A DNA stretch of 64,000 bases. Origin: Tabrizicola caldifontis. GTDB lineage: Bacteria > Pseudomonadota > Alphaproteobacteria > Rhodobacterales > Rhodobacteraceae. The notes under the pieces are model-generated. The model was given only the letters and a program-made list of their open reading frames with translations. It was not told the DNA's origin and searched no databases. Below, in pieces: positions 1 through 64,000 of this stretch. Positions within the stretch are counted from its first letter, which is position 1; each line of letters opens with the position of its first letter. The stretch lies in the NCBI RefSeq assembly GCF_004762095.1, contig NZ_SIJH01000014.1, forward strand, positions 1 to 64,000, written 5' to 3'. The translations under genes and the position numbers were made by a program.

Positions 1-2
1 GG

Positions 3-317
3 CAGGACCGCCCGCCGCACCCCTCGGTCGCCCTCACCCGCCCAAGGCGCCTGACCACCGTCGCCGCCGAACCACAGATCCTACCCCTCAACCCGATGCC
101 CGCCCAAACATTGCCAGAAACCGGTACGTCCGAGGAGGGTCTGCGGGAGGGGGCAGTCGCAAACCATGACAAAAAGCCGGTTTCCGATACACCGCCCGAG
201 GGGCGGAGATCCGCCCCCGTCGTGGTCGTGCAGGAAGTGTCGCAGAAAGATGACACTGTTGCCGAGGACCTGCCTCCGGTGCGCTTGCGGCCGCGTCGCG
301 TGATCGTCATAAGGTAG
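3..317 (+). CDS. C-terminal part of a proline-rich protein (5' end outside window)
   Basis: The reading frame is open from the left edge and ends with TAG at 315-317, so this is probably the tail of a longer gene. An internal ATG at 96 would give a 73-residue protein, but nothing marks it as a real start. The visible product is rich in Pro, Arg, Glu and Val, with no recognisable domain, and looks disordered. It ends three bases before the first GTPase gene, which suggests one transcription unit with the GTPase island. I do not recognise the protein and assign no function. Confidence 0.45.
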   Translation, partial: QDRPPHPSVALTRPRRLTTVAAEPQILPLNPMPAQTLPETGTSEEGLREGAVANHDKKPVSDTPPEGRRSAPVVVVQEVSQKDDTVAEDLPPVRLRPRRVIVIR

Positions 318-320
318 GGC

Positions 321-2555
321 ATGGCACAGGCAGACGGAGAATTGACGGTCGCGCAGCGGCTTGGTCGGCTCTTGGATCGGGGCGTGCTTCCGGCTGGCGG
401 CCCGGCGGAAGCGGCAGAGCGGCTGCTGGAACGCCTTGAACGCCCGGCGCGGGTGGCGCTGTTGGGCCTGCCCGGGTGCGGCAAGTCGTCCATTCTGAAC
501 CTGCTGACCGGCACCGTGGTCGTGCCAGAAATGCTGCGCCTCCCGACGATCATCGTGCAGCATGGCGAGGAGGAGCGGATGCTTTGCACGCTCGCCGATG
601 GCAGGACCGAGGTCGTGCCTGGCCGCGACCTGTCGCAGGTGCTGACGCTCAACCCCGCGCTCATCACGATCGAGGCCGATCTGCCGGCGCTTAAAGTGAT
701 CAGCCTGCTTGAAGTGGCCGCCGGCCCGATGGAGGCCGATCAGCGCCGTGCCGCGATCTGGGCCAGCAAACGGGCAGACATCCTGATCTGGTGCACGACC
801 TCCTACCTGCCGAAAGAACAGCAGGTGTGGGAAGGCATGCCCGACATGGTCAAGGACAACGGCTTCCTGTTCCTGACGAAGATCGATCTGCTTGGCAGCC
901 GCGAGGCCGCACAGGGCATGATCGAGCGGGTGGAGTTGCGGGCGGGGGAAGAGTTCCGCCAGGTGCTTGCGATTTCGGCCAAGCAGGCGCGCGCGGCCAT
1001 GACAGCGCCGGGAGGCCTGGACCGCGACCTGTTCCGCGACAGTGGCGCCTCTGCCGTCATCACCACGATCAAGACCCGCGTGCAGATGGCGCGGCGCGCC
1101 GACACCGACATGGCCGAGCTTCTGATCGCACGTCATGCTGCGGCAGACGGTCTTGTGACGCGGCATCCGGCTGAGGCCGGCCCCGACATCCCGCACACCT
1201 GGGAAACACGGGGCTGGACGCCGCCGCCTGACCCGGTGCCGGAGGAACCCGCGCGCGAAGCCGCTGTCCCCGCAGAGCAACGCCCGGAACCAGAGCCCGC
1301 GCCTATTCCGGAACCCGTGCCCGAGCCGTTGGCCCAACCGAAACCCGAGCTGCTGCCGGAACCAGAGCCGGAAAAGGAACCGAGCCCGGTGCCGGAGCCT
1401 GCACCAGAACCGGACCCCAGGATCTGGCAGGAACCCGTCGCAGGTCCTGTCGTTGCCCGAGACGCCGTCGCCGGGCGGCAGCCCTCTGGCGACCCGGCTG
1501 CCGGTCGCAGGCGTTTTGCCGAGCGCATCAAGCAACTGCCGATGGGGGATGATGCCGGGTCCTCCTCATCGGTGCCGTTTCGCGCAACATGGAAATCCAA
1601 GGCCGAGGCTGCCGCACCACCGTCCAGGCCCGCCCGCGAAGCCGGGCCGGAGGCTGCATCGCCTGCAGTGCCAGTGCCTGAACCCGCGGCGGGGCTTCCG
1701 CCAGAACCGGCGGTGATGAAGCGGCCCGGGCCCCGGAGTGGGCAAACCGGCGCCACGGGTGCCGACGAGGGCGGCCCGGACGATGCGGCGATCGCAGCAA
1801 TGCTGTCTGCGATTTCCGCTGCGCCCGAGGCGCCGCGCGTCCCGCGGGTTCGCCTGGATGCCGGTCTGCGTTCGATGCCAGCGGAGGCTTCTGCGCCGAT
1901 CGAACGTTTGGCGCGGTCATCGCTGTTTGGCGCGCGCAAGCCTGTGCCTGCCTCGCCGCAGGCTGCTGGCCGCCCTGCCGGCGGTGCCGCCGTTCCGGGC
2001 GAGCCGGTCACCCGGGTTCGGGGCCCCAGCCCGCGCCCTGCCGGGGAACAGCCCCGTGCCCCGATCCAGGCGCCAGAGGAATTCGCGTCGTCGCGCCCGG
2101 CCATGCCGCGCACGCCCCCCCCGGTTCCCCTCGATGCGCAGGGACAGCCCGATCCGGCCCCCGCAGAACGCCGTGCGCGCCCGCGCATCGCGCGTGTGGT
2201 GTCGGTCAGGCCGGCCCCCCCACCTGCGGCCGCCTCTGGCGCGGATCAGGACATCGTGGATGCTGCAATCTCGCTGATCATGACCCGTGCCGCCGATCTT
2301 GCGGGCTGGGTCGATCCCGACGCCAAGGTGCCGGTGGACCAGATCCTTGAGCACAGCCGCGAGACGGCAGAGAAGGTAGCCGAGATCATCGGCAGGGGCG
2401 CGTCAGAGGCTCTGAGGCGAATCAAGGCCGATCTGGGCGAGGTTCAGGATTTGATCATGCTGATGCAGCTTGAGAAGGGTCACGCGCCCGCAGACGATGC
2501 AATCACGCTGCTTCTGCAACTCAGGCGCGATCTGGAAACATTGCGCTCTATCTGA
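321..2555 (+). CDS. Dynamin-like/TRAFAC GTPase with long Pro/Glu-rich linker
   Basis: A 744-residue protein. Residues 41-190 form a GTPase domain: P-loop GLPGCGKS (49-56), a possible switch I Thr at 76, and G4 TKID (186-189). The G3 motif (DxxG) is not intact: the matching stretch reads LLEVAAG (129-135), so hydrolysis may be weak or need a partner. A WCT motif (158-160) followed by a VWEGMP stretch is shared with the small GTPase at 4793, which suggests paralogy. Residues about 300-640 are low-complexity Pro/Glu/Ala/Arg, including PEP-type repeats. The last 100 residues look helical. The start ATG follows AAGGTAGGG. It is probably co-transcribed with the preceding gene and is the first of three GTPase genes. 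The family call is by motif; the exact subfamily is unknown. Confidence 0.7.
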   Translation: MAQADGELTVAQRLGRLLDRGVLPAGGPAEAAERLLERLERPARVALLGLPGCGKSSILNLLTGTVVVPEMLRLPTIIVQHGEEERMLCTLADGRTEVVPGRDLSQVLTLNPALITIEADLPALKVISLLEVAAGPMEADQRRAAIWASKRADILIWCTTSYLPKEQQVWEGMPDMVKDNGFLFLTKIDLLGSREAAQGMIERVELRAGEEFRQVLAISAKQARAAMTAPGGLDRDLFRDSGASAVITTIKTRVQMARRADTDMAELLIARHAAADGLVTRHPAEAGPDIPHTWETRGWTPPPDPVPEEPAREAAVPAEQRPEPEPAPIPEPVPEPLAQPKPELLPEPEPEKEPSPVPEPAPEPDPRIWQEPVAGPVVARDAVAGRQPSGDPAAGRRRFAERIKQLPMGDDAGSSSSVPFRATWKSKAEAAAPPSRPAREAGPEAASPAVPVPEPAAGLPPEPAVMKRPGPRSGQTGATGADEGGPDDAAIAAMLSAISAAPEAPRVPRVRLDAGLRSMPAEASAPIERLARSSLFGARKPVPASPQAAGRPAGGAAVPGEPVTRVRGPSPRPAGEQPRAPIQAPEEFASSRPAMPRTPPPVPLDAQGQPDPAPAERRARPRIARVVSVRPAPPPAAASGADQDIVDAAISLIMTRAADLAGWVDPDAKVPVDQILEHSRETAEKVAEIIGRGASEALRRIKADLGEVQDLIMLMQLEKGHAPADDAITLLLQLRRDLETLRSI
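1228..1430 (+). repeat. Coding low-complexity Pro-Glu repeat tract
   Basis: This segment of the first GTPase gene encodes an irregular run of PEP, EPEP and PVPEP units, covering about residues 303-370 of the product. It is in frame and not a DNA-level tandem array of fixed period. Such Pro/Glu segments act as extended spacers in envelope proteins such as TonB; whether that is its role here is inference. Confidence 0.7.
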
Positions 2556-2626
2556 CACGATTATTGAGCGTAGATTCGCCAAAAACCTGCCCAATTCGGA
2601 CCACTTTCCCAACTTATGACACGATT
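2553..2626 (+). repeat. Direct repeat TGACACGATT x2 in the gap between GTPase genes
   Basis: TGACACGATT occurs at 2553-2562, overlapping the stop codon of the first GTPase gene, and again at 2617-2626, 64 bases later. The 134-base gap 2556-2689 is the only sizeable gap in this gene island. It could hold a promoter or operator for the dynamin-like gene, but I see no convincing -35/-10 pair. Confidence 0.3.
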
Positions 2627-2689
2627 GCGGGGACTTGCGCCTTGGGGTGTGACATAAATCTGGTTCAGGGCGAAGGTTGAGGGGTGATC

Positions 2690-4762
2690 ATGGGACTTGG
2701 CGCAATCGTTCAGGATGATGATCCGGGTGCCGAACCGGTTGTTCCAGCCGTTGCGGATGCGGGTTCCGGCCTGAAGCGCAGCTTCCCCGGCCTTGGCCGC
2801 ATTGCCGAGTCGATCCGGCAGTTCGAGGATGTCCTGCGCGACTTTGTCACCATGGCGGATCCGGACACATCCAAGAAAGTGACCCGCATCCTGCAGCAGG
2901 TGCGCGATGTCGAGCCGTCGGTCACGGTGATCGGGCAGATCAAGGCGGGCAAGACATCGCTGATCAACGCGATGATCGGCGCTCCGGGCCTTCTGCCTAC
3001 CGACGTGAACCCGTGGACCTCGGTTGTCACCTCGCTGCACATCAATACGCCGCCGCCGGAACTGAACGTCAGGGCGAAGTTCAAGTTCTTCGACAACGCC
3101 GAATGGGAAAGGCTGGTATCGAACGGTGGCCGGATCGGCCAGCTTGCGGCACGGGCCGGTGCGGACGAGGAGCTGGAAAAGCTTCGTCTTCAGGTCGTCG
3201 CCATGCGCGAAAAGGCGCAGGCACGGCTGGGCCGCAAGTTCGAGCTGCTTCTGGGCACCGAACATCGCTATGGCACGGTCGATGACGCGCTGCTGCGCCG
3301 TTATGTCTGTGTCGGCGACGATGATGCGGGCGGCGCCGATCAGGGCAGGTTCACCGACATCACCAAGTCGGCCGATCTGTACATGGATCGCGAGGACATT
3401 CCGATCATGCTGTGCGTGCGCGACACGCCCGGCGTGAACGACACCTTCATGATGCGCGAGCAGATCACGATCAACGCGGTGCGCGACAGCCGATCCTGTA
3501 TCGTCGTGCTGTCGGCGCACCAGGCGCTGACCACGATGGACATGGCGCTGATCCGCCTGATCGCCCATCGCCAGAGCCGCGAGATCATCATTTTCGTCAA
3601 CCGGATCGACGAACTGCCCGATCCTGCCAACCAGGTGCCGGAAATCCATCGCGCGATTCTGGAGACGCTGGAAAAGAACAACGCGCCGCAGGACATCGAC
3701 ATCATCTATGGTTCGGCCCACTGGGCCAATGCGGTGCTGGAAGGCAAGATCGACGAGATGTCCGACGACTCGACCGAGTCGGCGATCAACTGGACTCGCG
3801 CTGCCTTTGCCGAAAAGATGGGCGAATGGACGGCCGAGCAGCTTGTCTGGCATGCTTCGGGCGTGCCGGCACTGCTGGATGCGCTGGGGCAGCGGATGTA
3901 CGAAGGCCCGGTGCGCGAGGCGCTGCAGAAATCGGCCCGCCAGGCGCTGAACCTGGCGCAAAGCCTGGACGTGGTCGATCAGGTCCGCATCCTGGAATCC
4001 GACGGTCAGTTGAACCGGACCATGACGCCGGAACAGCTGGACGCCGAGCTGCGCCAGATCGAACAGGCAGCCGTCGACAAGCTGACCCACCTGACGAACA
4101 ACGTCTGCAAGGATTTCACCAACCGCATCGACCAGAGCTACGAACGCTTCCTCGACCGGGCGACGAACAGCCTGATCGAGCATCTGCAGACCCATGGCGA
4201 GGATGCGACCTGGCACTACAGCCCCCTGGGGCTGCGGATGCTACTGTCGTCCAGCTACCAGGTCGTGCTGAAGAAGATGCACGCCATCGCGGCCGAGGTG
4301 AACAACGAGACGGCGGTCAAGATCGCCGACCTTTACGGCAAGACCTTCTCGATCGTCGTCGAGGGTTTCAAGATCGAGACCCCGGTCGTGTCCTACATTC
4401 CGCCGCCGATCAACCTGGGTCAGACCATCGCGCTGGACCTTCAGGTCAGCTGGTGGAAGGGCTGGTGGCAGCGCCGCCGCGGCTACAAGGCATTTGCACA
4501 GGACTTCAACAAGCTGATCCGGGCGGAAACCGACCCGATCATCAACGACCTGAAGACGATCCAGATCGGCCTGTTCCGCGAACGCACCCAGGCGACGCTG
4601 CGCGACTTCCTGCAGGAGCAGCGCGAACTTCTGATGAGCGCTCTGGCCAGCTCGGAAATATCGATGGAAGAGATGAAGGAGCTGTTCGGCGTGAATGCCT
4701 GGGAGGACCGGCAGCAATGCCTGGCCTCTATCATCGAAGAGCTTGGCGTCTATGCCGATTGA
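2690..4762 (+). CDS. Large dynamin-like GTPase
   Basis: A 690-residue dynamin-family GTPase with all nucleotide-binding motifs: P-loop GQIKAGKT (82-89), switch I Thr within NPWTSVVT (about 108-115), G3 DTPG (245-248) and G4 NRID (304-307). About 380 residues follow, probably helical, as expected for the stalk of a bacterial dynamin-like protein. A Trp/Arg-rich patch, SWWKGWWQRRR (587-597), could be a membrane-contact loop. Dynamin-like proteins use GTP to remodel, tether or fuse membranes. ATG 2690 is preferred over GTG 2684 because GAGGGG lies at a proper distance. It sits between two smaller GTPase genes in the same direction. The family call is strong; the cellular job is unknown. Confidence 0.8.
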   Translation: MGLGAIVQDDDPGAEPVVPAVADAGSGLKRSFPGLGRIAESIRQFEDVLRDFVTMADPDTSKKVTRILQQVRDVEPSVTVIGQIKAGKTSLINAMIGAPGLLPTDVNPWTSVVTSLHINTPPPELNVRAKFKFFDNAEWERLVSNGGRIGQLAARAGADEELEKLRLQVVAMREKAQARLGRKFELLLGTEHRYGTVDDALLRRYVCVGDDDAGGADQGRFTDITKSADLYMDREDIPIMLCVRDTPGVNDTFMMREQITINAVRDSRSCIVVLSAHQALTTMDMALIRLIAHRQSREIIIFVNRIDELPDPANQVPEIHRAILETLEKNNAPQDIDIIYGSAHWANAVLEGKIDEMSDDSTESAINWTRAAFAEKMGEWTAEQLVWHASGVPALLDALGQRMYEGPVREALQKSARQALNLAQSLDVVDQVRILESDGQLNRTMTPEQLDAELRQIEQAAVDKLTHLTNNVCKDFTNRIDQSYERFLDRATNSLIEHLQTHGEDATWHYSPLGLRMLLSSSYQVVLKKMHAIAAEVNNETAVKIADLYGKTFSIVVEGFKIETPVVSYIPPPINLGQTIALDLQVSWWKGWWQRRRGYKAFAQDFNKLIRAETDPIINDLKTIQIGLFRERTQATLRDFLQEQRELLMSALASSEISMEEMKELFGVNAWEDRQQCLASIIEELGVYAD

Positions 4763-4792
4763 GGCCGGGAAGGGCAGGAAAGGATTGTACCC

Positions 4793-5752
4793 ATGCCGAT
4801 GACCCGCAAACCGCGCATCGCCATCATGGGCGAGTTCAGCTCGGGCAAGAGCACGCTTTGCAACGTGCTGATGGGCGCAAGGCCGCTGCTTGAAAAGGTC
4901 ACGGCAACGCAGCTGCCGCCGGTCTGGCTATCCTATGGGCCGGAAGACGCCTATACGATGGGGCTGGATGGCGTGGCTTATGATCTTGACCTGGCCGATC
5001 TGGAACACGTGTCGCTGGATACGACGGAACATGTCCGCATCTTCATGAAAAGCGACATCCTGCGCTATTGCGACCTGATCGACATGCCGGGGATTTCCGA
5101 CCCCTCGATGTCGCCTGAAGTGTGGGAACGGATGACCTATCTCGCTGATGGCGTCCTGTGGTGCACGCATGCGACCCAGGCTTGGCGGCAATCGGAAAGC
5201 GGTGTCTGGAACGGCTTCCCGCCCGAGATGCGGCGCAACAGCCTGCTGCTGATCACCCGTTTTGACAAGATCCACAGCGACACCGACCGCGCCAAGGTGT
5301 TGAAGCGTGTCCGGCAGGAAGTGGACGGGCTATTTGCCGATGTGTTCCCGGTTTCGCTTCTGAAGGCGATGAACGCGGGGGACGACCAGGAGAAATGGGC
5401 AGAAAGCGGGGCGGATGCATTCGCGACCGCGCTTTTCGAGATCATTCACCGCCTGATCGACGAAGGTTCCCCCGAGCCAGGACAGGAGAGGGCACCCGCA
5501 GTCCGACCCGAACCGTTCGACAGCGCCGAGGTGGGACAAAGCCTGATCGCCCGGTCGTTCGAGCGGCTGATGGCAGTGCGGAACAGGCCTGTTGTCAGGG
5601 TGATGCCGCGTCGCGTTGCCGCAGGCGAACGTCTGCTGCGCACCGAACGCCCGACGGGCGATACCGGCCCTGCCATCGTTTCCTTCTCGGATGACGACAT
5701 GTTCGCAGCGGCCGAAGCGCAGATGACGGGCCTGCGGTCGCAAGGCAAGTAG
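4793..5752 (+). CDS. Small dynamin-like/TRAFAC GTPase
   Basis: A 319-residue GTPase with P-loop GEFSSGKS (13-20), switch I Thr within KVTATQ (about 35-40), G3 DMPG (97-100) and G4 TRFD (155-158), so all core motifs are present. The WCT motif (123-125) and the following VWNGFP segment align with the first GTPase, whose G3 motif is degenerate. The two may be a functional pair. About 100 charged residues follow the G domain, with no clear stalk or membrane segment. The start ATG has AGGAAAGG upstream, 30 bases after the dynamin-like gene. Subfamily assignment is uncertain. Confidence 0.7.
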   Translation: MPMTRKPRIAIMGEFSSGKSTLCNVLMGARPLLEKVTATQLPPVWLSYGPEDAYTMGLDGVAYDLDLADLEHVSLDTTEHVRIFMKSDILRYCDLIDMPGISDPSMSPEVWERMTYLADGVLWCTHATQAWRQSESGVWNGFPPEMRRNSLLLITRFDKIHSDTDRAKVLKRVRQEVDGLFADVFPVSLLKAMNAGDDQEKWAESGADAFATALFEIIHRLIDEGSPEPGQERAPAVRPEPFDSAEVGQSLIARSFERLMAVRNRPVVRVMPRRVAAGERLLRTERPTGDTGPAIVSFSDDDMFAAAEAQMTGLRSQGK

Positions 5753-5777
5753 TGCGGCGCAAGCCGGGGGGCGCAAA

Positions 5778-6146
5778 TTGGGCGTGATCGAAAGCCTTGG
5801 CACCGTGGTCAAAGCCTTTCCCAAGGCGAGGGTGGTGGCTTTTGCCGACCTGTCGTCCAGCATGATCCTTGCCAGCCAGGGGGCAGAGGATATCACCCAG
5901 GAACATCTGGACGCCCTGTGCAAGCAGGCGCGGGCCAGCTTCGACGATCCGCTCTTCGCGCTATCGGTCGAGGCCTTTGGCGAGCCTCACGGGGCGCTGG
6001 TTGTGGGCGAAGACGGCGTTCGGGTCTTTCTGCGGTCGGAAAGCGAGCCGGCCGATGCACTGTGCTGCATCTGCGAGCATGGCATTGACCTGCCGGAATT
6101 TGTGACGAAAATCCGCGAAACGCTGGACGGGATTTCCGGCGGGTGA
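5778..6146 (+). CDS. Roadblock/LC7-like small protein
   Basis: A 122-residue protein whose pattern suggests a roadblock/LC7 fold: an AFADLSSSMILAS strand-turn-strand (about 21-33), a helix (about 40-54), then LSVEAFGEPHGALVVGEDGVRVFLRS-type strands and a C-terminal helix. In bacteria such proteins (e.g. MglB) bind and regulate small GTPases, which fits its place behind three GTPase genes. The start is TTG 5778 after GGGGGG; GTG 5784 is an alternative. The fold is inferred by eye; a profile search could overturn it. Confidence 0.5.
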   Translation: MGVIESLGTVVKAFPKARVVAFADLSSSMILASQGAEDITQEHLDALCKQARASFDDPLFALSVEAFGEPHGALVVGEDGVRVFLRSESEPADALCCICEHGIDLPEFVTKIRETLDGISGG

Positions 6147-7075
6147 CGCGCGGCACAGGCAGGGCGGGCAGGCCGTTGAACAAGGCAGCAATTCCGATCG
6201 TGGCTCGGCTGACGGCACTGCAGGCTGCGGCGCAGATCGCCCCCGGCGGTGCCAGGGTGATCGCCGTGGCGTCCGTTCCCAGCCCTATCGTGGCGCTTCT
6301 GCGCGAGGTGAACGAAACCATCCTTGGCAGGGCACTACGATTCGAATCCAGCAGCGGTGCCTCCCTGACTCTGGAAGTCGCCGGGCGTCGCGCACTTCGC
6401 CTGACCGAGGCCGTCGGTCTTGCCGGGGCTGAACGCTGTCTTGCCGCCGGTGCCCTGGAGGATGAACACAAGGACGAGCTGATCAAGCTGTTGCAGGCGC
6501 TTGCCGCGCCGCGCTGCGAGTTGCGCGTGACCAGCCTGCCCCTTGGCCCTGCCGGCGAAGGCGTGAACGTCGGCTTGCCGGTGGCCCTTCTGGCCGACCT
6601 TCTGCTGATCGATCTGAACGCCGTTCCCGGAATGGCACCGCCCGCGCCCGAGCCGGAACCAGAGCCCGTACGAGGGGGGCGCGGGCCGAAGGTCATTCCA
6701 TTGCCGCGCACTGCTGCCGAACGAAAGGCGCCGCCGGCCGCGACATGCGATCTGGCGGCTCTGGCCCGTGCAATGGGGCCTGGCCTGGTGGCCTGGTTGG
6801 TCTCTGGCGGGGTGAGCGACGGGGTGACCGAGGGGCCGGAAGAGATGGTGGCGCATCTGCAGGGCTTTCTGGAGGAGGAAGCCGAAGCCGTTGGTCGCCA
6901 GCTTGACCTGATGTCGAACCAGCCCGGCAGCACGGTCTGTTCGCTTCTTGGGGCGACCCTTGTGGACGGCCACAGCATCCTGTGCGCCCGTTCGGGCGAG
7001 GGGCTGCTGCTTGGTGTGGTCGAGGGCGATGCGACCCAGGCACTGCTGTCTGCCTGGGCCGCGGCAAAGGCCTGA
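6143..7075 (+). CDS. Protein of unknown function, last gene of the GTPase island
   Basis: A 310-residue protein starting with GTG that overlaps the previous stop (GTGA), so it is translationally coupled to the roadblock-like gene. It has two alpha/beta parts, residues 1-165 and about 200-310, joined by a PEPEPEP linker (about 170-180), the same kind of linker as in the first GTPase. The C-terminal part (STVCSLLGATLVDGHSILCA, then GEGLLLGVVEG) might be a second roadblock/profilin-like unit, but this is weak. There is no signal peptide or transmembrane segment. I do not recognise a family; a role as adaptor or regulator of the GTPases is inference. Confidence 0.55.
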   Translation: MTRGTGRAGRPLNKAAIPIVARLTALQAAAQIAPGGARVIAVASVPSPIVALLREVNETILGRALRFESSSGASLTLEVAGRRALRLTEAVGLAGAERCLAAGALEDEHKDELIKLLQALAAPRCELRVTSLPLGPAGEGVNVGLPVALLADLLLIDLNAVPGMAPPAPEPEPEPVRGGRGPKVIPLPRTAAERKAPPAATCDLAALARAMGPGLVAWLVSGGVSDGVTEGPEEMVAHLQGFLEEEAEAVGRQLDLMSNQPGSTVCSLLGATLVDGHSILCARSGEGLLLGVVEGDATQALLSAWAAAKA

Positions 7076-8071
<996 letters not shown>

Positions 8072-8161
8072 GACGTCCTCCGCACAGCGCCTGGATTGAG
8101 AATCGTCGCCTCCCCTTGCTCCGGCTGTGGAGGGGATGGCGGCGGGCGATCCGGATGCGCC

Positions 8162-8192
8162 CCTCCCTCCCCCCTTTTGTGGGGGAGGGAGG
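8162..8192 (-). repeat. Perfect 12-bp inverted repeat (hairpin) inside an operon
   Basis: CCTCCCTCCCCC (8162-8173) and its exact complement (8181-8192) flank a 7-base loop. It lies between the oxidoreductase and ABC-ATPase genes, both on the minus strand. No run of T follows in that direction, so it looks like an RNA-stabilising or partial-termination hairpin, or a dispersed GC-rich repeat, rather than a full terminator. Confidence 0.6.
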
Positions 8193-8213
8193 CGCCTTGC
8201 GGCTGGGCCGCGT

Positions 8214-9236
8214 TCACAGCCGCACCGGCTTGCCCGACCGGACGCTTTCGTCGGCGCCAAGGCAGATGGCAAGCGACTGGACGGCATCCTCCATGTGGCG
8301 CGTCAGATCCAGGTTCTCCGTGATCGCACGGGCGACAAAGGCCTGTTCGCGCTCGCACAACTCCTGATGGCCGGGCTCGTCGGCCATCGACAGGTCCTGA
8401 TCCGGCTGGCCGACGCGGTGCACGCGGATCGTCTGGGTCGCGGTGTGGGTGGCATGGTCGTCCGACCGCGCGCTTTCCGGCATCTTGATCGACACGGCAC
8501 CATTGGGGCTGACCACGTCCTTCACGAAGAACGCCGTGTCCGACATCATCGGCCCCCAGCCGGCCTCATACCAGCCGACCGAGCCGTCATCGAACAGAAC
8601 CTGGAAATGGCCGTAGTTGTACATGTCGGGCGCGATCTCGTCGGTCAGGCGCACCCCCATGCCTCGCACTTCCACGGGCTTCGCGTCGGTGATCTGGCAC
8701 ATCACGTCAACATAGTGAACGCCGCAATCGACCAGCGGGCTGGTGGTCTTCATCAGGGTCTTGTGAACCTCCCAGGTCGGGCCCTTGGACTGCTGGTTCA
8801 GGTTCAGGCGAAAGACGTAGGGTCCGCCCAGGGCGCGCGCCTCTGCGATCAGGCGCATCCATGACGGATGGTGGCGCAGGATATAACCGACGACCAGCTT
8901 CTTTCCGTTCGCCTTCGCGCAGTCCACCACCCAACGCGCGTCCTTCACGGTCGTCGCCAGCGGCTTTTCGACGAAGACATGCGCCCCGGCCTCCATCGCG
9001 GCCACGGCATAGTCGGCATGGCTGTCGGAATAGGTGGAGATGTTCACCAGATCCGGTTTCAGCCGGTTCAAGGCGGCGTGGAACTCGGGCTCGATGGCGT
9101 AGCCGTTCAGCGCCGGGTCCAGCGTCGGGGTAGAGCGGTTGACCAGCCCCACCAGTTGAAAGGCCGGGTTGCGGTGGTAGGCCAGCGCATGGCTGCGGCC
9201 CATGGTGCCAAGACCGGCGACCATCACTTTGATCAT
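8214..9236 (-). CDS. Gfo/Idh/MocA family oxidoreductase
   Basis: A 340-residue NAD(P)-dependent sugar oxidoreductase. The N-terminal Rossmann fold has AGLGTMG (7-13), and EKP (about 91-93, in [10 protein letters not shown]) is the family's substrate/cofactor-site motif; the C-terminal half is the mixed-sheet substrate domain. It overlaps the permease stop by ATGA, so it is coupled to the sugar importer. In a MurNAc/GlcNAc locus the substrate could be an oxidised or anhydro amino sugar, but the sequence does not fix it. The family call is firm; the reaction is unknown. Confidence 0.85.
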
Positions 9237-10069
9237 TTGACGGCTCCTGCGGTGATCCCGCGGATCAGCTGCCGCGAGAAGATGAGGTAGAGGACAAGGA
9301 CGGGAACGATAGCCAGCGACAGCGCGGCAAGGACGGCATTCCAGTTGGTGACGAACTGCCCGATGAAGACCTGTGCGCCAAGCGTGACGGTCTTGGTCTG
9401 TTCGGCCGGAGCCAGGATCAGCGGGAACCAGAGGTCATTCCAGATCGGGATCATGGTAAAGACCGCAACGGTTGCCATGGCCGGCCGCACCAGCGGCAGG
9501 ACGAGGGTAAAGAAGATGCGGTATTCCGACAGCCCATCGATGCGCCCTGCATCCTTCAGATCCTTCGAGACCGACTTCATGAACTCGGACAGGATGAAGA
9601 TGGCCAGCGGCAGCCCCTGCGCCGTGTAGACCAGGATGAGCGCAGTCAGTGTGTTCACCAGGCCTGTGGCCACCATGATTTCCAGGATTGCCACCGTGCC
9701 CAGACGGATCGGGATCATGATGCCGAGGGCAAGGTAAAGGCCCATCAGGGTGTTTCCCTTGAAGCGGTATTCGCTCAATGCGAAGGCCGCCATGGCGCCG
9801 AACAGAAGGACGAAGAACAGGCTGGCCACGGTCACGATCAGGCTGTTCTGGAAGTAAAGCAGGAAATCGCCCTGCTTCAGCACCGTCTGATAGCCCACCA
9901 GGTCGAAGTTGGCTGGCATCGGCAGGGCTAGCGGATCGGCAAAGATGGCCTTGCGGCTCTTGAAGCTGTTGATGACGATGACGAAGACCGGAAACAGCGC
10001 GATCAGCGTATAGGTCAGAAGGACCGCGTGGGCTGCAATCGTTCGGCCAAGTGAGGTGCGCGCGCTCAT
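9233..10069 (-). CDS. Sugar ABC transporter permease (MalG/UgpE type)
   Basis: A 278-residue inner-membrane permease with about six hydrophobic segments, starting at LLTYTLIALFPVFVIVI. The EAA-type loop that contacts the ATPase is at about residues 168-190 (KDLKDAGRIDGLSEYRIFF). The start at 10069 overlaps the stop of the partner permease by one base (TGATG), fixing the N-terminus. It pairs with 10069-10989 to form the membrane channel. CUT1-type sugar importer by layout. Confidence 0.9.
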   Translation of the reverse strand: MSARTSLGRTIAAHAVLLTYTLIALFPVFVIVINSFKSRKAIFADPLALPMPANFDLVGYQTVLKQGDFLLYFQNSLIVTVASLFFVLLFGAMAAFALSEYRFKGNTLMGLYLALGIMIPIRLGTVAILEIMVATGLVNTLTALILVYTAQGLPLAIFILSEFMKSVSKDLKDAGRIDGLSEYRIFFTLVLPLVRPAMATVAVFTMIPIWNDLWFPLILAPAEQTKTVTLGAQVFIGQFVTNWNAVLAALSLAIVPVLVLYLIFSRQLIRGITAGAVK

Positions 10070-10989
10070 CAGAACTGATACCTCCGCAGGCGGGTCTGGA
10101 TGCCGAACAGGTAAAGGCAGACGCCGATCAGGATGATGCCGAACATCGAACCCGCGATGGCCGAGCCCATGTAGGGATCGCCCAGTTGCAGCTGGAAGCC
10201 GAAGAAGGTGCGATAAAGGAAGGTTCCGAGGATATCGGTCGAGAAGTTGGGCCCCGCAAGTGCCCCCTGCGCCACATAGATCAGGTCGAAGGCGTTGAAG
10301 TTGCCAACAAAAGTCAGGATCGAGATGATGCCGATACTGGGCAGGATCAGCGGCAGCTTGATCTTCCAGAACTGCGACCAGCCGGTGATCCCGTCCATCT
10401 CGGCGGCCTCGATCACCTCGTCGGGGATCGACAGAAGAGCGGCATAGATCAGCATCATCGGAATGCCGACGAATTGCCAGACCGACACCAGCGCCAAGGT
10501 GGTCAGCGCGGTTTCCTCCTTGCCCAGCCAGGGCTGGAACAGCGATTTCAGCCCCACAAGGTCCAGAAGGCCGGGGGCGATGCCCCAGATCGGCGACAGG
10601 ATCAGCTTCCAGACGAAGCCGACGATGACGAAGGAAAGGATCGTGGGGATGAAGATCGCCGTGCGGTAGAACGCCGCCATCCGCAGGCGCGGGGTCGAAA
10701 GGATCGCCGCCAGTGCGATGCCGATCGGATTCTGGACCAGCATGTGGATCACGAAGAACCAGGTGTTGTTGGCCAGCGCGTTCCAGAAGGCGTCGGACCA
10801 CAGCGCGTCGCCGAACAGGCGGGCAAAGTTCGCCAGCCCGACAAAGACCCGCTCGCCAGCCGCGTCCTTGTTGAACAGCGACTGCGCCAGGGTTCCGAAC
10901 AGGGGAATGATCATCAGGCTGGTGTAGACCAGCACGGCCGGGGCCAGAAACACGGCAATGTGCCAGCGCACGGGCTTACGCGAAGCCAT
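10069..10989 (-). CDS. Sugar ABC transporter permease (MalF/UgpA type)
   Basis: A 306-residue inner-membrane permease. The first membrane segment is IAVFLAPAVLVYTSLMIIP (about 11-29), about six segments in all, and the EAA loop is VIEAAEMDGITGWSQFWKI (about 191-209). It lies 79 bases after the binding-protein gene and overlaps the second permease by one base. Together with 9233-10069, 11069-12316 and 7076-8071 it makes a complete CUT1 importer, probably for an N-acetylated amino sugar or small muropeptide sugar given the catabolic genes next door. Confidence 0.9.
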   Translation of the reverse strand: MASRKPVRWHIAVFLAPAVLVYTSLMIIPLFGTLAQSLFNKDAAGERVFVGLANFARLFGDALWSDAFWNALANNTWFFVIHMLVQNPIGIALAAILSTPRLRMAAFYRTAIFIPTILSFVIVGFVWKLILSPIWGIAPGLLDLVGLKSLFQPWLGKEETALTTLALVSVWQFVGIPMMLIYAALLSIPDEVIEAAEMDGITGWSQFWKIKLPLILPSIGIISILTFVGNFNAFDLIYVAQGALAGPNFSTDILGTFLYRTFFGFQLQLGDPYMGSAIAGSMFGIILIGVCLYLFGIQTRLRRYQF

Positions 10990-11068
10990 GTTCGTTCCCT
11001 TTCATGCTGGTAAGGATTTTCAGGCAGGGTGCGGGGGGCGCAAGGCCCCCCGTCCCGAAGGATCTGGC

Positions 11069-12316
11069 CTATTTCTGCGGCTCATACCACGAAGCCAGAC
11101 CGGCTTGCAGGCGCGCGGCCGCAGCTTCCGGCGTCTCCGCACCACGGATCACGTTGGCCGCGGCATTCCAGGTCTCGTTCTCCAGGTTCGGCGTGCCGCG
11201 CGAAAGGATCTGGTAGGTGGACCGGATCGTGGACTGGCACTTCTGCCGCCAGGACACGAATTCCTGCGCCAGCGGGTCCGACATTTCGACCGGGGTCGAG
11301 TTCAGGCTGAAGAAGCCGGGCAGGGCATTGGCATAAAGCGCCGCGAATTCGGGCGAACCCACCCATTCCAGGAACACCTTGGCGGCCTCTGCGTTCGGCG
11401 ACTTCGCATTCAGGCCGATGGCGATGTCGGTGTGGTCGGAGATGTAGCAGGTATCGCCCGCAGCGCCCACCGGCGGCGGGAAGGCGCCCATCTTGAAATC
11501 GGCCTGGGCGTTGAAGCCCGCAATCTCCCACGAACCGGCCGGGTAGATCGCGGCGCGGCCGAGCGTGAAGAGGTTCTGGCTGTCCGGGTAGGTCTGGGCC
11601 TCGAAGCCGTCGCCCAGATAGTCCTTCCAGCGCGCCAGTTCGCGGAACGGCGCAACCCAAGGCTCGTCGGTCAGCTTCTGTTCGCCCTTGATCAGCGCCA
11701 GACGGCCCTCCTCGCCCTTCCAGTAGTTCGGCCCGATGTTCTGATAGCCCATCGTGGCGGCTTCCCACTGGTCGTTGGTGCCCATCGCCATCGGGATATA
11801 GGTGCCGTCTTCCTTGATCTTGTCGAGCACGGCGAAGAACTCGTCCCGGGTGGTCGGAACCGACAGGCCCAGTTGCTCGAAGGCATCGGCGTTGTAGATG
11901 AACCCGTGGATCACCGAGGCCATAGGCACGCAGAAGGTTGCGCTGCCGTCGTCGGTCTGCCAGGCCGACTTCGCAACCGGAGAGAAGTTCGCCATCGCTG
12001 CCAGATCCGAAAGGTCGGCCAGGTGGCCCTGGTTGTAAAGCTCGAGGCTGGCGTCGAACGGTCGGCAGGTGATCAGGTCACCGGCCGATCCCGCGGCAAG
12101 CTTGGAGTTCAGCACCGCATTGTATTCCGCCGGGGCCGAGGGGGCGAAAACCACCTTGATGTCGGGATGCTGCGCCTCGAAGGCCGGGATGATCGTGTCC
12201 TGCCAGATGGTCAGGTCATCGTTGCGCCAGCTTTCGATGGTCAGCGTGGTTTCGGCCAGCGCCGGACCGGCAAGCAGCGTGCTGGTCAGAAGCGCGAGGC
12301 GGATTTTTCTGGTCAT
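11069..12316 (-). CDS. Sugar ABC transporter periplasmic binding protein
   Basis: A 415-residue CUT1 solute-binding protein. Signal peptide at residues 1-21 (KIRLALLTSTLLAGPALAE, cut after ALA). The mature part starts TTLTIESWRNDD, typical of the MalE/UgpB family, with the NDQWEAATMGYQNI ligand-pocket region in the middle. It lies between murQ-like (upstream) and the two permease genes. The predicted ligand is GlcNAc, MurNAc or a disaccharide of these, from context only. Confidence 0.9.
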   Translation of the reverse strand: MTRKIRLALLTSTLLAGPALAETTLTIESWRNDDLTIWQDTIIPAFEAQHPDIKVVFAPSAPAEYNAVLNSKLAAGSAGDLITCRPFDASLELYNQGHLADLSDLAAMANFSPVAKSAWQTDDGSATFCVPMASVIHGFIYNADAFEQLGLSVPTTRDEFFAVLDKIKEDGTYIPMAMGTNDQWEAATMGYQNIGPNYWKGEEGRLALIKGEQKLTDEPWVAPFRELARWKDYLGDGFEAQTYPDSQNLFTLGRAAIYPAGSWEIAGFNAQADFKMGAFPPPVGAAGDTCYISDHTDIAIGLNAKSPNAEAAKVFLEWVGSPEFAALYANALPGFFSLNSTPVEMSDPLAQEFVSWRQKCQSTIRSTYQILSRGTPNLENETWNAAANVIRGAETPEAAAARLQAGLASWYEPQK

Positions 12317-12359
12317 TCTCGGTCTCCCTGTTGGGGCATATCGCCCGGTGGTCTTCGTG

Positions 12360-13244
12360 TCAGGTGTTCATCGCAGCGGCCAGATGGCCGCCCGCGCTTG
12401 CCAGCCGCGCCAGCGCAGCCTCGGGCGACGCGCCTCGTGCGACCAGCACGGCGGCCTTTACCGCCCCCCCCGTCCGATTCAGGGCGACGCGGGCGGCTGC
12501 GGTCTCTACCCCCGCCACATGGGCGACGATCCGTGCCGCACGGTCGCGGAGCTTGGCATTGTCGGCGATCACGTTCACCATCATGCCATCATGGATATGC
12601 CCCAGACGCACGCCTGTCAGCACCGAGATGAGGTTCAGCGCCACCTTCTGCGCCGTTGCAGCGCCCAGACGGGTAGACCCGGCCACGATCTCGGCCCCCG
12701 TGTCCAGCAGAACCGGCACATCGGCGGCTGTAAGCAGGGCCGAGCCTGCGACATTGGCGATGCCGATGATCCTGGCCCCCGCCGCCGCGGCCCCCTCGGC
12801 AACTTTCAGCGTATAGGGCGTCGTGCCCGAGGCCGAGACAGTTATCACCACATCGCCGGGCCGAAGCCCGGCGCGGGCAAGGTCGGCAGCGGCAAGGGCC
12901 GGGTTGTCCTCGACCCCGCCGGTCATCTTGAGCAGTGCATCTGCCCCTCCTGCAAACAGCATCGGCGTCCGCTCGGTGGGGATGCCAAAGGTGCCCAGAA
13001 GTTCCAGGCAGTCGGCCAGCGCCATAAGGCCGGAGGATCCGGCGCCGGCATAGGCCAGCTTGCCGCCGTTGCGCAGCGCCTCGGCCGCAAGGTCGGCAGC
13101 CCTTTCCAGCGCAGGAAGCGCTGGGCGCACTGCCGCAAGGGCGCCCAGCTGGGCGTCAAGCGCGCGTGACAATACCTGATCCGCCGGGGCCAGATGCAGG
13201 CCTTGCGCCAGTGGATGCAGTGCCTCGGTCGAATGGTCGGCCAT
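12360..13244 (-). CDS. murQ: N-acetylmuramic acid 6-phosphate etherase (MurQ-like)
   Basis: A 294-residue SIS-domain protein. MurQ cleaves the lactyl ether of MurNAc-6-phosphate to GlcNAc-6-phosphate and D-lactate. Matching features: the sugar-phosphate site GAGSSG (67-72) and SASGTTPY (137-144), candidate catalytic Glu 91 (GIPTERT) and Glu 112 (GGVEDN), and the EIVAGSTRL...TAQK..LN block. It is divergent from the classic enzyme, where GAGTSGRLG is usual and here GAGSSGLMA is found. It is the first gene of the minus-strand operon, facing the kinase gene across a shared regulatory region. A related phosphosugar lyase or isomerase remains possible. Confidence 0.75.
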   Translation of the reverse strand: MADHSTEALHPLAQGLHLAPADQVLSRALDAQLGALAAVRPALPALERAADLAAEALRNGGKLAYAGAGSSGLMALADCLELLGTFGIPTERTPMLFAGGADALLKMTGGVEDNPALAAADLARAGLRPGDVVITVSASGTTPYTLKVAEGAAAAGARIIGIANVAGSALLTAADVPVLLDTGAEIVAGSTRLGAATAQKVALNLISVLTGVRLGHIHDGMMVNVIADNAKLRDRAARIVAHVAGVETAAARVALNRTGGAVKAAVLVARGASPEAALARLASAGGHLAAAMNT

Positions 13245-13278
13245 GTGATTCCTCCTTGATCAGGATAATGCCAAAACA

Positions 13279-13385
13279 ATACCACTTGTAAAGCTTCATC
13301 TTCCATCTACGGATTTTTCGGCGCAATATTGTGCCTTAAGAATACCTCAAAGATACTGCTTTCAAAATGGTATCTTTTTGGTATT
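13279..13385. promoter_or_regulatory. Divergent promoter/operator with repeated GGTATC/GGTATT boxes
   Basis: The AT-rich 163-base gap between murQ and the kinase gene carries a large inverted repeat: AATACCTCAAAGATACT (13341-13357) and GGTATCTTTTTGGTATT (13369-13385), matching at 14 of 17 positions when one arm is complemented. Within each arm the boxes repeat every 11 bases, one helical turn. A further ATACCA is at 13279-13284 on the murQ side. A possible -10, TATTAT (13382-13387), overlaps the repeat, as expected for a repressor site. The likely binder is the GntR/HutC regulator encoded at 14247. Confidence 0.6.
13320..13335. promoter_or_regulatory. Second palindrome in the divergent amino-sugar promoter
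   Basis: GGCGCAATATTGTGCC is a 16-base palindrome with one mismatched pair, central between the two divergent genes. It is unlike the GGTAT boxes, so it may bind a different regulator or form part of the murQ promoter. No binder can be named from the sequence. Confidence 0.4.
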
Positions 13386-13407
13386 ATTTTCTCACAAGGG
13401 GATTCGC

Positions 13408-14247
13408 ATGGACCTGTATCTGGGCATAGACGGTGGGGGGACCGGCTGCCGTGCGGCGGTTGCCGATGCTTCAGGCCGCATCCTGGGGCGCGGTGCGGCT
13501 GGCCCTGCCAATATCGCCAGCGATGTCCTGGGCGCGCGCGACAACATCCTGGCAGCCGCAAACAAGGCCCTTGCCGAGGCCGACTGTCCCCCCGATGCCA
13601 TTGCGCGCCTTGCTGCCGGGCTGGGCCTTGCCGGGGCCAACGCGGCAGGTGCGGCGCAGGCCTTGCGACGGGCTCTGCCGTTCACGCGCCTGCGGATCGA
13701 GACCGATGGTCATGCGGCTGTCAGGGGCGCGCTTGGCGGCCATGATGGAATCGTTGCCGCAATCGGCACGGGGTCTGTCTTTGCCCGGCAAAGCGGCGGT
13801 GTCATCCGCCAGATCGGAGGCTGGGGGCTGGTTCTGGGCGACCAGGGCAGCGGGGCCTGGCTGGGGCGGGGCCTTCTGGCAGAGGTGCTGGCGGGGCTGG
13901 ATGGATTCCGGCCGATGACGCCCTTGCTGCAACAGGTTGCCGCCCAATACGGCGGCAAGGAGGGGATCATCGCCTTCTCGCTTTCGGCCCGACCGGCAGA
14001 CTTTGCCGCTCTTGCCCCGCGCATCCTGGACAGCGCAGACCCGGTGGCGCAGCTTCTGCTGGCCCGGGCAACCGATGACGTCGCGGCGGCGATCTCGGTA
14101 ATTCAGGGCGACCGTCCGCTTCCGGTGACCTTCATCGGCGGGCTCGGCCCTGCCCATGCCGAAAGGCTGGCAGGGCGCTGGCCGATCCGTCCGTCGCAGG
14201 GTACCGCGCTGGACGGGGCGCTGATGCTGGCGCGGGAGGCTGCGTGA
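13408..14247 (+). CDS. BadF/BadG-type N-acetylhexosamine kinase (GlcNAc/MurNAc kinase-like)
   Basis: A 279-residue ASKHA-fold kinase. Phosphate-1 motif LGIDGGGT (5-12), a second GTGS motif (GIVAAIGTGSVF) and a GGWGLVLGDQGSGAWLG block typical of the GlcNAc kinase/BadF family. It would phosphorylate imported GlcNAc and possibly MurNAc at O6; Clostridium MurK of this family accepts both. The start ATG follows AAGGGG. It overlaps the GntR gene by one base and opens the plus-strand amino-sugar operon. Substrate is inferred from neighbouring murQ and nagA. Confidence 0.8.
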   Translation: MDLYLGIDGGGTGCRAAVADASGRILGRGAAGPANIASDVLGARDNILAAANKALAEADCPPDAIARLAAGLGLAGANAAGAAQALRRALPFTRLRIETDGHAAVRGALGGHDGIVAAIGTGSVFARQSGGVIRQIGGWGLVLGDQGSGAWLGRGLLAEVLAGLDGFRPMTPLLQQVAAQYGGKEGIIAFSLSARPADFAALAPRILDSADPVAQLLLARATDDVAAAISVIQGDRPLPVTFIGGLGPAHAERLAGRWPIRPSQGTALDGALMLAREAA

Positions 14248-15014
14248 TGGACGGGCTGTTCTCACCCGAGGGGTTCGGCGATGGCGCAGGGCCGCTTTAC
14301 CTGCAACTTCAGCGCCGGCTGGTGGATGCCATGGCGCAGGGCGCGCTGCCGCCCGGATCAAGCCTTCCGGCAGAGCGCGACATAGCGGCGATGACCGGGC
14401 TTTCCCGCGTGACGGTGAGGAAGGCGATCGAGGCGCTGGTCGCCTCGGGCCAGCTGGTGCAGAAGCGCGGTTCCGGCACCTATGTCGCGCCGCGCGTTGA
14501 ACGGCTGGAGCAGGCATTGTCGCTGCTGACCAGCTTCACGGAAGACATGGCCCGGCGCGGCAAGTCGGTGGAATCGGTCTGGATCAGCCGGTCGGTGCAG
14601 CCGCCCACGCCGGAAGAGGTGATGGCCCTTGGCCTTGGCGCCGGCGACCGGGTCGCGCGGCTGGAACGGGTGCGGCGATCGGACGGTGTACCGCTGGCCA
14701 TCGAACGCGCCTCGATTCCGACACAGGTTCTTCCCGACCCGGAGGTGGTCGGCAGCTCGCTTTATGCCGTGCTGGAAAGATCCGGCCATCGCCCCGTGCG
14801 CGCGGTGCAGCGGATTTCGGCCGCCAATCTTGGTCCGCGGGATGCCGAGCTGCTGGGCGTGGCCCCGGGCGCTGCAGGGCTGAAGATCGAGCGCATCGGC
14901 TATCTGGCCAATGGCCGGGTGGTGGAATTCACCCGCTCGCTCTACCGGGGCGACGCATATGATTTCGCGGTGGAGCTGAAGCTTGCACCGGAACCGGAAA
15001 GGCCGCCAGCATGA
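14247..15014 (+). CDS. GntR/HutC-family transcriptional regulator
   Basis: A 255-residue regulator. N-terminal winged helix about 15-80, with the typical PLYLQLQRRLVDAMAQG and SLPAERDIAAMTGLSRVTVRKAIEAL pattern in two parts and GSGTYV at the wing. C-terminal UTRA ligand domain about 95-250. NagR/DasR-type members sense GlcN-6-P or GlcNAc-6-P. ATG 14247 (TGATG overlap, GGGAGG at good distance) is preferred over GTG 14244. It is coupled to the kinase and to the next gene, so it is probably the local regulator acting on the repeats at 13341-13385. Confidence 0.88.
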   Translation: MDGLFSPEGFGDGAGPLYLQLQRRLVDAMAQGALPPGSSLPAERDIAAMTGLSRVTVRKAIEALVASGQLVQKRGSGTYVAPRVERLEQALSLLTSFTEDMARRGKSVESVWISRSVQPPTPEEVMALGLGAGDRVARLERVRRSDGVPLAIERASIPTQVLPDPEVVGSSLYAVLERSGHRPVRAVQRISAANLGPRDAELLGVAPGAAGLKIERIGYLANGRVVEFTRSLYRGDAYDFAVELKLAPEPERPPA

Positions 15015-16036
15015 CCCAATCCCACATGGCCCGCGAAGTGGCCGAAATACCGGAGGCCGCGCGGCGGTTCCTGGCTTTGGCGACCGCTTCGATCGCACAG
15101 GCGGCCGAGGCGATGCGCCGCGCCGATCCCGACGTGATCGTGACCGTGGCACGCGGGTCGTCGGATCATGCCGCGACCTATGTGAAATATGCAGTCGAAT
15201 TGCTGGCTGGGGTGCCGGTGGCAAGCGTCGGACCATCGGTCGCCTCGATCTACCGCCGTCCGCTGCGGCTGCGCCGGGGGGCCTGCATCGGTATCTCCCA
15301 ATCCGGCCAGAGCCCGGACATCGTTGAAATGATGCGGGCGGCAGCCCAGGGGGGGGCGCTGACCGTGGCGATCACCAACCACGCGAACAGCCCGATGGCA
15401 AAGGCTTCGGCGCATTGCCTTGCCTTGCAGGCCGGGGCCGAAAACAGCGTGGCGGCGACCAAGACCTTCGTGATCTCGGTCCTTGCCGGGCTGGCGCTGC
15501 TGGCCGAGTGGCAGCAGGACGACAGCCTGCGCGCCGCCGTGGCCAGGCTGCCAGAGGCCTTTGCCCAGGCGCTGACGATGGACTGGTCGCCCCTGGCCGC
15601 ACGGTTGGCTCGGGCGCAGTCCCTTTATGTGCTGGGGCGCGGGCCGGCCTTTGCCATCGCGAACGAGGCGGCGCTGAAATTCAAGGAAACCTGTGGCCTT
15701 CACGCTGAAAGCTTCTCGGCGGCAGAGGTGCTGCACGGGCCTTCGGCCATTGTCCAGGCGCAGTTCCCGGTTCTGGCGCTGGGTGTGGAGGATGCCGCAC
15801 TGCCCCGCCTGCGCGAGACCGCCGAGCGGCTGGCGGTACAGGGGGCTGACGTGTTCCTGACCGGGGCTGACGCACCGGGGGCCACCCGCCTGCCCAGCCT
15901 GCCCGACCTGCACCCGCTGTGTTCGCCGCTGGTCCTGTCGGTCAGCTTCTACGCCTTCATCGAAGGCCTTGCCCGCCGCCGGGGGTTCGACCCCGACGTG
16001 CCCCCCCATCTTCGCAAGGTGACGGAAACAGTATGA
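15011..16036 (+). CDS. SIS-domain glucosamine-6-phosphate deaminase (NagB-II/AgaS-like)
   Basis: A 341-residue protein with two SIS domains, like the isomerase half of GlmS without the glutaminase. Motifs: ARGSSDHAA, SQSGQSPDIVE, ENSVAATKTF and a C-terminal HGP segment. Members (NagB-II) convert GlcN-6-P to fructose-6-P and ammonia, replacing the classic NagB. ATGA overlap with the GntR gene and with nagA. Given nagA directly downstream, the deaminase role is more likely than GlmS-like synthesis. Confidence 0.85.
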   Translation: MTQSHMAREVAEIPEAARRFLALATASIAQAAEAMRRADPDVIVTVARGSSDHAATYVKYAVELLAGVPVASVGPSVASIYRRPLRLRRGACIGISQSGQSPDIVEMMRAAAQGGALTVAITNHANSPMAKASAHCLALQAGAENSVAATKTFVISVLAGLALLAEWQQDDSLRAAVARLPEAFAQALTMDWSPLAARLARAQSLYVLGRGPAFAIANEAALKFKETCGLHAESFSAAEVLHGPSAIVQAQFPVLALGVEDAALPRLRETAERLAVQGADVFLTGADAPGATRLPSLPDLHPLCSPLVLSVSFYAFIEGLARRRGFDPDVPPHLRKVTETV

Positions 16037-17148
16037 CTGCGCAGATCTTCACCGGCGCGGCGGTCTTTGACGGCACCCATCTGCACCACGGGGCAAGCCT
16101 GAGGGTCGAAGACGGCATCGTCACCGAAGCCGGCCCCGGAGAGGAGGTTCGGCTGCACGGCGGCATCCTTGCGCCGGGGTTCCTGGACCTTCAGGTGAAT
16201 GGGGCAGGCGGGCGGATGGTGGATGCAGGCTGCACCGCCGGCTGGCTGGCCGAAATGTGCGCGATCCATGCCCGGCTGGGGGCGACGGGCATTCTGCCCA
16301 CGCTGATCACGGACACGCCCGAGGCCACATCCGCGGTGATCGCTGCGGGCATCAAGGCGGCACAGGCCGGCACATCCGGCTTTCTGGGCCTGCATCTGGA
16401 AGGCCCGCATCTCGACCCTCGCCGCAAAGGCGCGCATGATCCCGCCCTGATCCGTCCGATGACCGATGGCGACCTCTCTCTCCTGCTCGAGGCCGCGCGG
16501 CATCTGCCTTCGCTGCTGGTCACCGTCGCGCCGGAAAGTGTCACGGCAGAGCAGATCGGGCAGCTCGCGGCGGCGGGCGTGGTGGTCAGCCTCGGCCATA
16601 CCGACTGCACCTGGGCCCAGGCGATGGCCGCCATCGCTGCGGGCGCGACCTGCGTGACGCATCTGTTCAACGCCATGAGCCAGCTGGGCAATCGCGAGCC
16701 GGGTCTTGTCGGCGCCGCGTTGACCCAGCCGGTCCATGTCGGGCTCATCGCCGATGGCATCCACGTTGCTCCGCCAGCGATCCGGATCGCCATGGCCGCA
16801 AGCGACCGGCTGTTTCTTGTCAGCGATGCGATGGCCTCTGCGGGCAGCGACCTGACCGAATTCACGCTGGGCGGACGCCGCATCCTGCGCCGCGACGGCC
16901 GGCTGACCCTGGAGGACGGCACGCTGGCCGGGGCCGACCTGACCCTGCCGCAAGCGGTGGGGGTGATGACCGGACTGGGCTTTCCGGTCGACGTGGCACT
17001 GGCCATGGGCACGGCGCGACCGGCAGCCTGCCTGGGCCGAAGCGCGGAACTGGGCCACCTGCTGCCGGGGCGCCGGGCGGACATGGTTCATGTCACGCCA
17101 GAGGGGAAGCTTCTTGGTGTCTGGCAAGCCGGGTCGCGGATCGTCTGA
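16033..17148 (+). CDS. nagA: N-acetylglucosamine-6-phosphate deacetylase
   Basis: A 371-residue amidohydrolase-fold deacetylase that removes acetate from GlcNAc-6-P in the cytoplasm. Metal and active-site motifs: LHLEGPHLDP (metal Glu), SLGHTDC (His), VTHLFNAMS (His) and VSDAMASAG (catalytic Asp). The N-terminal beta part and GILAPGFLDLQVNG are typical of NagA. The start ATG at 16033 overlaps the preceding stop (ATGA). It is the last gene of the operon, feeding NagB-II. Confidence 0.93.
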   Translation: MTAQIFTGAAVFDGTHLHHGASLRVEDGIVTEAGPGEEVRLHGGILAPGFLDLQVNGAGGRMVDAGCTAGWLAEMCAIHARLGATGILPTLITDTPEATSAVIAAGIKAAQAGTSGFLGLHLEGPHLDPRRKGAHDPALIRPMTDGDLSLLLEAARHLPSLLVTVAPESVTAEQIGQLAAAGVVVSLGHTDCTWAQAMAAIAAGATCVTHLFNAMSQLGNREPGLVGAALTQPVHVGLIADGIHVAPPAIRIAMAASDRLFLVSDAMASAGSDLTEFTLGGRRILRRDGRLTLEDGTLAGADLTLPQAVGVMTGLGFPVDVALAMGTARPAACLGRSAELGHLLPGRRADMVHVTPEGKLLGVWQAGSRIV

Positions 17149-17224
17149 CCCCGGCGCAATATGGCCCGATCACGGCCTTTCCCTAAAAGCCCGCAGGTTA
17201 AGGTTGGGGAAAGTGTCCTGGTGC

Positions 17225-17257
17225 TATCACCCGTAACGGGTGTGACAAAGGGTGATA
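17225..17257 (+). promoter_or_regulatory. Overlapping inverted repeats in the motB leader
   Basis: CACCCGT-A-ACGGGTG (17228-17242) is a perfect 7-bp palindrome around one base. The same left arm can instead pair further out: TATCACCC (17225-17232) with GGGTGATA (17250-17257). The second pairing would cover AAGGG, the likely ribosome-binding site of motB (ATG 17262). This could be a protein site or a leader switch. Confidence 0.4.
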
Positions 17258-17261
17258 CGGA

Positions 17262-18107
17262 ATGGCAGGGCAAGGCAATGCCACGCCGGTCATCATCAGG
17301 CGCAGGAAGGTCGTGGCTGGCGGCGGTCACCACAGCGGGGCATGGAAGGTGGCCTATGCCGACTTCGTGACCGCGATGATGGCCTTCTTCCTCTTGATGT
17401 GGCTTCTGAACGCAACGACCGAAAGGCAGCGCAAGGGAATTTCGGATTACTTCAATCCGACGGTCCCGGTGAACCGCGTTTCGGGCGGCGGTGACGGGGC
17501 CTTTGGTGGCGACAGTGTTTTCGCCGAAGAGACGATGGCACATACCGGGACCGGTGCGATCGACACGAGGGGCATGCTGGCCGCTGCTGCCTCACCTGGC
17601 ATGAACGGCAAACAGGAAACGGCGGGCATCGAAAAGGCACCATCGGACCTTGAGGACGTGGAAAAGGCCTTGCTTGCCCGTGGCGGTGAAAGCAGCACGA
17701 TGCAGCGCTTGCTGCGTCATGTCGTGACCAGGATCACCGACGAGGGGCTGGTGATCGAACTGTTCGATCGGCCCGACGCCACCCTGTTCAGGCAGGAAAC
17801 AGCCGAGCCTTCGGCCCTCACGCGTGAGATAGCCTTGCTTCTGGGCGAGGTTCTGAACCTGACCACGAACGAAATCGCTGTGAACGGGCATCTGCGCGCC
17901 CATCCCGTGACCCTGGCAGACAATCCCGTCTGGCCACTGTCTGCGGAACGCGCGCAGGCCACGCGTGCGCTGCTGGAAACATCTGGAATTGACGCAGGCA
18001 GGATGCAGCGCGTCACGGGCTATGCCGACCGCAAACCCGTGACAAGGGATCCGACGGCCCTGCGGAACAACCGGATCGAGATCGTTCTTCTACGCCGCGA
18101 CCGATGA
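17262..18107 (+). CDS. motB: Flagellar stator protein MotB
   Basis: A 281-residue stator subunit that anchors the MotAB proton channel to peptidoglycan. The single membrane helix follows the family signature GAWKVAYADFVTAMMAFFLL in pattern, with the proton-carrying Asp at residue 34. The C-terminal OmpA-like domain (about 180-281) ends TALRNNRIEIVL, as in MotB. Residues 60-130 are a Gly/Ala-rich linker. No motA gene is adjacent; it heads a run of hook and ring genes, an order I believe is seen in the CtrA-controlled flagellar set of Rhodobacteraceae. Confidence 0.9.
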   Translation: MAGQGNATPVIIRRRKVVAGGGHHSGAWKVAYADFVTAMMAFFLLMWLLNATTERQRKGISDYFNPTVPVNRVSGGGDGAFGGDSVFAEETMAHTGTGAIDTRGMLAAAASPGMNGKQETAGIEKAPSDLEDVEKALLARGGESSTMQRLLRHVVTRITDEGLVIELFDRPDATLFRQETAEPSALTREIALLLGEVLNLTTNEIAVNGHLRAHPVTLADNPVWPLSAERAQATRALLETSGIDAGRMQRVTGYADRKPVTRDPTALRNNRIEIVLLRRDR

Positions 18108-18130
18108 AGGGATCTGTCGGATTTTACCCG

Positions 18131-18145
18131 TTAGGCCGGTGTTAA
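18131..18145 (+). promoter_or_regulatory. Putative CtrA-binding box upstream of flgE
   Basis: TTAG-GCCGGTG-TTAA fits the CtrA consensus TTAA-N7-TTAA at seven of eight fixed positions. It lies 58 bases before the flgE start in the 96-base gap after motB. CtrA controls flagellar genes in many alphaproteobacteria. A single box by eye is suggestive only. Confidence 0.45.
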
Positions 18146-18203
18146 TCCACCCCGGTGCAGCTTTCCCCCATCGGGGCACAAAGCAGCAGAAGGGCGCTTT
18201 CCC

Positions 18204-19511
18204 ATGTCGATTTCCTCATCGCTCTCCGCGGGCGTGGCCGGCCTCAATGCCAATGCGACGCGGCTTGCCGCGATTTCCGACAACATCGCGAACTCATCCA
18301 CCTATGGCTACAAGCGGGCACAAACCGAATTCACCAGCATGGTGGTCTCTTCCGCCCGCGGTGCCAGTTCCTATTCCGCCGGCGGCGTGTGCGCGTCGGC
18401 TGTTCGCCTGATCGACGAGCGTGGTGATCTCATCGGCACCGGAAATGCCCTGGATCTGGCGATTTCCGGCCGGGGAATGCTGCCGGTGATCAGCGAGGCC
18501 GCGCTGGGCAACCCACTCAGCAACTCACCGCTTCTGATGACACGGACGGGCAGTTTCCGCACGGACGCGAACGGCGTTCTCAAAACCGATACCGGGCTGG
18601 TGCTGCTTGGCTGGCCGGCCAATGCCGATGGGTCGATCCCGCCGAAGCCGCGCGACACGATTGCGGGGCTTGTGCCGGTGGTGATCAACACCAACCAGGC
18701 GGCAGGCGATCCGACGACGATGATGAGCCTGGGGGTCAACCTGCCGGCGACCTACACCAATGCCGGCTCGACTTCAGTTCCGCCGCCGCTGTCGGTGGAA
18801 TATTTCGGCAACCTTGGCACCTCGGAGACGCTGGAGGTGACATTCATCCCTGTTGTGCCGGTATCGGGATCCTCGAACCAGTGGCGGATGGAGATTCGCG
18901 ATTCTGCCTCGGGCGGGGCGCTGATCGGGGAATACAGCCTGACCTTCGACGATTCGCGCGGCGCGGGCGGAACGCTGGCCTCGGTGAGCGTGATTTCCGG
19001 TGGGGCCTACAACCCGGCAGATGGCACGCTGGCGCTGACAGTCGCCGGGGGGCCGATGACCGTCGGGATCGGCCGGCTGGGTGATCCGAACGGGCTGACG
19101 CAGCTTTCTGACAGTTTTGCTCCGGTATCCATCGCAAAGAACGGCTCTCCGGTCGGCAACCTGACCACGATAGAAATCGACGAAAACGGTTATGTGAACG
19201 CCACCTACAACACCGGCTTCACGAAGCGGCTCTATCAGATCCCCCTCGTCGATGTGCCCAACCCCAACGGGCTGTTATCCCTCTCGAACCAAGCATATCA
19301 GGTTTCGCCCGAATCGGGCTCTTTCTTCCTGTGGGATGCCGGGGCCGGGCCCACCGGGACCATCCATGGCTATTCGCGCGAAGGATCGAAGACCGATGTC
19401 GCGGCGGAACTGACCAGCCTGATCCAGACCCAGCGCGCCTATTCATCAAACGCCAAGGTCATCCAGACCGTGGACGAGATGCTGCAGGAAACCACCAACA
19501 TCAAGCGATAA
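18204..19511 (+). CDS. flgE: Flagellar hook protein FlgE
   Basis: A 435-residue hook protein. The N-terminus (SLSAGVAGLNANATRLAAIS, then DNIANSSTYGYK) is the conserved rod/hook axial signature, and the C-terminus ends in a helix with VIQTVDEMLQETTNIKR, as in FlgE. The middle part is the variable hook-surface region. It is secreted by the flagellar type III apparatus and polymerises to the hook. It is followed after six bases by flgK. A FlgF/FlgG rod protein is less likely given length and the adjacent flgK-flgL. Confidence 0.9.
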   Translation: MSISSSLSAGVAGLNANATRLAAISDNIANSSTYGYKRAQTEFTSMVVSSARGASSYSAGGVCASAVRLIDERGDLIGTGNALDLAISGRGMLPVISEAALGNPLSNSPLLMTRTGSFRTDANGVLKTDTGLVLLGWPANADGSIPPKPRDTIAGLVPVVINTNQAAGDPTTMMSLGVNLPATYTNAGSTSVPPPLSVEYFGNLGTSETLEVTFIPVVPVSGSSNQWRMEIRDSASGGALIGEYSLTFDDSRGAGGTLASVSVISGGAYNPADGTLALTVAGGPMTVGIGRLGDPNGLTQLSDSFAPVSIAKNGSPVGNLTTIEIDENGYVNATYNTGFTKRLYQIPLVDVPNPNGLLSLSNQAYQVSPESGSFFLWDAGAGPTGTIHGYSREGSKTDVAAELTSLIQTQRAYSSNAKVIQTVDEMLQETTNIKR

Positions 19512-19517
19512 CGGGAC

Positions 19518-20981
19518 ATGAGCATCACCTCTGCCCTATCCTCTGCGCTGAGCGGCCTCGCGGCCACTTCGCGCCAGGCCGAGATCCTGTCGTCGAACGT
19601 GGCCAATGCTGCCACGCCCGGCTACGCCCGCCGCGAGGTCAACCTGCGCGCGGCAATCCTGGGCGGCTCCGGGCAGGGCGTGTCGATCGTCGGGATCACC
19701 CGGGATGTGGATCGGTTCCTGCTGGGCGAAAGGCGGCTTGCCCAGGCCGCCGGGGGCGATCGCGCTCTTCGAGCGCAGTTCCTGCAGCGGGTAGAGGCTG
19801 CCATGGGCACCGCGGACAAGCCGGGCTCGCTTGCGGCACGCGTTGCGGCTTTCGATGCCGCCCTGCTTGAGGCTTCGGCGCGACCGGAATCGGAGGCGCG
19901 GTTGCTGACGGTTGCCGCGACAGCCGAATCGCTTGTCCAGGGTCTGGCCGAGGCCACCGGCGAAATCCAGTCCGCCCGTGCCGCAGCCGACCGGCAGATT
20001 GCCGAACAGGTCGGCCGGCTGAACTTGGCGTTGCAGCAGGTGCGCCAGTTGAACGTCGAACTTCAGACATGCGGCGGCGCGGGCCGCGACATTTCCTCTC
20101 TCCTCGACGAACGGCAGCGGCTGGTAGACCAGATCGCCGCCATCGTTCCGGTGCGGGAAATCCCGCGCGCGCAGGACCAGATCGCGTTGTTCACCGCAGG
20201 CGGTGTGGCGTTGCTGGACGGATCGGCCGCGGTTCTGGGGTTCACCGCAGTACACACTGTCACTCCAGAGATGTCGCAGGCCCTGAGCGGTCTTTCCGGG
20301 ATCTCGATCAATGGCAGGCAATACGACACCGCTGGTCCTGGAAGCCCTATTCTTGGCGGGACGCTGGGCGCCCTGTTCGCTATCCGGGACGAGCTTGCGG
20401 TCACCGCCCAGGCCAGGCTTGACGCTTTCGCGCGTGACCTCGCAGAGCGGTTTGCTGACAGCGGGCTTGATCCTACGCTGACCCCCGGTGCCGCAGGGTT
20501 GTTCACCGACATGGGCACCCCATTCCTTCCCGCCAATGAAACCGGCCTTGCCGGCCGTCTGAAACTGAATGCCCTTGTCGATCCGAGTCGGGGCGGGGCG
20601 CTCTTCCGGCTGCGCGACGGAATCGGGGCCACGGTCGAGGGGCCCCCGGGCAATGGCGCACTGCTGGCGGCGATGCATGACAGGTTGAATGCGGTCCGAC
20701 CGCTTGCATCGCCCGGTTTCGCATCGGGCAGCCGCAGTCTTGCAAGCCTTGCGGCCGATCTCATTTCGGATGCGTCGGCCAGGCGGCTTTCGGCGCAGTC
20801 CGAACAGACCTTCGCCTCGGCGCGGTTGACCGCACTGACCGACCTCGAGGCTCAGAATGGCATCGACACCGACAGGGAAATGCAGACGCTGCTGACGATC
20901 GAAAAGAATTATGCCGCAAACGCGCGGGTGCTCCAGACGCTCAGCGACATGATCGACAGGTTGTTGGAGCTTGGGCGATGA
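19518..20981 (+). CDS. flgK: Flagellar hook-associated protein 1 (FlgK)
   Basis: A 487-residue hook-filament junction protein. N-terminal axial signature SNVANAATPGYARREV (about 30-45); residues 130-220 are helical with LDERQRLVDQIA; C-terminal helix with QTLLTIEKNYAANARVLQTL. It forms the first junction layer on the hook. It overlaps flgL by ATGA. Confidence 0.92.
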   Translation: MSITSALSSALSGLAATSRQAEILSSNVANAATPGYARREVNLRAAILGGSGQGVSIVGITRDVDRFLLGERRLAQAAGGDRALRAQFLQRVEAAMGTADKPGSLAARVAAFDAALLEASARPESEARLLTVAATAESLVQGLAEATGEIQSARAAADRQIAEQVGRLNLALQQVRQLNVELQTCGGAGRDISSLLDERQRLVDQIAAIVPVREIPRAQDQIALFTAGGVALLDGSAAVLGFTAVHTVTPEMSQALSGLSGISINGRQYDTAGPGSPILGGTLGALFAIRDELAVTAQARLDAFARDLAERFADSGLDPTLTPGAAGLFTDMGTPFLPANETGLAGRLKLNALVDPSRGGALFRLRDGIGATVEGPPGNGALLAAMHDRLNAVRPLASPGFASGSRSLASLAADLISDASARRLSAQSEQTFASARLTALTDLEAQNGIDTDREMQTLLTIEKNYAANARVLQTLSDMIDRLLELGR

Positions 20982-21979
20982 CCCGTGTCTCGCTTGGGGA
21001 TGCCAGTCTTGCGAACATGCTTGCCCGACAGGGAGCAGAGTTGCGTGGTCAGGTCCAGCGCGCCACGCAGGAAGTGACGACCGGGCGACACGCTGACCTG
21101 GGCAAGGCCCTTCGCGGTGACTTTTCCCCCCTGCTGGCCATTGACGCAAGCATCGCGCGGCTGAGTGCCTTCGGCCGCGTAGCCACCGATGCTGGCACGC
21201 AGACTGCAGCACAGCAGGCGGCAATGGCGGGGCTGTCCTCGCTGGCTACCGGGATCACCCCAATGCTGATCGGCATGCGCGATTTTCAGACAGCTGCGCA
21301 GACAAGCACGCTTGGCGCGCAAGCGCGCGGGCGGCTGGAATCTGCCATTGGGCTTCTGAACACGCAGGCCGCGGGCCGCGCCGTGTTCTCCGGGGTCGAA
21401 ACCGGCACCATGCCGCTGGGCCCGGCCGATGACATGCTCGCCGCGCTCGAGACAGCAGTGGCCGGCGCCACGACCGGGGGGCAGGTTGCTGCTGCGGTCC
21501 TTGACTGGTTCGATGATCCTTCGGGCTTTGGCGCCTTCTACCGCGGCGGCAGTCCACTGCCGGCCGTCGCGGTAGCGCCCGGCCAGATGGTCGGGCCCGG
21601 CACCACCGCGATGGACCCCGTCCTGCGCAAGACGCTTGCGGGTTTTGCCATGGCAGCCCTGCTTGACCGGGGTGTCCTTCCCGGCATGCATGAGGAACGC
21701 GCCCGGCTTGCCGTGGTCGCGGGCGAAACCCTTCTGGCCGGTGAGGATGGTCGGATCGCGCTGGCCGCAAGGATCGGCATTGCCGAGGCGCAGATTGAGG
21801 CTGCGCGCACCCGCAACGCTGCCGAAACCACAGCGTTGGGCATCCTGCGGTCCGAGATCGCCTCGGTCGATCAATACGAAGCCGCCACCCGGCTTGAAGC
21901 CGCGCGAACACAGCTGGAGGCGCTATATCTTCTGACTGCCCGTGTCTCTCGCCTGAGCCTGACGGAGTTCCTCAGATGA
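20978..21979 (+). CDS. flgL: Flagellar hook-associated protein 3 (FlgL)
   Basis: A 333-residue flagellin-like junction protein. N-terminal helix (ASLANMLARQGAELRGQVQR) and C-terminal helix (AATRLEAARTQLEALYLLTA) form the coiled core; the middle is variable. It forms the second junction layer between hook and filament. The ATGA overlaps on both sides couple it to flgK and flgI. Divergent from enteric FlgL, so position supports the call. Confidence 0.85.
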   Translation: MTRVSLGDASLANMLARQGAELRGQVQRATQEVTTGRHADLGKALRGDFSPLLAIDASIARLSAFGRVATDAGTQTAAQQAAMAGLSSLATGITPMLIGMRDFQTAAQTSTLGAQARGRLESAIGLLNTQAAGRAVFSGVETGTMPLGPADDMLAALETAVAGATTGGQVAAAVLDWFDDPSGFGAFYRGGSPLPAVAVAPGQMVGPGTTAMDPVLRKTLAGFAMAALLDRGVLPGMHEERARLAVVAGETLLAGEDGRIALAARIGIAEAQIEAARTRNAAETTALGILRSEIASVDQYEAATRLEAARTQLEALYLLTARVSRLSLTEFLR

Positions 21980-23067
21980 TGCGCTTTCTGCTTGTCCTGT
22001 TTCTTGCAGCAACGGCGGCTGTCGCCGAACCGGTCCGCATCAAGGATCTGGTGGAGTTCGACGGGGTGCGCGGCAACGACCTGGTGGGCTACGGGCTGGT
22101 CGTCGGCCTGAACGGCACCGGCGATGGCATTCGCAACTCGCCCTTCACCGAAGAGATCATGGCCAACCTTCTGGAGCGCCTTGGGGCAAACGTGACGGGT
22201 GAGCAACTGCGGCCGAAGAACGTGGCCGCAGTCTTCGTCACGGCGCAACTGCCACCCTTTGCCCGCGCGGGAACGCGGATCGACGTGACCGTTTCGGCGA
22301 TCGGCGATGCCAAGAGCCTGCTTGGCGGAACACTGATCATGACGCCTTTGAACGGGGCGGACGGACAGATCTATGCCGTCGCCCAGGGAACCATCATCGC
22401 GGGCGGGATCTCGGCCGAGGGTCAGGCAGCACGGGTGGTGCAGGGCGTGCCGACCGCCGGGAGCATTCCTTCGGGTGCGCGGGTCGAGCGGGAGGTGGAA
22501 TTCGACTTTTCCAGCCTCTCTGTCCTTCGGCTGGCGCTGAAGTCAGCCGATTTCACCACTGCCGAACGGATCGAACGTGCGATCAACGCCGAATTCGGGG
22601 CCCGGATTGCCCTGATGAAGGATGCGGGAACGGTGTCGGTAGACATCAGGGCGACGGGCAGCGCGTCGCCAGCCCATGTCCTGAGCCGGATCGAGGGCAT
22701 ACGGGTGGAACCCGAGACACGCGCCCGTGTCGTGGTGGACCAGCGCTCTGGGACCATCGTCATGGGGGCGGATGTGCGGATCAGCCGGGTTGCGGTAGCG
22801 CAGGGCAATCTGACATTGCGGGTCGAGGAAGAGCCCTTGGCCGTTCAGCCGAGCCCGTTCAGCCGGGGCGAGACGATTGTCGTGCCGCGTTCCAGTGCCG
22901 AGATCGGCAAGACGGGCACCGGTCTGGCAGAGCTGCGCGGCGGCACCGACCTGGCAGAGGTGGTGGCCGGTCTCAACGCACTGGGCGTCGCGCCGCACGA
23001 CATGATCGACATCCTGAAAAGCATCAATGCCGCCGGCGCCCTCCATGCCGAATTCGTGGTCAATTGA
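21976..23067 (+). CDS. flgI: Flagellar P-ring protein FlgI
   Basis: A 363-residue periplasmic P-ring subunit. Signal peptide 1-18 (cut after AAVAE), then the strongly conserved RIKDLVEFDGVRGNDLVGYG and LVVGLNGTGDG start of the mature protein. The C-terminal NALGVAPHDMIDILKSINAA is also typical of FlgI. The P-ring surrounds the rod in the peptidoglycan. It is the last flagellar gene, 15 bases from a convergent glycosyltransferase-like gene. Confidence 0.96.
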   Translation: MMRFLLVLFLAATAAVAEPVRIKDLVEFDGVRGNDLVGYGLVVGLNGTGDGIRNSPFTEEIMANLLERLGANVTGEQLRPKNVAAVFVTAQLPPFARAGTRIDVTVSAIGDAKSLLGGTLIMTPLNGADGQIYAVAQGTIIAGGISAEGQAARVVQGVPTAGSIPSGARVEREVEFDFSSLSVLRLALKSADFTTAERIERAINAEFGARIALMKDAGTVSVDIRATGSASPAHVLSRIEGIRVEPETRARVVVDQRSGTIVMGADVRISRVAVAQGNLTLRVEEEPLAVQPSPFSRGETIVVPRSSAEIGKTGTGLAELRGGTDLAEVVAGLNALGVAPHDMIDILKSINAAGALHAEFVVN

Positions 23068-23082
23068 CCGCCGGGGGCGAAA

Positions 23083-25653
23083 TCAGGTGCCGATTGGTTC
23101 TGGCGGACGATGCCCGGGTCGGCGTGCTTCGGCCGCTGCAGCCAGCCGCGCCGCGGCAAGCCGGCGGAAGGTTGCCGGAAGGGGATCGGGCACTGACAGG
23201 TGCAGCGCCGAAAGCCGGGCATGCGCCCCGGCCTGATCCGCTGCGCCGCCAAGGGCGATCTGACCCAGCGCAACTGCCCAACGCGAAAGTCCCGCGGCGC
23301 CGGCGCGTTCCGCCGCCAGGGCCCAGAGCTGGTGCGTCAGCGGCGCGGCCAGTGCGCGGCGCTCGGCTTCGGCCAGAGCTGCCACCGCCCCATCCCCTAG
23401 GGCTACAAGCTCGACCAGTGACCGCGCCGCCGCACTGTCGGCCGGGTCAAGCGACAGGGCGGCGCGAAACGCAGCCATGGCGCCGTCCTTGTCGCCGCAG
23501 TCGCGCCGCAGTTCACCGACCCGGCGCGCCTTGATCTGGTCTTCCGGGTCAAGCGCCCAGGCGGCCTCGGCCTTTTCAAGGGCAGCCTCGGGCCTGTCGG
23601 CAAGAGCCGCTGCCTCGGCCAGCAAGGCATCGGCCGACCGGATCTGCGCGAGGCCCTCGGTCAGGCCGTGCCGGTCGGCCTGGGCGGCAAGCCACAGTGT
23701 TGCAGCCGCGCATCTGCGTTCGGCATGCGAAAGGCCGGGCTCGTCGGCTAGCCGGCACTCTGCCAGGGCCAGTCGCCGCCGCAGCGAGGGCTGCAATGTC
23801 AGGGCAGGCGTAGCTTCGGCCGCCAGCGACCGGTAGGGCAAATGCGCCGATCGGCGCAAGCCGCGGCGGCGTTCATCGCGAAGCAGATCGATGAGGGTGG
23901 TTGCGTCACGATGCACCGTCACCACGTCCGGCGCCCAAGCGGGCACCGCGAAGCGGGCGGCACGGCGATTCAGCACCGTGTCCTCGGTGGCGGCGAGACC
24001 CGGCGGGAAGGCGCCACAGAGATCGAGCAGGTCGCGCGAATAGGACAGTCCGTAGTGAACAAGATGCCGTCCATCCGTCAGAGGATGGCGGGTCGAGTAA
24101 TGCAGCCGGTTGGCCGCAAGCGCGACTGGCCCGGTTCCATCCTCGCCGACAACGGCAGAGGAGACAGCCAGTGCGCCCGCCCGGTGACGCGCAAGCCGGC
24201 CCGTGACCCAGCCGGGACGTGCGCGGCAGTCGCCTGCCAGAAAGGCCACGAAGGGCGCGCGGCTGGCAGCTATCCCGATGTTCCTGGCCGCACCCACCTG
24301 CAGCGGCGTTTCACAGGTGATGAGCCGGATCCGGTCGAGGAACGGGGCAAGCGCGACTGCAACCCTGCCGCCACCGCTGTTGACCACCACGACTTCCGGC
24401 ACCTCGTCCTGATCCAGCAGCGATTGCACGGCCGCAGGCAACCCCGGCTGGTTGCGAAAGCCGATCACCACGGTCGCAAGGTCAGAGCGGACCATCGCCA
24501 GGCCTTCTCGGATCGTTGCATCGCCTGGGGCGATGCCGCGCCATGCCGCATCGGGTGCCATCAGGTCGGCGTGGGCAAGGTTCGCCCGGCAAGCAAGCGC
24601 CGCCACCAGCGGGCTGCCGGGCACGGCTGCGTCCAGCACGCCGATGTCATCGCCCGCATCGACCGATCTGCCCAGGCCGATCAGCGCCCGTGCCCGCAGG
24701 ATGCGGGGGTAAAGATCGTCAGGCCGCGCTGCAAGCGCCTCATCCACCAGATGCAGCGCCCGATCGAAGGCTTGGGCGTCGCAGGCGAACCGGGCAGACA
24801 GCAGCCGCAGGTCGTTGTCCTGGGGGCTGGCGCGGAAAAGATCGTCCATGACATGATGCGCGGACAACTGTCCCCGGCGACGGGACGAGCGCGCCGCACG
24901 CGTGAGGCAGACCTCATAGGGATCGGGCCTGATCTCACCGGTTGTGCCAGCCGGCGGGGACCAGAGGCCGTGGTCCTCCAGGAAGGGTGGATGGAAGCCT
25001 CGCCCCGGGGGGATCGGTTCCAGAACCATTCCCCGTTCGTCTGACAGATAGTCATAGCCGATCGCCTGGAACTTCCGCTCGGGATCGGCGGCAGCATAGA
25101 GATCGCGGCGAAGCTGGCGGCGGGCGGGCAAGGCCATGCGCAGATGGAACAGGCCGATGCCCGAGTGGCGGCAGACATGGCCACGATCATCAACCGCCCA
25201 TCGGCCGTGCAGCCTGCGGGCCGGGTCGATCATGGCAGCCCCGATGGGGAAAAGCCGCAGCACCGTCTTGCGGCCCCACAGCCCGTCGGTCCGGATTTCG
25301 GTCGGACTGAACAGTTCGTGCAACTGGAAGGACCAGAGGATCCGGTCGCCTTCCTCCAGCAGATCGGGCAGCCAGCTTTCGATGCCTCTTTCGAAGCGTT
25401 CGTCGGGGTCGGGGGTCAGAAGCCAGTCCGCACCCAACGCCTGCGCCTCGGTCAGAAGGGCCTGACGTCGCGTCGTTTCGTCCGACAGCGTATCCGCGGC
25501 ACCGCGGTCATCCCACATGACACAGCCGTGCAAACCGGGACGGACGTTCTCGATAAGGTCCGGCACCAGATGTGCATCATGGCGGAACGAGAAAGCGGCC
25601 AGCACCATCGGCTTGCCCGGCGCAGGGGTGCGGAAGATCTGGCGATGAATCAT
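23083..25653 (-). CDS. Large protein with two glycosyltransferase-2-like regions and TPR-like repeats
   Basis: An 856-residue cytoplasmic protein. Residues about 15-190 resemble a GT2/GT92-type region with an acidic DPDE motif (LLTPDPDERF). Residues about 270-350 are helical repeats. Residues about 395-600 are a second GT2-like domain: VVIGFRNQPGLPAAVQSLL, VVVVNSGG, ARNIGIAASRAPFVAFLAGD. The C-terminal part (about 650-840) has TPR-like repeats (ALEKAEAAWALDPEDQIKA, AMAAFRAALSLDPADSA). It is convergent with flgI; flagellar or surface glycan modification is a guess from position. The start at 25653 has no clear ribosome site; Met 16 is an alternative. Confidence 0.7.
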   Translation of the reverse strand: MIHRQIFRTPAPGKPMVLAAFSFRHDAHLVPDLIENVRPGLHGCVMWDDRGAADTLSDETTRRQALLTEAQALGADWLLTPDPDERFERGIESWLPDLLEEGDRILWSFQLHELFSPTEIRTDGLWGRKTVLRLFPIGAAMIDPARRLHGRWAVDDRGHVCRHSGIGLFHLRMALPARRQLRRDLYAAADPERKFQAIGYDYLSDERGMVLEPIPPGRGFHPPFLEDHGLWSPPAGTTGEIRPDPYEVCLTRAARSSRRRGQLSAHHVMDDLFRASPQDNDLRLLSARFACDAQAFDRALHLVDEALAARPDDLYPRILRARALIGLGRSVDAGDDIGVLDAAVPGSPLVAALACRANLAHADLMAPDAAWRGIAPGDATIREGLAMVRSDLATVVIGFRNQPGLPAAVQSLLDQDEVPEVVVVNSGGGRVAVALAPFLDRIRLITCETPLQVGAARNIGIAASRAPFVAFLAGDCRARPGWVTGRLARHRAGALAVSSAVVGEDGTGPVALAANRLHYSTRHPLTDGRHLVHYGLSYSRDLLDLCGAFPPGLAATEDTVLNRRAARFAVPAWAPDVVTVHRDATTLIDLLRDERRRGLRRSAHLPYRSLAAEATPALTLQPSLRRRLALAECRLADEPGLSHAERRCAAATLWLAAQADRHGLTEGLAQIRSADALLAEAAALADRPEAALEKAEAAWALDPEDQIKARRVGELRRDCGDKDGAMAAFRAALSLDPADSAAARSLVELVALGDGAVAALAEAERRALAAPLTHQLWALAAERAGAAGLSRWAVALGQIALGGAADQAGAHARLSALHLSVPDPLPATFRRLAAARLAAAAEARRPGHRPPEPIGT

Positions 25654-25784
25654 TGCTGTGGCAATTCAGGGAAGCATGTGCCGCCCGATGTTATCCGCCG
25701 CGCCCTTCCGCGCAAGCGCCGGAGCCCATGTTGACCCCGTGGGATGCCGGGCGTAATCGGGGGGCACCTGACCGGAGCTTGAGC

Positions 25785-26399
25785 GTGGCCATACATCTGC
25801 ACAAGAACGACCTTCCCGACGGGCTGGCCCTTGGCCCCGTCGTTGCCATCGATACCGAAACGATGGGCCTGGATCCCCGCCGCGACCGGCTGTGCGTTGT
25901 GCAGCTTTCGGACGGTTCGGGTGATGCGCATCTGGTGCAGATCGCCCGGGGCCAGACCCGCGCGCCGAACCTGGAGCAGCTGCTCGCAGATCCCGGAACG
26001 CTGAAGCTGTTCCATTACGGCCGGTTTGACATCGCCATGCTGAAGAAAGCCTTCGGTGTGACTGCGGCCCCGGTCTGGTGCACCAAGATCGCCTCCAAGC
26101 TGGTGCGCACGTTCACGGACCGGCATGGTCTGAAATACCTGCTGGCCGATCTGGTGGGCATCGACGTCTCCAAACAGCAGCAGACCAGTGACTGGGGGGC
26201 CGAGACGCTGAGCGATGCGCAGAAGGAATATGCCGCGTCGGACGTCCTGTATCTGCATGCCCTCAAGGCCGAGCTGGAAGCGCGGCTGCTGCGCGAAGGG
26301 CGGCTGGAGTTGGCGCACAAGTGCTTCGACTTTCTGCCCGTGCGGGCCGAACTCGACCTTCTGGGATGGGAGGACACGAATGATATCTTCCTCCACTGA
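25785..26399 (+). CDS. rnd: Ribonuclease D-like 3'-5' exonuclease (short form)
   Basis: A 204-residue DEDD exonuclease: IDTETMGLD (motif I), FHYGRFDIAML (motif II) and a C-terminal YAASDVLYLHAL (motif III, with YxxxD), so the active site is complete. It lacks the HRDC domains of enteric RNase D, as usual for the short alphaproteobacterial form. The start is GTG 25785 with GGAG upstream. The end overlaps kdsD by 20 bases. Confidence 0.88.
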   Translation: MAIHLHKNDLPDGLALGPVVAIDTETMGLDPRRDRLCVVQLSDGSGDAHLVQIARGQTRAPNLEQLLADPGTLKLFHYGRFDIAMLKKAFGVTAAPVWCTKIASKLVRTFTDRHGLKYLLADLVGIDVSKQQQTSDWGAETLSDAQKEYAASDVLYLHALKAELEARLLREGRLELAHKCFDFLPVRAELDLLGWEDTNDIFLH

Positions 26400-27336
26400 C
26401 TTCCTCGCTACCGGCCGCCGTGTGATCCGGCGTGAGGCCGAGGCGCTTGCTGCCCTGGCCGATGCGCTGGGGGAAAGCTTTTCCGCCGCCGTCGCCCTGC
26501 TGATGCAGGCGAAGGGGCGGGTGATCGTATCGGGCATGGGGAAGTCGGGCCATATCGCCCGCAAGATCGCGGCGACCTTTGCCAGCACCGGGACGCCCGC
26601 GCATTTCGTTCACCCCGCCGAGGCGAGCCATGGCGACCTGGGCATGGTGGCACGGGGCGACGTTCTGATCGTGCTGTCGAACTCCGGCGAGACGCCGGAA
26701 CTGGCCGACATCCTGTCCCATGCCAAGCGGTTCGGAATCCCGCTGATCGGGGTTGCGGGCCGCGAGGGATCGACCCTGCTGCGACAGGCGGATGTGGCGA
26801 TCCTGCTGCCGCAGGTGGCCGAGGCCTGCGCCACGGGGATCGTGCCGACCACCTCGACCACGATGACGCTGGCGTTGGGCGATGCACTGGCGATCGCACT
26901 GATGGAACATCGTGCCTTCACGGCAGACCATTTCCGCATGTTTCACCCCGGCGGCAAGCTGGGGGCGCGGCTTCTGCGGGTGCGCGACCTGATGCACACC
27001 GATCCACCGCTGGTTCCCGAAACCATGCCGATGGGCGAGACCCTGGTGGAAATCTCGCGCCGCGGTTTCGGCGTCGTGGGGGTGACGGATGCACATGGTC
27101 ACCTGACCGGCATCATCACCGATGGCGACCTGCGCCGGCACCTTGACGGGCTGCTGTCCCACCGGGCCGGAGAAGTGATGACGCGCGGCCCCCGCACCAT
27201 CGAGCCCGAAGCGCTGGCCGGCGAGGCGCTGGCCCTGATGAACGACCGCAAGATAACCTGCCTTCTGGTGACCGAAGGGCCCCGCGCGATCGGTATCCTG
27301 CATGTGCACGACTGCCTGCGCGCCGGGGTTGCCTAG
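26380..27336 (+). CDS. kdsD: D-arabinose 5-phosphate isomerase (KdsD/KpsF)
   Basis: A 318-residue protein: SIS domain (about 35-170, GMGKSGHIARKIAATFASTG and LSNSGETPEL) followed by two CBS domains (about 205-318). It interconverts ribulose-5-P and arabinose-5-P, the first step to Kdo for LPS. The start ATG 26380 has GGGAGG six bases upstream. It is followed by lptC-lptA-lptB, the usual gene order. KpsF (capsule form) cannot be excluded, but the lpt neighbours favour LPS. Confidence 0.92.
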   Translation: MISSSTDFLATGRRVIRREAEALAALADALGESFSAAVALLMQAKGRVIVSGMGKSGHIARKIAATFASTGTPAHFVHPAEASHGDLGMVARGDVLIVLSNSGETPELADILSHAKRFGIPLIGVAGREGSTLLRQADVAILLPQVAEACATGIVPTTSTTMTLALGDALAIALMEHRAFTADHFRMFHPGGKLGARLLRVRDLMHTDPPLVPETMPMGETLVEISRRGFGVVGVTDAHGHLTGIITDGDLRRHLDGLLSHRAGEVMTRGPRTIEPEALAGEALALMNDRKITCLLVTEGPRAIGILHVHDCLRAGVA

Positions 27337-27339
27337 GCC

Positions 27340-27942
27340 ATGGCGCGCGCCGATCCACATACGCGGATCGTGGGGTGGCTGAAGGTTGCCTTGCCGATCC
27401 TCGCCCTGGTGATCCTGGCCACGCTTTTCCTGGTTGCCGACCGGATCGACCCGGAGGACGCGCTTCCCTACGCAGAAGTCGATGTCGCAGAGCGCGCCCG
27501 CGAACCCCGGATGACGGCGCCCAGCTATGCAGGCACAACCTCTGATGGTGCTTCGCTGACGTTGACTGCCGAAGAGGCCAGGCCGGCAGCCGCAGGATCC
27601 CCGGCCTCTGCCAGGGGCGTGCGGCTGGACCTGTCCACGCCGGACGGCGCGACGACCGAATTGCGCGCGGCAACGGCGGTGGTCGATCAGGCGGCGCGGT
27701 TGCTGGTCCTGTCGGGGGGGGTCACGGTGACGACCGGAACCGGCTATCGGCTGGAGACGCCGGAAGTCGCGGCGCGGCTGGACCGGTCGGGGCTGGAAAG
27801 CCGGGGTGAAGTCAGCGCGACGGGTCCTCTGGGCGAAATCCGGGCCGACGGGATGCGGCTGGATCAGGACAACCGGACCCCCGGTGTCTATCTTCTGGTT
27901 TTCAATGGTGGCGTCCGGCTGGTATACCGTCCAGGGGGCTGA
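27340..27942 (+). CDS. lptC: LPS export protein LptC
   Basis: A 200-residue single-pass inner-membrane protein: membrane helix about 17-33 (LKVALPILALVILATLFLVA), then a periplasmic beta-jellyroll. It links the LptBFG transporter to the LptA bridge. Sequence is weakly conserved across the family; the call rests on the membrane anchor, the repeating beta pattern and position between kdsD and lptA. Confidence 0.85.
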   Translation: MARADPHTRIVGWLKVALPILALVILATLFLVADRIDPEDALPYAEVDVAERAREPRMTAPSYAGTTSDGASLTLTAEEARPAAAGSPASARGVRLDLSTPDGATTELRAATAVVDQAARLLVLSGGVTVTTGTGYRLETPEVAARLDRSGLESRGEVSATGPLGEIRADGMRLDQDNRTPGVYLLVFNGGVRLVYRPGG

Positions 27943-27961
27943 GGCCCGAGAGGTTGATGGA

Positions 27962-28450
27962 ATGACATTGAAGCATCTGGCATTGGCGGCAGTTCTGGCG
28001 TTCGGCACATTCCCCGCATTGGCGCAGCAGGCGAAGGTCGCCTTTGGCGAGCTGAACCAGGATACGACCCTTCCGGTCGAGGTTACGGCCGACCGGCTGG
28101 CGGTCAACAACGCAGACGGCACCGCCGTGTTCAGCGGAAATGTTCTTGTCACCCAGGGCGAGATGAAGCTTTCGGCCGCGGAAGTGCTGGTGAAGTACGC
28201 CCCCGACCAGAAGGCGATCGACCAGCTTGTCGCTACCGGCGGGGTGACGATAACCAACCTGGGCGATGCGGCCGAGGCGCAGGAAGCCGTCTATACCATC
28301 GACACCGGCGTGATCGTCCTGACAGGTAACGTGCTTCTGGCACAGGGGCCTTCGGCGATGACCGGGCAGAAGCTGACGATAAACCTGAAGGACGGGACGG
28401 GCATCATGGAAGGCCGCGTGACCACGACCTTCGTGCCGGGCGGCAATTGA
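27962..28450 (+). CDS. lptA: LPS transport periplasmic protein LptA
   Basis: A 162-residue periplasmic protein. Signal peptide 1-21 (cut after ALAQ). The OstA-type beta-jellyroll has repeated VTADRLAVNNADGTAVFSGN and YTIDTGVIVLTGNVLLAQG units. It forms the bridge carrying LPS across the periplasm. It overlaps lptB by one base (TGATG). Confidence 0.92.
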   Translation: MTLKHLALAAVLAFGTFPALAQQAKVAFGELNQDTTLPVEVTADRLAVNNADGTAVFSGNVLVTQGEMKLSAAEVLVKYAPDQKAIDQLVATGGVTITNLGDAAEAQEAVYTIDTGVIVLTGNVLLAQGPSAMTGQKLTINLKDGTGIMEGRVTTTFVPGGN

Positions 28451-29211
28451 TGGCGGTCAAGCCGGATCTGACGGTCAGGCCGGGCGAGGCCGGGTTGCAG
28501 ATCCGCAGCCTGCGCAAAAGCTACAGAAAGCGCCCGGTGATCCGCGATGTCAGCATGGATTTGCGGCGCGGCGAGGTGGTTGCCCTGCTGGGGCCGAACG
28601 GATCGGGCAAGACGACCTGCTTTTACGCCATAGCCGGGCTGGTCATGCCAGAGGGCGGCCAGGTGCTGATCGACGGCAAGGATGTGACAGGGCTGCCGAT
28701 GTATCGCCGCGCCCGGCTGGGGATCGGCTATCTGCCGCAGGAGGTCAGCATTTTCCGTGGCCTCAACGTCGAGGACAATATCCTGGCCGTGCTGGAAATT
28801 GCCGAGCCCGACCGCCACAAGCGGCGCGAACGGCTGGAGGAGCTTCTGTCGGAATTCTCGATTACCCACCTGCGCCGCACGCCGGCGCTGGCGCTGTCGG
28901 GTGGGGAACGCCGAAGGGTGGAAATCGCCCGCTGTCTGGCGGCCAGTCCGAAGTATCTGCTGCTGGACGAACCTTTCGCCGGGGTTGACCCGATCGCCGT
29001 GGGGGAAATCCGTCATCTGGTGCATGACCTGAAAGCGCGCGGCATCGGCGTTCTGATCACCGATCACAACGTCCGCGAGACGCTGGAGATCGTCGATCGC
29101 GCCTATATCCTGCATGATGGCAAGGTGCTGATGAGCGGCACCACGGATGAAGTCGTGCGCGATGAAACCGTGCGTCGCGTCTACCTGGGCGAGAACTTCC
29201 GTATCATCTGA
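28450..29211 (+). CDS. lptB: LPS export ABC ATPase LptB
   Basis: A 253-residue ATPase: Walker A GPNGSGKTT (48-56), signature LSGGERRRVEIAR, Walker B LLLDEPFAGVDP and the LptB hallmark LITDHNVRETL. It powers LPS extraction with LptFG, which are encoded elsewhere. ATG 28450 overlaps the lptA stop; TTG 28447 is less likely. Confidence 0.96.
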   Translation: MAVKPDLTVRPGEAGLQIRSLRKSYRKRPVIRDVSMDLRRGEVVALLGPNGSGKTTCFYAIAGLVMPEGGQVLIDGKDVTGLPMYRRARLGIGYLPQEVSIFRGLNVEDNILAVLEIAEPDRHKRRERLEELLSEFSITHLRRTPALALSGGERRRVEIARCLAASPKYLLLDEPFAGVDPIAVGEIRHLVHDLKARGIGVLITDHNVRETLEIVDRAYILHDGKVLMSGTTDEVVRDETVRRVYLGENFRII

Positions 29212-29240
29212 AGGCGCGGCGCCGTCGTCCATCGACTCGG

Positions 29241-29270
29241 TTGACAAGGGGCGCGGGCGTGACGCCAAAT
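29241..29270 (+). promoter_or_regulatory. hpf: Possible promoter for hpf
   Basis: TTGACA (29241-29246) is a perfect -35 box in the 222-base gap between lptB and hpf; the -10 position offers only CCAAAT (29265-29270, spacing 18). The rest of the gap (29271-29433) shows no clear terminator or gene, and ends with AAGGAGAGGCC before the hpf start. Confidence 0.3.
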
Positions 29271-29433
29271 GCCTGTGATGCGTGCGTTACAAACCCCCAG
29301 CTTCAGCCGCTTTTCCGCGCCGAATCCGGTCGGCGGGGCTTGCATGACGCAACGTTCCAACCAACATCGGAACAAGGGTCCGGACGGCCCGGAATGACCC
29401 GGCCCGCGCCGGTAGCATGCGAAAGGAGAGGCC

Positions 29434-30009
29434 ATGCGCTATCAGATCAGTGGGAAACAGATCGACGTCGGTGAGGCCCTTCAGACCCATGTGAAGGCTG
29501 AAATGGGCGAACTGGTTGAGAAATATGCCCAGCGCCCGACCGAATGCATCGTGGTGTTTTCCCGTTCCGCGCATGAATACGTCTGCGAGGCAACGATCCA
29601 CCTGTCTACGGGCCTGAATGCGCAGGCCAAGGGCCATGCGACAGAAATCTACGCGGCCTTCGAATCGTGCCGCGAAAAGATGGACAAGCAGTTGCGCCGC
29701 TACAAGCGCCGCATCCGCAACCACCACAGCCATCGCGCGACCCCGGTTGAATTCGCCGGGGCGGCCTCGTATATCCTCGCCGCACCAGAGGATGCCGAGG
29801 ATGCAGAGCCCGAAACGCTCCAGCCCATCGTCATCGCCGAGATGGAGACGAAGATCCCTTCGATCACCGTCGGCGAAGCCGTGATGCAGATGGAGCTGGC
29901 GGGGCAGCGCATGCTGGTTTTCCGCAACGAAGGCCATGGGGGCGTGAACGTGGTGTATCGCCGGGATGACGGCAACATCGGCTGGATCGATCCCCGCAAC
30001 AGCAAGTAA
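29434..30009 (+). CDS. hpf: Ribosome hibernation promoting factor, long form
   Basis: A 191-residue protein. N-terminal HPF/RaiA ribosome-binding domain (1-105; start MRYQISGKQIDVGEALQTHV, helix with KMDKQLRRYKRRIRNHH). An acidic linker (about 113-128) leads to the C-terminal dimerisation domain (about 133-185, ITVGEAVMQMELAGQRMLVF). The long form drives 100S ribosome dimers in stationary phase. A strong ribosome site precedes the ATG. In many relatives rpoN sits between lptB and hpf; here it is absent. Confidence 0.95.
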   Translation: MRYQISGKQIDVGEALQTHVKAEMGELVEKYAQRPTECIVVFSRSAHEYVCEATIHLSTGLNAQAKGHATEIYAAFESCREKMDKQLRRYKRRIRNHHSHRATPVEFAGAASYILAAPEDAEDAEPETLQPIVIAEMETKIPSITVGEAVMQMELAGQRMLVFRNEGHGGVNVVYRRDDGNIGWIDPRNSK

Positions 30010-30044
30010 AGGTGCGCCCCCTGGCGCAGGAACATCGCCCGCTC

Positions 30045-30509
30045 ATGGAACTTTCCAAACTGCTTACCCCCGCCGCCGTCCGCGTTGTCGGGCAATTCAC
30101 ATCGAAGAAGCGGCTGTTCCAGGAACTGGGCGAAATCGCGGCGCAGGTCTACGGGCTGTCGGCGGCGCAGGCCATCGACGGCTTGCAGGAACGCGAGACG
30201 CTGGGGCCCACCGGCGTGGGCCACGGCGTCGCCTTGCCGCATGCCCGGCTGGAGGATCTGAAAAGCATCGTCGGGGTCTTCGTCCGGCTGGAAAAGCCGC
30301 TGGACTATGACAGCGTGGACCGTCAGCCGGTCGATCTGGTCTTTGCCCTGTTTGCGCCGAAGGATTCGGGGGTGGATCACCTGAAGGCGCTGGCGCTGGT
30401 CAGCCGCACGATGCGGGATGCCGGAATCGTTGCGAAACTGCGGGCCAATACCGACCCGGCCAAGCTGCACGCGATCCTGACCGAAAGCCGCGCCCCTCAG
30501 GCGGCCTGA
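30045..30509 (+). CDS. ptsN: PTS IIA-like nitrogen regulatory protein PtsN (EIIA-Ntr)
   Basis: A 154-residue EIIA protein. The phosphorylated His is residue 66 in GHGVALPHARL. It takes phosphate from EI-Ntr/NPr and acts as a regulator of K+ transport and stress responses in proteobacteria. The start MELSKLLTP matches the family; an upstream GTG at 30012 is less likely. It is 35 bases after hpf, the common hpf-ptsN pair. Confidence 0.94.
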   Translation: MELSKLLTPAAVRVVGQFTSKKRLFQELGEIAAQVYGLSAAQAIDGLQERETLGPTGVGHGVALPHARLEDLKSIVGVFVRLEKPLDYDSVDRQPVDLVFALFAPKDSGVDHLKALALVSRTMRDAGIVAKLRANTDPAKLHAILTESRAPQAA

Positions 30510-30515
30510 GGCGGG

Positions 30516-31916
30516 TCAGCGCCGCCAGCGCCCAAAGCCGAAGCCCACATAGTCGCGCCCGTAGGCCGCCTCGGCCGCCTCTTCCAGGCTATCGTCGTGT
30601 ATTGCGGCCAGCGCCTCGGCGGCGGCGTCGGGGCCGGGGGGCGGCGCCGTTGCAAGGCCGATCTCGTTGCACAGGAAGGCCAACCCTTCCGCCAGGCGAT
30701 CCTCGCGGATCACCAGGTCGGGCGGATGGAAGGCGGAAAAGCCTTGCACGATCGCCGTCTGGCTTGCCCAGTTCGGATCGACGCGCTGCCCGGTCTGGCC
30801 AGAGGTTGCCAGACGGCAATAGTGCAGGAAGATGCGGAATGCCTCGCGCTCGGCCGCGGCATCGGGAAAGGGCTGGCCCGGTTCGGGCAGCCTGGCCTTG
30901 TAGGCACGGATCAGGATGCGGCGGTGGTCGGCCAGCTGGCCCGAGGCGATCCTTTCTCGGAAGGCCACATGGGCGCGCAGCAGCGGATGGCGCACCACGG
31001 TAAAGGTGCGATGGCCGGCATGGGCGCGCTTCCATTGGCGCAAGGTCTTTTGGTCGAACCCTTCGCGAAGTCCGCCGAAGCCTGAAAGCCAGTTACGCAG
31101 GGCAGCGTCGGGGCCTGACCGGACCGGAAAGAACAACAGTGGCGCTTCGCCGGCCGCCACTGCGGTGGGCACCGCGGCAGGGCGCCGGGGCTCGAACACG
31201 GGGCTGCGCGACATGGCGAACAGGTCGGCGCGGGCCAGCGCCGGGGCCAGCGCCTCGGGATTTTCCAGCCTGGATTCCAGCGGTTCGGGGTTCTGCTTCT
31301 TCAGCGTGTCATCGACCGCCTTCAGCCGCCCCTCGACCCCCAGAAAGGCGGCGAGCCCGTTCAGAACCTCGACCGAGGCCAGGTCTTCGTAATCCAGGAT
31401 GAAGGCCGTCTGCCCCGTAGTCTGCAGCCTGCGCAGAACCCGCAGATGGAAATCCTGCGCCGTGGCCAGGTGTTCGGCGAAGCCGTCGGGATCGAACCGG
31501 ACCGTGGTGGATTTCAGGCGCCTGGCATCAGTCAGTTTCCATTGCCCCGTGGATCGCGCGGCCAGCAGGCTTACATAGCTTTCAACGGGATTGCGCGTCA
31601 GGATGATCTTGGCGCAGGTCACATCGTCCAGCACCAGGTCAAGGACACGGGGATCGTGGTCGTGAAAGAAGCGGAAGCCGGCAATCCCCCTGGTTTCCGA
31701 CCGGAGCCGGCGCAGCAGCGGCATCGGGTTCGCTTCGCGTTCGGCCAGGGTGACCCCGAACAGTTCGGTCGTGTCCTTCTTGCCGATGAAATGCGGGTTG
31801 AAGACCTCGCCGTAGCTTGTGACACCAGGCAACGCATTCAGGTTCGCCTCGAGGAAGTTCGAGCCTGTCCGCATCCCCGCAAGAATGACGAAACTGTTGA
31901 AGCCGACTGCAGCCAT
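30516..31916 (-). CDS. Sulfotransferase-like protein, possibly two-domain
   Basis: A 466-residue protein. N-terminal sulfotransferase domain: PAPS 5'-phosphate loop ILAGMRTGSNFLE (11-23) and 3'-phosphate motif ILTRNPVESYVSLL (105-118; Arg 108, Ser 113), like NodH/Stf0 enzymes. The C-terminal half has a second segment like a sulfotransferase 3'-phosphate site, FTVVRHPLLRAHVAF (305-319), but its 5' loop (FFPVRSGPDA) is weak. It is last in a minus-strand operon after galU and three glycosyltransferase genes, so it probably sulfates the glycan they build. Acceptor unknown. Confidence 0.75.
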   Translation of the reverse strand: MAAVGFNSFVILAGMRTGSNFLEANLNALPGVTSYGEVFNPHFIGKKDTTELFGVTLAEREANPMPLLRRLRSETRGIAGFRFFHDHDPRVLDLVLDDVTCAKIILTRNPVESYVSLLAARSTGQWKLTDARRLKSTTVRFDPDGFAEHLATAQDFHLRVLRRLQTTGQTAFILDYEDLASVEVLNGLAAFLGVEGRLKAVDDTLKKQNPEPLESRLENPEALAPALARADLFAMSRSPVFEPRRPAAVPTAVAAGEAPLLFFPVRSGPDAALRNWLSGFGGLREGFDQKTLRQWKRAHAGHRTFTVVRHPLLRAHVAFRERIASGQLADHRRILIRAYKARLPEPGQPFPDAAAEREAFRIFLHYCRLATSGQTGQRVDPNWASQTAIVQGFSAFHPPDLVIREDRLAEGLAFLCNEIGLATAPPPGPDAAAEALAAIHDDSLEEAAEAAYGRDYVGFGFGRWRR

Positions 31917-31920
31917 CGGG

Positions 31921-33612
31921 TTACCGCACCACCCGCAGCCTGGCAGTGGGCAGCGTTTCGGGCGCCGTGTCGAGGCTTGCGTCGATATCACCGATCAGCA
32001 CGGGAAGCATGCCCTGGTTGCGCAGATCCTGCACGAAATCGCCGAAACCGCGCAGCGGTACCAGCTGCGGCAGGTCGGTAACACGGTGGCTGCTGCGCGG
32101 GTTCAGGTCATCCAGAAGCTGCTGCAAGGGTTCCGCCGGGTTTTCCAGAAACTCGGCCAGGGTCCAGCGCCGAACCTGCGCCTTCGTCCAGGGAGACTCG
32201 AGTCTTGCGATCAGGTCGGCCTCGATCTTCTGCATCCGGGCAGCCAGCGGGCGGACTTCAGCCACGCTCATGCCCGATCGCCAGAGCGGCACGGCAAAGG
32301 CGCCCGACACGATGAAGACCCGCGCCTGCGGATCCTCGGCGATGAACCAGACAATGTCCTGTACGTCGCCGGGACCGAACTGGAAGCACTGGGTTTCGCC
32401 CCTGGTGTTCCAGATCAGGTTCGTCAGGAAGCTTTGCGGATTGTAGTCGCGCAGCGTCGCGCTGTCGGAAAGGCCACCCTTGAACACGGTTTCGCCGCCC
32501 GCAAACTGCACCCGCTCGGGGTCGAAAAGATGGCCGTGGACCCGCGCGCCTGCGGCCCGGGTCAGCCAGGGCCGGAAGTCCGTGAACAATTCGTCGAACC
32601 CTGCAAGCACCCCATAGGGTCCGGCCGAACACTTCGCCCCCCGGCCCCATGTGGGGAAGCGGCTTTGCATGAACAGCCCCTGCCGCCCCCGGGTGCGCCG
32701 TTCAACCGCTTTGGCGAACAGCCGGTCGATCTTGCCGGGGTTCGGGGCCGGACGGTTCTGGTCGTCCTCGCCAAGGAAGGTGCGATACAGCAGATCTGCC
32801 TGCGGCCAGATCTTGCGCGCGACGAAGGCCGGGGACTGCCGCAGAAGGTGCAGATGATCGTCATAGAACACATGCGGTCGCCCTTGGAAATCGAACTTCG
32901 CCAGCGTAAGCGACCGGCTTTCGATCCGCGTCGATACCCGCCGCACGAGGGTCTGGAAATAGCTTTCGTCGGGAATCCAGACGCGGCGGAAATACCGGTC
33001 GTGGCGTGGGCGGTCAGGATGCGTGAGGATCGCTTCCAGCGAACGGCGCGTCAGGCACCACCACTGGCTGCCAAGGTGGGGCACGATCCCCTCGGGTATG
33101 CGGCGCTGAATGCGCAGTCGGCGCTGCAGCCGGACATAGGCGTCGAAGAGACGCCGCTGCTTCTTCCACGAAAAGGGAAAGTGCAGGGTGAAGCGTTCCT
33201 TGTTCAGGCCGCCGACGGTCCAGCCGACATCGGCGGTAGTCACGCTTTCGATGAAATCGGTGTCGGGGTGGGCGGCAAGATGCGCCTTAAGGTCTGCCAC
33301 CGGCCGGATCGGCAGGCAGGATCCCGAGGCAAGGAAGACATGCGAAACGTCCGGGAATTGCTCAAGCATCCGGGTCGCGGCCAGAATCGTGGCCTGGACA
33401 AGGCCGAAGGTGCCCCATTCACAGGCCACCCGCGGTGAAAAGAGGACGTCGGGCAGATCGGCCAGCCCTGCCTTCATGGCATCAAGGTCGGTTTGCGGCA
33501 CCCTGCTGTCCACGTGAATGACGACCGGGCAGCCATTTTCTGCCCAGTGCCGCGCCACCTGTGCTGCGCGGTTCAGCGCCGTGTGACAGAGCATGACGAC
33601 GCCAAGGCTCAT
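31921..33612 (-). CDS. Core-2/I-branching (GT14-like) glycosyltransferase with C-terminal extension
   Basis: A 563-residue protein. Residues 1-260 match the beta-1,6-N-acetylglucosaminyltransferase family: VVMLCHTALNRAAQVARHW at the start, VFLASGSCLPIRP, GSQWWCLTRRSLEAIL and IPDESYFQTLV. Residues about 290-563 fit the extension (DUF5928-like) found with this domain in Rhodobacteraceae. ATGA overlap with the upstream glycosyltransferase gene. It probably adds a branch GlcNAc to a surface glycan; the acceptor is unknown. Confidence 0.78.
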   Translation of the reverse strand: MSLGVVMLCHTALNRAAQVARHWAENGCPVVIHVDSRVPQTDLDAMKAGLADLPDVLFSPRVACEWGTFGLVQATILAATRMLEQFPDVSHVFLASGSCLPIRPVADLKAHLAAHPDTDFIESVTTADVGWTVGGLNKERFTLHFPFSWKKQRRLFDAYVRLQRRLRIQRRIPEGIVPHLGSQWWCLTRRSLEAILTHPDRPRHDRYFRRVWIPDESYFQTLVRRVSTRIESRSLTLAKFDFQGRPHVFYDDHLHLLRQSPAFVARKIWPQADLLYRTFLGEDDQNRPAPNPGKIDRLFAKAVERRTRGRQGLFMQSRFPTWGRGAKCSAGPYGVLAGFDELFTDFRPWLTRAAGARVHGHLFDPERVQFAGGETVFKGGLSDSATLRDYNPQSFLTNLIWNTRGETQCFQFGPGDVQDIVWFIAEDPQARVFIVSGAFAVPLWRSGMSVAEVRPLAARMQKIEADLIARLESPWTKAQVRRWTLAEFLENPAEPLQQLLDDLNPRSSHRVTDLPQLVPLRGFGDFVQDLRNQGMLPVLIGDIDASLDTAPETLPTARLRVVR

Positions 33613-34646
33613 GCCCAGTTCCCCTTCGACATCAGCCCCAGGATCTCGAGCTGCCGCCAGTTGATATACTTCTCGCTCCATGTGCACCACAGGTCGCGTT
33701 CCCGGGCGAGGCCATCCCGATAGGCGCGATATTCGTGGCTGTCGGCATAATGCTGGCCACGTTTCATCTCTTCCTCGGCCTTGGCGGCGAAGGTGTCGAG
33801 GAATTTTGCATGCAGAAGGCAACCCGATGGCTTTTCGCCCCCGTCCTGCTCGTAGGTCAGGTTCAGGCCGCGTGGCAGCAGCATATGCGTCGAACTGATG
33901 TAGGCATAGGAGCGGTGCCATTTCACCAGAGGGATCTTGTTCATCGCCGGGGCCTGCCTCGGCTGCGATGCGAAGAACAGCCTTGCCCTGGGACCACCCT
34001 GAATCCAGAGGTTGTGATAGTGCCAGTTGCGGCTGATCGTGTAGTTGCCGCTGTCGAAATACTGGGCGATTTCAAAGGGGCTCTGTCCTTCGCGGTAGGG
34101 CTGCTCATGCATCGCGCCCTTGGGATACATGTCCAGCAGCATGGCCGAGAAGGTTCTTGTTCCGCTGCTGTCCAGCCAGTCCGTCAGGGCGCGCAGCGGT
34201 CGGGTCTCGCAATAGGGATAGACCAGGAATTCGTCGACATCGACTGTCAGGCACCAGCGCCCGGCACCATGCCGGCGCAGCAGGTGCATGATCCAGTCCA
34301 TGCCGAACCGCGACTGCTTGTAGCCCGCTTCGGCAGACCACAGCGAAACATCCGGTTGCTGTGCCAGATATTCGTGTGTGCCGTCATCGGACGCGTTGTC
34401 CACGACCAGGAAGTGATCGATGCCCAGCCTGCGGTAGTAGTCCAGAAAATAGGGCAGGCGGATGCGTTCGTTTCGCATGGTCGAGAACAGCAGGATCGGC
34501 TGATCGCGCAGCCGATCCATCCGGTTCGTGACCGGCCGCAACTGCCGGCGTTTCAGGAAGGCCCGCCAGAGAAGCCGTTTCCGCTGCAGCCGCAGGCGAT
34601 AGATCGACAGCGGGTTCACCGCGATTGCCTCATACCCAACCACCAC
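33609..34646 (-). CDS. Family 2 glycosyltransferase, paralogue of the next gene upstream
   Basis: A 345-residue GT2-type enzyme: MRNERIRLPYFLDYYRRLG, VDNASDDGT (nucleotide site) and the acidic metal motif TVDVDEFLVYP. Long blocks are shared with 34630-35667, including RFGMDW and FFASQPR.AP..NKIPLV.WH, and both are 345 residues, so they are tandem duplicates. It starts with GTG inside the 3' end of the upstream gene (17-base overlap) and overlaps the next by ATGA. Sugar specificity unknown. Confidence 0.85.
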   Translation of the reverse strand: MVVGYEAIAVNPLSIYRLRLQRKRLLWRAFLKRRQLRPVTNRMDRLRDQPILLFSTMRNERIRLPYFLDYYRRLGIDHFLVVDNASDDGTHEYLAQQPDVSLWSAEAGYKQSRFGMDWIMHLLRRHGAGRWCLTVDVDEFLVYPYCETRPLRALTDWLDSSGTRTFSAMLLDMYPKGAMHEQPYREGQSPFEIAQYFDSGNYTISRNWHYHNLWIQGGPRARLFFASQPRQAPAMNKIPLVKWHRSYAYISSTHMLLPRGLNLTYEQDGGEKPSGCLLHAKFLDTFAAKAEEEMKRGQHYADSHEYRAYRDGLARERDLWCTWSEKYINWRQLEILGLMSKGNWA

Positions 34647-35667
34647 GCGAGATGAGACCCAGGGCCTCCAGCTGGCGCCAGCCGGTCAAACGGGTCGAGG
34701 CAGCGCAGCGCAGCACCGGATCGGCAGTCAACCGATCATAGTAGCTGGCATATTGCGCACCGTCGGCAAAATGCTCTGCCCGGACCTTTTCCTCGGCGGC
34801 CCGTTCGATGATGCCGGGAAGGAACTTGGTGTGCAACAGGGCACCGGAGGTCAGCATCCCGCCATCCGTCGCATAGACCCGGTTCAACCGCGGCGGCAGA
34901 AGCGCGTGGGTCGAATTCACGTAGGCATAGCGCCAGTGCCATCTGACCAGCGGGATCTTGTTCAGGGTTGGCGCGCGGCGCGGCTGCGAGGCGAAGAAGA
35001 CCCGCGCCCTTGCCCCCCCCTGGATCCAGAGATTGCCCATTCTCGGCTGGACCTGGACCTGATAGTTGCCGCTGTCGAACCATCTCAGGATGCCCAGCGG
35101 ATCGTCGCCCGGCGCATAGGTGCCCTCGGACACGCGTCCAGCAGGATACAGGTCGATTGTCAGGGCCCCCAGGGCGACTTGTCCCTGCCGATCAAGCCAG
35201 TCGGTCAGTGCGGCAAGGCAGCGGGTCTGCCAGTGGGGATAGACAAGCAGCTCGTCGGCATCCAGTGTCAGGCACCAATGCCCATGGCCATATCGCATCA
35301 GAAGCCAGTTCACCCAGTCCATGCCGAAACGGGCAGACTTGTAGCTGCCTTCCGTCCGCCACAGTGACACATCCGGTCTTGCGGCAAGAAGATCGGCCGT
35401 CCCGTCGGTACTGGCGTTGTCGATGATCAGGAAGTGGCGCACCCCCAGATTGCGGTGATGGTCCAGCATGAAGGGCAGGCGCGCGTCTTCGTTGCGCACG
35501 CACATGAAGCCCAGAATGTCACCCGGCGCGATCCTGTCGGTGCGATCGGCCACCGCGACCAGCTGACGCCGCCGGTGCAGCGCGCGGCCCAGAAGCCAGC
35601 GCCGGCGCATCCGCAGACGATAGGCATGCCACAGACCTTTGGCGCCGGACTGGGGCCGATCCGGCAT
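34630..35667 (-). CDS. Family 2 glycosyltransferase, first of a tandem pair
   Basis: A 345-residue GT2-type enzyme with CVRNEDARLPFMLDHHRNLG, IDNASTDGT and the acidic motif TLDADELLVYP. Paralogous to 33609-34646 over nearly its whole length. ATG 35667 (GGGG just upstream) is chosen over TTG 35703 because it makes the two paralogues equal in length and homology begins just after it. It follows galU by 40 bases and is probably in one operon with it. Sugar specificity unknown. Confidence 0.85.
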   Translation of the reverse strand: MPDRPQSGAKGLWHAYRLRMRRRWLLGRALHRRRQLVAVADRTDRIAPGDILGFMCVRNEDARLPFMLDHHRNLGVRHFLIIDNASTDGTADLLAARPDVSLWRTEGSYKSARFGMDWVNWLLMRYGHGHWCLTLDADELLVYPHWQTRCLAALTDWLDRQGQVALGALTIDLYPAGRVSEGTYAPGDDPLGILRWFDSGNYQVQVQPRMGNLWIQGGARARVFFASQPRRAPTLNKIPLVRWHWRYAYVNSTHALLPPRLNRVYATDGGMLTSGALLHTKFLPGIIERAAEEKVRAEHFADGAQYASYYDRLTADPVLRCAASTRLTGWRQLEALGLISRGGWV

Positions 35668-35707
35668 AGCCCCGATCGGCCAGGCATGCGGTTGGGCTGA
35701 CAAGGGA

Positions 35708-36604
35708 CTACTGCGCTGCCTTCTGCGTTGCCATCAGTTCATGAAGGAAGCTCTCGAATTCGGCACCCAGATCGGGACGCGACAGGCCGAAGGCCACCGT
35801 GGCCTGAAGGAAGCCGATCTTCGAGCCGCAATCGTAGCGATGACCGCGGAAGCGCAGGCCGTGCACGCCCGCCGCAGTATCGACCTCTTCGGCGATGGCG
35901 TCTGTCAGCTGGATTTCCCCGCCCGCGCCCTGCTTCATCCGGTTCAGATTGGTCAGCACCTTGGGGGTCAGGATGTAGCGGCCGATGATGGCCAGGTTCG
36001 ACGGGGCGTCCTCGGGCCGCGGCTTTTCGACAAGGCCCTTGGCGCGGACGATTGTTCCCCCGTCCTCGCCGATGTCCAGAATGCCGTAGCTCGAGGTTCT
36101 TTGCGGGGCGACTTCCATGGCTGCGACCATGCAGCCCCCGGTTTCGGCATGGGCCTCGACCATCTGCTGGAGGCAGGGTCGATCGGCGGCAATCACGTCA
36201 TCGGGCAAAAGCACGGCAAAGGGTTCGTTCCCGATCAGGCGGCGCGCGCACCACACGGCATGGCCCAGGCCCAGGGCCCGATTCTGCCGCACATAGGCAA
36301 TGGCGCCCGAATCCATGTTGGTGTCCTTCAGGATATCCAGCAGTTCGGTCTTGCCCTTCTTGCGCAGTTCTGACTCCAGTTCCGGTGCGTGGTCGAAATA
36401 GTCCTCGAGTGCCGACTTGCCGCGAGCCGTCACGAAGATGAATTCCTTGATGCCGGCAGCGCGCGCCTCGTCGATGGCGTACTGAATCAAGGGGCGATCG
36501 ACGAGTGTCATGATCTCTTTGGGGATCGACTTGGTCGCGGGCAGAAAGCGTGTGCCAAGACCGGCCACGGGAAAGACGGCCTTGGTGATCTTCTTCGTTC
36601 TCAT
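35708..36604 (-). CDS. galU: UTP-glucose-1-phosphate uridylyltransferase
   Basis: A 298-residue enzyme making UDP-glucose. Nucleotide-binding GLGTRFLPATKSIPKE (15-30) and the EKPRPEDAPSN segment are typical GalU. Met at 36604 matches the family N-terminus; an ATG 21 bases upstream is also possible. It heads a minus-strand glycan operon with two GT2, one GT14-like and one sulfotransferase-like gene. The 184-base gap upstream (36605-36788) probably carries its promoter, with a short CGCGA/TCGCG hairpin nearer kdsB. Confidence 0.95.
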   Translation of the reverse strand: MRTKKITKAVFPVAGLGTRFLPATKSIPKEIMTLVDRPLIQYAIDEARAAGIKEFIFVTARGKSALEDYFDHAPELESELRKKGKTELLDILKDTNMDSGAIAYVRQNRALGLGHAVWCARRLIGNEPFAVLLPDDVIAADRPCLQQMVEAHAETGGCMVAAMEVAPQRTSSYGILDIGEDGGTIVRAKGLVEKPRPEDAPSNLAIIGRYILTPKVLTNLNRMKQGAGGEIQLTDAIAEEVDTAAGVHGLRFRGHRYDCGSKIGFLQATVAFGLSRPDLGAEFESFLHELMATQKAAQ

Positions 36605-36788
36605 GTTCGACTCGTTATTGCGCATCCAGAGCCGCCTCTGCGGACATCGCCCCGGCTCTGACCCCACCATTGCAGGAGAATCTGGCCGTATCCGGGCGGA
36701 CCTGCGGCAGTAACGTCAATCTGCCCGGCAAAAATCCGCATTGCACGCGAAAAGTCGCGGGCTCTTGCGCCGACGCCCGATTGCCCGG

Positions 36789-37589
36789 CTACGCCGCGGG
36801 ATCCGGCAAGGCCGCAAGCATGCTTTCGATGACTGGCACATCCGAAGGATTGTTCAGTTCCCAGAACTGCCGCCCACGCGCCTGAACCTCGACGCACAGG
36901 ACCACACGACCGTTTTCCAGGAAGCGCAGTTGCTCCAGCCCTTCCAGGGTCTCCAGAGGGCCGATGGGCCAGGACGGATAGGCCGCCAGCGCCGCCGGAC
37001 GATAGGCATAGACCCCGACATGGTGAAAGACGGGTGTGGGCTCGTCTGGCGCGTAGTCCCGGCCGGTGTAGGGGATGACCTCTTTCGAGAAGTAAAGCGC
37101 CCGCCCTCCGGCCCCGAAGACCGCCGTGGTTCCCCCGACCCGCCCGGCACGGCGATCGGCAAGAAAGCCCGCCACCGCCCGGCCGTCACAGCGCAGGACC
37201 GGGGTGGCAATGTCGGCACCCGGGTCGGTCGCGAGGCCCGCCACCAGATCCTCGACGAACCAGGCAGGTGTCAGCGGCGCGTCACCCTGCAGGTTTACGA
37301 CCACGTCGTAGCCCGGCAGCCTTGCCGACACCTCGGCGCAGCGTTCGGTGCCGTTGCGCGCGTCAGCAGAGGTCATCACCACCTCGGCACCGAAGCCCGC
37401 AGCATGGTCGGCGATCCGGTCGTCATCGGTCGCCACCACGACCCGGTCGATACCGCGCACGGCCATTGCCGCCTCCCAGCTGCGGCGTATCAGGGTCTTT
37501 TCGCCGTCGCGTCCGCGAAGGGCGACCAGCGGTTTTCCGGGATAGCGGGTCGAGGCATAGCGGGCGGGAATGGCGATCAGCGTCTTCAT
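36789..37589 (-). CDS. kdsB: 3-deoxy-manno-octulosonate cytidylyltransferase (CMP-Kdo synthetase)
   Basis: A 266-residue nucleotidyltransferase: IPARYASTRYPGKPL (7-21), VVVATDDDRI, NGTERCAE and VVNLQGDAPL are KdsB motifs (LQGDAP rather than the usual LQGDEP). It activates Kdo for lipid A assembly, complementing kdsD in this window. ATGA overlap with cysQ upstream. Confidence 0.93.
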   Translation of the reverse strand: MKTLIAIPARYASTRYPGKPLVALRGRDGEKTLIRRSWEAAMAVRGIDRVVVATDDDRIADHAAGFGAEVVMTSADARNGTERCAEVSARLPGYDVVVNLQGDAPLTPAWFVEDLVAGLATDPGADIATPVLRCDGRAVAGFLADRRAGRVGGTTAVFGAGGRALYFSKEVIPYTGRDYAPDEPTPVFHHVGVYAYRPAALAAYPSWPIGPLETLEGLEQLRFLENGRVVLCVEVQARGRQFWELNNPSDVPVIESMLAALPDPAA

Positions 37590-38377
37590 TTCAGGACCAC
37601 ACCGGGGGCAAAGGCTACGAAGAAAGGGTTTTCCCAGCCGGGCTTGCCGTAGGTCAGCGGCTGGTGATCGTCGAACCGCACCACCTGCCCGCCCGCGCCA
37701 CGCAGCACCGCGTCGCCGGCGGCCGTGTCCCATTCCATCGTGCGGCCGAGGCGCGGATACAGGTCGGCCTCGCCGGTGGCAACCAGGCAGAACTTGAGGC
37801 TGGAGCCTGCCGAGGTCATGTCCTTCACGGCATAGCGGGCGATGTAATCGTCGGTCGCCTGATCACGGTGCGATTTCGACGCCACCACCATAAGGGCGGA
37901 ATTGTCCGGGACGGATACATGCAGCGGTGCCAGCGGACCGGGCCGATCCTTGTCGAGGGGGCCTGTCTCCTCGACCGAGGTTCCGTCCGCCAGCGTGTAG
38001 AACAGCCGCCCCTTTGCAGGGGCGTAAACGATGCCCCGGCAGGGCAGGCCATCCTGCACATAGGCGATGTTCACGGTAAAATCGCCGCGGCGCCGGACGA
38101 ATTCCTTGGTGCCGTCCAGCGGATCGACGATCAGGAAGGTGCGCGCGGACTGGGCGTGGCTTTCCGCCTGTTCCTCGGTGATCAGCGGCACATCCGGGAA
38201 GGCCGCACGCAGACCGGCGGAAATCACGGCATCGGCGGCCTCGTCAGCCACGGTCACCGGCGAGGCATCGCCCTTGGCGCGAACCTCGAACTCCGGGCCG
38301 GCATAGACCTGCATGATGCGGTCTCCGGCCTCCAGCGCAAGGCGGCGGATTGTCTTCACGAGGATTTCGAGGTCCAT
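37586..38377 (-). CDS. cysQ: 3'(2'),5'-bisphosphate nucleotidase CysQ
   Basis: A 263-residue inositol-monophosphatase-fold phosphatase. Metal motifs: ITEEQ (66-70) and DPLDGTKEF (85-93), with a C-terminal EWDTAAGDAVL. It removes PAP, the by-product of PAPS use, which fits the sulfotransferase-like gene nearby. Start ATG 38377 after AGGAG. Coupled to kdsB. Confidence 0.93.
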   Translation of the reverse strand: MDLEILVKTIRRLALEAGDRIMQVYAGPEFEVRAKGDASPVTVADEAADAVISAGLRAAFPDVPLITEEQAESHAQSARTFLIVDPLDGTKEFVRRRGDFTVNIAYVQDGLPCRGIVYAPAKGRLFYTLADGTSVEETGPLDKDRPGPLAPLHVSVPDNSALMVVASKSHRDQATDDYIARYAVKDMTSAGSSLKFCLVATGEADLYPRLGRTMEWDTAAGDAVLRGAGGQVVRFDDHQPLTYGKPGWENPFFVAFAPGVVLK

Positions 38378-38407
38378 CAACGCTCCTGCCGCCGTGTCGT
38401 CGGCGAT

Positions 38408-38435
38408 TTGACATCTTATGGGCCGCCCTTATCCT
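38408..38435 (+). promoter_or_regulatory. Sigma-70-type promoter for the kpsM-like gene
   Basis: TTGACA (38408-38413), 16-base spacer, TATCCT (38430-38435). It lies between the divergent cysQ and the kpsM-like gene, leaving an untranslated leader of about 55 bases. Confidence 0.5.
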
Positions 38436-38498
38436 GTGTGAATAACGGAACGGCAAGGTTTCCCTGCGCAGTCTGCCGAACCGACCGGAGATGGCCGC

Positions 38499-39323
38499 AT
38501 GTTTCGTTACCATTCCGCCAGGAAGACAGCTTTGGGCAAGGCCTTCGAGACGGCCGAACTGATCTACCATGCGGCGGTCAGGGAACTGCGCAAGTCGAAT
38601 GGCAACGCGGTCCTGGGCCTGGTCATCCAGATCGTGCAGTCGCTGATTCTGGTCCTGACGATGTATTTCCTGTTCAGCGTGCTGGGCCTGCGCCGCATCG
38701 CCGTGCGCGGCGACTTCATGTTGTATGTCATGTCGGGGGTCTTCCTTTTCATGACGCATATCAAGGCCATCGGTGCGGTGGCGGGCGCGGATGGCCCGAC
38801 ATCGGCCATGATGATGCACGCGCCGATGAATCCGATCATCTCGATCGGCGGGGCGGCGCTTGCCTCGCTCTATCAGCAGGTTCTGGCGGCCACGGTCATC
38901 ATCTTCTTCTATCATTCCGTGATCACGCCGATCACCATCGAGGATCCCGTCGGCGTACTGGGGGCGTTCCTTCTGGCCTGGTTCTCGGGTGTGGGGCTGG
39001 GCATGGTGTTCCTTTCAGCCCGGCCCTGGCAGCCGGAGGCGATGTCGATCATCATCCCTCTCTACCAGCGGCTGAACATGATCGCCTCGGGCAAGATGGT
39101 GCTGGCCAACAACACCAAACCCGACATGCGGGCGATCTTCGACTGGAATCCGCTGTTCCACACCATCGACCAGGGCCGCGGCTTCATGTTCCTGAACTAC
39201 ACGCCCCGCTATACCTCGATCGAGTATGCGGTGAAGTTCGGTCTTGTCTGCCTCATGATCGGTCTTATGGCCGAATTCTTCACCCGCAAACACATGTCGG
39301 CCAGCTGGAACAAGCGAAGATGA
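38499..39323 (+). CDS. ABC-2-type polysaccharide export permease (KpsM-like)
   Basis: A 274-residue inner-membrane protein with about six hydrophobic segments (e.g. VIQIVQSLILVLTMYFLFSV, VLAATVIIFFYHSVI, FGLVCLMIGLMAEFF) and the ABC-2 fold layout of capsule/O-antigen exporters. It is followed (ATGA overlap) by an SH3 envelope protein; no KpsT-type ATPase is in the window. The substrate may be the glycan of the galU operon next door, by position only. Confidence 0.75.
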   Translation: MFRYHSARKTALGKAFETAELIYHAAVRELRKSNGNAVLGLVIQIVQSLILVLTMYFLFSVLGLRRIAVRGDFMLYVMSGVFLFMTHIKAIGAVAGADGPTSAMMMHAPMNPIISIGGAALASLYQQVLAATVIIFFYHSVITPITIEDPVGVLGAFLLAWFSGVGLGMVFLSARPWQPEAMSIIIPLYQRLNMIASGKMVLANNTKPDMRAIFDWNPLFHTIDQGRGFMFLNYTPRYTSIEYAVKFGLVCLMIGLMAEFFTRKHMSASWNKRR

Positions 39324-39931
39324 TGCGTCTTGCAACGATCATGCTCCTGATGTCGCCCCTTGCCGTGATGGCCGAGGATTTTCCCGCACGTTACGCGGTG
39401 AGCGGGGTCTCGTCCGACAACGTTCTGAACATCCGCGCCGCACCCGGGGCCGGGTCGGCAAGGATTGGCGAACTGGGGCCCGACACCACGGATATCGAGG
39501 TGTTGGGCCTGTCGGAGAACGGCCGCTGGGGCCGGATCGGCATGCCGGAGGGGAACGGCTGGGTGGCGATGCGCTATCTGGCCCGCCAGGACCAGCCCGA
39601 GGGGACCGTGATACCCCGTCCGCTGTCCTGTCGCGGAACCGAACCCTTCTGGCGGATCGGCCTTTTGTCGCGCGGCGACATATACGAAAGGCTGGGTGAG
39701 AACCCGGTCGATCTGGACCTTGTGGCCGAACGCCCGGGCGATAACGGCTACGAGGCCGATCTATCCGCCCCGGACGGCACGGGCTTCAGCCTGGTCGTTG
39801 CCCGTGGCACCTGCCTTGACGGCATGTCCGACCGCGAGTTCGGCTGGACAGGCACGCTTCGGATCGGCGGGCAGGGCCAGGACGAGACGCTGCAGGGCTG
39901 CTGCACGCTGGATCACAGACAGGGGGAATGA
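39320..39931 (+). CDS. Secreted SH3 / COG3650-like envelope protein
   Basis: A 203-residue protein. Signal peptide about 1-18 (cut after VMAE). Bacterial SH3 domain about 25-92 (LNIRAAPGAGSARIGELGPD, then GWVAMRYLA). The C-terminal part (about 102-195) starts CRGTEPFWRIGL and has GMSDREFGWTG, resembling the COG3650 family. SH3b domains often bind peptidoglycan. Translationally coupled to the permease. Role unknown. Confidence 0.75.
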   Translation: MMRLATIMLLMSPLAVMAEDFPARYAVSGVSSDNVLNIRAAPGAGSARIGELGPDTTDIEVLGLSENGRWGRIGMPEGNGWVAMRYLARQDQPEGTVIPRPLSCRGTEPFWRIGLLSRGDIYERLGENPVDLDLVAERPGDNGYEADLSAPDGTGFSLVVARGTCLDGMSDREFGWTGTLRIGGQGQDETLQGCCTLDHRQGE

Positions 39932-39993
39932 GCCGCGCCCCGACCCTGCGGCAGGGGTGCTGCAAATTTGTCGCATCGCGCCTCTTGCTACCG

Positions 39994-40024
39994 TTGCAGC
40001 CCCGCCCGCACCTGCCTATATACG
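39994..40024 (+). promoter_or_regulatory. dnaK: Heat-shock (RpoH)-type promoter for dnaK
   Basis: TTGCAG (39994-39999) and CCTATATACG (40015-40024). The latter fits the alphaproteobacterial RpoH -10 pattern CYTATNTNNG at every fixed base; TATATA 17 bases from TTGCAG would also serve sigma-70. It lies in the 202-base gap before dnaK. A small CCCTGC/GCAGGG hairpin (39944-39956) lies upstream. Confidence 0.6.
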
Positions 40025-40133
40025 CCAAGTCCGGCAAGGGGCGTGCACCCCGACGCCGTAACATGTCCGGCCCCGCGTGCCGCCGTCTTCGGGCGCTGGG
40101 CCGGTAGATCGCCTGCAAGAAAGGGATGAACAC

Positions 40134-42038
<1,905 letters not shown>

Positions 42039-42047
42039 CGCCGCGTG

Positions 42048-42093
42048 AACCGGAAACAGGGGCGGTCTGGAAACGGGCCGCCCCTGTCCGGTT
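42048..42093 (+). repeat. Strong hairpin between dnaK and dnaJ
   Basis: Lower stem AACCGG/CCGGTT (42048-42053 with 42088-42093), a two-base bulge, upper stem ACAGGGGCGG with its exact complement (42056-42065 with 42078-42087) and a 12-base loop. A T-rich stretch follows (TTTGGGGGTTTT), so it could partly terminate transcription and keep DnaJ below DnaK, as well as stabilise dnaK mRNA. Confidence 0.7.
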
Positions 42094-42111
42094 CGGTTTG
42101 GGGGTTTTGCC

Positions 42112-43254
42112 GTGGCAAAGCGTGATTACTACGAGGTTCTGGGCGTCAGGAAAGGCGCCTCGGCCGAGGAACTGAAGAAAGCCTATCGTCAGAAGGCGAA
42201 AGAGCTGCACCCCGACCGCAACGCCGACAATCCGCAGGCCGAGGCCCAGTTCAAGGAGGTGAACGAGGCCTGGGAAGTCCTGAAGGACGAACAGAAGAAG
42301 GCTGCCTACGACCGGTTCGGCCATGCGGCCTTCGAGGGCGGCATGGGTGGCGGCCCGCGGCCTGGCGGTTACGCCGGGCAGGGCGATTTCGCATCCGCAT
42401 TCTCGGACGTGTTCGAGGATCTGTTCGGCGACTTCATGGGCCGTGGCGGCGGCGGGCGCGCCCGTGCGCAGCGCGGGTCGGACCTGCGGTACAATCTGCG
42501 TGTGACGCTTGAAGAGGCTTACACCGGCCTGCAGAAGACCATCACCGTGCCCACAGCCGTCACCTGCGAGGTCTGCCACGGTTCAGGCGCCGAAGGCGGG
42601 GCCGAACCCGTCTCCTGCCCGACCTGCGGCGGGATGGGCAAGGTGCGTGCCCAGCAGGGTTTCTTCACCGTCGAGCGTACCTGCCCCCAGTGCAACGGCA
42701 TGGGGCAGATCATCAAGAATCCCTGTCGCGCCTGCGGTGGCCATGGCCGTGTGCAGAAGGAACGGACGCTTTCCGTCACCATCCCTCAGGGGGTTGAAAC
42801 CGGAACGCGCATCCGTCTGGCGGGCGAGGGCGAGGCCGGTCTGCGCGGCGGGCCGAATGGTGATCTGTACATCTTCATAGAGGTGAAGGAACACCCGATC
42901 TTCCAGCGCGAAGGCGTGCATCTCTTTTGCCGGGTGCCGGTGCCGATGACGACCGCCGCCCTGGGCGGCGAGGTAGAGGTGCCGACCATCGACGGTGGCA
43001 GGGCAAGGGTGAAGGTGCCCGCCGGTTCCCAGACCGGCAAGCAGATGCGGCTGCGGATGAAGGGCATGCCGGCCCTGCGGTCGTCGAACACCGGCGACAT
43101 GGTGATCGAACTGGCGGTGGAAACGCCGGTCAACCTTACTGCCCGCCAGCGCGAATTGCTGCGCGAGTTCGAGCAGCTGTCGGAAGAGAACAACCCGGAA
43201 GGCAAGTCGTTCTTTTCCAAGGTGAAAAGCTTCTGGGACGGGATGAAGGGCTGA
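42112..43254 (+). CDS. dnaJ: Chaperone DnaJ (Hsp40)
   Basis: A 380-residue type I Hsp40: J domain 1-70 with HPD (33-35), Gly-rich region about 77-118, four Cys-X2-Cys-X-Gly zinc repeats (152-212: [32 protein letters not shown]) and the C-terminal substrate domain. Start GTG 42112, 73 bases after dnaK. Confidence 0.99.
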
Positions 43255-43261
43255 CCCTTCG

Positions 43262-44326
43262 CTATTCGGCCGCGGCGGCGGGTGCGGGCACTGTTCCGTG
43301 CAGCCGCCGCCAGCGGATCGACGACCACAGTGCCACGCCGATGAAGCCCGCGCCCAGCAGGCCGGTGACGACCTCGGGGATATGGGTCAGGGTCTGGCCG
43401 AACATGACACAGGCCAGAACGAAGATCGACCAGAAGGCCCCGTGCTCCAGATAGCGGAACTGCGACAGGGTCTGGCGTTCCACCAGCATGATGGTCATCG
43501 ACCGCACATACATCGCGCCGACGCCCAGGCCGATGGCGATCAGGAAAAGGTTCTGCGTCAGGGCAAAGGCGCCGATCACCCCGTCGAAGCTGAAAGAGGC
43601 ATCAAGCACCTCCAGATACAGGAAGGCGCCCAGCCCCCCCTTCACTGCGATGTCAGCTGCCTGATCAGCCTTGTCCAGGACATGGCCCAGCACATCGACC
43701 ACCATGAAGGTCACGAGCCCGGCCACTGCAGAATACAGGAATGTTGCCACCAGTATCGCCGGGATGATCGTGGCGAAGGTCAGGATGATGACCAGGACGA
43801 TGGAAATCTCCAGCCCCTGGACCGACGAGAAACGGGCCATCGCGCGCTCGATCCCGGCAATCCAGTGCACGTCCTTGCCTTCGTCGAAGAAATATTTCAG
43901 CGCCACCATCATCAGGAAGGCCCCGCCGAAAGCCGCGATGGAAATATGCGCCCCGCCGACGATGCGGGAATATTCGGCCGGTTCCGTGGCGGCCAATCGC
44001 ACCGCCTCGATAGGGCCGATCCTTGCGGCGAAAACCACGATCAGGATCGGAAAGACAATCCGCATCCCGAAGACGGCGATCAGGATGCCCCAGGTCAGGA
44101 AGCGTTGCTGCCAGACCGGGGTCATGTCCTTCAACTTGTTCGCGTTCACGATGGCATTGTCGAAGGACAGGCTGATTTCCAGCACCGACAGGACCGCCCC
44201 GATGAACAGGAAGCCCAGCGCACCCGACAAGGTGCCCGTATAGGCCCAGCCGAGCCACAGCGACAGGACCAGCCCAACCCCCGTCACGAGGAAGGCCCAG
44301 CGGAAGTAATGCAGCGCGGTCGACAT
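43262..44326 (-). CDS. DUF475/TerC-like integral membrane protein
   Basis: A 354-residue membrane protein with about nine hydrophobic segments. Two acidic membrane motifs, LSVLEISLSFDNAIVNA and LEVLDASFSFDGVIGAFA, are hallmarks of the TerC/DUF475 group, linked to tellurite resistance and metal handling. Start 44326 (second of two ATGs; GAGGG close by). It converges on dnaJ with a 7-base gap. Substrate unknown. Confidence 0.85.
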   Translation of the reverse strand: MSTALHYFRWAFLVTGVGLVLSLWLGWAYTGTLSGALGFLFIGAVLSVLEISLSFDNAIVNANKLKDMTPVWQQRFLTWGILIAVFGMRIVFPILIVVFAARIGPIEAVRLAATEPAEYSRIVGGAHISIAAFGGAFLMMVALKYFFDEGKDVHWIAGIERAMARFSSVQGLEISIVLVIILTFATIIPAILVATFLYSAVAGLVTFMVVDVLGHVLDKADQAADIAVKGGLGAFLYLEVLDASFSFDGVIGAFALTQNLFLIAIGLGVGAMYVRSMTIMLVERQTLSQFRYLEHGAFWSIFVLACVMFGQTLTHIPEVVTGLLGAGFIGVALWSSIRWRRLHGTVPAPAAAAE

Positions 44327-44434
44327 CATGCCCTCGCAGGTGGCGCAGCGCCGATCTAAGCCCAAGCCGGGCCATCCGCAAGGAAGCCGTTGGCATTAAC
44401 CGTTCGTTCACCACCTTGTCGGCAAACTGGCGCC

Positions 44435-45202
44435 ATGAACGCACCGCCCGGCTTCCGCGATTCCCTGTTTTCCCTGCCCGGCCCGGCCGACAGCGACGAG
44501 GCGCCGGTTGCCGACCTGCCCGCGCGGCTGCCCAGCTATATCGCCGATCACCGTGCCCGCCTGCGCGCCCGGTTTCTTGACGGCGGCGCCGCAGCCGTGC
44601 CCGACTATGAACTGCTGGAACTGGTCCTGTTCCGCGCCATTCCCCGGCAGGATGTGAAGCCCTTGGCCAGACTGCTTCTGGATACCTTCGGCGATTTCAA
44701 CCGGGTGATCACGGCCTCGCCAGCGCGCCTGAACCTGGTGAAGGGGGTGGGCCCCGCCGTGGTGCTGGAGCTGAAGCTGGTGGAAGCCGCCGCCCAGCGG
44801 ATGATGCGGGCGCGGGTGATGCAGAAGCCGCTGATTTCCAGCTGGGATGCCCTGCTTGACTACTGCCACACCGCCATGTCGCATCGGGAAACCGAACAGT
44901 TCCGCGTCCTGTTCCTCGACCGGAAGAACGTGCTGATCGCCGACGAGGAGCAAGCGAAGGGCACCGTGGATCACGTCCCCGTCTATCCGCGCGAGATCGT
45001 CAAGCGCGCGCTGGAACTGAACGCAAGCGCGCTGATCCTGGTTCATAACCACCCGTCGGGCGATCCGACCCCGTCGGATGCGGACCTGTCGATGACTCAT
45101 CAGGTGCAGGACGCCTGCCATGCCCTGGGGCTGACCCTGCACGACCACCTGATCATTGGCAAGTCGCGCGAACTGAGTTTTCGTGCGCAGGGCTACCTTT
45201 AG
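44435..45202 (+). CDS. radC: RadC-family JAB-domain protein
   Basis: A 255-residue protein: helix-hairpin-helix region about 55-120 (LLELVLFRAIPRQDVKPLA, GVGPAVVLELK) and a C-terminal JAMM metalloprotease-like domain with HNHPSGDPTPSDAD (His 204, His 206, Ser 214, Asp 217). Called DNA repair protein RadC, though a repair role is doubtful. It stands alone, 27 bases before the HAD gene. Confidence 0.93.
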   Translation: MNAPPGFRDSLFSLPGPADSDEAPVADLPARLPSYIADHRARLRARFLDGGAAAVPDYELLELVLFRAIPRQDVKPLARLLLDTFGDFNRVITASPARLNLVKGVGPAVVLELKLVEAAAQRMMRARVMQKPLISSWDALLDYCHTAMSHRETEQFRVLFLDRKNVLIADEEQAKGTVDHVPVYPREIVKRALELNASALILVHNHPSGDPTPSDADLSMTHQVQDACHALGLTLHDHLIIGKSRELSFRAQGYL

Positions 45203-45229
45203 GGCAATCCATGCGCTAGCCATGGACGC

Positions 45230-45913
45230 ATGAACGAATTCGACCTCGTCATCTTCGACTGCGACGGCGTGCTGATTGACAGCGAAATCATCAGCGCCCG
45301 GATGCTGGTGGCCGAACTCGGACGCCTGGGGCTGGCGATCGACCTGGCTTACGTCGAACGCCATTTTCTCGGCCGCAGCTACCCGGTGGTGATGGAAACG
45401 ATCCGCCGCGACTTTGGCCTGGACCTGCCGCCCGGATTCGAGGCGCAGTATCGCGAATCGCTCCTCGCTGCCTTCAAGGACGATTTGACCATCGTCCCCC
45501 ATGTCCGCGAAGTGCTGGAAGGCATCGGTGTGCCCTTCTGCGTCGCCACCTCCTCCAGCCCGCGCCGGGCGGAGATGTCGCTGGATCTTGTCGGTCTCAC
45601 GGCGCTGGTCGGCGACAGGCTGTTCACCTCGACCATGGTCGCCCGCGGCAAGCCCGCGCCCGACCTGTTCCTCTTCGCCGCCGAACGGATGGGCGTGCTT
45701 CCCGACCGGACTCTGGTGATCGAGGACAGCCTGACCGGCATCCGCGCCGGGCTGGCCGCGGGGATGACCGTCTGGCGCTTTGTCGGCGGCAGCCATCTGG
45801 GGCCGGACGCGCCCGAGGAACCGCCGGACGCTCGCCCGCACCGCAGGCTTGCCAGCTTTGCCGAATTCTTCCAGATTGCCCCGGGTCTGAAATCCGTCCG
45901 GGCACCGGCATGA
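45230..45913 (+). CDS. HAD-superfamily sugar phosphatase-like hydrolase
   Basis: A 227-residue HAD hydrolase: nucleophile motif FDCDGVLID (Asp 10, Asp 12), ATSSS (motif II), GKPAPDLFLFAAERMG (Lys, motif III) and VIEDSLTGIRAG (motif IV). The helical cap is of the beta-phosphoglucomutase/phosphatase type. ATGA overlap with the SorC regulator and the polyol operon downstream suggest it acts on a polyol or keto-sugar phosphate. Substrate unknown. Confidence 0.85.
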   Translation: MNEFDLVIFDCDGVLIDSEIISARMLVAELGRLGLAIDLAYVERHFLGRSYPVVMETIRRDFGLDLPPGFEAQYRESLLAAFKDDLTIVPHVREVLEGIGVPFCVATSSSPRRAEMSLDLVGLTALVGDRLFTSTMVARGKPAPDLFLFAAERMGVLPDRTLVIEDSLTGIRAGLAAGMTVWRFVGGSHLGPDAPEEPPDARPHRRLASFAEFFQIAPGLKSVRAPA

Positions 45914-46857
45914 GCAACGAACTCACCTTGCAGGACGAAGCCGCCCGCGCTGGCTGGCTTTACTACGTTGCCGGCATGACCCAGGACCAGATCGCCGCCG
46001 AGCTGGGCGTCAGCCGTCAGCGGGCGCAAAGGCTGGTTGCGCGGGCCTCGGCCGAGGGGCTGATCCAGATCCGCCTGGTGCACCGGATCGGCGCCTGCCT
46101 CGAGCTGGAGCGGGCCCTGACGGAACGTTACCACCTGACACGCTGCCGCGTGGCCCCGGGTCTCGGACCGGGGGGTGATCCGGCAAGGGCCATCGCCACG
46201 GCCGCCGCAGCCGAGCTGGAGCGCGTTCTGCGCATGGAAACGCCGCAGGTCATCGCCTTCGGCACCGGACGCGCCCTGCGTGCGATGGCCGAACAGCTGA
46301 CCCACACCGACCCGGGGCGGCACCGCATCGTCTCGCTTCTGGGTAACATCGCGCCGGACGGGTCGGCAACGCTCTACGACGTGATCAGCCGCATCGCCGA
46401 GAAGCTGAACGCCACCTATTACCCGATGCCCGTGCCCGTGATCTCCGACACGCCGGAAGAACGCGAGTTCTTCATGCATCTGCGCCCGGTGCGAACAGTG
46501 TTCAACCTGGCCCGGCAGGCCGACATCACCTTTGTCGGCGTGGGGCAGATGGGCCCCGACGCGCCCCTTGCCCTGGACGGTTTCGTGACACCCGATGTGC
46601 TGCGAGAGTTGCAGGAGCTTGGCGCGGTCGGAGAGATCTGCAGCTGGGTCTATGATGCGCAGGGCCGCTACATCGACACCCCGCGCAACGCACTTGTCGG
46701 CGGTGTGCGCGTCGAACCGGGGCAAAGCAAGCCGGTCATTTCGGTGGCGGCCGGCAGTGCAAAGGTCACGGCCATCCGGGCGGCGCTGACGGGGCGCATC
46801 GTCAACGGCCTTGTCACCGACGAGCCCACCGCCACCGCGCTTCTGGCAAGTTCCTGA
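45910..46857 (+). CDS. SorC/DeoR-type sugar-binding transcriptional regulator
   Basis: A 315-residue regulator: N-terminal helix-turn-helix about 15-50 (GMTQDQIAAELGVSRQRAQR) and a C-terminal SorC effector domain (VIAFGTGRALRAMAEQL, FVGVGQMGPDAPL, ISVAAGSAKVTAIRAAL). SorC members bind phosphorylated sugars. It lies just before the polyol operon and probably controls it through the repeats at 46892-46939. Confidence 0.92.
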   Translation: MSNELTLQDEAARAGWLYYVAGMTQDQIAAELGVSRQRAQRLVARASAEGLIQIRLVHRIGACLELERALTERYHLTRCRVAPGLGPGGDPARAIATAAAAELERVLRMETPQVIAFGTGRALRAMAEQLTHTDPGRHRIVSLLGNIAPDGSATLYDVISRIAEKLNATYYPMPVPVISDTPEEREFFMHLRPVRTVFNLARQADITFVGVGQMGPDAPLALDGFVTPDVLRELQELGAVGEICSWVYDAQGRYIDTPRNALVGGVRVEPGQSKPVISVAAGSAKVTAIRAALTGRIVNGLVTDEPTATALLASS

Positions 46858-46891
46858 ACAGTGCACGCGCAGCGAAAGTTTGGGCTTGACG

Positions 46892-46939
46892 ACTCATGGC
46901 ACAATGTGGGCATTTACTCATGCGGTGAGGATTTGCTCA
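46892..46939 (+). promoter_or_regulatory. Repeated ACTCATG / ATTTRCTCA boxes before smoE (operator)
   Basis: In the 104-base gap before smoE, ACTCATG occurs at 46892-46898 and 46916-46922 (24 apart), and ATTTACTCA/ATTTGCTCA at 46912-46920 and 46931-46939 (19 apart). CTCATGCGGTGAG in between is a short palindrome. TTGACG (46886-46891) is a likely -35; the -10 (CATTTA, 46911-46916) is weak, as expected for an activated promoter. The SorC-type regulator just upstream is the likely binder. Confidence 0.5.
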
Positions 46940-46961
46940 ACCGTCAGAGGGAGGAATTCTA

Positions 46962-48275
46962 ATGACCATCTCGCTCGGCGCCCTTCTGGGTGCGACGGCG
47001 TCGCTCGCCCTTTCGGGTGCTGCGATGGCCCAAACCACCATCACCGTCGCCACCGTGAACAACGGCGACATGGTCCGCATGCAGGGCCTGATGGACGACT
47101 TCAACGCCAAGCATCCCGACATCAAGGTGGAATGGGTGACGCTGGAGGAAAACGTCCTGCGCCAGAACGTCACGACCGACATCGCCACCGGCGGCGGGCA
47201 GTATGACGTGATCACCATCGGTACCTACGAGGTTCCGATCTGGGGCAAGCAGGGCTGGCTGGAAAGCCTGAACGACCTGCCCGCCGATTATGACGTGGAC
47301 GACCTCCTGCCCGCGATCCGCGGCGGGCTTACGGTGGACGGCACCCTCTATGCCTCGCCCTTCTACGGCGAAAGCTCTATGGTGATGTATCGCACCGACC
47401 TGATGGAAGCCGCCGGGATGACCATGCCCGAGGCGCCGACCTGGGCCGACATCGAGAAGGCCGCCGCCGCCATGACCAACAAGGATGCCGGCATCTACGG
47501 CGTCTGCCTGCGCGGCAAGGCCGGCTGGGGCGAGAACACGGCCTTCATAACCGCCATGTCGAACAGCTTCGGCGCGCGCTGGTTCGACGAGAACTGGGTG
47601 CCGCAGTTCGACCAGCCGGAATGGAAGGCGACGATCGACTTCTACCTCAACCTGATGAACAACTATGGCCCGCCCGGTGCCAGCAACAACGGGTTCAACG
47701 AAAACCTGACGCTGTTCCAGCAGGGCAAGTGCGGCATGTGGATCGACGCCACCGTCGCGGCCTCTTTCGTGACCAACCCGAAGGATTCGACCGTCGCCGA
47801 CAAGGTGGGCTTCGCGCTCGCCCCCGACAACGGGCTGGGCAAGCGCGGCAACTGGCTCTGGGCCTGGAGCCTGGCGATCCCCGCCTCCTCGGACGCCAAG
47901 GACGCGGCCAAGACCTTCATCAACTGGGCAACGAACAAGGACTATCTGGCGCTGGTCGCGTCCAAGGAAGGCTGGGCGAACGTGCCTCCGGGCACCCGGA
48001 CCTCGCTTTATGAGAACCCGGAATACCAGAAGGTGCCCTTCGCCAAGATGACGCTCGAGTCGATCAACTCGGCCGACCCGAACAATCCGACGGTGAAGCC
48101 AGTGCCTTACGTCGGCGTGCAGTTCGTGGCGATCCCCGAGTTCCAGGGCATCGGCACCACGGTGGGCGAGATCTTCTCGGCCGCGCTGGCCGGGCAGAAG
48201 ACTGCCGATCAGGCTCTGGCCGAGGCGCAGGCCGTCGTCACCGAAGAGATGAAGGCCTCGGGCTACATCCAGTGA
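46962..48275 (+). CDS. smoE: Polyol ABC transporter periplasmic binding protein
   Basis: A 437-residue CUT1 binding protein with signal peptide (cut after AAMAQ, about residue 23) and mature start TTITVATVNNGDMVRMQGLM, very like SmoE of Rhodobacter. Other family blocks: GTYEVPIWGKQGWLE and GESSMVMYRTDLMEAAGM. It binds sorbitol/mannitol. A strong ribosome site (GAGGGAGGAATTCT) precedes the ATG. First gene of the smo operon. Confidence 0.92.
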   Translation: MTISLGALLGATASLALSGAAMAQTTITVATVNNGDMVRMQGLMDDFNAKHPDIKVEWVTLEENVLRQNVTTDIATGGGQYDVITIGTYEVPIWGKQGWLESLNDLPADYDVDDLLPAIRGGLTVDGTLYASPFYGESSMVMYRTDLMEAAGMTMPEAPTWADIEKAAAAMTNKDAGIYGVCLRGKAGWGENTAFITAMSNSFGARWFDENWVPQFDQPEWKATIDFYLNLMNNYGPPGASNNGFNENLTLFQQGKCGMWIDATVAASFVTNPKDSTVADKVGFALAPDNGLGKRGNWLWAWSLAIPASSDAKDAAKTFINWATNKDYLALVASKEGWANVPPGTRTSLYENPEYQKVPFAKMTLESINSADPNNPTVKPVPYVGVQFVAIPEFQGIGTTVGEIFSAALAGQKTADQALAEAQAVVTEEMKASGYIQ

Positions 48276-48320
48276 CGCCGAGCCCCGGGGGCGGTCCTCT
48301 CAAGGCCGCCGGGATCACTT

Positions 48321-48356
48321 TCGGCCTGCGGGCGGCTTGGTGCGCCCGCAGGCCGA
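48321..48356 (+). repeat. 14-bp perfect hairpin between smoE and smoF
   Basis: Arms 48321-48334 and 48343-48356 are exact complements (TCGGCCTGCGGGCG) around an 8-base loop. It sits in the 172-base gap after the binding-protein gene and lacks a following T run, so it probably protects smoE mRNA and limits read-through, as seen between other binding-protein and permease genes. Confidence 0.75.
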
Positions 48357-48447
48357 CCCTTCGCAGGTGCATGTCCGATCCCTGCTTGCGCAGTCGCCGT
48401 TCCGGCCGCACCCTTCCGCTTCGTCATCCGAGCCTCGGGAGACCGCC

Positions 48448-49320
48448 ATGTCCACCCAGTCCAGCCGCTTCGCCGCCCGCCTGATGGTCGCGCCTTCGGT
48501 CGCGCTGCTTTTGATCTGGATGATCGTTCCGCTGGCGATGACGCTTTACTATTCCTTCCGGCTCTACCGCCTGTTGTCGCCGGACCGGACGGGCTGGGTG
48601 GGGTTCAACAATTATCTGTGGTTCTTCAATTCGCCCGACTTCTGGCTTGCGCTGTTCAACACCCTGGCGCTGGTGGGCGGCGTGCTGGTCATCACCGTGA
48701 CCCTGGGCATCCTGATCGCGCTTCTGATCGACCAGCCGGTGAAGGGGCAGGGATTCCTGCGGATCCTGGTGATCGCGCCCTTCTTCGTGATGCCGCCCGT
48801 CGCCGCCTCGATCTGGGAAAACCTGTTCATGCATCCGCAGAACGGGCTCTTCTCGGCCGTCGCACGCGGCTTCGGGGCGCAGCCGATCCTGTTCCTGGAG
48901 CAGTATCCGATGTGGTCGGTCATCGGCATCGTCAGCTGGGAGTGGCTGCCCTTCGCGACGCTCATCCTGCTGACCGCATTGCAGTCGCTGTCCTCCGAAC
49001 AGCTCGAGGCGGCCGAGATGGACGGCGCCGGGGCCTTCGCGCGTTTCCGCTACATCATCCTGCCGCACCTGACGCGGGCGATCACCGTGGTGATCCTGAT
49101 CCAGACCATCTTCCTTCTCGGCATCTTCGGTGAGATCTTCACCACCACCCAGGGCGGGCCCGGTTCGGCTTCGACCACGCTGCCTTACATGATCTTCAAG
49201 CAGGCCATCGCGGCCAAGGACATCGGCCGCGCCGCCGCCGGGGGGATCATCGCGGTCATTCTGGCCAACATCGTCGCCTACTTCCTGATGCGCGGCCTTG
49301 GCCGCAACCTGAACAGCTGA
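48448..49320 (+). CDS. smoF: Polyol ABC transporter permease (SmoF)
   Basis: A 290-residue permease, about six membrane segments beginning LMVAPSVALLLIWMIVPLAM, with EAA loop SSEQLEAAEMDGAGAFARFR. The start at 48448 is the first Met before the family's N-terminus; a frame extending upstream crosses the hairpin and is rejected. Pairs with SmoG. Confidence 0.93.
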   Translation: MSTQSSRFAARLMVAPSVALLLIWMIVPLAMTLYYSFRLYRLLSPDRTGWVGFNNYLWFFNSPDFWLALFNTLALVGGVLVITVTLGILIALLIDQPVKGQGFLRILVIAPFFVMPPVAASIWENLFMHPQNGLFSAVARGFGAQPILFLEQYPMWSVIGIVSWEWLPFATLILLTALQSLSSEQLEAAEMDGAGAFARFRYIILPHLTRAITVVILIQTIFLLGIFGEIFTTTQGGPGSASTTLPYMIFKQAIAAKDIGRAAAGGIIAVILANIVAYFLMRGLGRNLNS

Positions 49321-49327
49321 GGTTCCC

Positions 49328-50158
49328 ATGGCCCGCGCCCTTTCCCCCCGCCGCCAGCTTGTCACCACCCTTGCCGCCTGGACCGTGGCGCTGCTGATCT
49401 TCTTCCCGGTCCTCTGGATGATCCTGACCAGCTTCAAGACCGAAGCTTCGGCCGTTGCCATGCCGCCGCAGTTCCTGTCGGCCGACTGGACGCTGGAGAA
49501 TTACGCCGAGGTCTGGGCGCGGTCGGATTATCCGCGGTTCTTCTGGAACTCGGTCGTCATCGCGGTGGGTTCCACCCTTCTCGGCCTTCTGGTCGCGATC
49601 CCTTCGGCCTGGGCCATGGCCTTCGTGCCCGGGCAGCGCACACGCGATCTGCTGATGTGGATGCTGTCCACCAAGATGATGCCCGCGGTGGCGGTCATGG
49701 TGCCGCTTTACCTGATCTTCCAGCGCCTCGGGCTGCTCGACAGCCGGATCGGCCTTGTCATCGTGCTGATGCTGATGAACCTGCCGATCATCGTCTGGAT
49801 GCTCTACACCTACTTCAAGGAAATCCCCGGCGAGATCCTGGAAGCCGCGCGCATGGACGGGGCGAGCCTGTGGAACGAGATCGTCCATGTGCTGACGCCC
49901 ATGGCGCTGCCCGGCATTGCCTCGACCATGCTTCTGAACATCATCCTCGCCTGGAACGAGGCGTTCTGGACCATCGTCCTGACCACGACCAAGGCGGCCC
50001 CCCTTTCGGCCTTCATCGCGAGCTTCTCGGCGCCGCAGGGCCTGTTCTACGCGAAACTCTCGGCGGCTTCGGCCATGGCCATCCTGCCGATCCTGATCCT
50101 TGGCTGGTTCAGCCAGAAACAACTCGTGCGCGGCCTGACCTTTGGCGCGGTGAAGTGA
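49328..50158 (+). CDS. smoG: Polyol ABC transporter permease (SmoG)
   Basis: A 276-residue permease, about six segments; first [20 protein letters not shown] loop [21 protein letters not shown]-terminal [14 protein letters not shown] typical of MalG-type partners. It lies 7 bases after smoF and 7 before smoK. Confidence 0.94.
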
Positions 50159-50165
50159 GGACAAC

Positions 50166-51155
50166 ATGGGCAAGATCCAACTGACCAAGGTCCGCAAGGC
50201 GTTCGGCGAGGTGGATGTCATCCCCGGCATCGACCTGACCATCGAGGATGGCGAGTTCGTCGTCTTCGTCGGGCCGTCGGGCTGCGGGAAATCTACCCTT
50301 CTGCGGCTGATCGCGGGGCTGGAGGATACGACCTCCGGCACCATCGAGATCGACGGCAAGGACGCGACCAACCTGCCGCCGGCCAAACGCGGGCTGGCGA
50401 TGGTCTTCCAGTCCTACGCGCTGTATCCCCACATGACGGTGCGCAAGAACATCGCCTTCCCGCTGAAGATGGCCGGGATGGACCGGGCCGAGCAGGACCG
50501 GCGGGTGGAACGCGCCGCCAAGGTGCTGAACCTCACCAACTACCTCGACCGCCGTCCCGGCCAGCTGTCGGGCGGCCAGCGTCAGCGCGTCGCCATCGGG
50601 CGGGCGATCGTGCGCGAACCGGCGGCCTTCCTCTTCGACGAGCCCTTGTCGAACCTCGACGCCGCCCTGCGCGTGGGCATGCGACAAGAGATCAGCGAAC
50701 TGCACCAGTCGCTGAAGACAACGATGATCTACGTCACCCACGACCAGGTCGAGGCGATGACCATGGCCGACAAGATCGTGGTGCTGAACGCCGGCCGAAT
50801 CGAGCAGGTCGGAGCGCCGCTGGAGCTTTACAACCATCCCCGCAACCTCTTCGTTGCGGGCTTCATCGGCAGCCCGAAGATGAACTTCATCGAAGGCGCC
50901 GAGGCGGCGAAGCACGACGCCCACACCATCGGCATCCGGCCCGAACACATCGCGGTGGGCGATGGCCCGTGGGAAGGTGTGGTCGGCCTGTCCGAACATC
51001 TCGGCTCCGACAGCTTCCTCAAGGTCGCGGTCGAGGGGATCGGCACCCTGACCGTCCGCGCCCCCGGCGAAGTCGCCGCACGCCACGGCGACCGCATCCG
51101 CCTGGCCCCGGCCGGCAAGATCCACCGCTTCGACACGAATGGACTGGCAATATGA
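50166..51155 (+). CDS. smoK: Polyol ABC transporter ATP-binding protein (SmoK)
   Basis: A 329-residue MalK-type ATPase: Walker [10 protein letters not shown] (36-44), signature LSGGQRQR (134-141), Walker [12 protein letters not shown], and a C-terminal regulatory domain (IGIRPEHI). ATGA overlap with smoS. It is a close relative of the ATPase at 7076-8071. Confidence 0.95.
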
Positions 51156-51922
51156 GACTTGCAGGAAAATCCGCCCTGATCACCGGGGCCGCGCGCGGTA
51201 TCGGGCTGGCCTTCGCCCGCGCCTACATCGCCGAGGGGGCCGAGGTCGCCATCGCCGACATCAACCTGGATGCCGCCCGCGCGGCGGCCGATGCGCTCGG
51301 CCCCAAGGCCCACGCCATCGCGCTGGACGTGACCCGGCAGGACTCGATCGACGCCGGTTTCGCCCAAGCCATCGAGCGGATGGGCAAGCTCGACATCCTG
51401 ATCAACAACGCCGCCCTCTTTTCTGCCGCCCCCATCGTCGAGATCACGCGGGAAGACTATGACCGCCTGTTCGCGGTGAATGTCGCCGGCACGCTCTTCT
51501 GCCTGCAGGCCGCCGCGCGCCACATGATCGACCGCGGCCAGGGCGGCACGATCATCAACATGGCCTCGCAGGCCGGGCGGCGCGGCGAAAGCCTGGTGGC
51601 CGTCTATTGCGCCACCAAGGCCGCCGTCATCAGCCTGACGCAATCGGCCGGGCTGAACCTGATCCGTCACGGCATCAACGTGAACGCCATCGCGCCCGGC
51701 GTGGTGGACGGCGAACACTGGGACGGGGTGGATGCCTTCTTCGCGAAATACGAAGGCAAGGCCCCCGGCCAGAAGAAGCGCGAGGTTGGCGCCGCCGTTC
51801 CCTTCGGGCGCATGGGCACGGCCGAGGATCTGACCGGCATGGCGATCTTCCTCGCCACCGACGAAGCCAAATACATCGTCGCCCAATGCTTCGGTGTGGA
51901 CGGCGGCAACTGGATGGCATGA
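51152..51922 (+). CDS. smoS: Sorbitol (L-iditol) dehydrogenase SmoS, SDR family
   Basis: A 256-residue short-chain dehydrogenase oxidising sorbitol to fructose with NAD+. Cofactor motif TGAARGIG (11-18), NNAA (85-88), Asn 110, catalytic Ser 139, Tyr 152, Lys 156. Length equals that of Rhodobacter SmoS as I recall it, and position after smoK agrees. Confidence 0.92.
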
Positions 51923-51925
51923 CCC

Positions 51926-52708
51926 ATGGACCTTGGACTTGAAGGAAAACTGGCGGTGATTTCGGGCGGGTCGGTCGGCATCGGCCTTGCCGCTGCGCGC
52001 ACACTGGCGCGCGAAGGCGCGCGCGTGCTGATCGCCGCCCGCGACGGCGCCCGCGCGGCAGACGAAGCCGCCAGCATCCGCGCCGATTTCGGCGGCGACG
52101 CGCAGGCCGTTGCCGCTGATGTGACAACGGCCGAAGGCTGTGCCGCCGTGGTGGCGGCCGCTGCGGCGATGGGCGGGGCCGAGCTTCTGTTCAACAACGC
52201 CGGCACCGGCTCGAACGAGACGATCCTCGATGCGCCGGACGAGAAATGGCTGCACTACTGGAACCTGCACGTGATGGCCGCCGTGCGCCTCGCCCGGGGC
52301 CTCGTGCCGCAGATGCGGGCCCATGGCGGCGGCGCGATCCTGAACAACGCCTCGATCTGCGCGGTCCAGCCGCTCTGGTACGAGCCGATCTACAACACCA
52401 CCAAGGCGGCGCTGATGATGCTGTCGAAGACCATGTCCACCGAGTTCATCCCGCTCGGCATCCGGGTCAACACGCTGAATCCGGGGCTGATCCTGACGCC
52501 CGACTGGATCAAGACAGCCAAGGCCCTGGCAAAGGATGGCGACTGGCAGGGCTATCTGCAATCGGTCGCCGACGAACACGCCCCGATCCGCCGCTTCGGC
52601 ACGCCCGAGGAACTGGCCGATGTCATCGCCTTCCTGCTGTCGCCGCGCGCCAGCTACTGCACCGGCTCCGCCTACCATGTCGATGGCGGCATGCTGAAAA
52701 CCGTCTGA
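51926..52708 (+). CDS. Second short-chain dehydrogenase of the polyol operon
   Basis: A 260-residue SDR: cofactor motif SGGSVGIG (13-20), NNAG (90-93), catalytic Ser 143, Tyr 156, Lys 160, so it should be active. Three bases after smoS and 8 before mtlK, in the same operon. Not closely similar to SmoS outside the fold. Likely acts on another polyol or keto-sugar. Confidence 0.88.
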   Translation: MDLGLEGKLAVISGGSVGIGLAAARTLAREGARVLIAARDGARAADEAASIRADFGGDAQAVAADVTTAEGCAAVVAAAAAMGGAELLFNNAGTGSNETILDAPDEKWLHYWNLHVMAAVRLARGLVPQMRAHGGGAILNNASICAVQPLWYEPIYNTTKAALMMLSKTMSTEFIPLGIRVNTLNPGLILTPDWIKTAKALAKDGDWQGYLQSVADEHAPIRRFGTPEELADVIAFLLSPRASYCTGSAYHVDGGMLKTV

Positions 52709-52716
52709 GGCCCCGA

Positions 52717-54147
52717 ATGTCCCCCACCGTTGCGCTGCCCGCATACGACCGATCACGCCTGAGCCCCGGCATCGTCCACATCGGGCTGGGCAATTTCCAC
52801 CGCGCCCACATGGCCGTCTATCTGGACGACCTGTTCAACCTGGGGCTCGACCACGACTGGGCGATTCTGGGCGCCGGGGTGCGCGAGGCCGATGCCCGGA
52901 TGCGCGAGGCGCTGAAGGCGCAAGATTGCCTGTCCACGGTGATCGAGCTGGATCCGAAGGGCAAATCCGCCCGCCGGGTGGGGGCGATGATCGACTTCCT
53001 GCCGGTCCAATCCGACAACGCCGCACTGATCGAGGCCATGTCCCGGCCCGAGATCCGCATCGTCAGCCTGACCGTGACCGAGGGTGGCTATTTCATCAAC
53101 CCGGCGACCGGGCAGTTCGACCCGACGCATCCCGAGATCCTGGCCGATGCCGCGGATCCGCACCGGACCGCCTTCGGCGCGATCATCGCGGCGCTGAAGG
53201 CGCGGAGGGCCGCCGGCGTGGCGCCCTTCACCGTCATGTCCTGCGACAACCTGCCCGGCAACGGCCATGTCACCCGCGCCGCCGTCACCGGTCTGGCCGC
53301 GCTTCGCGACCCGGACCTGGCCGACTGGATCGCGGCCCATGTCGCCTTCCCGAACGGCATGGTGGACCGCATCACCCCGGCGACCGGCCCGCGCGAACGG
53401 GCGATGGCGGCGGCCTTCGGACTGGCCGACGACCCCGTGCCGGTGACCTGCGAGCCTTTCCGGCAATGGGTGCTGGAGGACAACTTCCCCGCCGGCCGTC
53501 CGGCCTGGGAAAAGGTCGGGGTCACGCTGACCCCGCATGTCCACAATTTCGAGCTGATGAAGATCCGCATCCTGAACGGCGGCCATGCGACCATCGCCTA
53601 TCCCGGCGGGCTGATGGACATCGAATATGTCCACGAGGCCATGGCCGAGCCGCTGATCCGCGGCCTGCTCGACAAGGTCGAGATCCACGAGATCATCCCC
53701 TACATCCCGCCGGTCCCCGATACCAACCTCGGCGACTATTACCGGCTGATCGTGGACCGCTTCTCGAACCCCGAGGTGGCCGACACCGAACGCCGGCTCT
53801 GCCTCGACGGGTCGAACCGGCAGCCCAAGTTCATCGTGCCTTCGATCCGCGACGCGCTGGCGGCTGGCGGGTCGGTCGAGGGGCTGGCGCTCGTCTCGGC
53901 CATGTGGTGCCGCTACTGCTTTGGCGAGACGGACAGCGGCACGCACATTCCGCCGAACGACCCCGACTGGGATGCGCTGGTCGCCCGGTCGCAGGCGGCA
54001 AGGTCGCGCCCGGCGGCCTGGCTGGAGATGACGACGGTCTATGGCGATCTCGGGCAGAATCCGCGCTTTGCCGCAGCCTTCGAACGGCACCTGAATCGGC
54101 TCTGGGCCGTGGGAACCCGCCAGACGCTCGCCGAGTTCCTGTCCTAG
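52717..54147 (+). CDS. mtlK: Mannitol 2-dehydrogenase (polyol long-chain dehydrogenase)
   Basis: A 476-residue zinc-independent polyol dehydrogenase: IVHIGLGNFHRAHMAVYLDDL N-terminal cofactor motif, MSCDNLPGNGH, and the catalytic Lys/Asn/His region NFELMKIRILNGGHATIAY. Oxidises mannitol (also arabitol, sorbitol) to the ketose. Start ATG 52717. Its TAG stop overlaps the convergent gene's stop in the palindrome CCTAGG. Confidence 0.95.
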   Translation: MSPTVALPAYDRSRLSPGIVHIGLGNFHRAHMAVYLDDLFNLGLDHDWAILGAGVREADARMREALKAQDCLSTVIELDPKGKSARRVGAMIDFLPVQSDNAALIEAMSRPEIRIVSLTVTEGGYFINPATGQFDPTHPEILADAADPHRTAFGAIIAALKARRAAGVAPFTVMSCDNLPGNGHVTRAAVTGLAALRDPDLADWIAAHVAFPNGMVDRITPATGPRERAMAAAFGLADDPVPVTCEPFRQWVLEDNFPAGRPAWEKVGVTLTPHVHNFELMKIRILNGGHATIAYPGGLMDIEYVHEAMAEPLIRGLLDKVEIHEIIPYIPPVPDTNLGDYYRLIVDRFSNPEVADTERRLCLDGSNRQPKFIVPSIRDALAAGGSVEGLALVSAMWCRYCFGETDSGTHIPPNDPDWDALVARSQAARSRPAAWLEMTTVYGDLGQNPRFAAAFERHLNRLWAVGTRQTLAEFLS

Positions 54148-55673
54148 GGAGGTGGCTCCGGCGCCGGCGCACTGCCGGTGTGGGTAAAGTCGGGCAGCAG
54201 CCAAAGTTCCACCCGACGGTTCAACTGGCGGCCGATTGCGGTTTCATCACAGGCCATCGGCAGGGCTTCGCCAAAACCTTCGACCGCTGGAATGGCATCG
54301 GGTGGCAGATCGGGTGCAACGGCAGCAAGTTCCTGCGCCACGCGTGCTGCACGTTCGACCGACAGTGCCAGATTGGCCGGCGCCGCGCCCGATCCGTCGG
54401 AAAAGCCGGCCAGAACCATCCGTTCGTTGCGAAACCGGCCCGAGGCAATCAGCTGCGCCAGATCCAGCAGGTTATCGCGCGACTGCGCATCCAGCGTGGA
54501 CGATCCGTCTTCGAAGCGAAAGGTCAGCGACAGCCGGTCTGCACCGTCCATCACATCGACCAGCCGCTTGAGGTCGGCCAGGGTGATGTCGTCGCCTGCC
54601 CCCTGAATGGCGTTGATCAGCCGCAAGCCGTCGGCTGTCATCGGCTGGCGGGTGGGGGAACGATCGATGTAGCCGTTCGCCGAGATCACCTCCTGAGCGG
54701 CAGGCGTGCGCAGGAAATCCAGAAACTCGCGGGTCATCAGCGGCAGGCGCCGCCTTGGCGCAAGCAGAAGGACGGGAATGGAAAATGGGTAATCCTCGGC
54801 CTTGACCGCCAAGGGGGTGGGCAGCAGCGGAAAACCGCAGCTATCGGTCAAGGGAATATGCCGGGCGGGGTAAACCGCTGCCCGTCCGGTGACGGCAATG
54901 GCCCAGGGGTCACGCGCCACCGCAAGGGCGAGGCTTGCCTGGCTATCGTGCTGCACCGCGGCTGATACGGGTGCCCCAAGCCGTGCGGAAAGCGCAAGCT
55001 GCATGTCCACCTCGGGAGCCAATGCATGCAGGACCAGTGGCATGTCCGGCCCGCCGATCTGTGCCCAGTTCGAAACCTCTCCGGCCAGGACGCGCACAAG
55101 GTCGCTGGTCGATATGGCAGGCGTCGGATTGTCGGGGGCGACGATCGCCACCATGGCGTCCATCGCCAGACCGTGCGCGCCAAAGCTGCGGTTATCCTGA
55201 AAGGCAAGTTGCAGGTCGGCCTCGCCAGCAGCCACCGCAGCAGCAGCAAGGGCGGGCGTCTGCGGCTGAAAGCTGATCGCGGCCAGCTCCTCAAGGCTTT
55301 GCGGATCGCGAATGACCGCGGCAAAATCGGTGCCTTCGATCTGCTCGTAAAGAAGACCACGCCGATCTGCAAAGGCTTTGAACAGGGCGGGAAGCAGGTC
55401 GCTTCCCGGACCAGCAGCGCCGACAATGCGGATTTCCGCCCGGGGGGCCATCAAATCGGGGCAGGCAGGCCCTTCGCAGATCACGCCCTGACCATCGACG
55501 GTCAGCAGGCCGTAGGAGGTCTCGATCCGGTAGAACTCGCCATCATAGCCCTGCAGCGTGCCAGTCAGTGCGATGCCCCCTTCGCGAGCCACCAGGGTGA
55601 CGTCCTGCGCCTTGGCAGATTTACAAAGGAAAACGGCGGCGAAAGCCGCCGCAACACCTGCCTTGAACCACAT
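54144..55673 (-). CDS. Phosphate-binding-protein-like / OmpA fusion
   Basis: A 509-residue protein. Signal peptide 1-22 (cut after AKAQ). Residues about 75-350 are a PstS-type substrate-binding fold (EIRIVGAAGPGSDLLPALFKA; DLVRVLAGEVSNW; EFLDFLRTPAAQEVI). The C-terminal OmpA-like domain (about 380-495) has SSTLDAQSRDNLLDLAQLI, GFSDGSGAAPANLALSVERA and AIGRQLNRRVELWL, so it probably binds peptidoglycan. It overlaps mtlK at the stop codons. Ligand unknown. Confidence 0.8.
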   Translation of the reverse strand: MWFKAGVAAAFAAVFLCKSAKAQDVTLVAREGGIALTGTLQGYDGEFYRIETSYGLLTVDGQGVICEGPACPDLMAPRAEIRIVGAAGPGSDLLPALFKAFADRRGLLYEQIEGTDFAAVIRDPQSLEELAAISFQPQTPALAAAAVAAGEADLQLAFQDNRSFGAHGLAMDAMVAIVAPDNPTPAISTSDLVRVLAGEVSNWAQIGGPDMPLVLHALAPEVDMQLALSARLGAPVSAAVQHDSQASLALAVARDPWAIAVTGRAAVYPARHIPLTDSCGFPLLPTPLAVKAEDYPFSIPVLLLAPRRRLPLMTREFLDFLRTPAAQEVISANGYIDRSPTRQPMTADGLRLINAIQGAGDDITLADLKRLVDVMDGADRLSLTFRFEDGSSTLDAQSRDNLLDLAQLIASGRFRNERMVLAGFSDGSGAAPANLALSVERAARVAQELAAVAPDLPPDAIPAVEGFGEALPMACDETAIGRQLNRRVELWLLPDFTHTGSAPAPEPPP

Positions 55674-55690
55674 GTTCCCTGATCCGGCCC

Positions 55691-56623
55691 CTAGTCTGAG
55701 GCGGCGAGTGTCAGGGGGCCAAGAAGATTCTTCAACACCAGAATGTCCCCTGCCGTGCCGCAAAGCGGCAGCGAAAGCGGAAGGCTGCCACGGACAGTGT
55801 TGCCGCCCCGCGATAGCACGGTTTCACCCAGATAGCTGTTGCCGCAGGTTTCGGGCGTGATGCGCAGTTCGACGGTTAGGTTGGCTGCGGTCAGGTCAGT
55901 GCCGGGAAACGTATATACCTGCGACAGAATCGGGTCCGACACCGACGCTGTTCCAAGCAGTCGGATCTTGCGGCTTCCGTCCTGTGCGGCCTGGGCACCC
56001 CGGCCGGAATAGACACGCCCGGCCTCCTCTGCGCGCAGGTCGAACTGCACCGGGAAGGGGGCCTGGAAGGCAAACCGTGTCAGACCTGCCATTTCCGGAA
56101 CGCTGACAGTCGCCAGCGCCATCTCGGAATTCTCGAAATAGACCGCGACCAGCGCCTCGTCATCAAGGGCGGGAAGGCGCTGCGCAAGTTTGCCATCGGG
56201 GCCGGTCTTGGCCGTGAACGAAAGACCCGCGTGCCGGATCACAACGCGCTGGCCCTGATTGCAGGGCGCATCAAGTGCCAGGTCAATGCTCGCGTCCTCG
56301 GCCGCGGCCAGCGTCACGGTGGGTACACAGGCCGTCTGGCTGCCTGTGTCCGCTGTGGCAGCAACCGGGGTGATGCCCATCAGCTGTGGTATGTCGCCGT
56401 CTGCCGAAAGCGACGCCGCTCTGGGCAGACCCGATGGTGCCGTGGCCGTGCCCTGGCCGGATCTGCCGTCCAGAGGGCCGGACCGTTCGGAAGGCAGGTT
56501 CCAGGGACTTGCCGTCGAGCGCATGTTTTCCACAAGATGTCCGGCCGCTACAGCGACCGACAGCACGGAAATGACCCGCAGTATCCGTTTCCGGCCAAAC
56601 AGCATCCGTTTCCGGCCAAACAT
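55691..56623 (-). CDS. Unknown exported or membrane-anchored protein
   Basis: A 310-residue protein. N-terminal anchor or signal: RKRILRVISVLSVAVAAGHLV (about 11-31). The rest is Ala/Ser/Thr-rich and beta-like, with four Cys residues (about 98, 120, 275 and 299) that could form disulphides. It lies 17 bases upstream of the binding-protein/OmpA gene on the same strand and is probably cotranscribed. The first 16 residues are a duplication (MFGRKR, MLFGRKR); translation could start at either Met. I do not recognise a family. Confidence 0.6.
   Translation of the reverse strand: MFGRKRMLFGRKRILRVISVLSVAVAAGHLVENMRSTASPWNLPSERSGPLDGRSGQGTATAPSGLPRAASLSADGDIPQLMGITPVAATADTGSQTACVPTVTLAAAEDASIDLALDAPCNQGQRVVIRHAGLSFTAKTGPDGKLAQRLPALDDEALVAVYFENSEMALATVSVPEMAGLTRFAFQAPFPVQFDLRAEEAGRVYSGRGAQAAQDGSRKIRLLGTASVSDPILSQVYTFPGTDLTAANLTVELRITPETCGNSYLGETVLSRGGNTVRGSLPLSLPLCGTAGDILVLKNLLGPLTLAASD
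56583..56622 (-). repeat. 19-bp direct repeat at the start of the unknown gene
   Basis: ATCCGTTTCCGGCCAAACA occurs at 56583-56601 and 56604-56622 (period 21). It duplicates the first codons in frame. It looks like a recent slippage or duplication event. Confidence 0.75.
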
Positions 56624-56753
56624 CGCACCACCCCAAACCGATTCGAACCCTTAGGAGTTAGGGGGGAATCCGGGCGATGACGTGGCGAATCCTGGGAACG
56701 GCTCAGGTTTCGGACACGAAATTGCCACGGTTTTGCTGCGCCGACCGACAGGC

Positions 56754-59477
56754 TCAGACCAGCTTTCCGTGGCAGTGCTTGAACTTTTCGCCCGATCCGC
56801 AGGGGCAGGGCTCATTGCGCCCCGGATTTCCCCAGGTCGAGGGATCGGCCGCGTCGAACCCGGCAAGGGCTGGGGCTGCGGTTGCTGCCGGTGCGACGGC
56901 GGCCGCGCCGGCCCCCTGGTCGGCAGCAATCCGCGCTGCCGGTGGCTGCTGGGCGGCGAGCATCTGGCGCATCATTGCTTCCTGCTCTTCCTTCGTGACC
57001 GGGCGGATGCGGGAAAGCTGCTGCGTCACCGTCTCGCGCAGCGAGTTCAGCAGCCCTTCGAACAGCTGGAAGGCCTCGGTCTTGTATTCGTTCAGCGGGT
57101 CGCGCTGGGCATAGCCGCGGAAGCTGACGACAGAGCGCAGATGTTCCAGCCGCAGCAGGTGTTCGCGCCATTTGCTGTCGATGGCTTGCAGAAGAACCTG
57201 CTTCTCGATCGTTGCCATGGTCTCGGCGCCGAAGGCCTCGGTCTTTTCGGCCATCATCCTGTCCGAAGCCTCGGTGATCCGCTCGAGAATGCCCTGCTGG
57301 TCTACGCCTTCTTCCGATGCCCAGTCGGCGATGGGCAGATCCAGGTTCAGCATTTCGCGGCAGGCCTCGGTCAGCCCCTCGACGTCCCACTGGTCGGGGT
57401 AGCTTTTCGGCGGCATGTTCAGATCGACCAGATCAGAGATCAGCTGGTGACGCATGTCGGTCGCGACATCGCCGACGTGATCGGCCTGCATGATCTCCAT
57501 CCGCTGGCTGAAGATCGCGCGGCGCTGGTCGTTCATCACGTCGTCGAACTTCAACAGCTGCTTCCGAATGTCGAAATTTCGGCCCTCGACCTTGGCCTGC
57601 GCCTTTTCCAGGCTCTTGTTCACCCACGGGTGGACGATGGCCTCGCCTTCGGCCATGCCCAACGTGGACAGGACCTTGTCCAGCCGTTCCGACCCGAAGA
57701 TGCGCATCAGGTCGTCCTCGAGGCTGAGGAAGAAGGCCGAACGGCCCGGGTCGCCCTGACGGCCCGACCGACCGCGCAGCTGGTTGTCGATCCGGCGGCT
57801 TTCGTGGCGTTCGGTGCCCAGGACGAACAGGCCGCCGGCAGCCTTCACCGCCTCTTCCTCGGCCTTGTGCTCCTCTTCGATCCGGGCACGGATGGCGACG
57901 TGATCGCCGTGCGGATCGGCGGCGATGGCTTCCATCACCTTGAATTCGACATTGCCGCCCAGCTTGATGTCGGTGCCGCGGCCGGCCATGTTGGTGGCGA
58001 TCGTCACCGCGCCAAGCTTGCCGGCATCGGCGACGATCTTGGCTTCCATCTCGTGCTGGCGGGCGTTCAGCACGTTGTGCGGAATGCCGGCCTCTTTCAG
58101 CATGGCAGAAAGCTTTTCGGATTTCTCGATCGAGGTAGTGCCGACCAGGATCGGCTGGCCCTTGGCATGAGCGTCCTTGATCGCAGCGAGGATACCTTCG
58201 TATTTCTCGCGCGCCGTGCGATAGACCTTGTCATGTTCGTCGATCCGCGCCACGGGGCGGTTCGTCGGCACCTCGACCACGCCCAGCCCATAGATTTCGC
58301 GGAATTCCTCGGCTTCGGTTGCAGCCGTCCCGGTCATGCCGCCAAGCTTTTCGTAAAGCCGGAAATAGTTCTGGAACGTCACGCTGGCGTAGGTGACGTT
58401 CTCGGGCTGGATCTTGACGCCTTCCTTGGCCTCGATCGCCTGATGCAGGCCGTCGGAAAGCCGCCGCCCCTTCATCATGCGTCCGGTGAATTCGTCGATC
58501 AGCATCACCTCGCCGTCGCGGACGATATATTGCTGGTCCTTGTGGAACAGCTTGTGCGCCCGCAGGGCCTGGTTGACGTGGTGGACGATCGTGGTGCTTT
58601 CGGCCGCATAGAGGCTTTGCCCTTCGGGCAGTATGCCGGCCTTGTGCAGAAGATCCTCGATCGCTTCGTTGCCTTCTTCGGTGAAGGTGACGTTGCGCAG
58701 TTTTTCGTCGATGACATAGTGTTCGGGCTTAAGCTGCGGAATGATCTTGTCCACAGCCTGGTACAACGTCCCGCGGTCCTGGCTGGGGCCAGAGATGATC
58801 AGAGGTGTGCGTGCCTCGTCGATCAGGATCGAGTCCACCTCGTCCACGATGGCATAGTAGTGCCCGCGCTGCGCCATGTCCTCCAGCGAGGACTTCATGT
58901 TGTCGCGCAGATAGTCGAAGCCCAGTTCGTTGTTCGTCGCATAGGTGATGTCGGCGCGATAGGCGGCCTTCTTCTCGTCATCCGGCTGGTGCGAATAGAC
59001 GACGCCCGTGGTCATCCCCAGCTGGGAATAGACCTTGCCCATCCATTCTGCGTCGCGCTTGGCCAGATAGTCGTTCACGGTGACGACATGCACGCCCCGC
59101 CCTGTCAGGGCGTTCAGATAGGCTGCGAAGGTGGCGACAAGGGTCTTGCCCTCGCCGGTCTTCATTTCGCTGATGTTGCCCTGATGCAGGAAGATCGCCC
59201 CCATCAGCTGCACGTCGAAGGCGCGCAGGCCCAGTGCCCGGCGCGCCGCCTCGCGGCAGTTGGCGAAGGCCTCGGGCAGCACGTCGTCAAGGCTTTCGCC
59301 GGCTTCCTGCACCCGCTTCTGCAGATCGCGCGTACGCTCGATGATGCCGTCGTCGGTCAGCGCCTGGAACTCGGGTTCAAGCGCGTTGATCTTGTCCACC
59401 AGCGGCCGGACAGATTTCACCTTGCGGTCGTTCGGCGTGCCGAACACCTTCCGCGCAAGTCCACCCAATCCCAGCAT
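56754..59477 (-). CDS. secA: Preprotein translocase ATPase SecA
   Basis: A 907-residue SecA. Walker [10 protein letters not shown] (Lys 111, Thr 112), [29 protein letters not shown], and a C-terminal SEC-C zinc motif [18 protein letters not shown]. It drives export through SecYEG. Start 59477 after GGAG; an ATG 18 bases upstream is less likely. It diverges from the foldase gene at 59665. Confidence 0.98.
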
Positions 59478-59597
59478 GTTCACTCCGTGAGCCACTTCCT
59501 GACAGCATCGTGTGGGTCTCGGACTTGTCCGCCCTCAACGCCTTCCATAGAAGAGCCAAGTAGAAGGCCGGACGGCCCCGTCTCACGCGACTGTCGC

Positions 59598-59626
59598 GAT
59601 GTAAGGGGTGGGCACAGGATAGTCAA
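59598..59626 (-). promoter_or_regulatory. secA: Possible promoter for secA
   Basis: On the minus strand TTGACT (59626-59621), a 17-base spacer, and TACATC (59603-59598). It is in the 187-base divergent gap between secA and the parvulin gene, about 120 bases before the secA start. The -10 is weak. Confidence 0.35.
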
Positions 59627-59664
59627 CGTGGCAGGCTGAGGCCGCCCGATCAGGAGTGGGTGAA

Positions 59665-60507
59665 ATGATGAAACAGATGCGGCTTGCGACGGCCTTCGCG
59701 CTGGCCACGGCCCTTGCGGCGCCGGCTCTGGCCGAGGGCGAAACCGCCGACACGGTGGTGGCCACGGTCAACGGCACGCAGATCACGCTTGGCCAGATGA
59801 TCGCGCTGCGCGAAAGCCTGCCGCCGCAGTACCAGTCGCTGCCCGACGATGTGCTGTTCAAGGGGATCATGGACCAGCTGGTGCAGCAGGAGGTTCTGCG
59901 CCAGTCGGTGACCGAGCTTTCGACGCGCGACAGGGCGATGCTGGAAAACGACACCCGGGGCTATATCTCGGGCGTCGCCATTCAGGCCATCGTGGAAAAG
60001 GCCGTGACGGACGAGGCGCTGCAGGCCGCCTATGACGCCCGGTTCAAGGACCAGCCGAAGGCGACCGAATACAATGCCGCGCATATCCTGGTCGAGACCG
60101 AGGAAGAGGCGAACAAGCTGAAGGAGGAACTGGCCGGCGGGGCCGACTTCGCCACCCTTGCGCGCGAGCACTCGATCGACGCAGGGTCTGGTGCAAATGG
60201 GGGCGACCTGGGCTGGTTCGCTCTGGGCATGATGGTCAAGCCGTTCGAGGATGCCGTGGTCAACGCCAAGGTGGGCGAAGTGGCCGGGCCGGTGCAGACC
60301 GATTTCGGCTGGCATCTCGTCCTGGTAAAGGAAACCCGTCTGATGGATCATCCCACGCTTGACGACATCCGCGATGACCTGGCGACCGAGATCGAGAACG
60401 CCGCGATCGAGGCGAAGATTGCCGAACTTCAGTCTGTCGCGACGATCACCCGCGAAGGCGAGGGGATTGATCCTGCGATTCTGAAGAACTCGGCACTGAT
60501 CGACTGA
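59665..60507 (+). CDS. Periplasmic parvulin-type peptidyl-prolyl isomerase
   Basis: A 280-residue foldase. Signal peptide 1-23 (cut after ALAE). SurA/PpiC-like helical N-terminal part, parvulin domain about 134-226 (AAHILVETEEEANKL, GGADFATLAREHSID, GGDLGWFALGMMVKPFEDAV, TDFGWHLVLV), and a helical tail. Start ATG 59665, eight bases after AGGAG; GTG 59656 is rejected. It precedes argJ by 37 bases. Confidence 0.92.
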   Translation: MMKQMRLATAFALATALAAPALAEGETADTVVATVNGTQITLGQMIALRESLPPQYQSLPDDVLFKGIMDQLVQQEVLRQSVTELSTRDRAMLENDTRGYISGVAIQAIVEKAVTDEALQAAYDARFKDQPKATEYNAAHILVETEEEANKLKEELAGGADFATLAREHSIDAGSGANGGDLGWFALGMMVKPFEDAVVNAKVGEVAGPVQTDFGWHLVLVKETRLMDHPTLDDIRDDLATEIENAAIEAKIAELQSVATITREGEGIDPAILKNSALID

Positions 60508-60544
60508 CCGCCGGCAATTGGCAGCGCACAGGGGGGGGGCGACG

Positions 60545-61924
60545 ATGGGCAAGACCGACTGGAAGGCCGAAGCAAAGGCGCTGAAGAAGAAGGTTCGCAA
60601 GCTGAAGGACAGTCTTGCCGCCGTCGCCGGCCCGGTGGCAGAGGCGGTCGGCGACGCCGTGGAAGACGTGGTGGCCGCCGCCAAGAAGGCGATGAAGCCG
60701 GTCTCGCCGCTGGCCCCGGCCAGCTTTCCGGCCCTGCCTGCGATCCGCGGCGCCGAATTTGCCGCGGTCGAGGCCGGGGTGCGCTACAAGGATCGCAAGG
60801 ACGTGATGCTTGTGCGCCTCGGCCCCGGCACCAGCATGGCCGGGGTCTTCACCAGGTCTTCCACGCGGTCGGGTTGCGTCCGTGACTGCCAGGCTAAGCT
60901 GGCGATGAAGGTGCCGCCAGGTGCGGGGGCGGCGATCATCGTGAACTCGGGCAATTCCAACGCCTTCACCGGCAAGCTTGGCGACGAGGCCGTGGCAGCC
61001 GTGACTGGCGCCGTGGCCGAGGCGCTGGGCATCCCCGCCAGCCGTGTCTTTTCGTCCTCTACCGGGGTGATCGGCGAGCCCCTGCCTTACGAAAGGATTA
61101 CCGCCAAGGTGCCCGAACTTGTCGCAGGACTGCGGGAAGACGCAATGGAAATGGCCGCCCAGGCGATCATGACCACCGACACCTTCCCGAAAGGCGCCGC
61201 CGCCACCGTTCAGGGCGATGGCGGCACGATCCACATCGCCGGCATCGCCAAGGGTTCGGGCATGATTGCGCCCGACATGGCCACCATGCTGGTCTATATC
61301 TTCACCGACGCGAAGATTGCGCCCGCCGCGCTGCAGCGGATGGTCTCGCGCAATGTGGGCGACACCTTCAACTCGATCACCGTGGACAGCGACACCTCGA
61401 CATCGGACACGCTGCTTGTGGCCGCAACCGGTCAGTCCGACGCTGCCGAGGTGAAGGGACCGGTTGCCAAGGCCTTCGAGACGGCTCTGCACGGCGTGAT
61501 GCGTGACCTGGCGTTGCAGGTGGTGCGCGACGGCGAAGGGGCGACAAAGCTGGTCGAGGTCCGCGTCACCGGCGCGGCCTCGGACGACGATGCCGCGAAG
61601 GTTGCCTTCGCGGTTGCCAATTCGCCTCTGGTCAAGACGGCCGTGGCGGGACAGGATCCGAACTGGGGCCGGATCGTTGCCGCCGTCGGCAAGTCCGGGG
61701 CCGAGGCCGACCGGGACCGCCTGTCGATCCGGTTCGGCGACATCCTCGTCGCCGAAAAGGGGTGGCGCAACCCGGACTACCGGGAAGAGGATGGTGCGGC
61801 CTACATGCGGCAGGACGAACTGCTGTTCCACATCGACCTTGGACTTGGGAAGGGCAGGCGCACGGTCTGGACCTGCGATCTGACCGCTCGCTACATCGAG
61901 ATCAATGCCGATTACCGATCGTGA
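60545..61924 (+). CDS. argJ: Bifunctional ornithine acetyltransferase / N-acetylglutamate synthase ArgJ
   Basis: A 459-residue ArgJ that recycles acetyl groups in arginine synthesis. The classic part starts at SPLAPASFPALP (54). The self-cleavage site is GMIAPDMATML, with the nucleophile Thr at 247. NSGNSNAFTGKLGDEAV and QDPNWGRIVAAVG are conserved. The first 53 residues are an extra Lys/Ala/Val-rich helical extension (KAEAKALKKKVRKLKDSLAA) not usual in ArgJ. Start ATG 60545. GTGA overlap with mutT. Confidence 0.95.
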   Translation: MGKTDWKAEAKALKKKVRKLKDSLAAVAGPVAEAVGDAVEDVVAAAKKAMKPVSPLAPASFPALPAIRGAEFAAVEAGVRYKDRKDVMLVRLGPGTSMAGVFTRSSTRSGCVRDCQAKLAMKVPPGAGAAIIVNSGNSNAFTGKLGDEAVAAVTGAVAEALGIPASRVFSSSTGVIGEPLPYERITAKVPELVAGLREDAMEMAAQAIMTTDTFPKGAAATVQGDGGTIHIAGIAKGSGMIAPDMATMLVYIFTDAKIAPAALQRMVSRNVGDTFNSITVDSDTSTSDTLLVAATGQSDAAEVKGPVAKAFETALHGVMRDLALQVVRDGEGATKLVEVRVTGAASDDDAAKVAFAVANSPLVKTAVAGQDPNWGRIVAAVGKSGAEADRDRLSIRFGDILVAEKGWRNPDYREEDGAAYMRQDELLFHIDLGLGKGRRTVWTCDLTARYIEINADYRS

Positions 61925-62325
61925 CTGGTCGCATCATCCTTGTCTCTGCGGTCGCACTGATCGACCCTGATGGCCGCGTGCTTCTGGCGCAGCGGCCCGA
62001 GGGCAAGTCGATGGCAGGCCTGTGGGAGTTTCCCGGTGGCAAGGTGGAACCCGGCGAGACGCCCGAGCAAGCGCTGATCCGCGAGCTGAAAGAAGAACTT
62101 GACATCGACACGTGGGCCTCGTGTCTGGCGCCGCTGACCTTTGCCAGCCACAGCTACCCGGACTTTCACCTGCTGATGCCGCTGTTCGCCTGCCGCCGCT
62201 GGCAAGGCACGGTGCGCGCGACCGAAGGGCAGAACCTTGCCTGGGTCAAGCCCAATGCCCTGCGCGACTATCCCATGCCGCCGGCGGATCTGCCGCTGAT
62301 TCCGATTCTGCGCGACTGGCTGTGA
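61921..62325 (+). CDS. mutT: 8-oxo-dGTP diphosphatase MutT
   Basis: A 134-residue Nudix hydrolase: the Nudix box starts at the GGKVEPGETPEQALIRELKE stretch and continues into ELDID, with the Glu residues in place. It removes oxidised dGTP. Start GTG 61921 overlapping the argJ stop (GTGA). It ends convergent with infB, with the terminator at 62364-62396 between. Confidence 0.93.
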   Translation: MTGRIILVSAVALIDPDGRVLLAQRPEGKSMAGLWEFPGGKVEPGETPEQALIRELKEELDIDTWASCLAPLTFASHSYPDFHLLMPLFACRRWQGTVRATEGQNLAWVKPNALRDYPMPPADLPLIPILRDWL

Positions 62326-62363
62326 CCTGCCGCCCGTGGCGCCGGGTCATCGGTCCTCCCATT

Positions 62364-62396
62364 AAAAAGGGCGCCAGGCCAGATGGCCGGGCACCC
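62364..62396 (-). terminator. infB: Rho-independent terminator of infB
   Basis: Read on the minus strand: GGGTGCC, one mismatch, GGCC, loop ATCT, GGCC, mismatch, GGCGCCC, then TTTTT (complement of 62364-62368). It starts 8 bases after the infB stop. It may also slow transcription arriving from mutT on the plus strand, but there is no T run that way. Confidence 0.85.
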
Positions 62397-62403
62397 TATC
62401 GGT

Positions 62404-64000
62404 TCAGGCCAGCGTGCGCTGCACTTCCTCGCGTTCGAAGATCTCGATCACGTCACCCGGACGGATGTCCTCGTAGCGTTCGAAGGCCATGCCGCATTCC
62501 TGGCCGGAGACGACTTCCTTAACCTCGTCCTTGAAGCGCTTGAGCGTCTTCAGCGTGCCTTCGTGAATCACCACGTTGTCGCGCAGCAGACGAACGCCCG
62601 CCGACCGACGAGCCACCCCCTCGGTGACCAGGCAGCCCGCCACGTTGCCGACGCCGGTGATGCGGAAGACCTCCTTGATCGTCGCGTAACCGATGAAGTT
62701 TTCGCGCACTTCGGCCTTCAGCAGGCCCGAGGCCGCCTTCTTGATGTCGTCCACCAGGTCGTAGATGACCGAGTAATAGCGGATCTCGACCCCTTTCTGG
62801 TGCGCCGACTGGCGGGCGCTGGCATTGGCGCGCACGTTGAAGCCGATGATCGGGGCCTTGGACGCCTCGGCCAGGCCCACATCGGTGTCGGTGATCGCAC
62901 CAACGCCCGAATGCAGCACCCGCACGCGCACTTCCTCGTTGCCGATCTTTTCCAGTGCCTGGACGATCGCTTCGGCGCTACCCTGGACGTCGGCCTTCAC
63001 CACCACCGGCAGTTCGGCGACCGAAGCATCTGCCTTCGCCTTGGCCATCAGCTGTTCCAGCGTGGTCGCAGCACCTGCCGCAGCGCGTTTGTCCTTGGCC
63101 GCCTTGATCCGGTAGTCGGCGATCTCGCGCGCCTGGGCTTCGGTTTCGACCACGTTCAGCGTGTCGCCGGCCGACGGTGTGCCGGAAAGCCCCAGCACCT
63201 CGACCGGAACAGAGGGCCCGGCTTCGGACACGGTCTCGCCCTTGTCGTTGATGAGCGCGCGAACCTTGCCCCACTGTTCGCCGACGACGAAGATGTCGCC
63301 CTTGCGCAGCGTGCCGTTCTGCACCAGCACCGTTGCGACCGGGCCCCGGCCCACATCGAGCTTGGCCTCGATCACCGCGCCCGCGGCCGCCCGGTTCGGG
63401 TTGGCCTTCAGTTCCAGCAGCTCGGCCTGCAGCGCGATCGCTTCCAGCAGGTCGTCAAGCCCCTGGCCGGTCTTGGCCGAGACTTCCACGTCCTGCACGT
63501 CGCCTGACATGGCCTCGACCACCACTTCGTGCTGCAACAGGTCGGTGCGCACTTTTTGCGGGTTGGCGTCGGGCTTGTCGATCTTGTTGATCGCCACGAT
63601 CATCGGCACCTTCGCCGCCTTGGCGTGGTTGATCGCCTCGACTGTCTGCGGCATCACCGCGTCATCGGCCGCCACCACCAGCACCACGATGTCCGTAACC
63701 TGCGCCCCGCGCGAGCGCATCGAGGTGAAGGCCGCGTGGCCCGGCGTGTCGAGGAAGGTGATGACCTGACCATTCGCTGTCTTCACCTGGTAAGCGCCGA
63801 TATGCTGGGTGATCCCGCCGGCCTCGCCCGACGCGACATTGGTTTTGCGCAGGGCGTCCAGAAGGCTGGTCTTGCCGTGGTCCACATGGCCCATGATCGT
63901 CACGATCGGCGGGCGCGGACGCAGGTCTTCCGGCCTGTCCTTGACCGTGTCGATCACCTGTTCCACGTCCGCGTCCGACACGCGGACGGCCTTGTGGCCG
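62404..64000 (-). CDS. infB: Translation initiation factor IF-2 (5' part outside window)
   Basis: The C-terminal about 530 residues of IF-2, open to the right edge (no start in the window; GTG 63981 is internal). G domain: [46 protein letters not shown]. Then domains II-IV ([18 protein letters not shown]-terminal [20 protein letters not shown]). Delivers initiator tRNA to the 30S subunit. Ends with a good terminator. Confidence 0.98.

Follow-up and report, generated by a model that had tools for sequence, protein, structure and literature searches.

A conserved gene unit of Rhodobacter relatives: an apparent membrane-shaping machine under phosphorylation control

In the Rag-Ragulator system of eukaryotes, roadblock proteins give GTPases a platform at a membrane, and the threonine phosphorylation pathway of type VI secretion (PpkA-PppA-Fha) is built from a kinase, a PP2C phosphatase, and an FHA protein. 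We know of no roadblock protein that acts as a dynamin regulator, and, to our knowledge, the on/off switching of bacterial dynamins is largely an open matter. Among bacteria, a bipartite MglB/RomY GAP complex has been described (available text of PMC9481161); the Streptomyces conservons (CvnA-D) and Rup co-encode a kinase, a roadblock protein, a GTPase, and a protein of unknown function (available text of PMC4316618); and most bacterial dynamin-like proteins (DLPs) are reported to be encoded side by side in an operon (available text of PMC6104087). A sequence-only reading of the DNA studied here knew of no named bacterial system with its set of three GTPases, a roadblock-like protein, and a coupled protein. 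In agreement with this, we found no described system of this makeup in the open-access library searched, nor did the papers listed there yield a roadblock protein regulating dynamins.

The window, by which we mean the whole stretch analyzed (64,000 nucleotides from the start of Tabrizicola caldifontis contig NZ_SIJH01000014.1, our C6), carries all five open reading frames, A to E, which had been placed on its forward strand between positions 321 and 7075. What had passed for another small gene at positions 3 to 317 is instead the 3′ end of a gene for a PP2C-type Ser/Thr phosphatase (P), truncated by the contig edge; the forward-strand frame is open from that edge, holds the last 104 codons, and ends in ...RPRRVIVIR, which resembles the ...RPRRVIVVK of P in a locus of the same genus (L134). 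Because the contig begins within this upstream gene, the window holds just the 3′ portion of the unit. In relatives, the unit is headed by genes for a Ser/Thr kinase (K), an FHA protein (F), and the phosphatase, followed by A-B-C-D-E. Thus, the proposed five-gene island was correct in that its genes co-occur, but the unit has eight genes (K-F-P-A-B-C-D-E), of which A to E are the 3′ part, and the half missing from the window is a phosphorylation switch.

Gene order was followed in 80 named loci, which were selected solely by similarity to B as the best 80 of 546 relatives and therefore represent the nearest ones. Within these best 80 of 546, the full K-F-P-A-B-C-D-E series is complete and ordered in 39, and A-B-C-D-E is unbroken in 65. 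The genes overlap or sit close together, the A-B gap excepted, and complete units also occur in L066, L068, L072, L073, L077, L090, and other loci of the family sample. D was found in 28 of 149 family genomes, and B was present in all 28. Since the A-to-E order is kept in 65 of 80 loci chosen by B, and every D genome has B, the grouping is not due to chance; as a rule, the genes are not scattered in relatives. B itself was found in 36 of the 149 genomes, 8 of which lacked D by single-sequence search, and a profile search recovered D in two B genomes that had no such match (G054, at L089, and G060, at L080). Within the genus, 30 of 32 genomes carry B, and the same-genus loci L134 to L140 (7/7) read F-P-A-B-C-D-E with the kinase not linked. 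Sampling of the class gave B in 2 of 337 genomes at an E value of 1e-20, and absence there is weak evidence, because at most three candidates were scored per genome. In unannotated loci, genes were called with our own ORF picker; start positions may be wrong, and small genes may have gone unseen or been masked by overlap filtering. The overlap filter dropped C or D in several loci, and both were recovered in later gene calls. Between-protein distance correlations (0.84 to 0.97 across 52 loci) are confounded by shared ancestry and were not used as support.

Departures from this order raise the possibility that the K-F-P genes form one module and the GTPase genes another, independent one, the two being adjacent for transcriptional convenience. 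The unlinked kinase of the Tabrizicola loci would fit such an arrangement, as would a genome (G146) that has K-F-P without a B match and several genomes in which B-C pairs occur without D, E, K, F, or P (L098, L101, L103, L104, and others). However, F was found in 28 of 149 family genomes (E value of 1e-15), 26 of which, matched by eye, also carry B, and rearranged loci keep the two halves near each other, with the partial exception of G003, where B-C lies 3 Mb from D-E. On balance, we consider two independent modules quite unlikely. In the rearranged layouts, the set stays largely or wholly clustered: a plasmid locus (L227) reads B-C-D-E followed by A-P-F and a kinase on the opposite strand, L094 reads B-C-D-E-B′-A′-K-F-P, and L230 has D-E and A-P-F-K within 19 kb. 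L197 has K-F-P-A-B-C-D, with E not found despite 8.5 kb of following sequence, and L210 has A-B-C-D-E, with none of K, F, and P in the 9 kb upstream. The B-C pairs that stand alone in some genomes indicate that the regulators are not required in every relative.

Ten of the 36 B genomes lacked F at the 1e-15 threshold; the F of the window's genome is truncated, running off the end of contig C3. This genome also encodes three K-like kinases elsewhere, and those on contigs C7 and C52 fall among the operon kinases in a FastTree tree without support values, so that either may be the unlinked partner. The operon kinases scanned (L067, L072, L066, and L177) match Pkinase, P matches PP2C models in relatives, and both the HRD-type and the DFG motifs are present in 45 of 46 K proteins. 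A hydrophobic segment was seen in 42 of the 46, beyond residue 300 in 41 of these 42; placed after the kinase domain in most loci, this single, strongly hydrophobic segment is likely a membrane anchor with an extracytoplasmic part.

The description of B (positions 2684 to 4762, forward strand, 692 aa) as a dynamin-like GTPase was borne out and extends to C (4793 to 5752, forward strand, 319 aa), a small dynamin-type GTPase: both match Dynamin_N above the curated Pfam cutoff (7.8e-11 for B and 1.6e-7 for C). The nucleotide-binding motifs are GQIKAGKT (G1), DTPG (G3), and NRID (G4) in B and GEFSSGKS, DMPG, and TRFD, respectively, in C, and every one of the 76 B and 77 C proteins compared keeps all three. 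Against solved DLPs, B gave profile matches to 5owv and 2j68, with the best-scoring stretches in the N-terminal GTPase part. C lies directly 3′ of B in the 65 of 80 loci (best 80 of 546) with an unbroken A-B-C-D-E series. In the window, B also has a Trp/Arg-rich stretch, WWKGWWQRRR, at 590, and its WW-x-x-W motif, found in 76 of 76 B proteins, is a candidate membrane contact. The family matches listed for A, B, and C are to Dynamin_N, MMR_HSR1, Era-like, and similar models, with no Ras or MglA model among them.

Protein A (positions 321 to 2555, forward strand, 744 aa) is a P-loop protein and probably a degenerate GTPase. It has a G1 motif (GLPGCGKS at residue 49), a G4 motif (TKID at residue 186), and a Pro/Ala-rich linker at about residues 286 to 640, with no DxxG at the expected place of G3; in Pfam, MMR_HSR1 scores best (0.0025) but stays under the cutoff. 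Among A proteins, the P-loop is present in 70 of 72 and an [NT][KR]xD motif in 57, with DxxG within residues 71 to 150 in only 6. These motifs suggest that A may be a GTP-binding adaptor, probably degenerate and usually without G3. Given how rarely A has DxxG, the three GTPases first proposed are better read as two dynamin-type GTPases plus a probably degenerate adaptor. In one locus from a metagenome-assembled genome (L171), A and B lie in a single 1,523-aa frame. Between the two genes in the window lies an intergenic stretch (2556 to 2683, forward strand) whose core, 2598 to 2618, is letter-identical in the A-B gap of many loci in the genus alignment and is a candidate internal promoter or regulatory site. 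The alignment also drew attention to GANTC sites in this gap, which were dropped (29 of 74 loci versus 33.9 expected after letter shuffling). An Rfam search of window positions 1 to 13000 gave no match at the gathering threshold.

The 122-residue protein D (positions 5778 to 6146, forward strand, with a TTG start) had been called roadblock-like, and structure prediction supports this. Its AlphaFold2 model (pLDDT of 83.9 and pTM of 0.76) is predicted to have the roadblock/LC7 fold, alpha-beta-beta-alpha-beta-beta-beta-alpha plus one additional short helix. The 50 Foldseek matches listed, of 1,226 in the PDB, are by title of roadblock, MglB, or Ragulator type (best E value, 1.1e-6) and include an MglB entry, 6izw (5.7e-6), 3t12, and 1j3w. 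At the sequence level, none of 18 D proteins matched a Pfam roadblock family at an E value of 0.1. E (6143 to 7075, forward strand, 310 aa), whose gene overlaps that of D by 4 bases, has two folded parts and a Pro-rich linker. Its model (pLDDT of 88.1 and pTM of 0.61) looks weakly roadblock-like: the best Foldseek E value was 0.017, and most of the 50 matches listed are Ragulator, Rag, roadblock, or dynein/axoneme entries. For both D and E, no curated family scored above its cutoff, and profile searches against PDB sequences gave nothing below E values of 0.4 (D) and 0.047 (E), none of it sensible. Comparison of the D and E profiles revealed no similarity (probability, 0.3%).

The gene set, its order and linkage, the motifs, the predicted fold of D, and the kinase architecture are what the analysis showed. 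With modest confidence, we favor an eight-gene system in which an envelope-sensing K-F-P switch controls the B/C dynamin pair, with the roadblock protein D, and possibly E, as GTPase regulators. K would sense the cell envelope and phosphorylate a partner, for which F itself and the A linker are the likeliest candidates; P would remove the phosphate. F would read phosphothreonine and gather the GTPases at the membrane, where the large B and the small C, as a heterotypic dynamin-like pair, may assemble on, reshape, or tether the membrane, with A as a GTP-binding and probably hydrolysis-poor adaptor. D would bind a GTPase domain in the manner of MglB, as a GAP or an assembly platform, and, perhaps joined by E as a second roadblock-like subunit, could set the timing of coat formation or disassembly. 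In this scheme, the kinase-substrate pairs, the GTPase bound by D, and the membrane output are what we infer. A bolder version, in which D and E form a tandem, Ragulator-like platform controlling dynamin-family GTPases within a phosphorylation-gated bacterial dynamin machine, is tentative and in our view rather doubtful.

The MglB-like fold of D would also suit a polarity or positioning module, in which D/E, with A or C, mark a cell pole or the place of division in the manner of MglA/MglB, and B acts there as an effector rather than a membrane remodeler; the Tabrizicola version might then serve the flagellum. A motB-like gene directly follows E in 11 of the 80 loci (the examples listed are of Tabrizicola type), that of L146 matches MotB_plug at 3.1e-20, and the next same-strand genes look, by eye, like flgE, flgK, flgL, and flgI. 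The flanks differ elsewhere, however: a GAPDH-like gene (assigned by eye) lies upstream in 27 loci, and an ABC sugar cassette follows E in the window. Moreover, flagellin was found in 127 of the 149 sampled genomes, and at least 4 of the 36 B genomes are flagellin negative (from the 20 of 22 negatives listed). With flagellin so common and the motB-like neighbor confined to 11 of 80 loci, no special tie to the flagellum is apparent. B and C also match dynamin-type models. Overall, we regard a polarity module as unlikely.

It is very unlikely, in our view, that the unit is a defense system aimed at phages or an abortive one set off by stress, with a dynamin-like protein as its effector and with LeoABC or kinase-based defense as counterparts. 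PADLOC gave weak matches of B to LeoA (36 bits over residues 53 to 100 and 22 bits over 407 to 569) and of LeoBC to B (20 bits, 79 to 507) and C (23.5 bits), and the K of L177 matched Mad6 (156 bits) and PD-T4-6 (146 bits) kinases over the kinase domain. The B/C scores are low, though (the NCBIfam LeoA model gave 11.8 bits against a cutoff of 325), and the K matches are confined to a domain common to many kinases. Furthermore, the genus carries the locus almost throughout (30 of 32 genomes), and none of the phage records searched had B. The reaction-center genes in the window's genome and in half of the sampled carriers bring to mind a specialized membrane task tied to photosynthesis, such as intracytoplasmic membrane or vesicle formation; 18 of the 36 genomes with B have these genes, as do 43 of the 113 other genomes (Fisher P of 0.24, a test that ignores ancestry), which does not support a link, and we hold this to be highly improbable.

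An eight-gene unit is thus conserved in many Rhodobacter relatives and has the look of a membrane-shaping machine under phosphorylation control. In it, kinase, phosphatase, phospho-reader, and roadblock genes directly adjoin those of a dynamin-like pair, which makes the control of dynamins directly testable in cultured strains, e.g., of Tabrizicola and Yoonia, neither of which we know to be a pathogen. Should D act on a GTPase of the dynamin type, a new class of client would be added to those of the roadblock family, and roadblock-dynamin control, if true, would join two worlds of GTPase control and provide a tractable bacterial model of switch-controlled membrane remodeling.

Compared with Rag-Ragulator, the likeness lies in the LAMTOR and Rag entries among the structural neighbors listed for E, whereas the GTPases are of a different family and no sequence relation was shown. 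The unit shares the three-part kinase/PP2C/FHA logic of PpkA-PppA-Fha but places it beside dynamin-like GTPases. The conservons and Rup have a histidine kinase where this unit has a Ser/Thr kinase, and the word dynamin is absent from the available main text of PMC4316618. As in the paired bacterial DLPs (Cj-DLP1/2, DynA/B, LeoABC, and IniA), dynamin-type GTPases adjoin in an operon; here, however, C has just ca. 320 aa, and the available text of PMC6104087 names no roadblock, FHA, or PP2C partner. Finally, like MglA/MglB of Myxococcus and Thermus, the unit encodes a protein with a predicted MglB fold (D) beside GTPases, although the neighboring GTPases match dynamin-type models and no Pfam roadblock model matches D; the D/E pair could parallel the MglB/RomY complex as presented in the available text of PMC9481161.

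In the current analysis, the five same-strand open reading frames that the sequence-only reading had proposed as a GTPase/roadblock island were recovered at 321-7075 (A, 744 aa; B, 692 aa; C, 319 aa; D, 122 aa; E, 310 aa), and the unit was found to extend beyond them. In the seven same-genus loci examined with flanks (L134-L140), genes for an FHA protein (F) and a PP2C phosphatase (P) precede the five in the order F-P-A-B-C-D-E, and other genera have a gene for a Ser/Thr kinase (K) 5′ of F; at L067, a kinase (Pkinase, 4.4e-32), an FHA protein (2.4e-7) and a PP2C phosphatase (1.8e-9) are followed by A, B and C. The 80-locus set comprises the best 80 of at least 546 B relatives in the genome collection; K-F-P-A-B-C-D-E was complete in 39 of its loci and A-B-C-D-E unbroken in 65, and 11 of the other 15 lie no more than 250 bases from a locus end, on the side of the missing genes. 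In the remaining four, B is split into two pieces at L165, A and B share one frame at L171, C has two frames at L188, and no E was found at L197. At L210, A-B-C-D-E is present with K, F and P absent from the 9 kb upstream. The joint frame of A and B at L171 (5289-9860, in a MAG) is 1,523 aa long, possibly a natural fusion or a lost stop.

The upstream genes are interrupted in the window's own genome. Of a PP2C phosphatase gene cut by the contig edge, only the end is left (bases 3-317), and an FHA gene (L107, 9037-9717) reaches the extreme end of contig C3, at 159718. Since F is cut at the end of C3 and P at the start of C6, the contig that begins with the window, the two contigs are very probably neighbors, and the gap would contain the remainder of F and most of P; a search of this genome with P from a relative gave no match. 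The genes of the unit overlap or are closely spaced, the A-B gap excepted, which measures 78 to 178 bases in 60 of the 65 loci with unbroken A-B-C-D-E. A 21-base core within it (2598-2618, plus strand) recurs unchanged across the genus at many loci (50 of 233 loci, several of them the same place) and is possibly an internal promoter. Yoonia-type loci have another conserved stretch inside this gap.

Linkage was also evident in a family sample of 149 genomes, of which 36 have B, 28 have D and 28 have F (at E 1e-15). Every D genome also has B (Fisher p 2e-23, ancestry ignored), as do 26 of the 28 F genomes (overlap matched by eye); among the 36 B genomes, our searches did not find D in 8 or F in 10. 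By eye from the listed coordinates, B and D are no more than 2 kb apart in 25 of the 28 D genomes; the two are on separate contigs in G024 and G061 and 3 Mb apart in G003. The parts stay close together in rearranged loci: a Leisingera sp. S132 plasmid carries B-C-D-E, then, on the opposite strand, A, P, F and a kinase; L094 reads B-C-D-E-B′-A′-K-F-P; and in G003, 19 kb holds D-E and A-P-F-K, with B-C plus a second B and A elsewhere. A 94.6-kb plasmid of Leisingera caerulea bears the complete K-F-P-A-B-C-D-E, with A, D and E annotated as hypothetical proteins. Among 72,556 plasmid records, 18 carry a match to B (E 1e-10); the phage records searched gave none.

The closest named relatives of B, among the matches listed, belong to Tabrizicola and its close kin. 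B is present in 30 of 32 genomes of the genus, the exceptions being one that is 59% complete and one in about 630 contigs. In a class sample, with few candidates scored per genome, it was found in 2 of 337 (E 1e-20), the window's own and another of the same family. Some B-C pairs (L097-L101, L103, L104 and L229), at times two in a row, have none of D, E, K, F and P in the stretches examined and look like a sister lineage. K-F-P lies near a contig end at L231 (6236-9371), in an 83% complete genome where a search for B gave no match.

In the window, B and C each match Dynamin_N above the curated cut-off, A matches P-loop models only, all below cut-off, and D and E match no family above cut-off. 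G1, G3 and G4 are kept in 76/76 B and 77/77 C proteins long enough to be counted in the 80-locus set. Of 72 A proteins, 70 have a P-loop and 57 a G4-like motif, and only 6 have DxxG within residues 71-150. In the window's A, a Pro/Ala-rich linker (41% P+A across 286-640) separates the GTPase part from the end. All 76 B proteins also carry a WW-x-x-W motif (near residue 590 in the window's B), a candidate membrane contact that probably lies at about the place of the paddle in the Nostoc protein.

The AlphaFold2 model of D (pLDDT 83.9, pTM 0.76; 18 sequences) has the roadblock order of elements plus one extra short helix. Its 50 listed Foldseek matches, of 1,226 (query TM-scores 0.62 to 0.78), are, going by their titles, roadblock proteins of archaea and Streptomyces, MglB with or without MglA, and Ragulator or parts of it; the titles of 5x6u and 5x6v name no more than a human heteropentameric and a human heteroheptameric complex. 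Because the model has this fold, yet none of the 18 members matched the Pfam roadblock models, D as modeled is a diverged branch of roadblock proteins. E, modeled in two folded parts (pLDDT 88.1, pTM 0.61; 64 sequences), runs helix, strand, helix, three strands, helix over residues 204-309. Most of its 50 listed matches are Ragulator, Rag, roadblock or dynein/axoneme entries, with a best E value of only 0.017 and a few unrelated (7q3e, 5eve); profile comparison of D with E gave no alignment. We tentatively regard E as roadblock-like.

Among 46 operon kinases, HRD-type and DFG motifs each occur in 45, and 42 have a strongly hydrophobic 19-residue segment, beyond residue 300 in 41; K of L177 has a below-threshold PDZ match in its C-terminal half. 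Of the other proteins scanned, 2 of 75 A and 21 of 74 E reach such hydrophobicity, and all those of F, P, B, C and D stay below it. The window's genome encodes three K-like kinases, each outside the unit. In a FastTree tree, printed with no support values, the kinases of contigs C7 and C52 fall among the operon kinases on long branches, and that of C1 stands apart. The C7 kinase (736 aa) is the only one with the long kinase-segment-extension build and scores highest against the profile (621 bits), making it the first candidate for the unit's unlinked partner.

Beyond E, on the opposite strand (7076-12316, minus), lies by eye an ABC sugar-transport-like cassette (ATPase, oxidoreductase-like protein, two permeases and binding protein). 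Other Tabrizicola loci (e.g., L146 and L149-L151) have in its place a motB-like gene beside flgE, flgK, flgL and flgI look-alikes. A PBP_like_2-OmpA fusion gene lies 3′ of E in several loci (L066, 13606-15240; L093, 11044-12627; L182, 14526-16160), including L093, where D-E are apart from B; its product is possibly an envelope sensor.

From the parts, their linkage, their motifs and their predicted folds, we infer a chain of events in which an envelope signal would reach K, which would phosphorylate F or A's linker, with P removing the phosphate. Once FHA had read the phosphate, the dynamin pair B/C would assemble at the membrane, and D (with E) would bind a GTPase domain as a GAP or platform, much as MglB serves MglA.

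The unit is made of known families. No description of bacterial dynamin, roadblock, FHA and PP2C proteins together was found in the open-licence PMC papers searched, which is weak evidence that the combination is undescribed. Its elements have precedents: bacterial dynamin genes reportedly come in pairs as a rule (PMC6104087), roadblock-GTPase-kinase sets are known from the conservons and MglA/B (PMC4316618), and a bipartite GAP has been described for MglB/RomY (PMC9481161).
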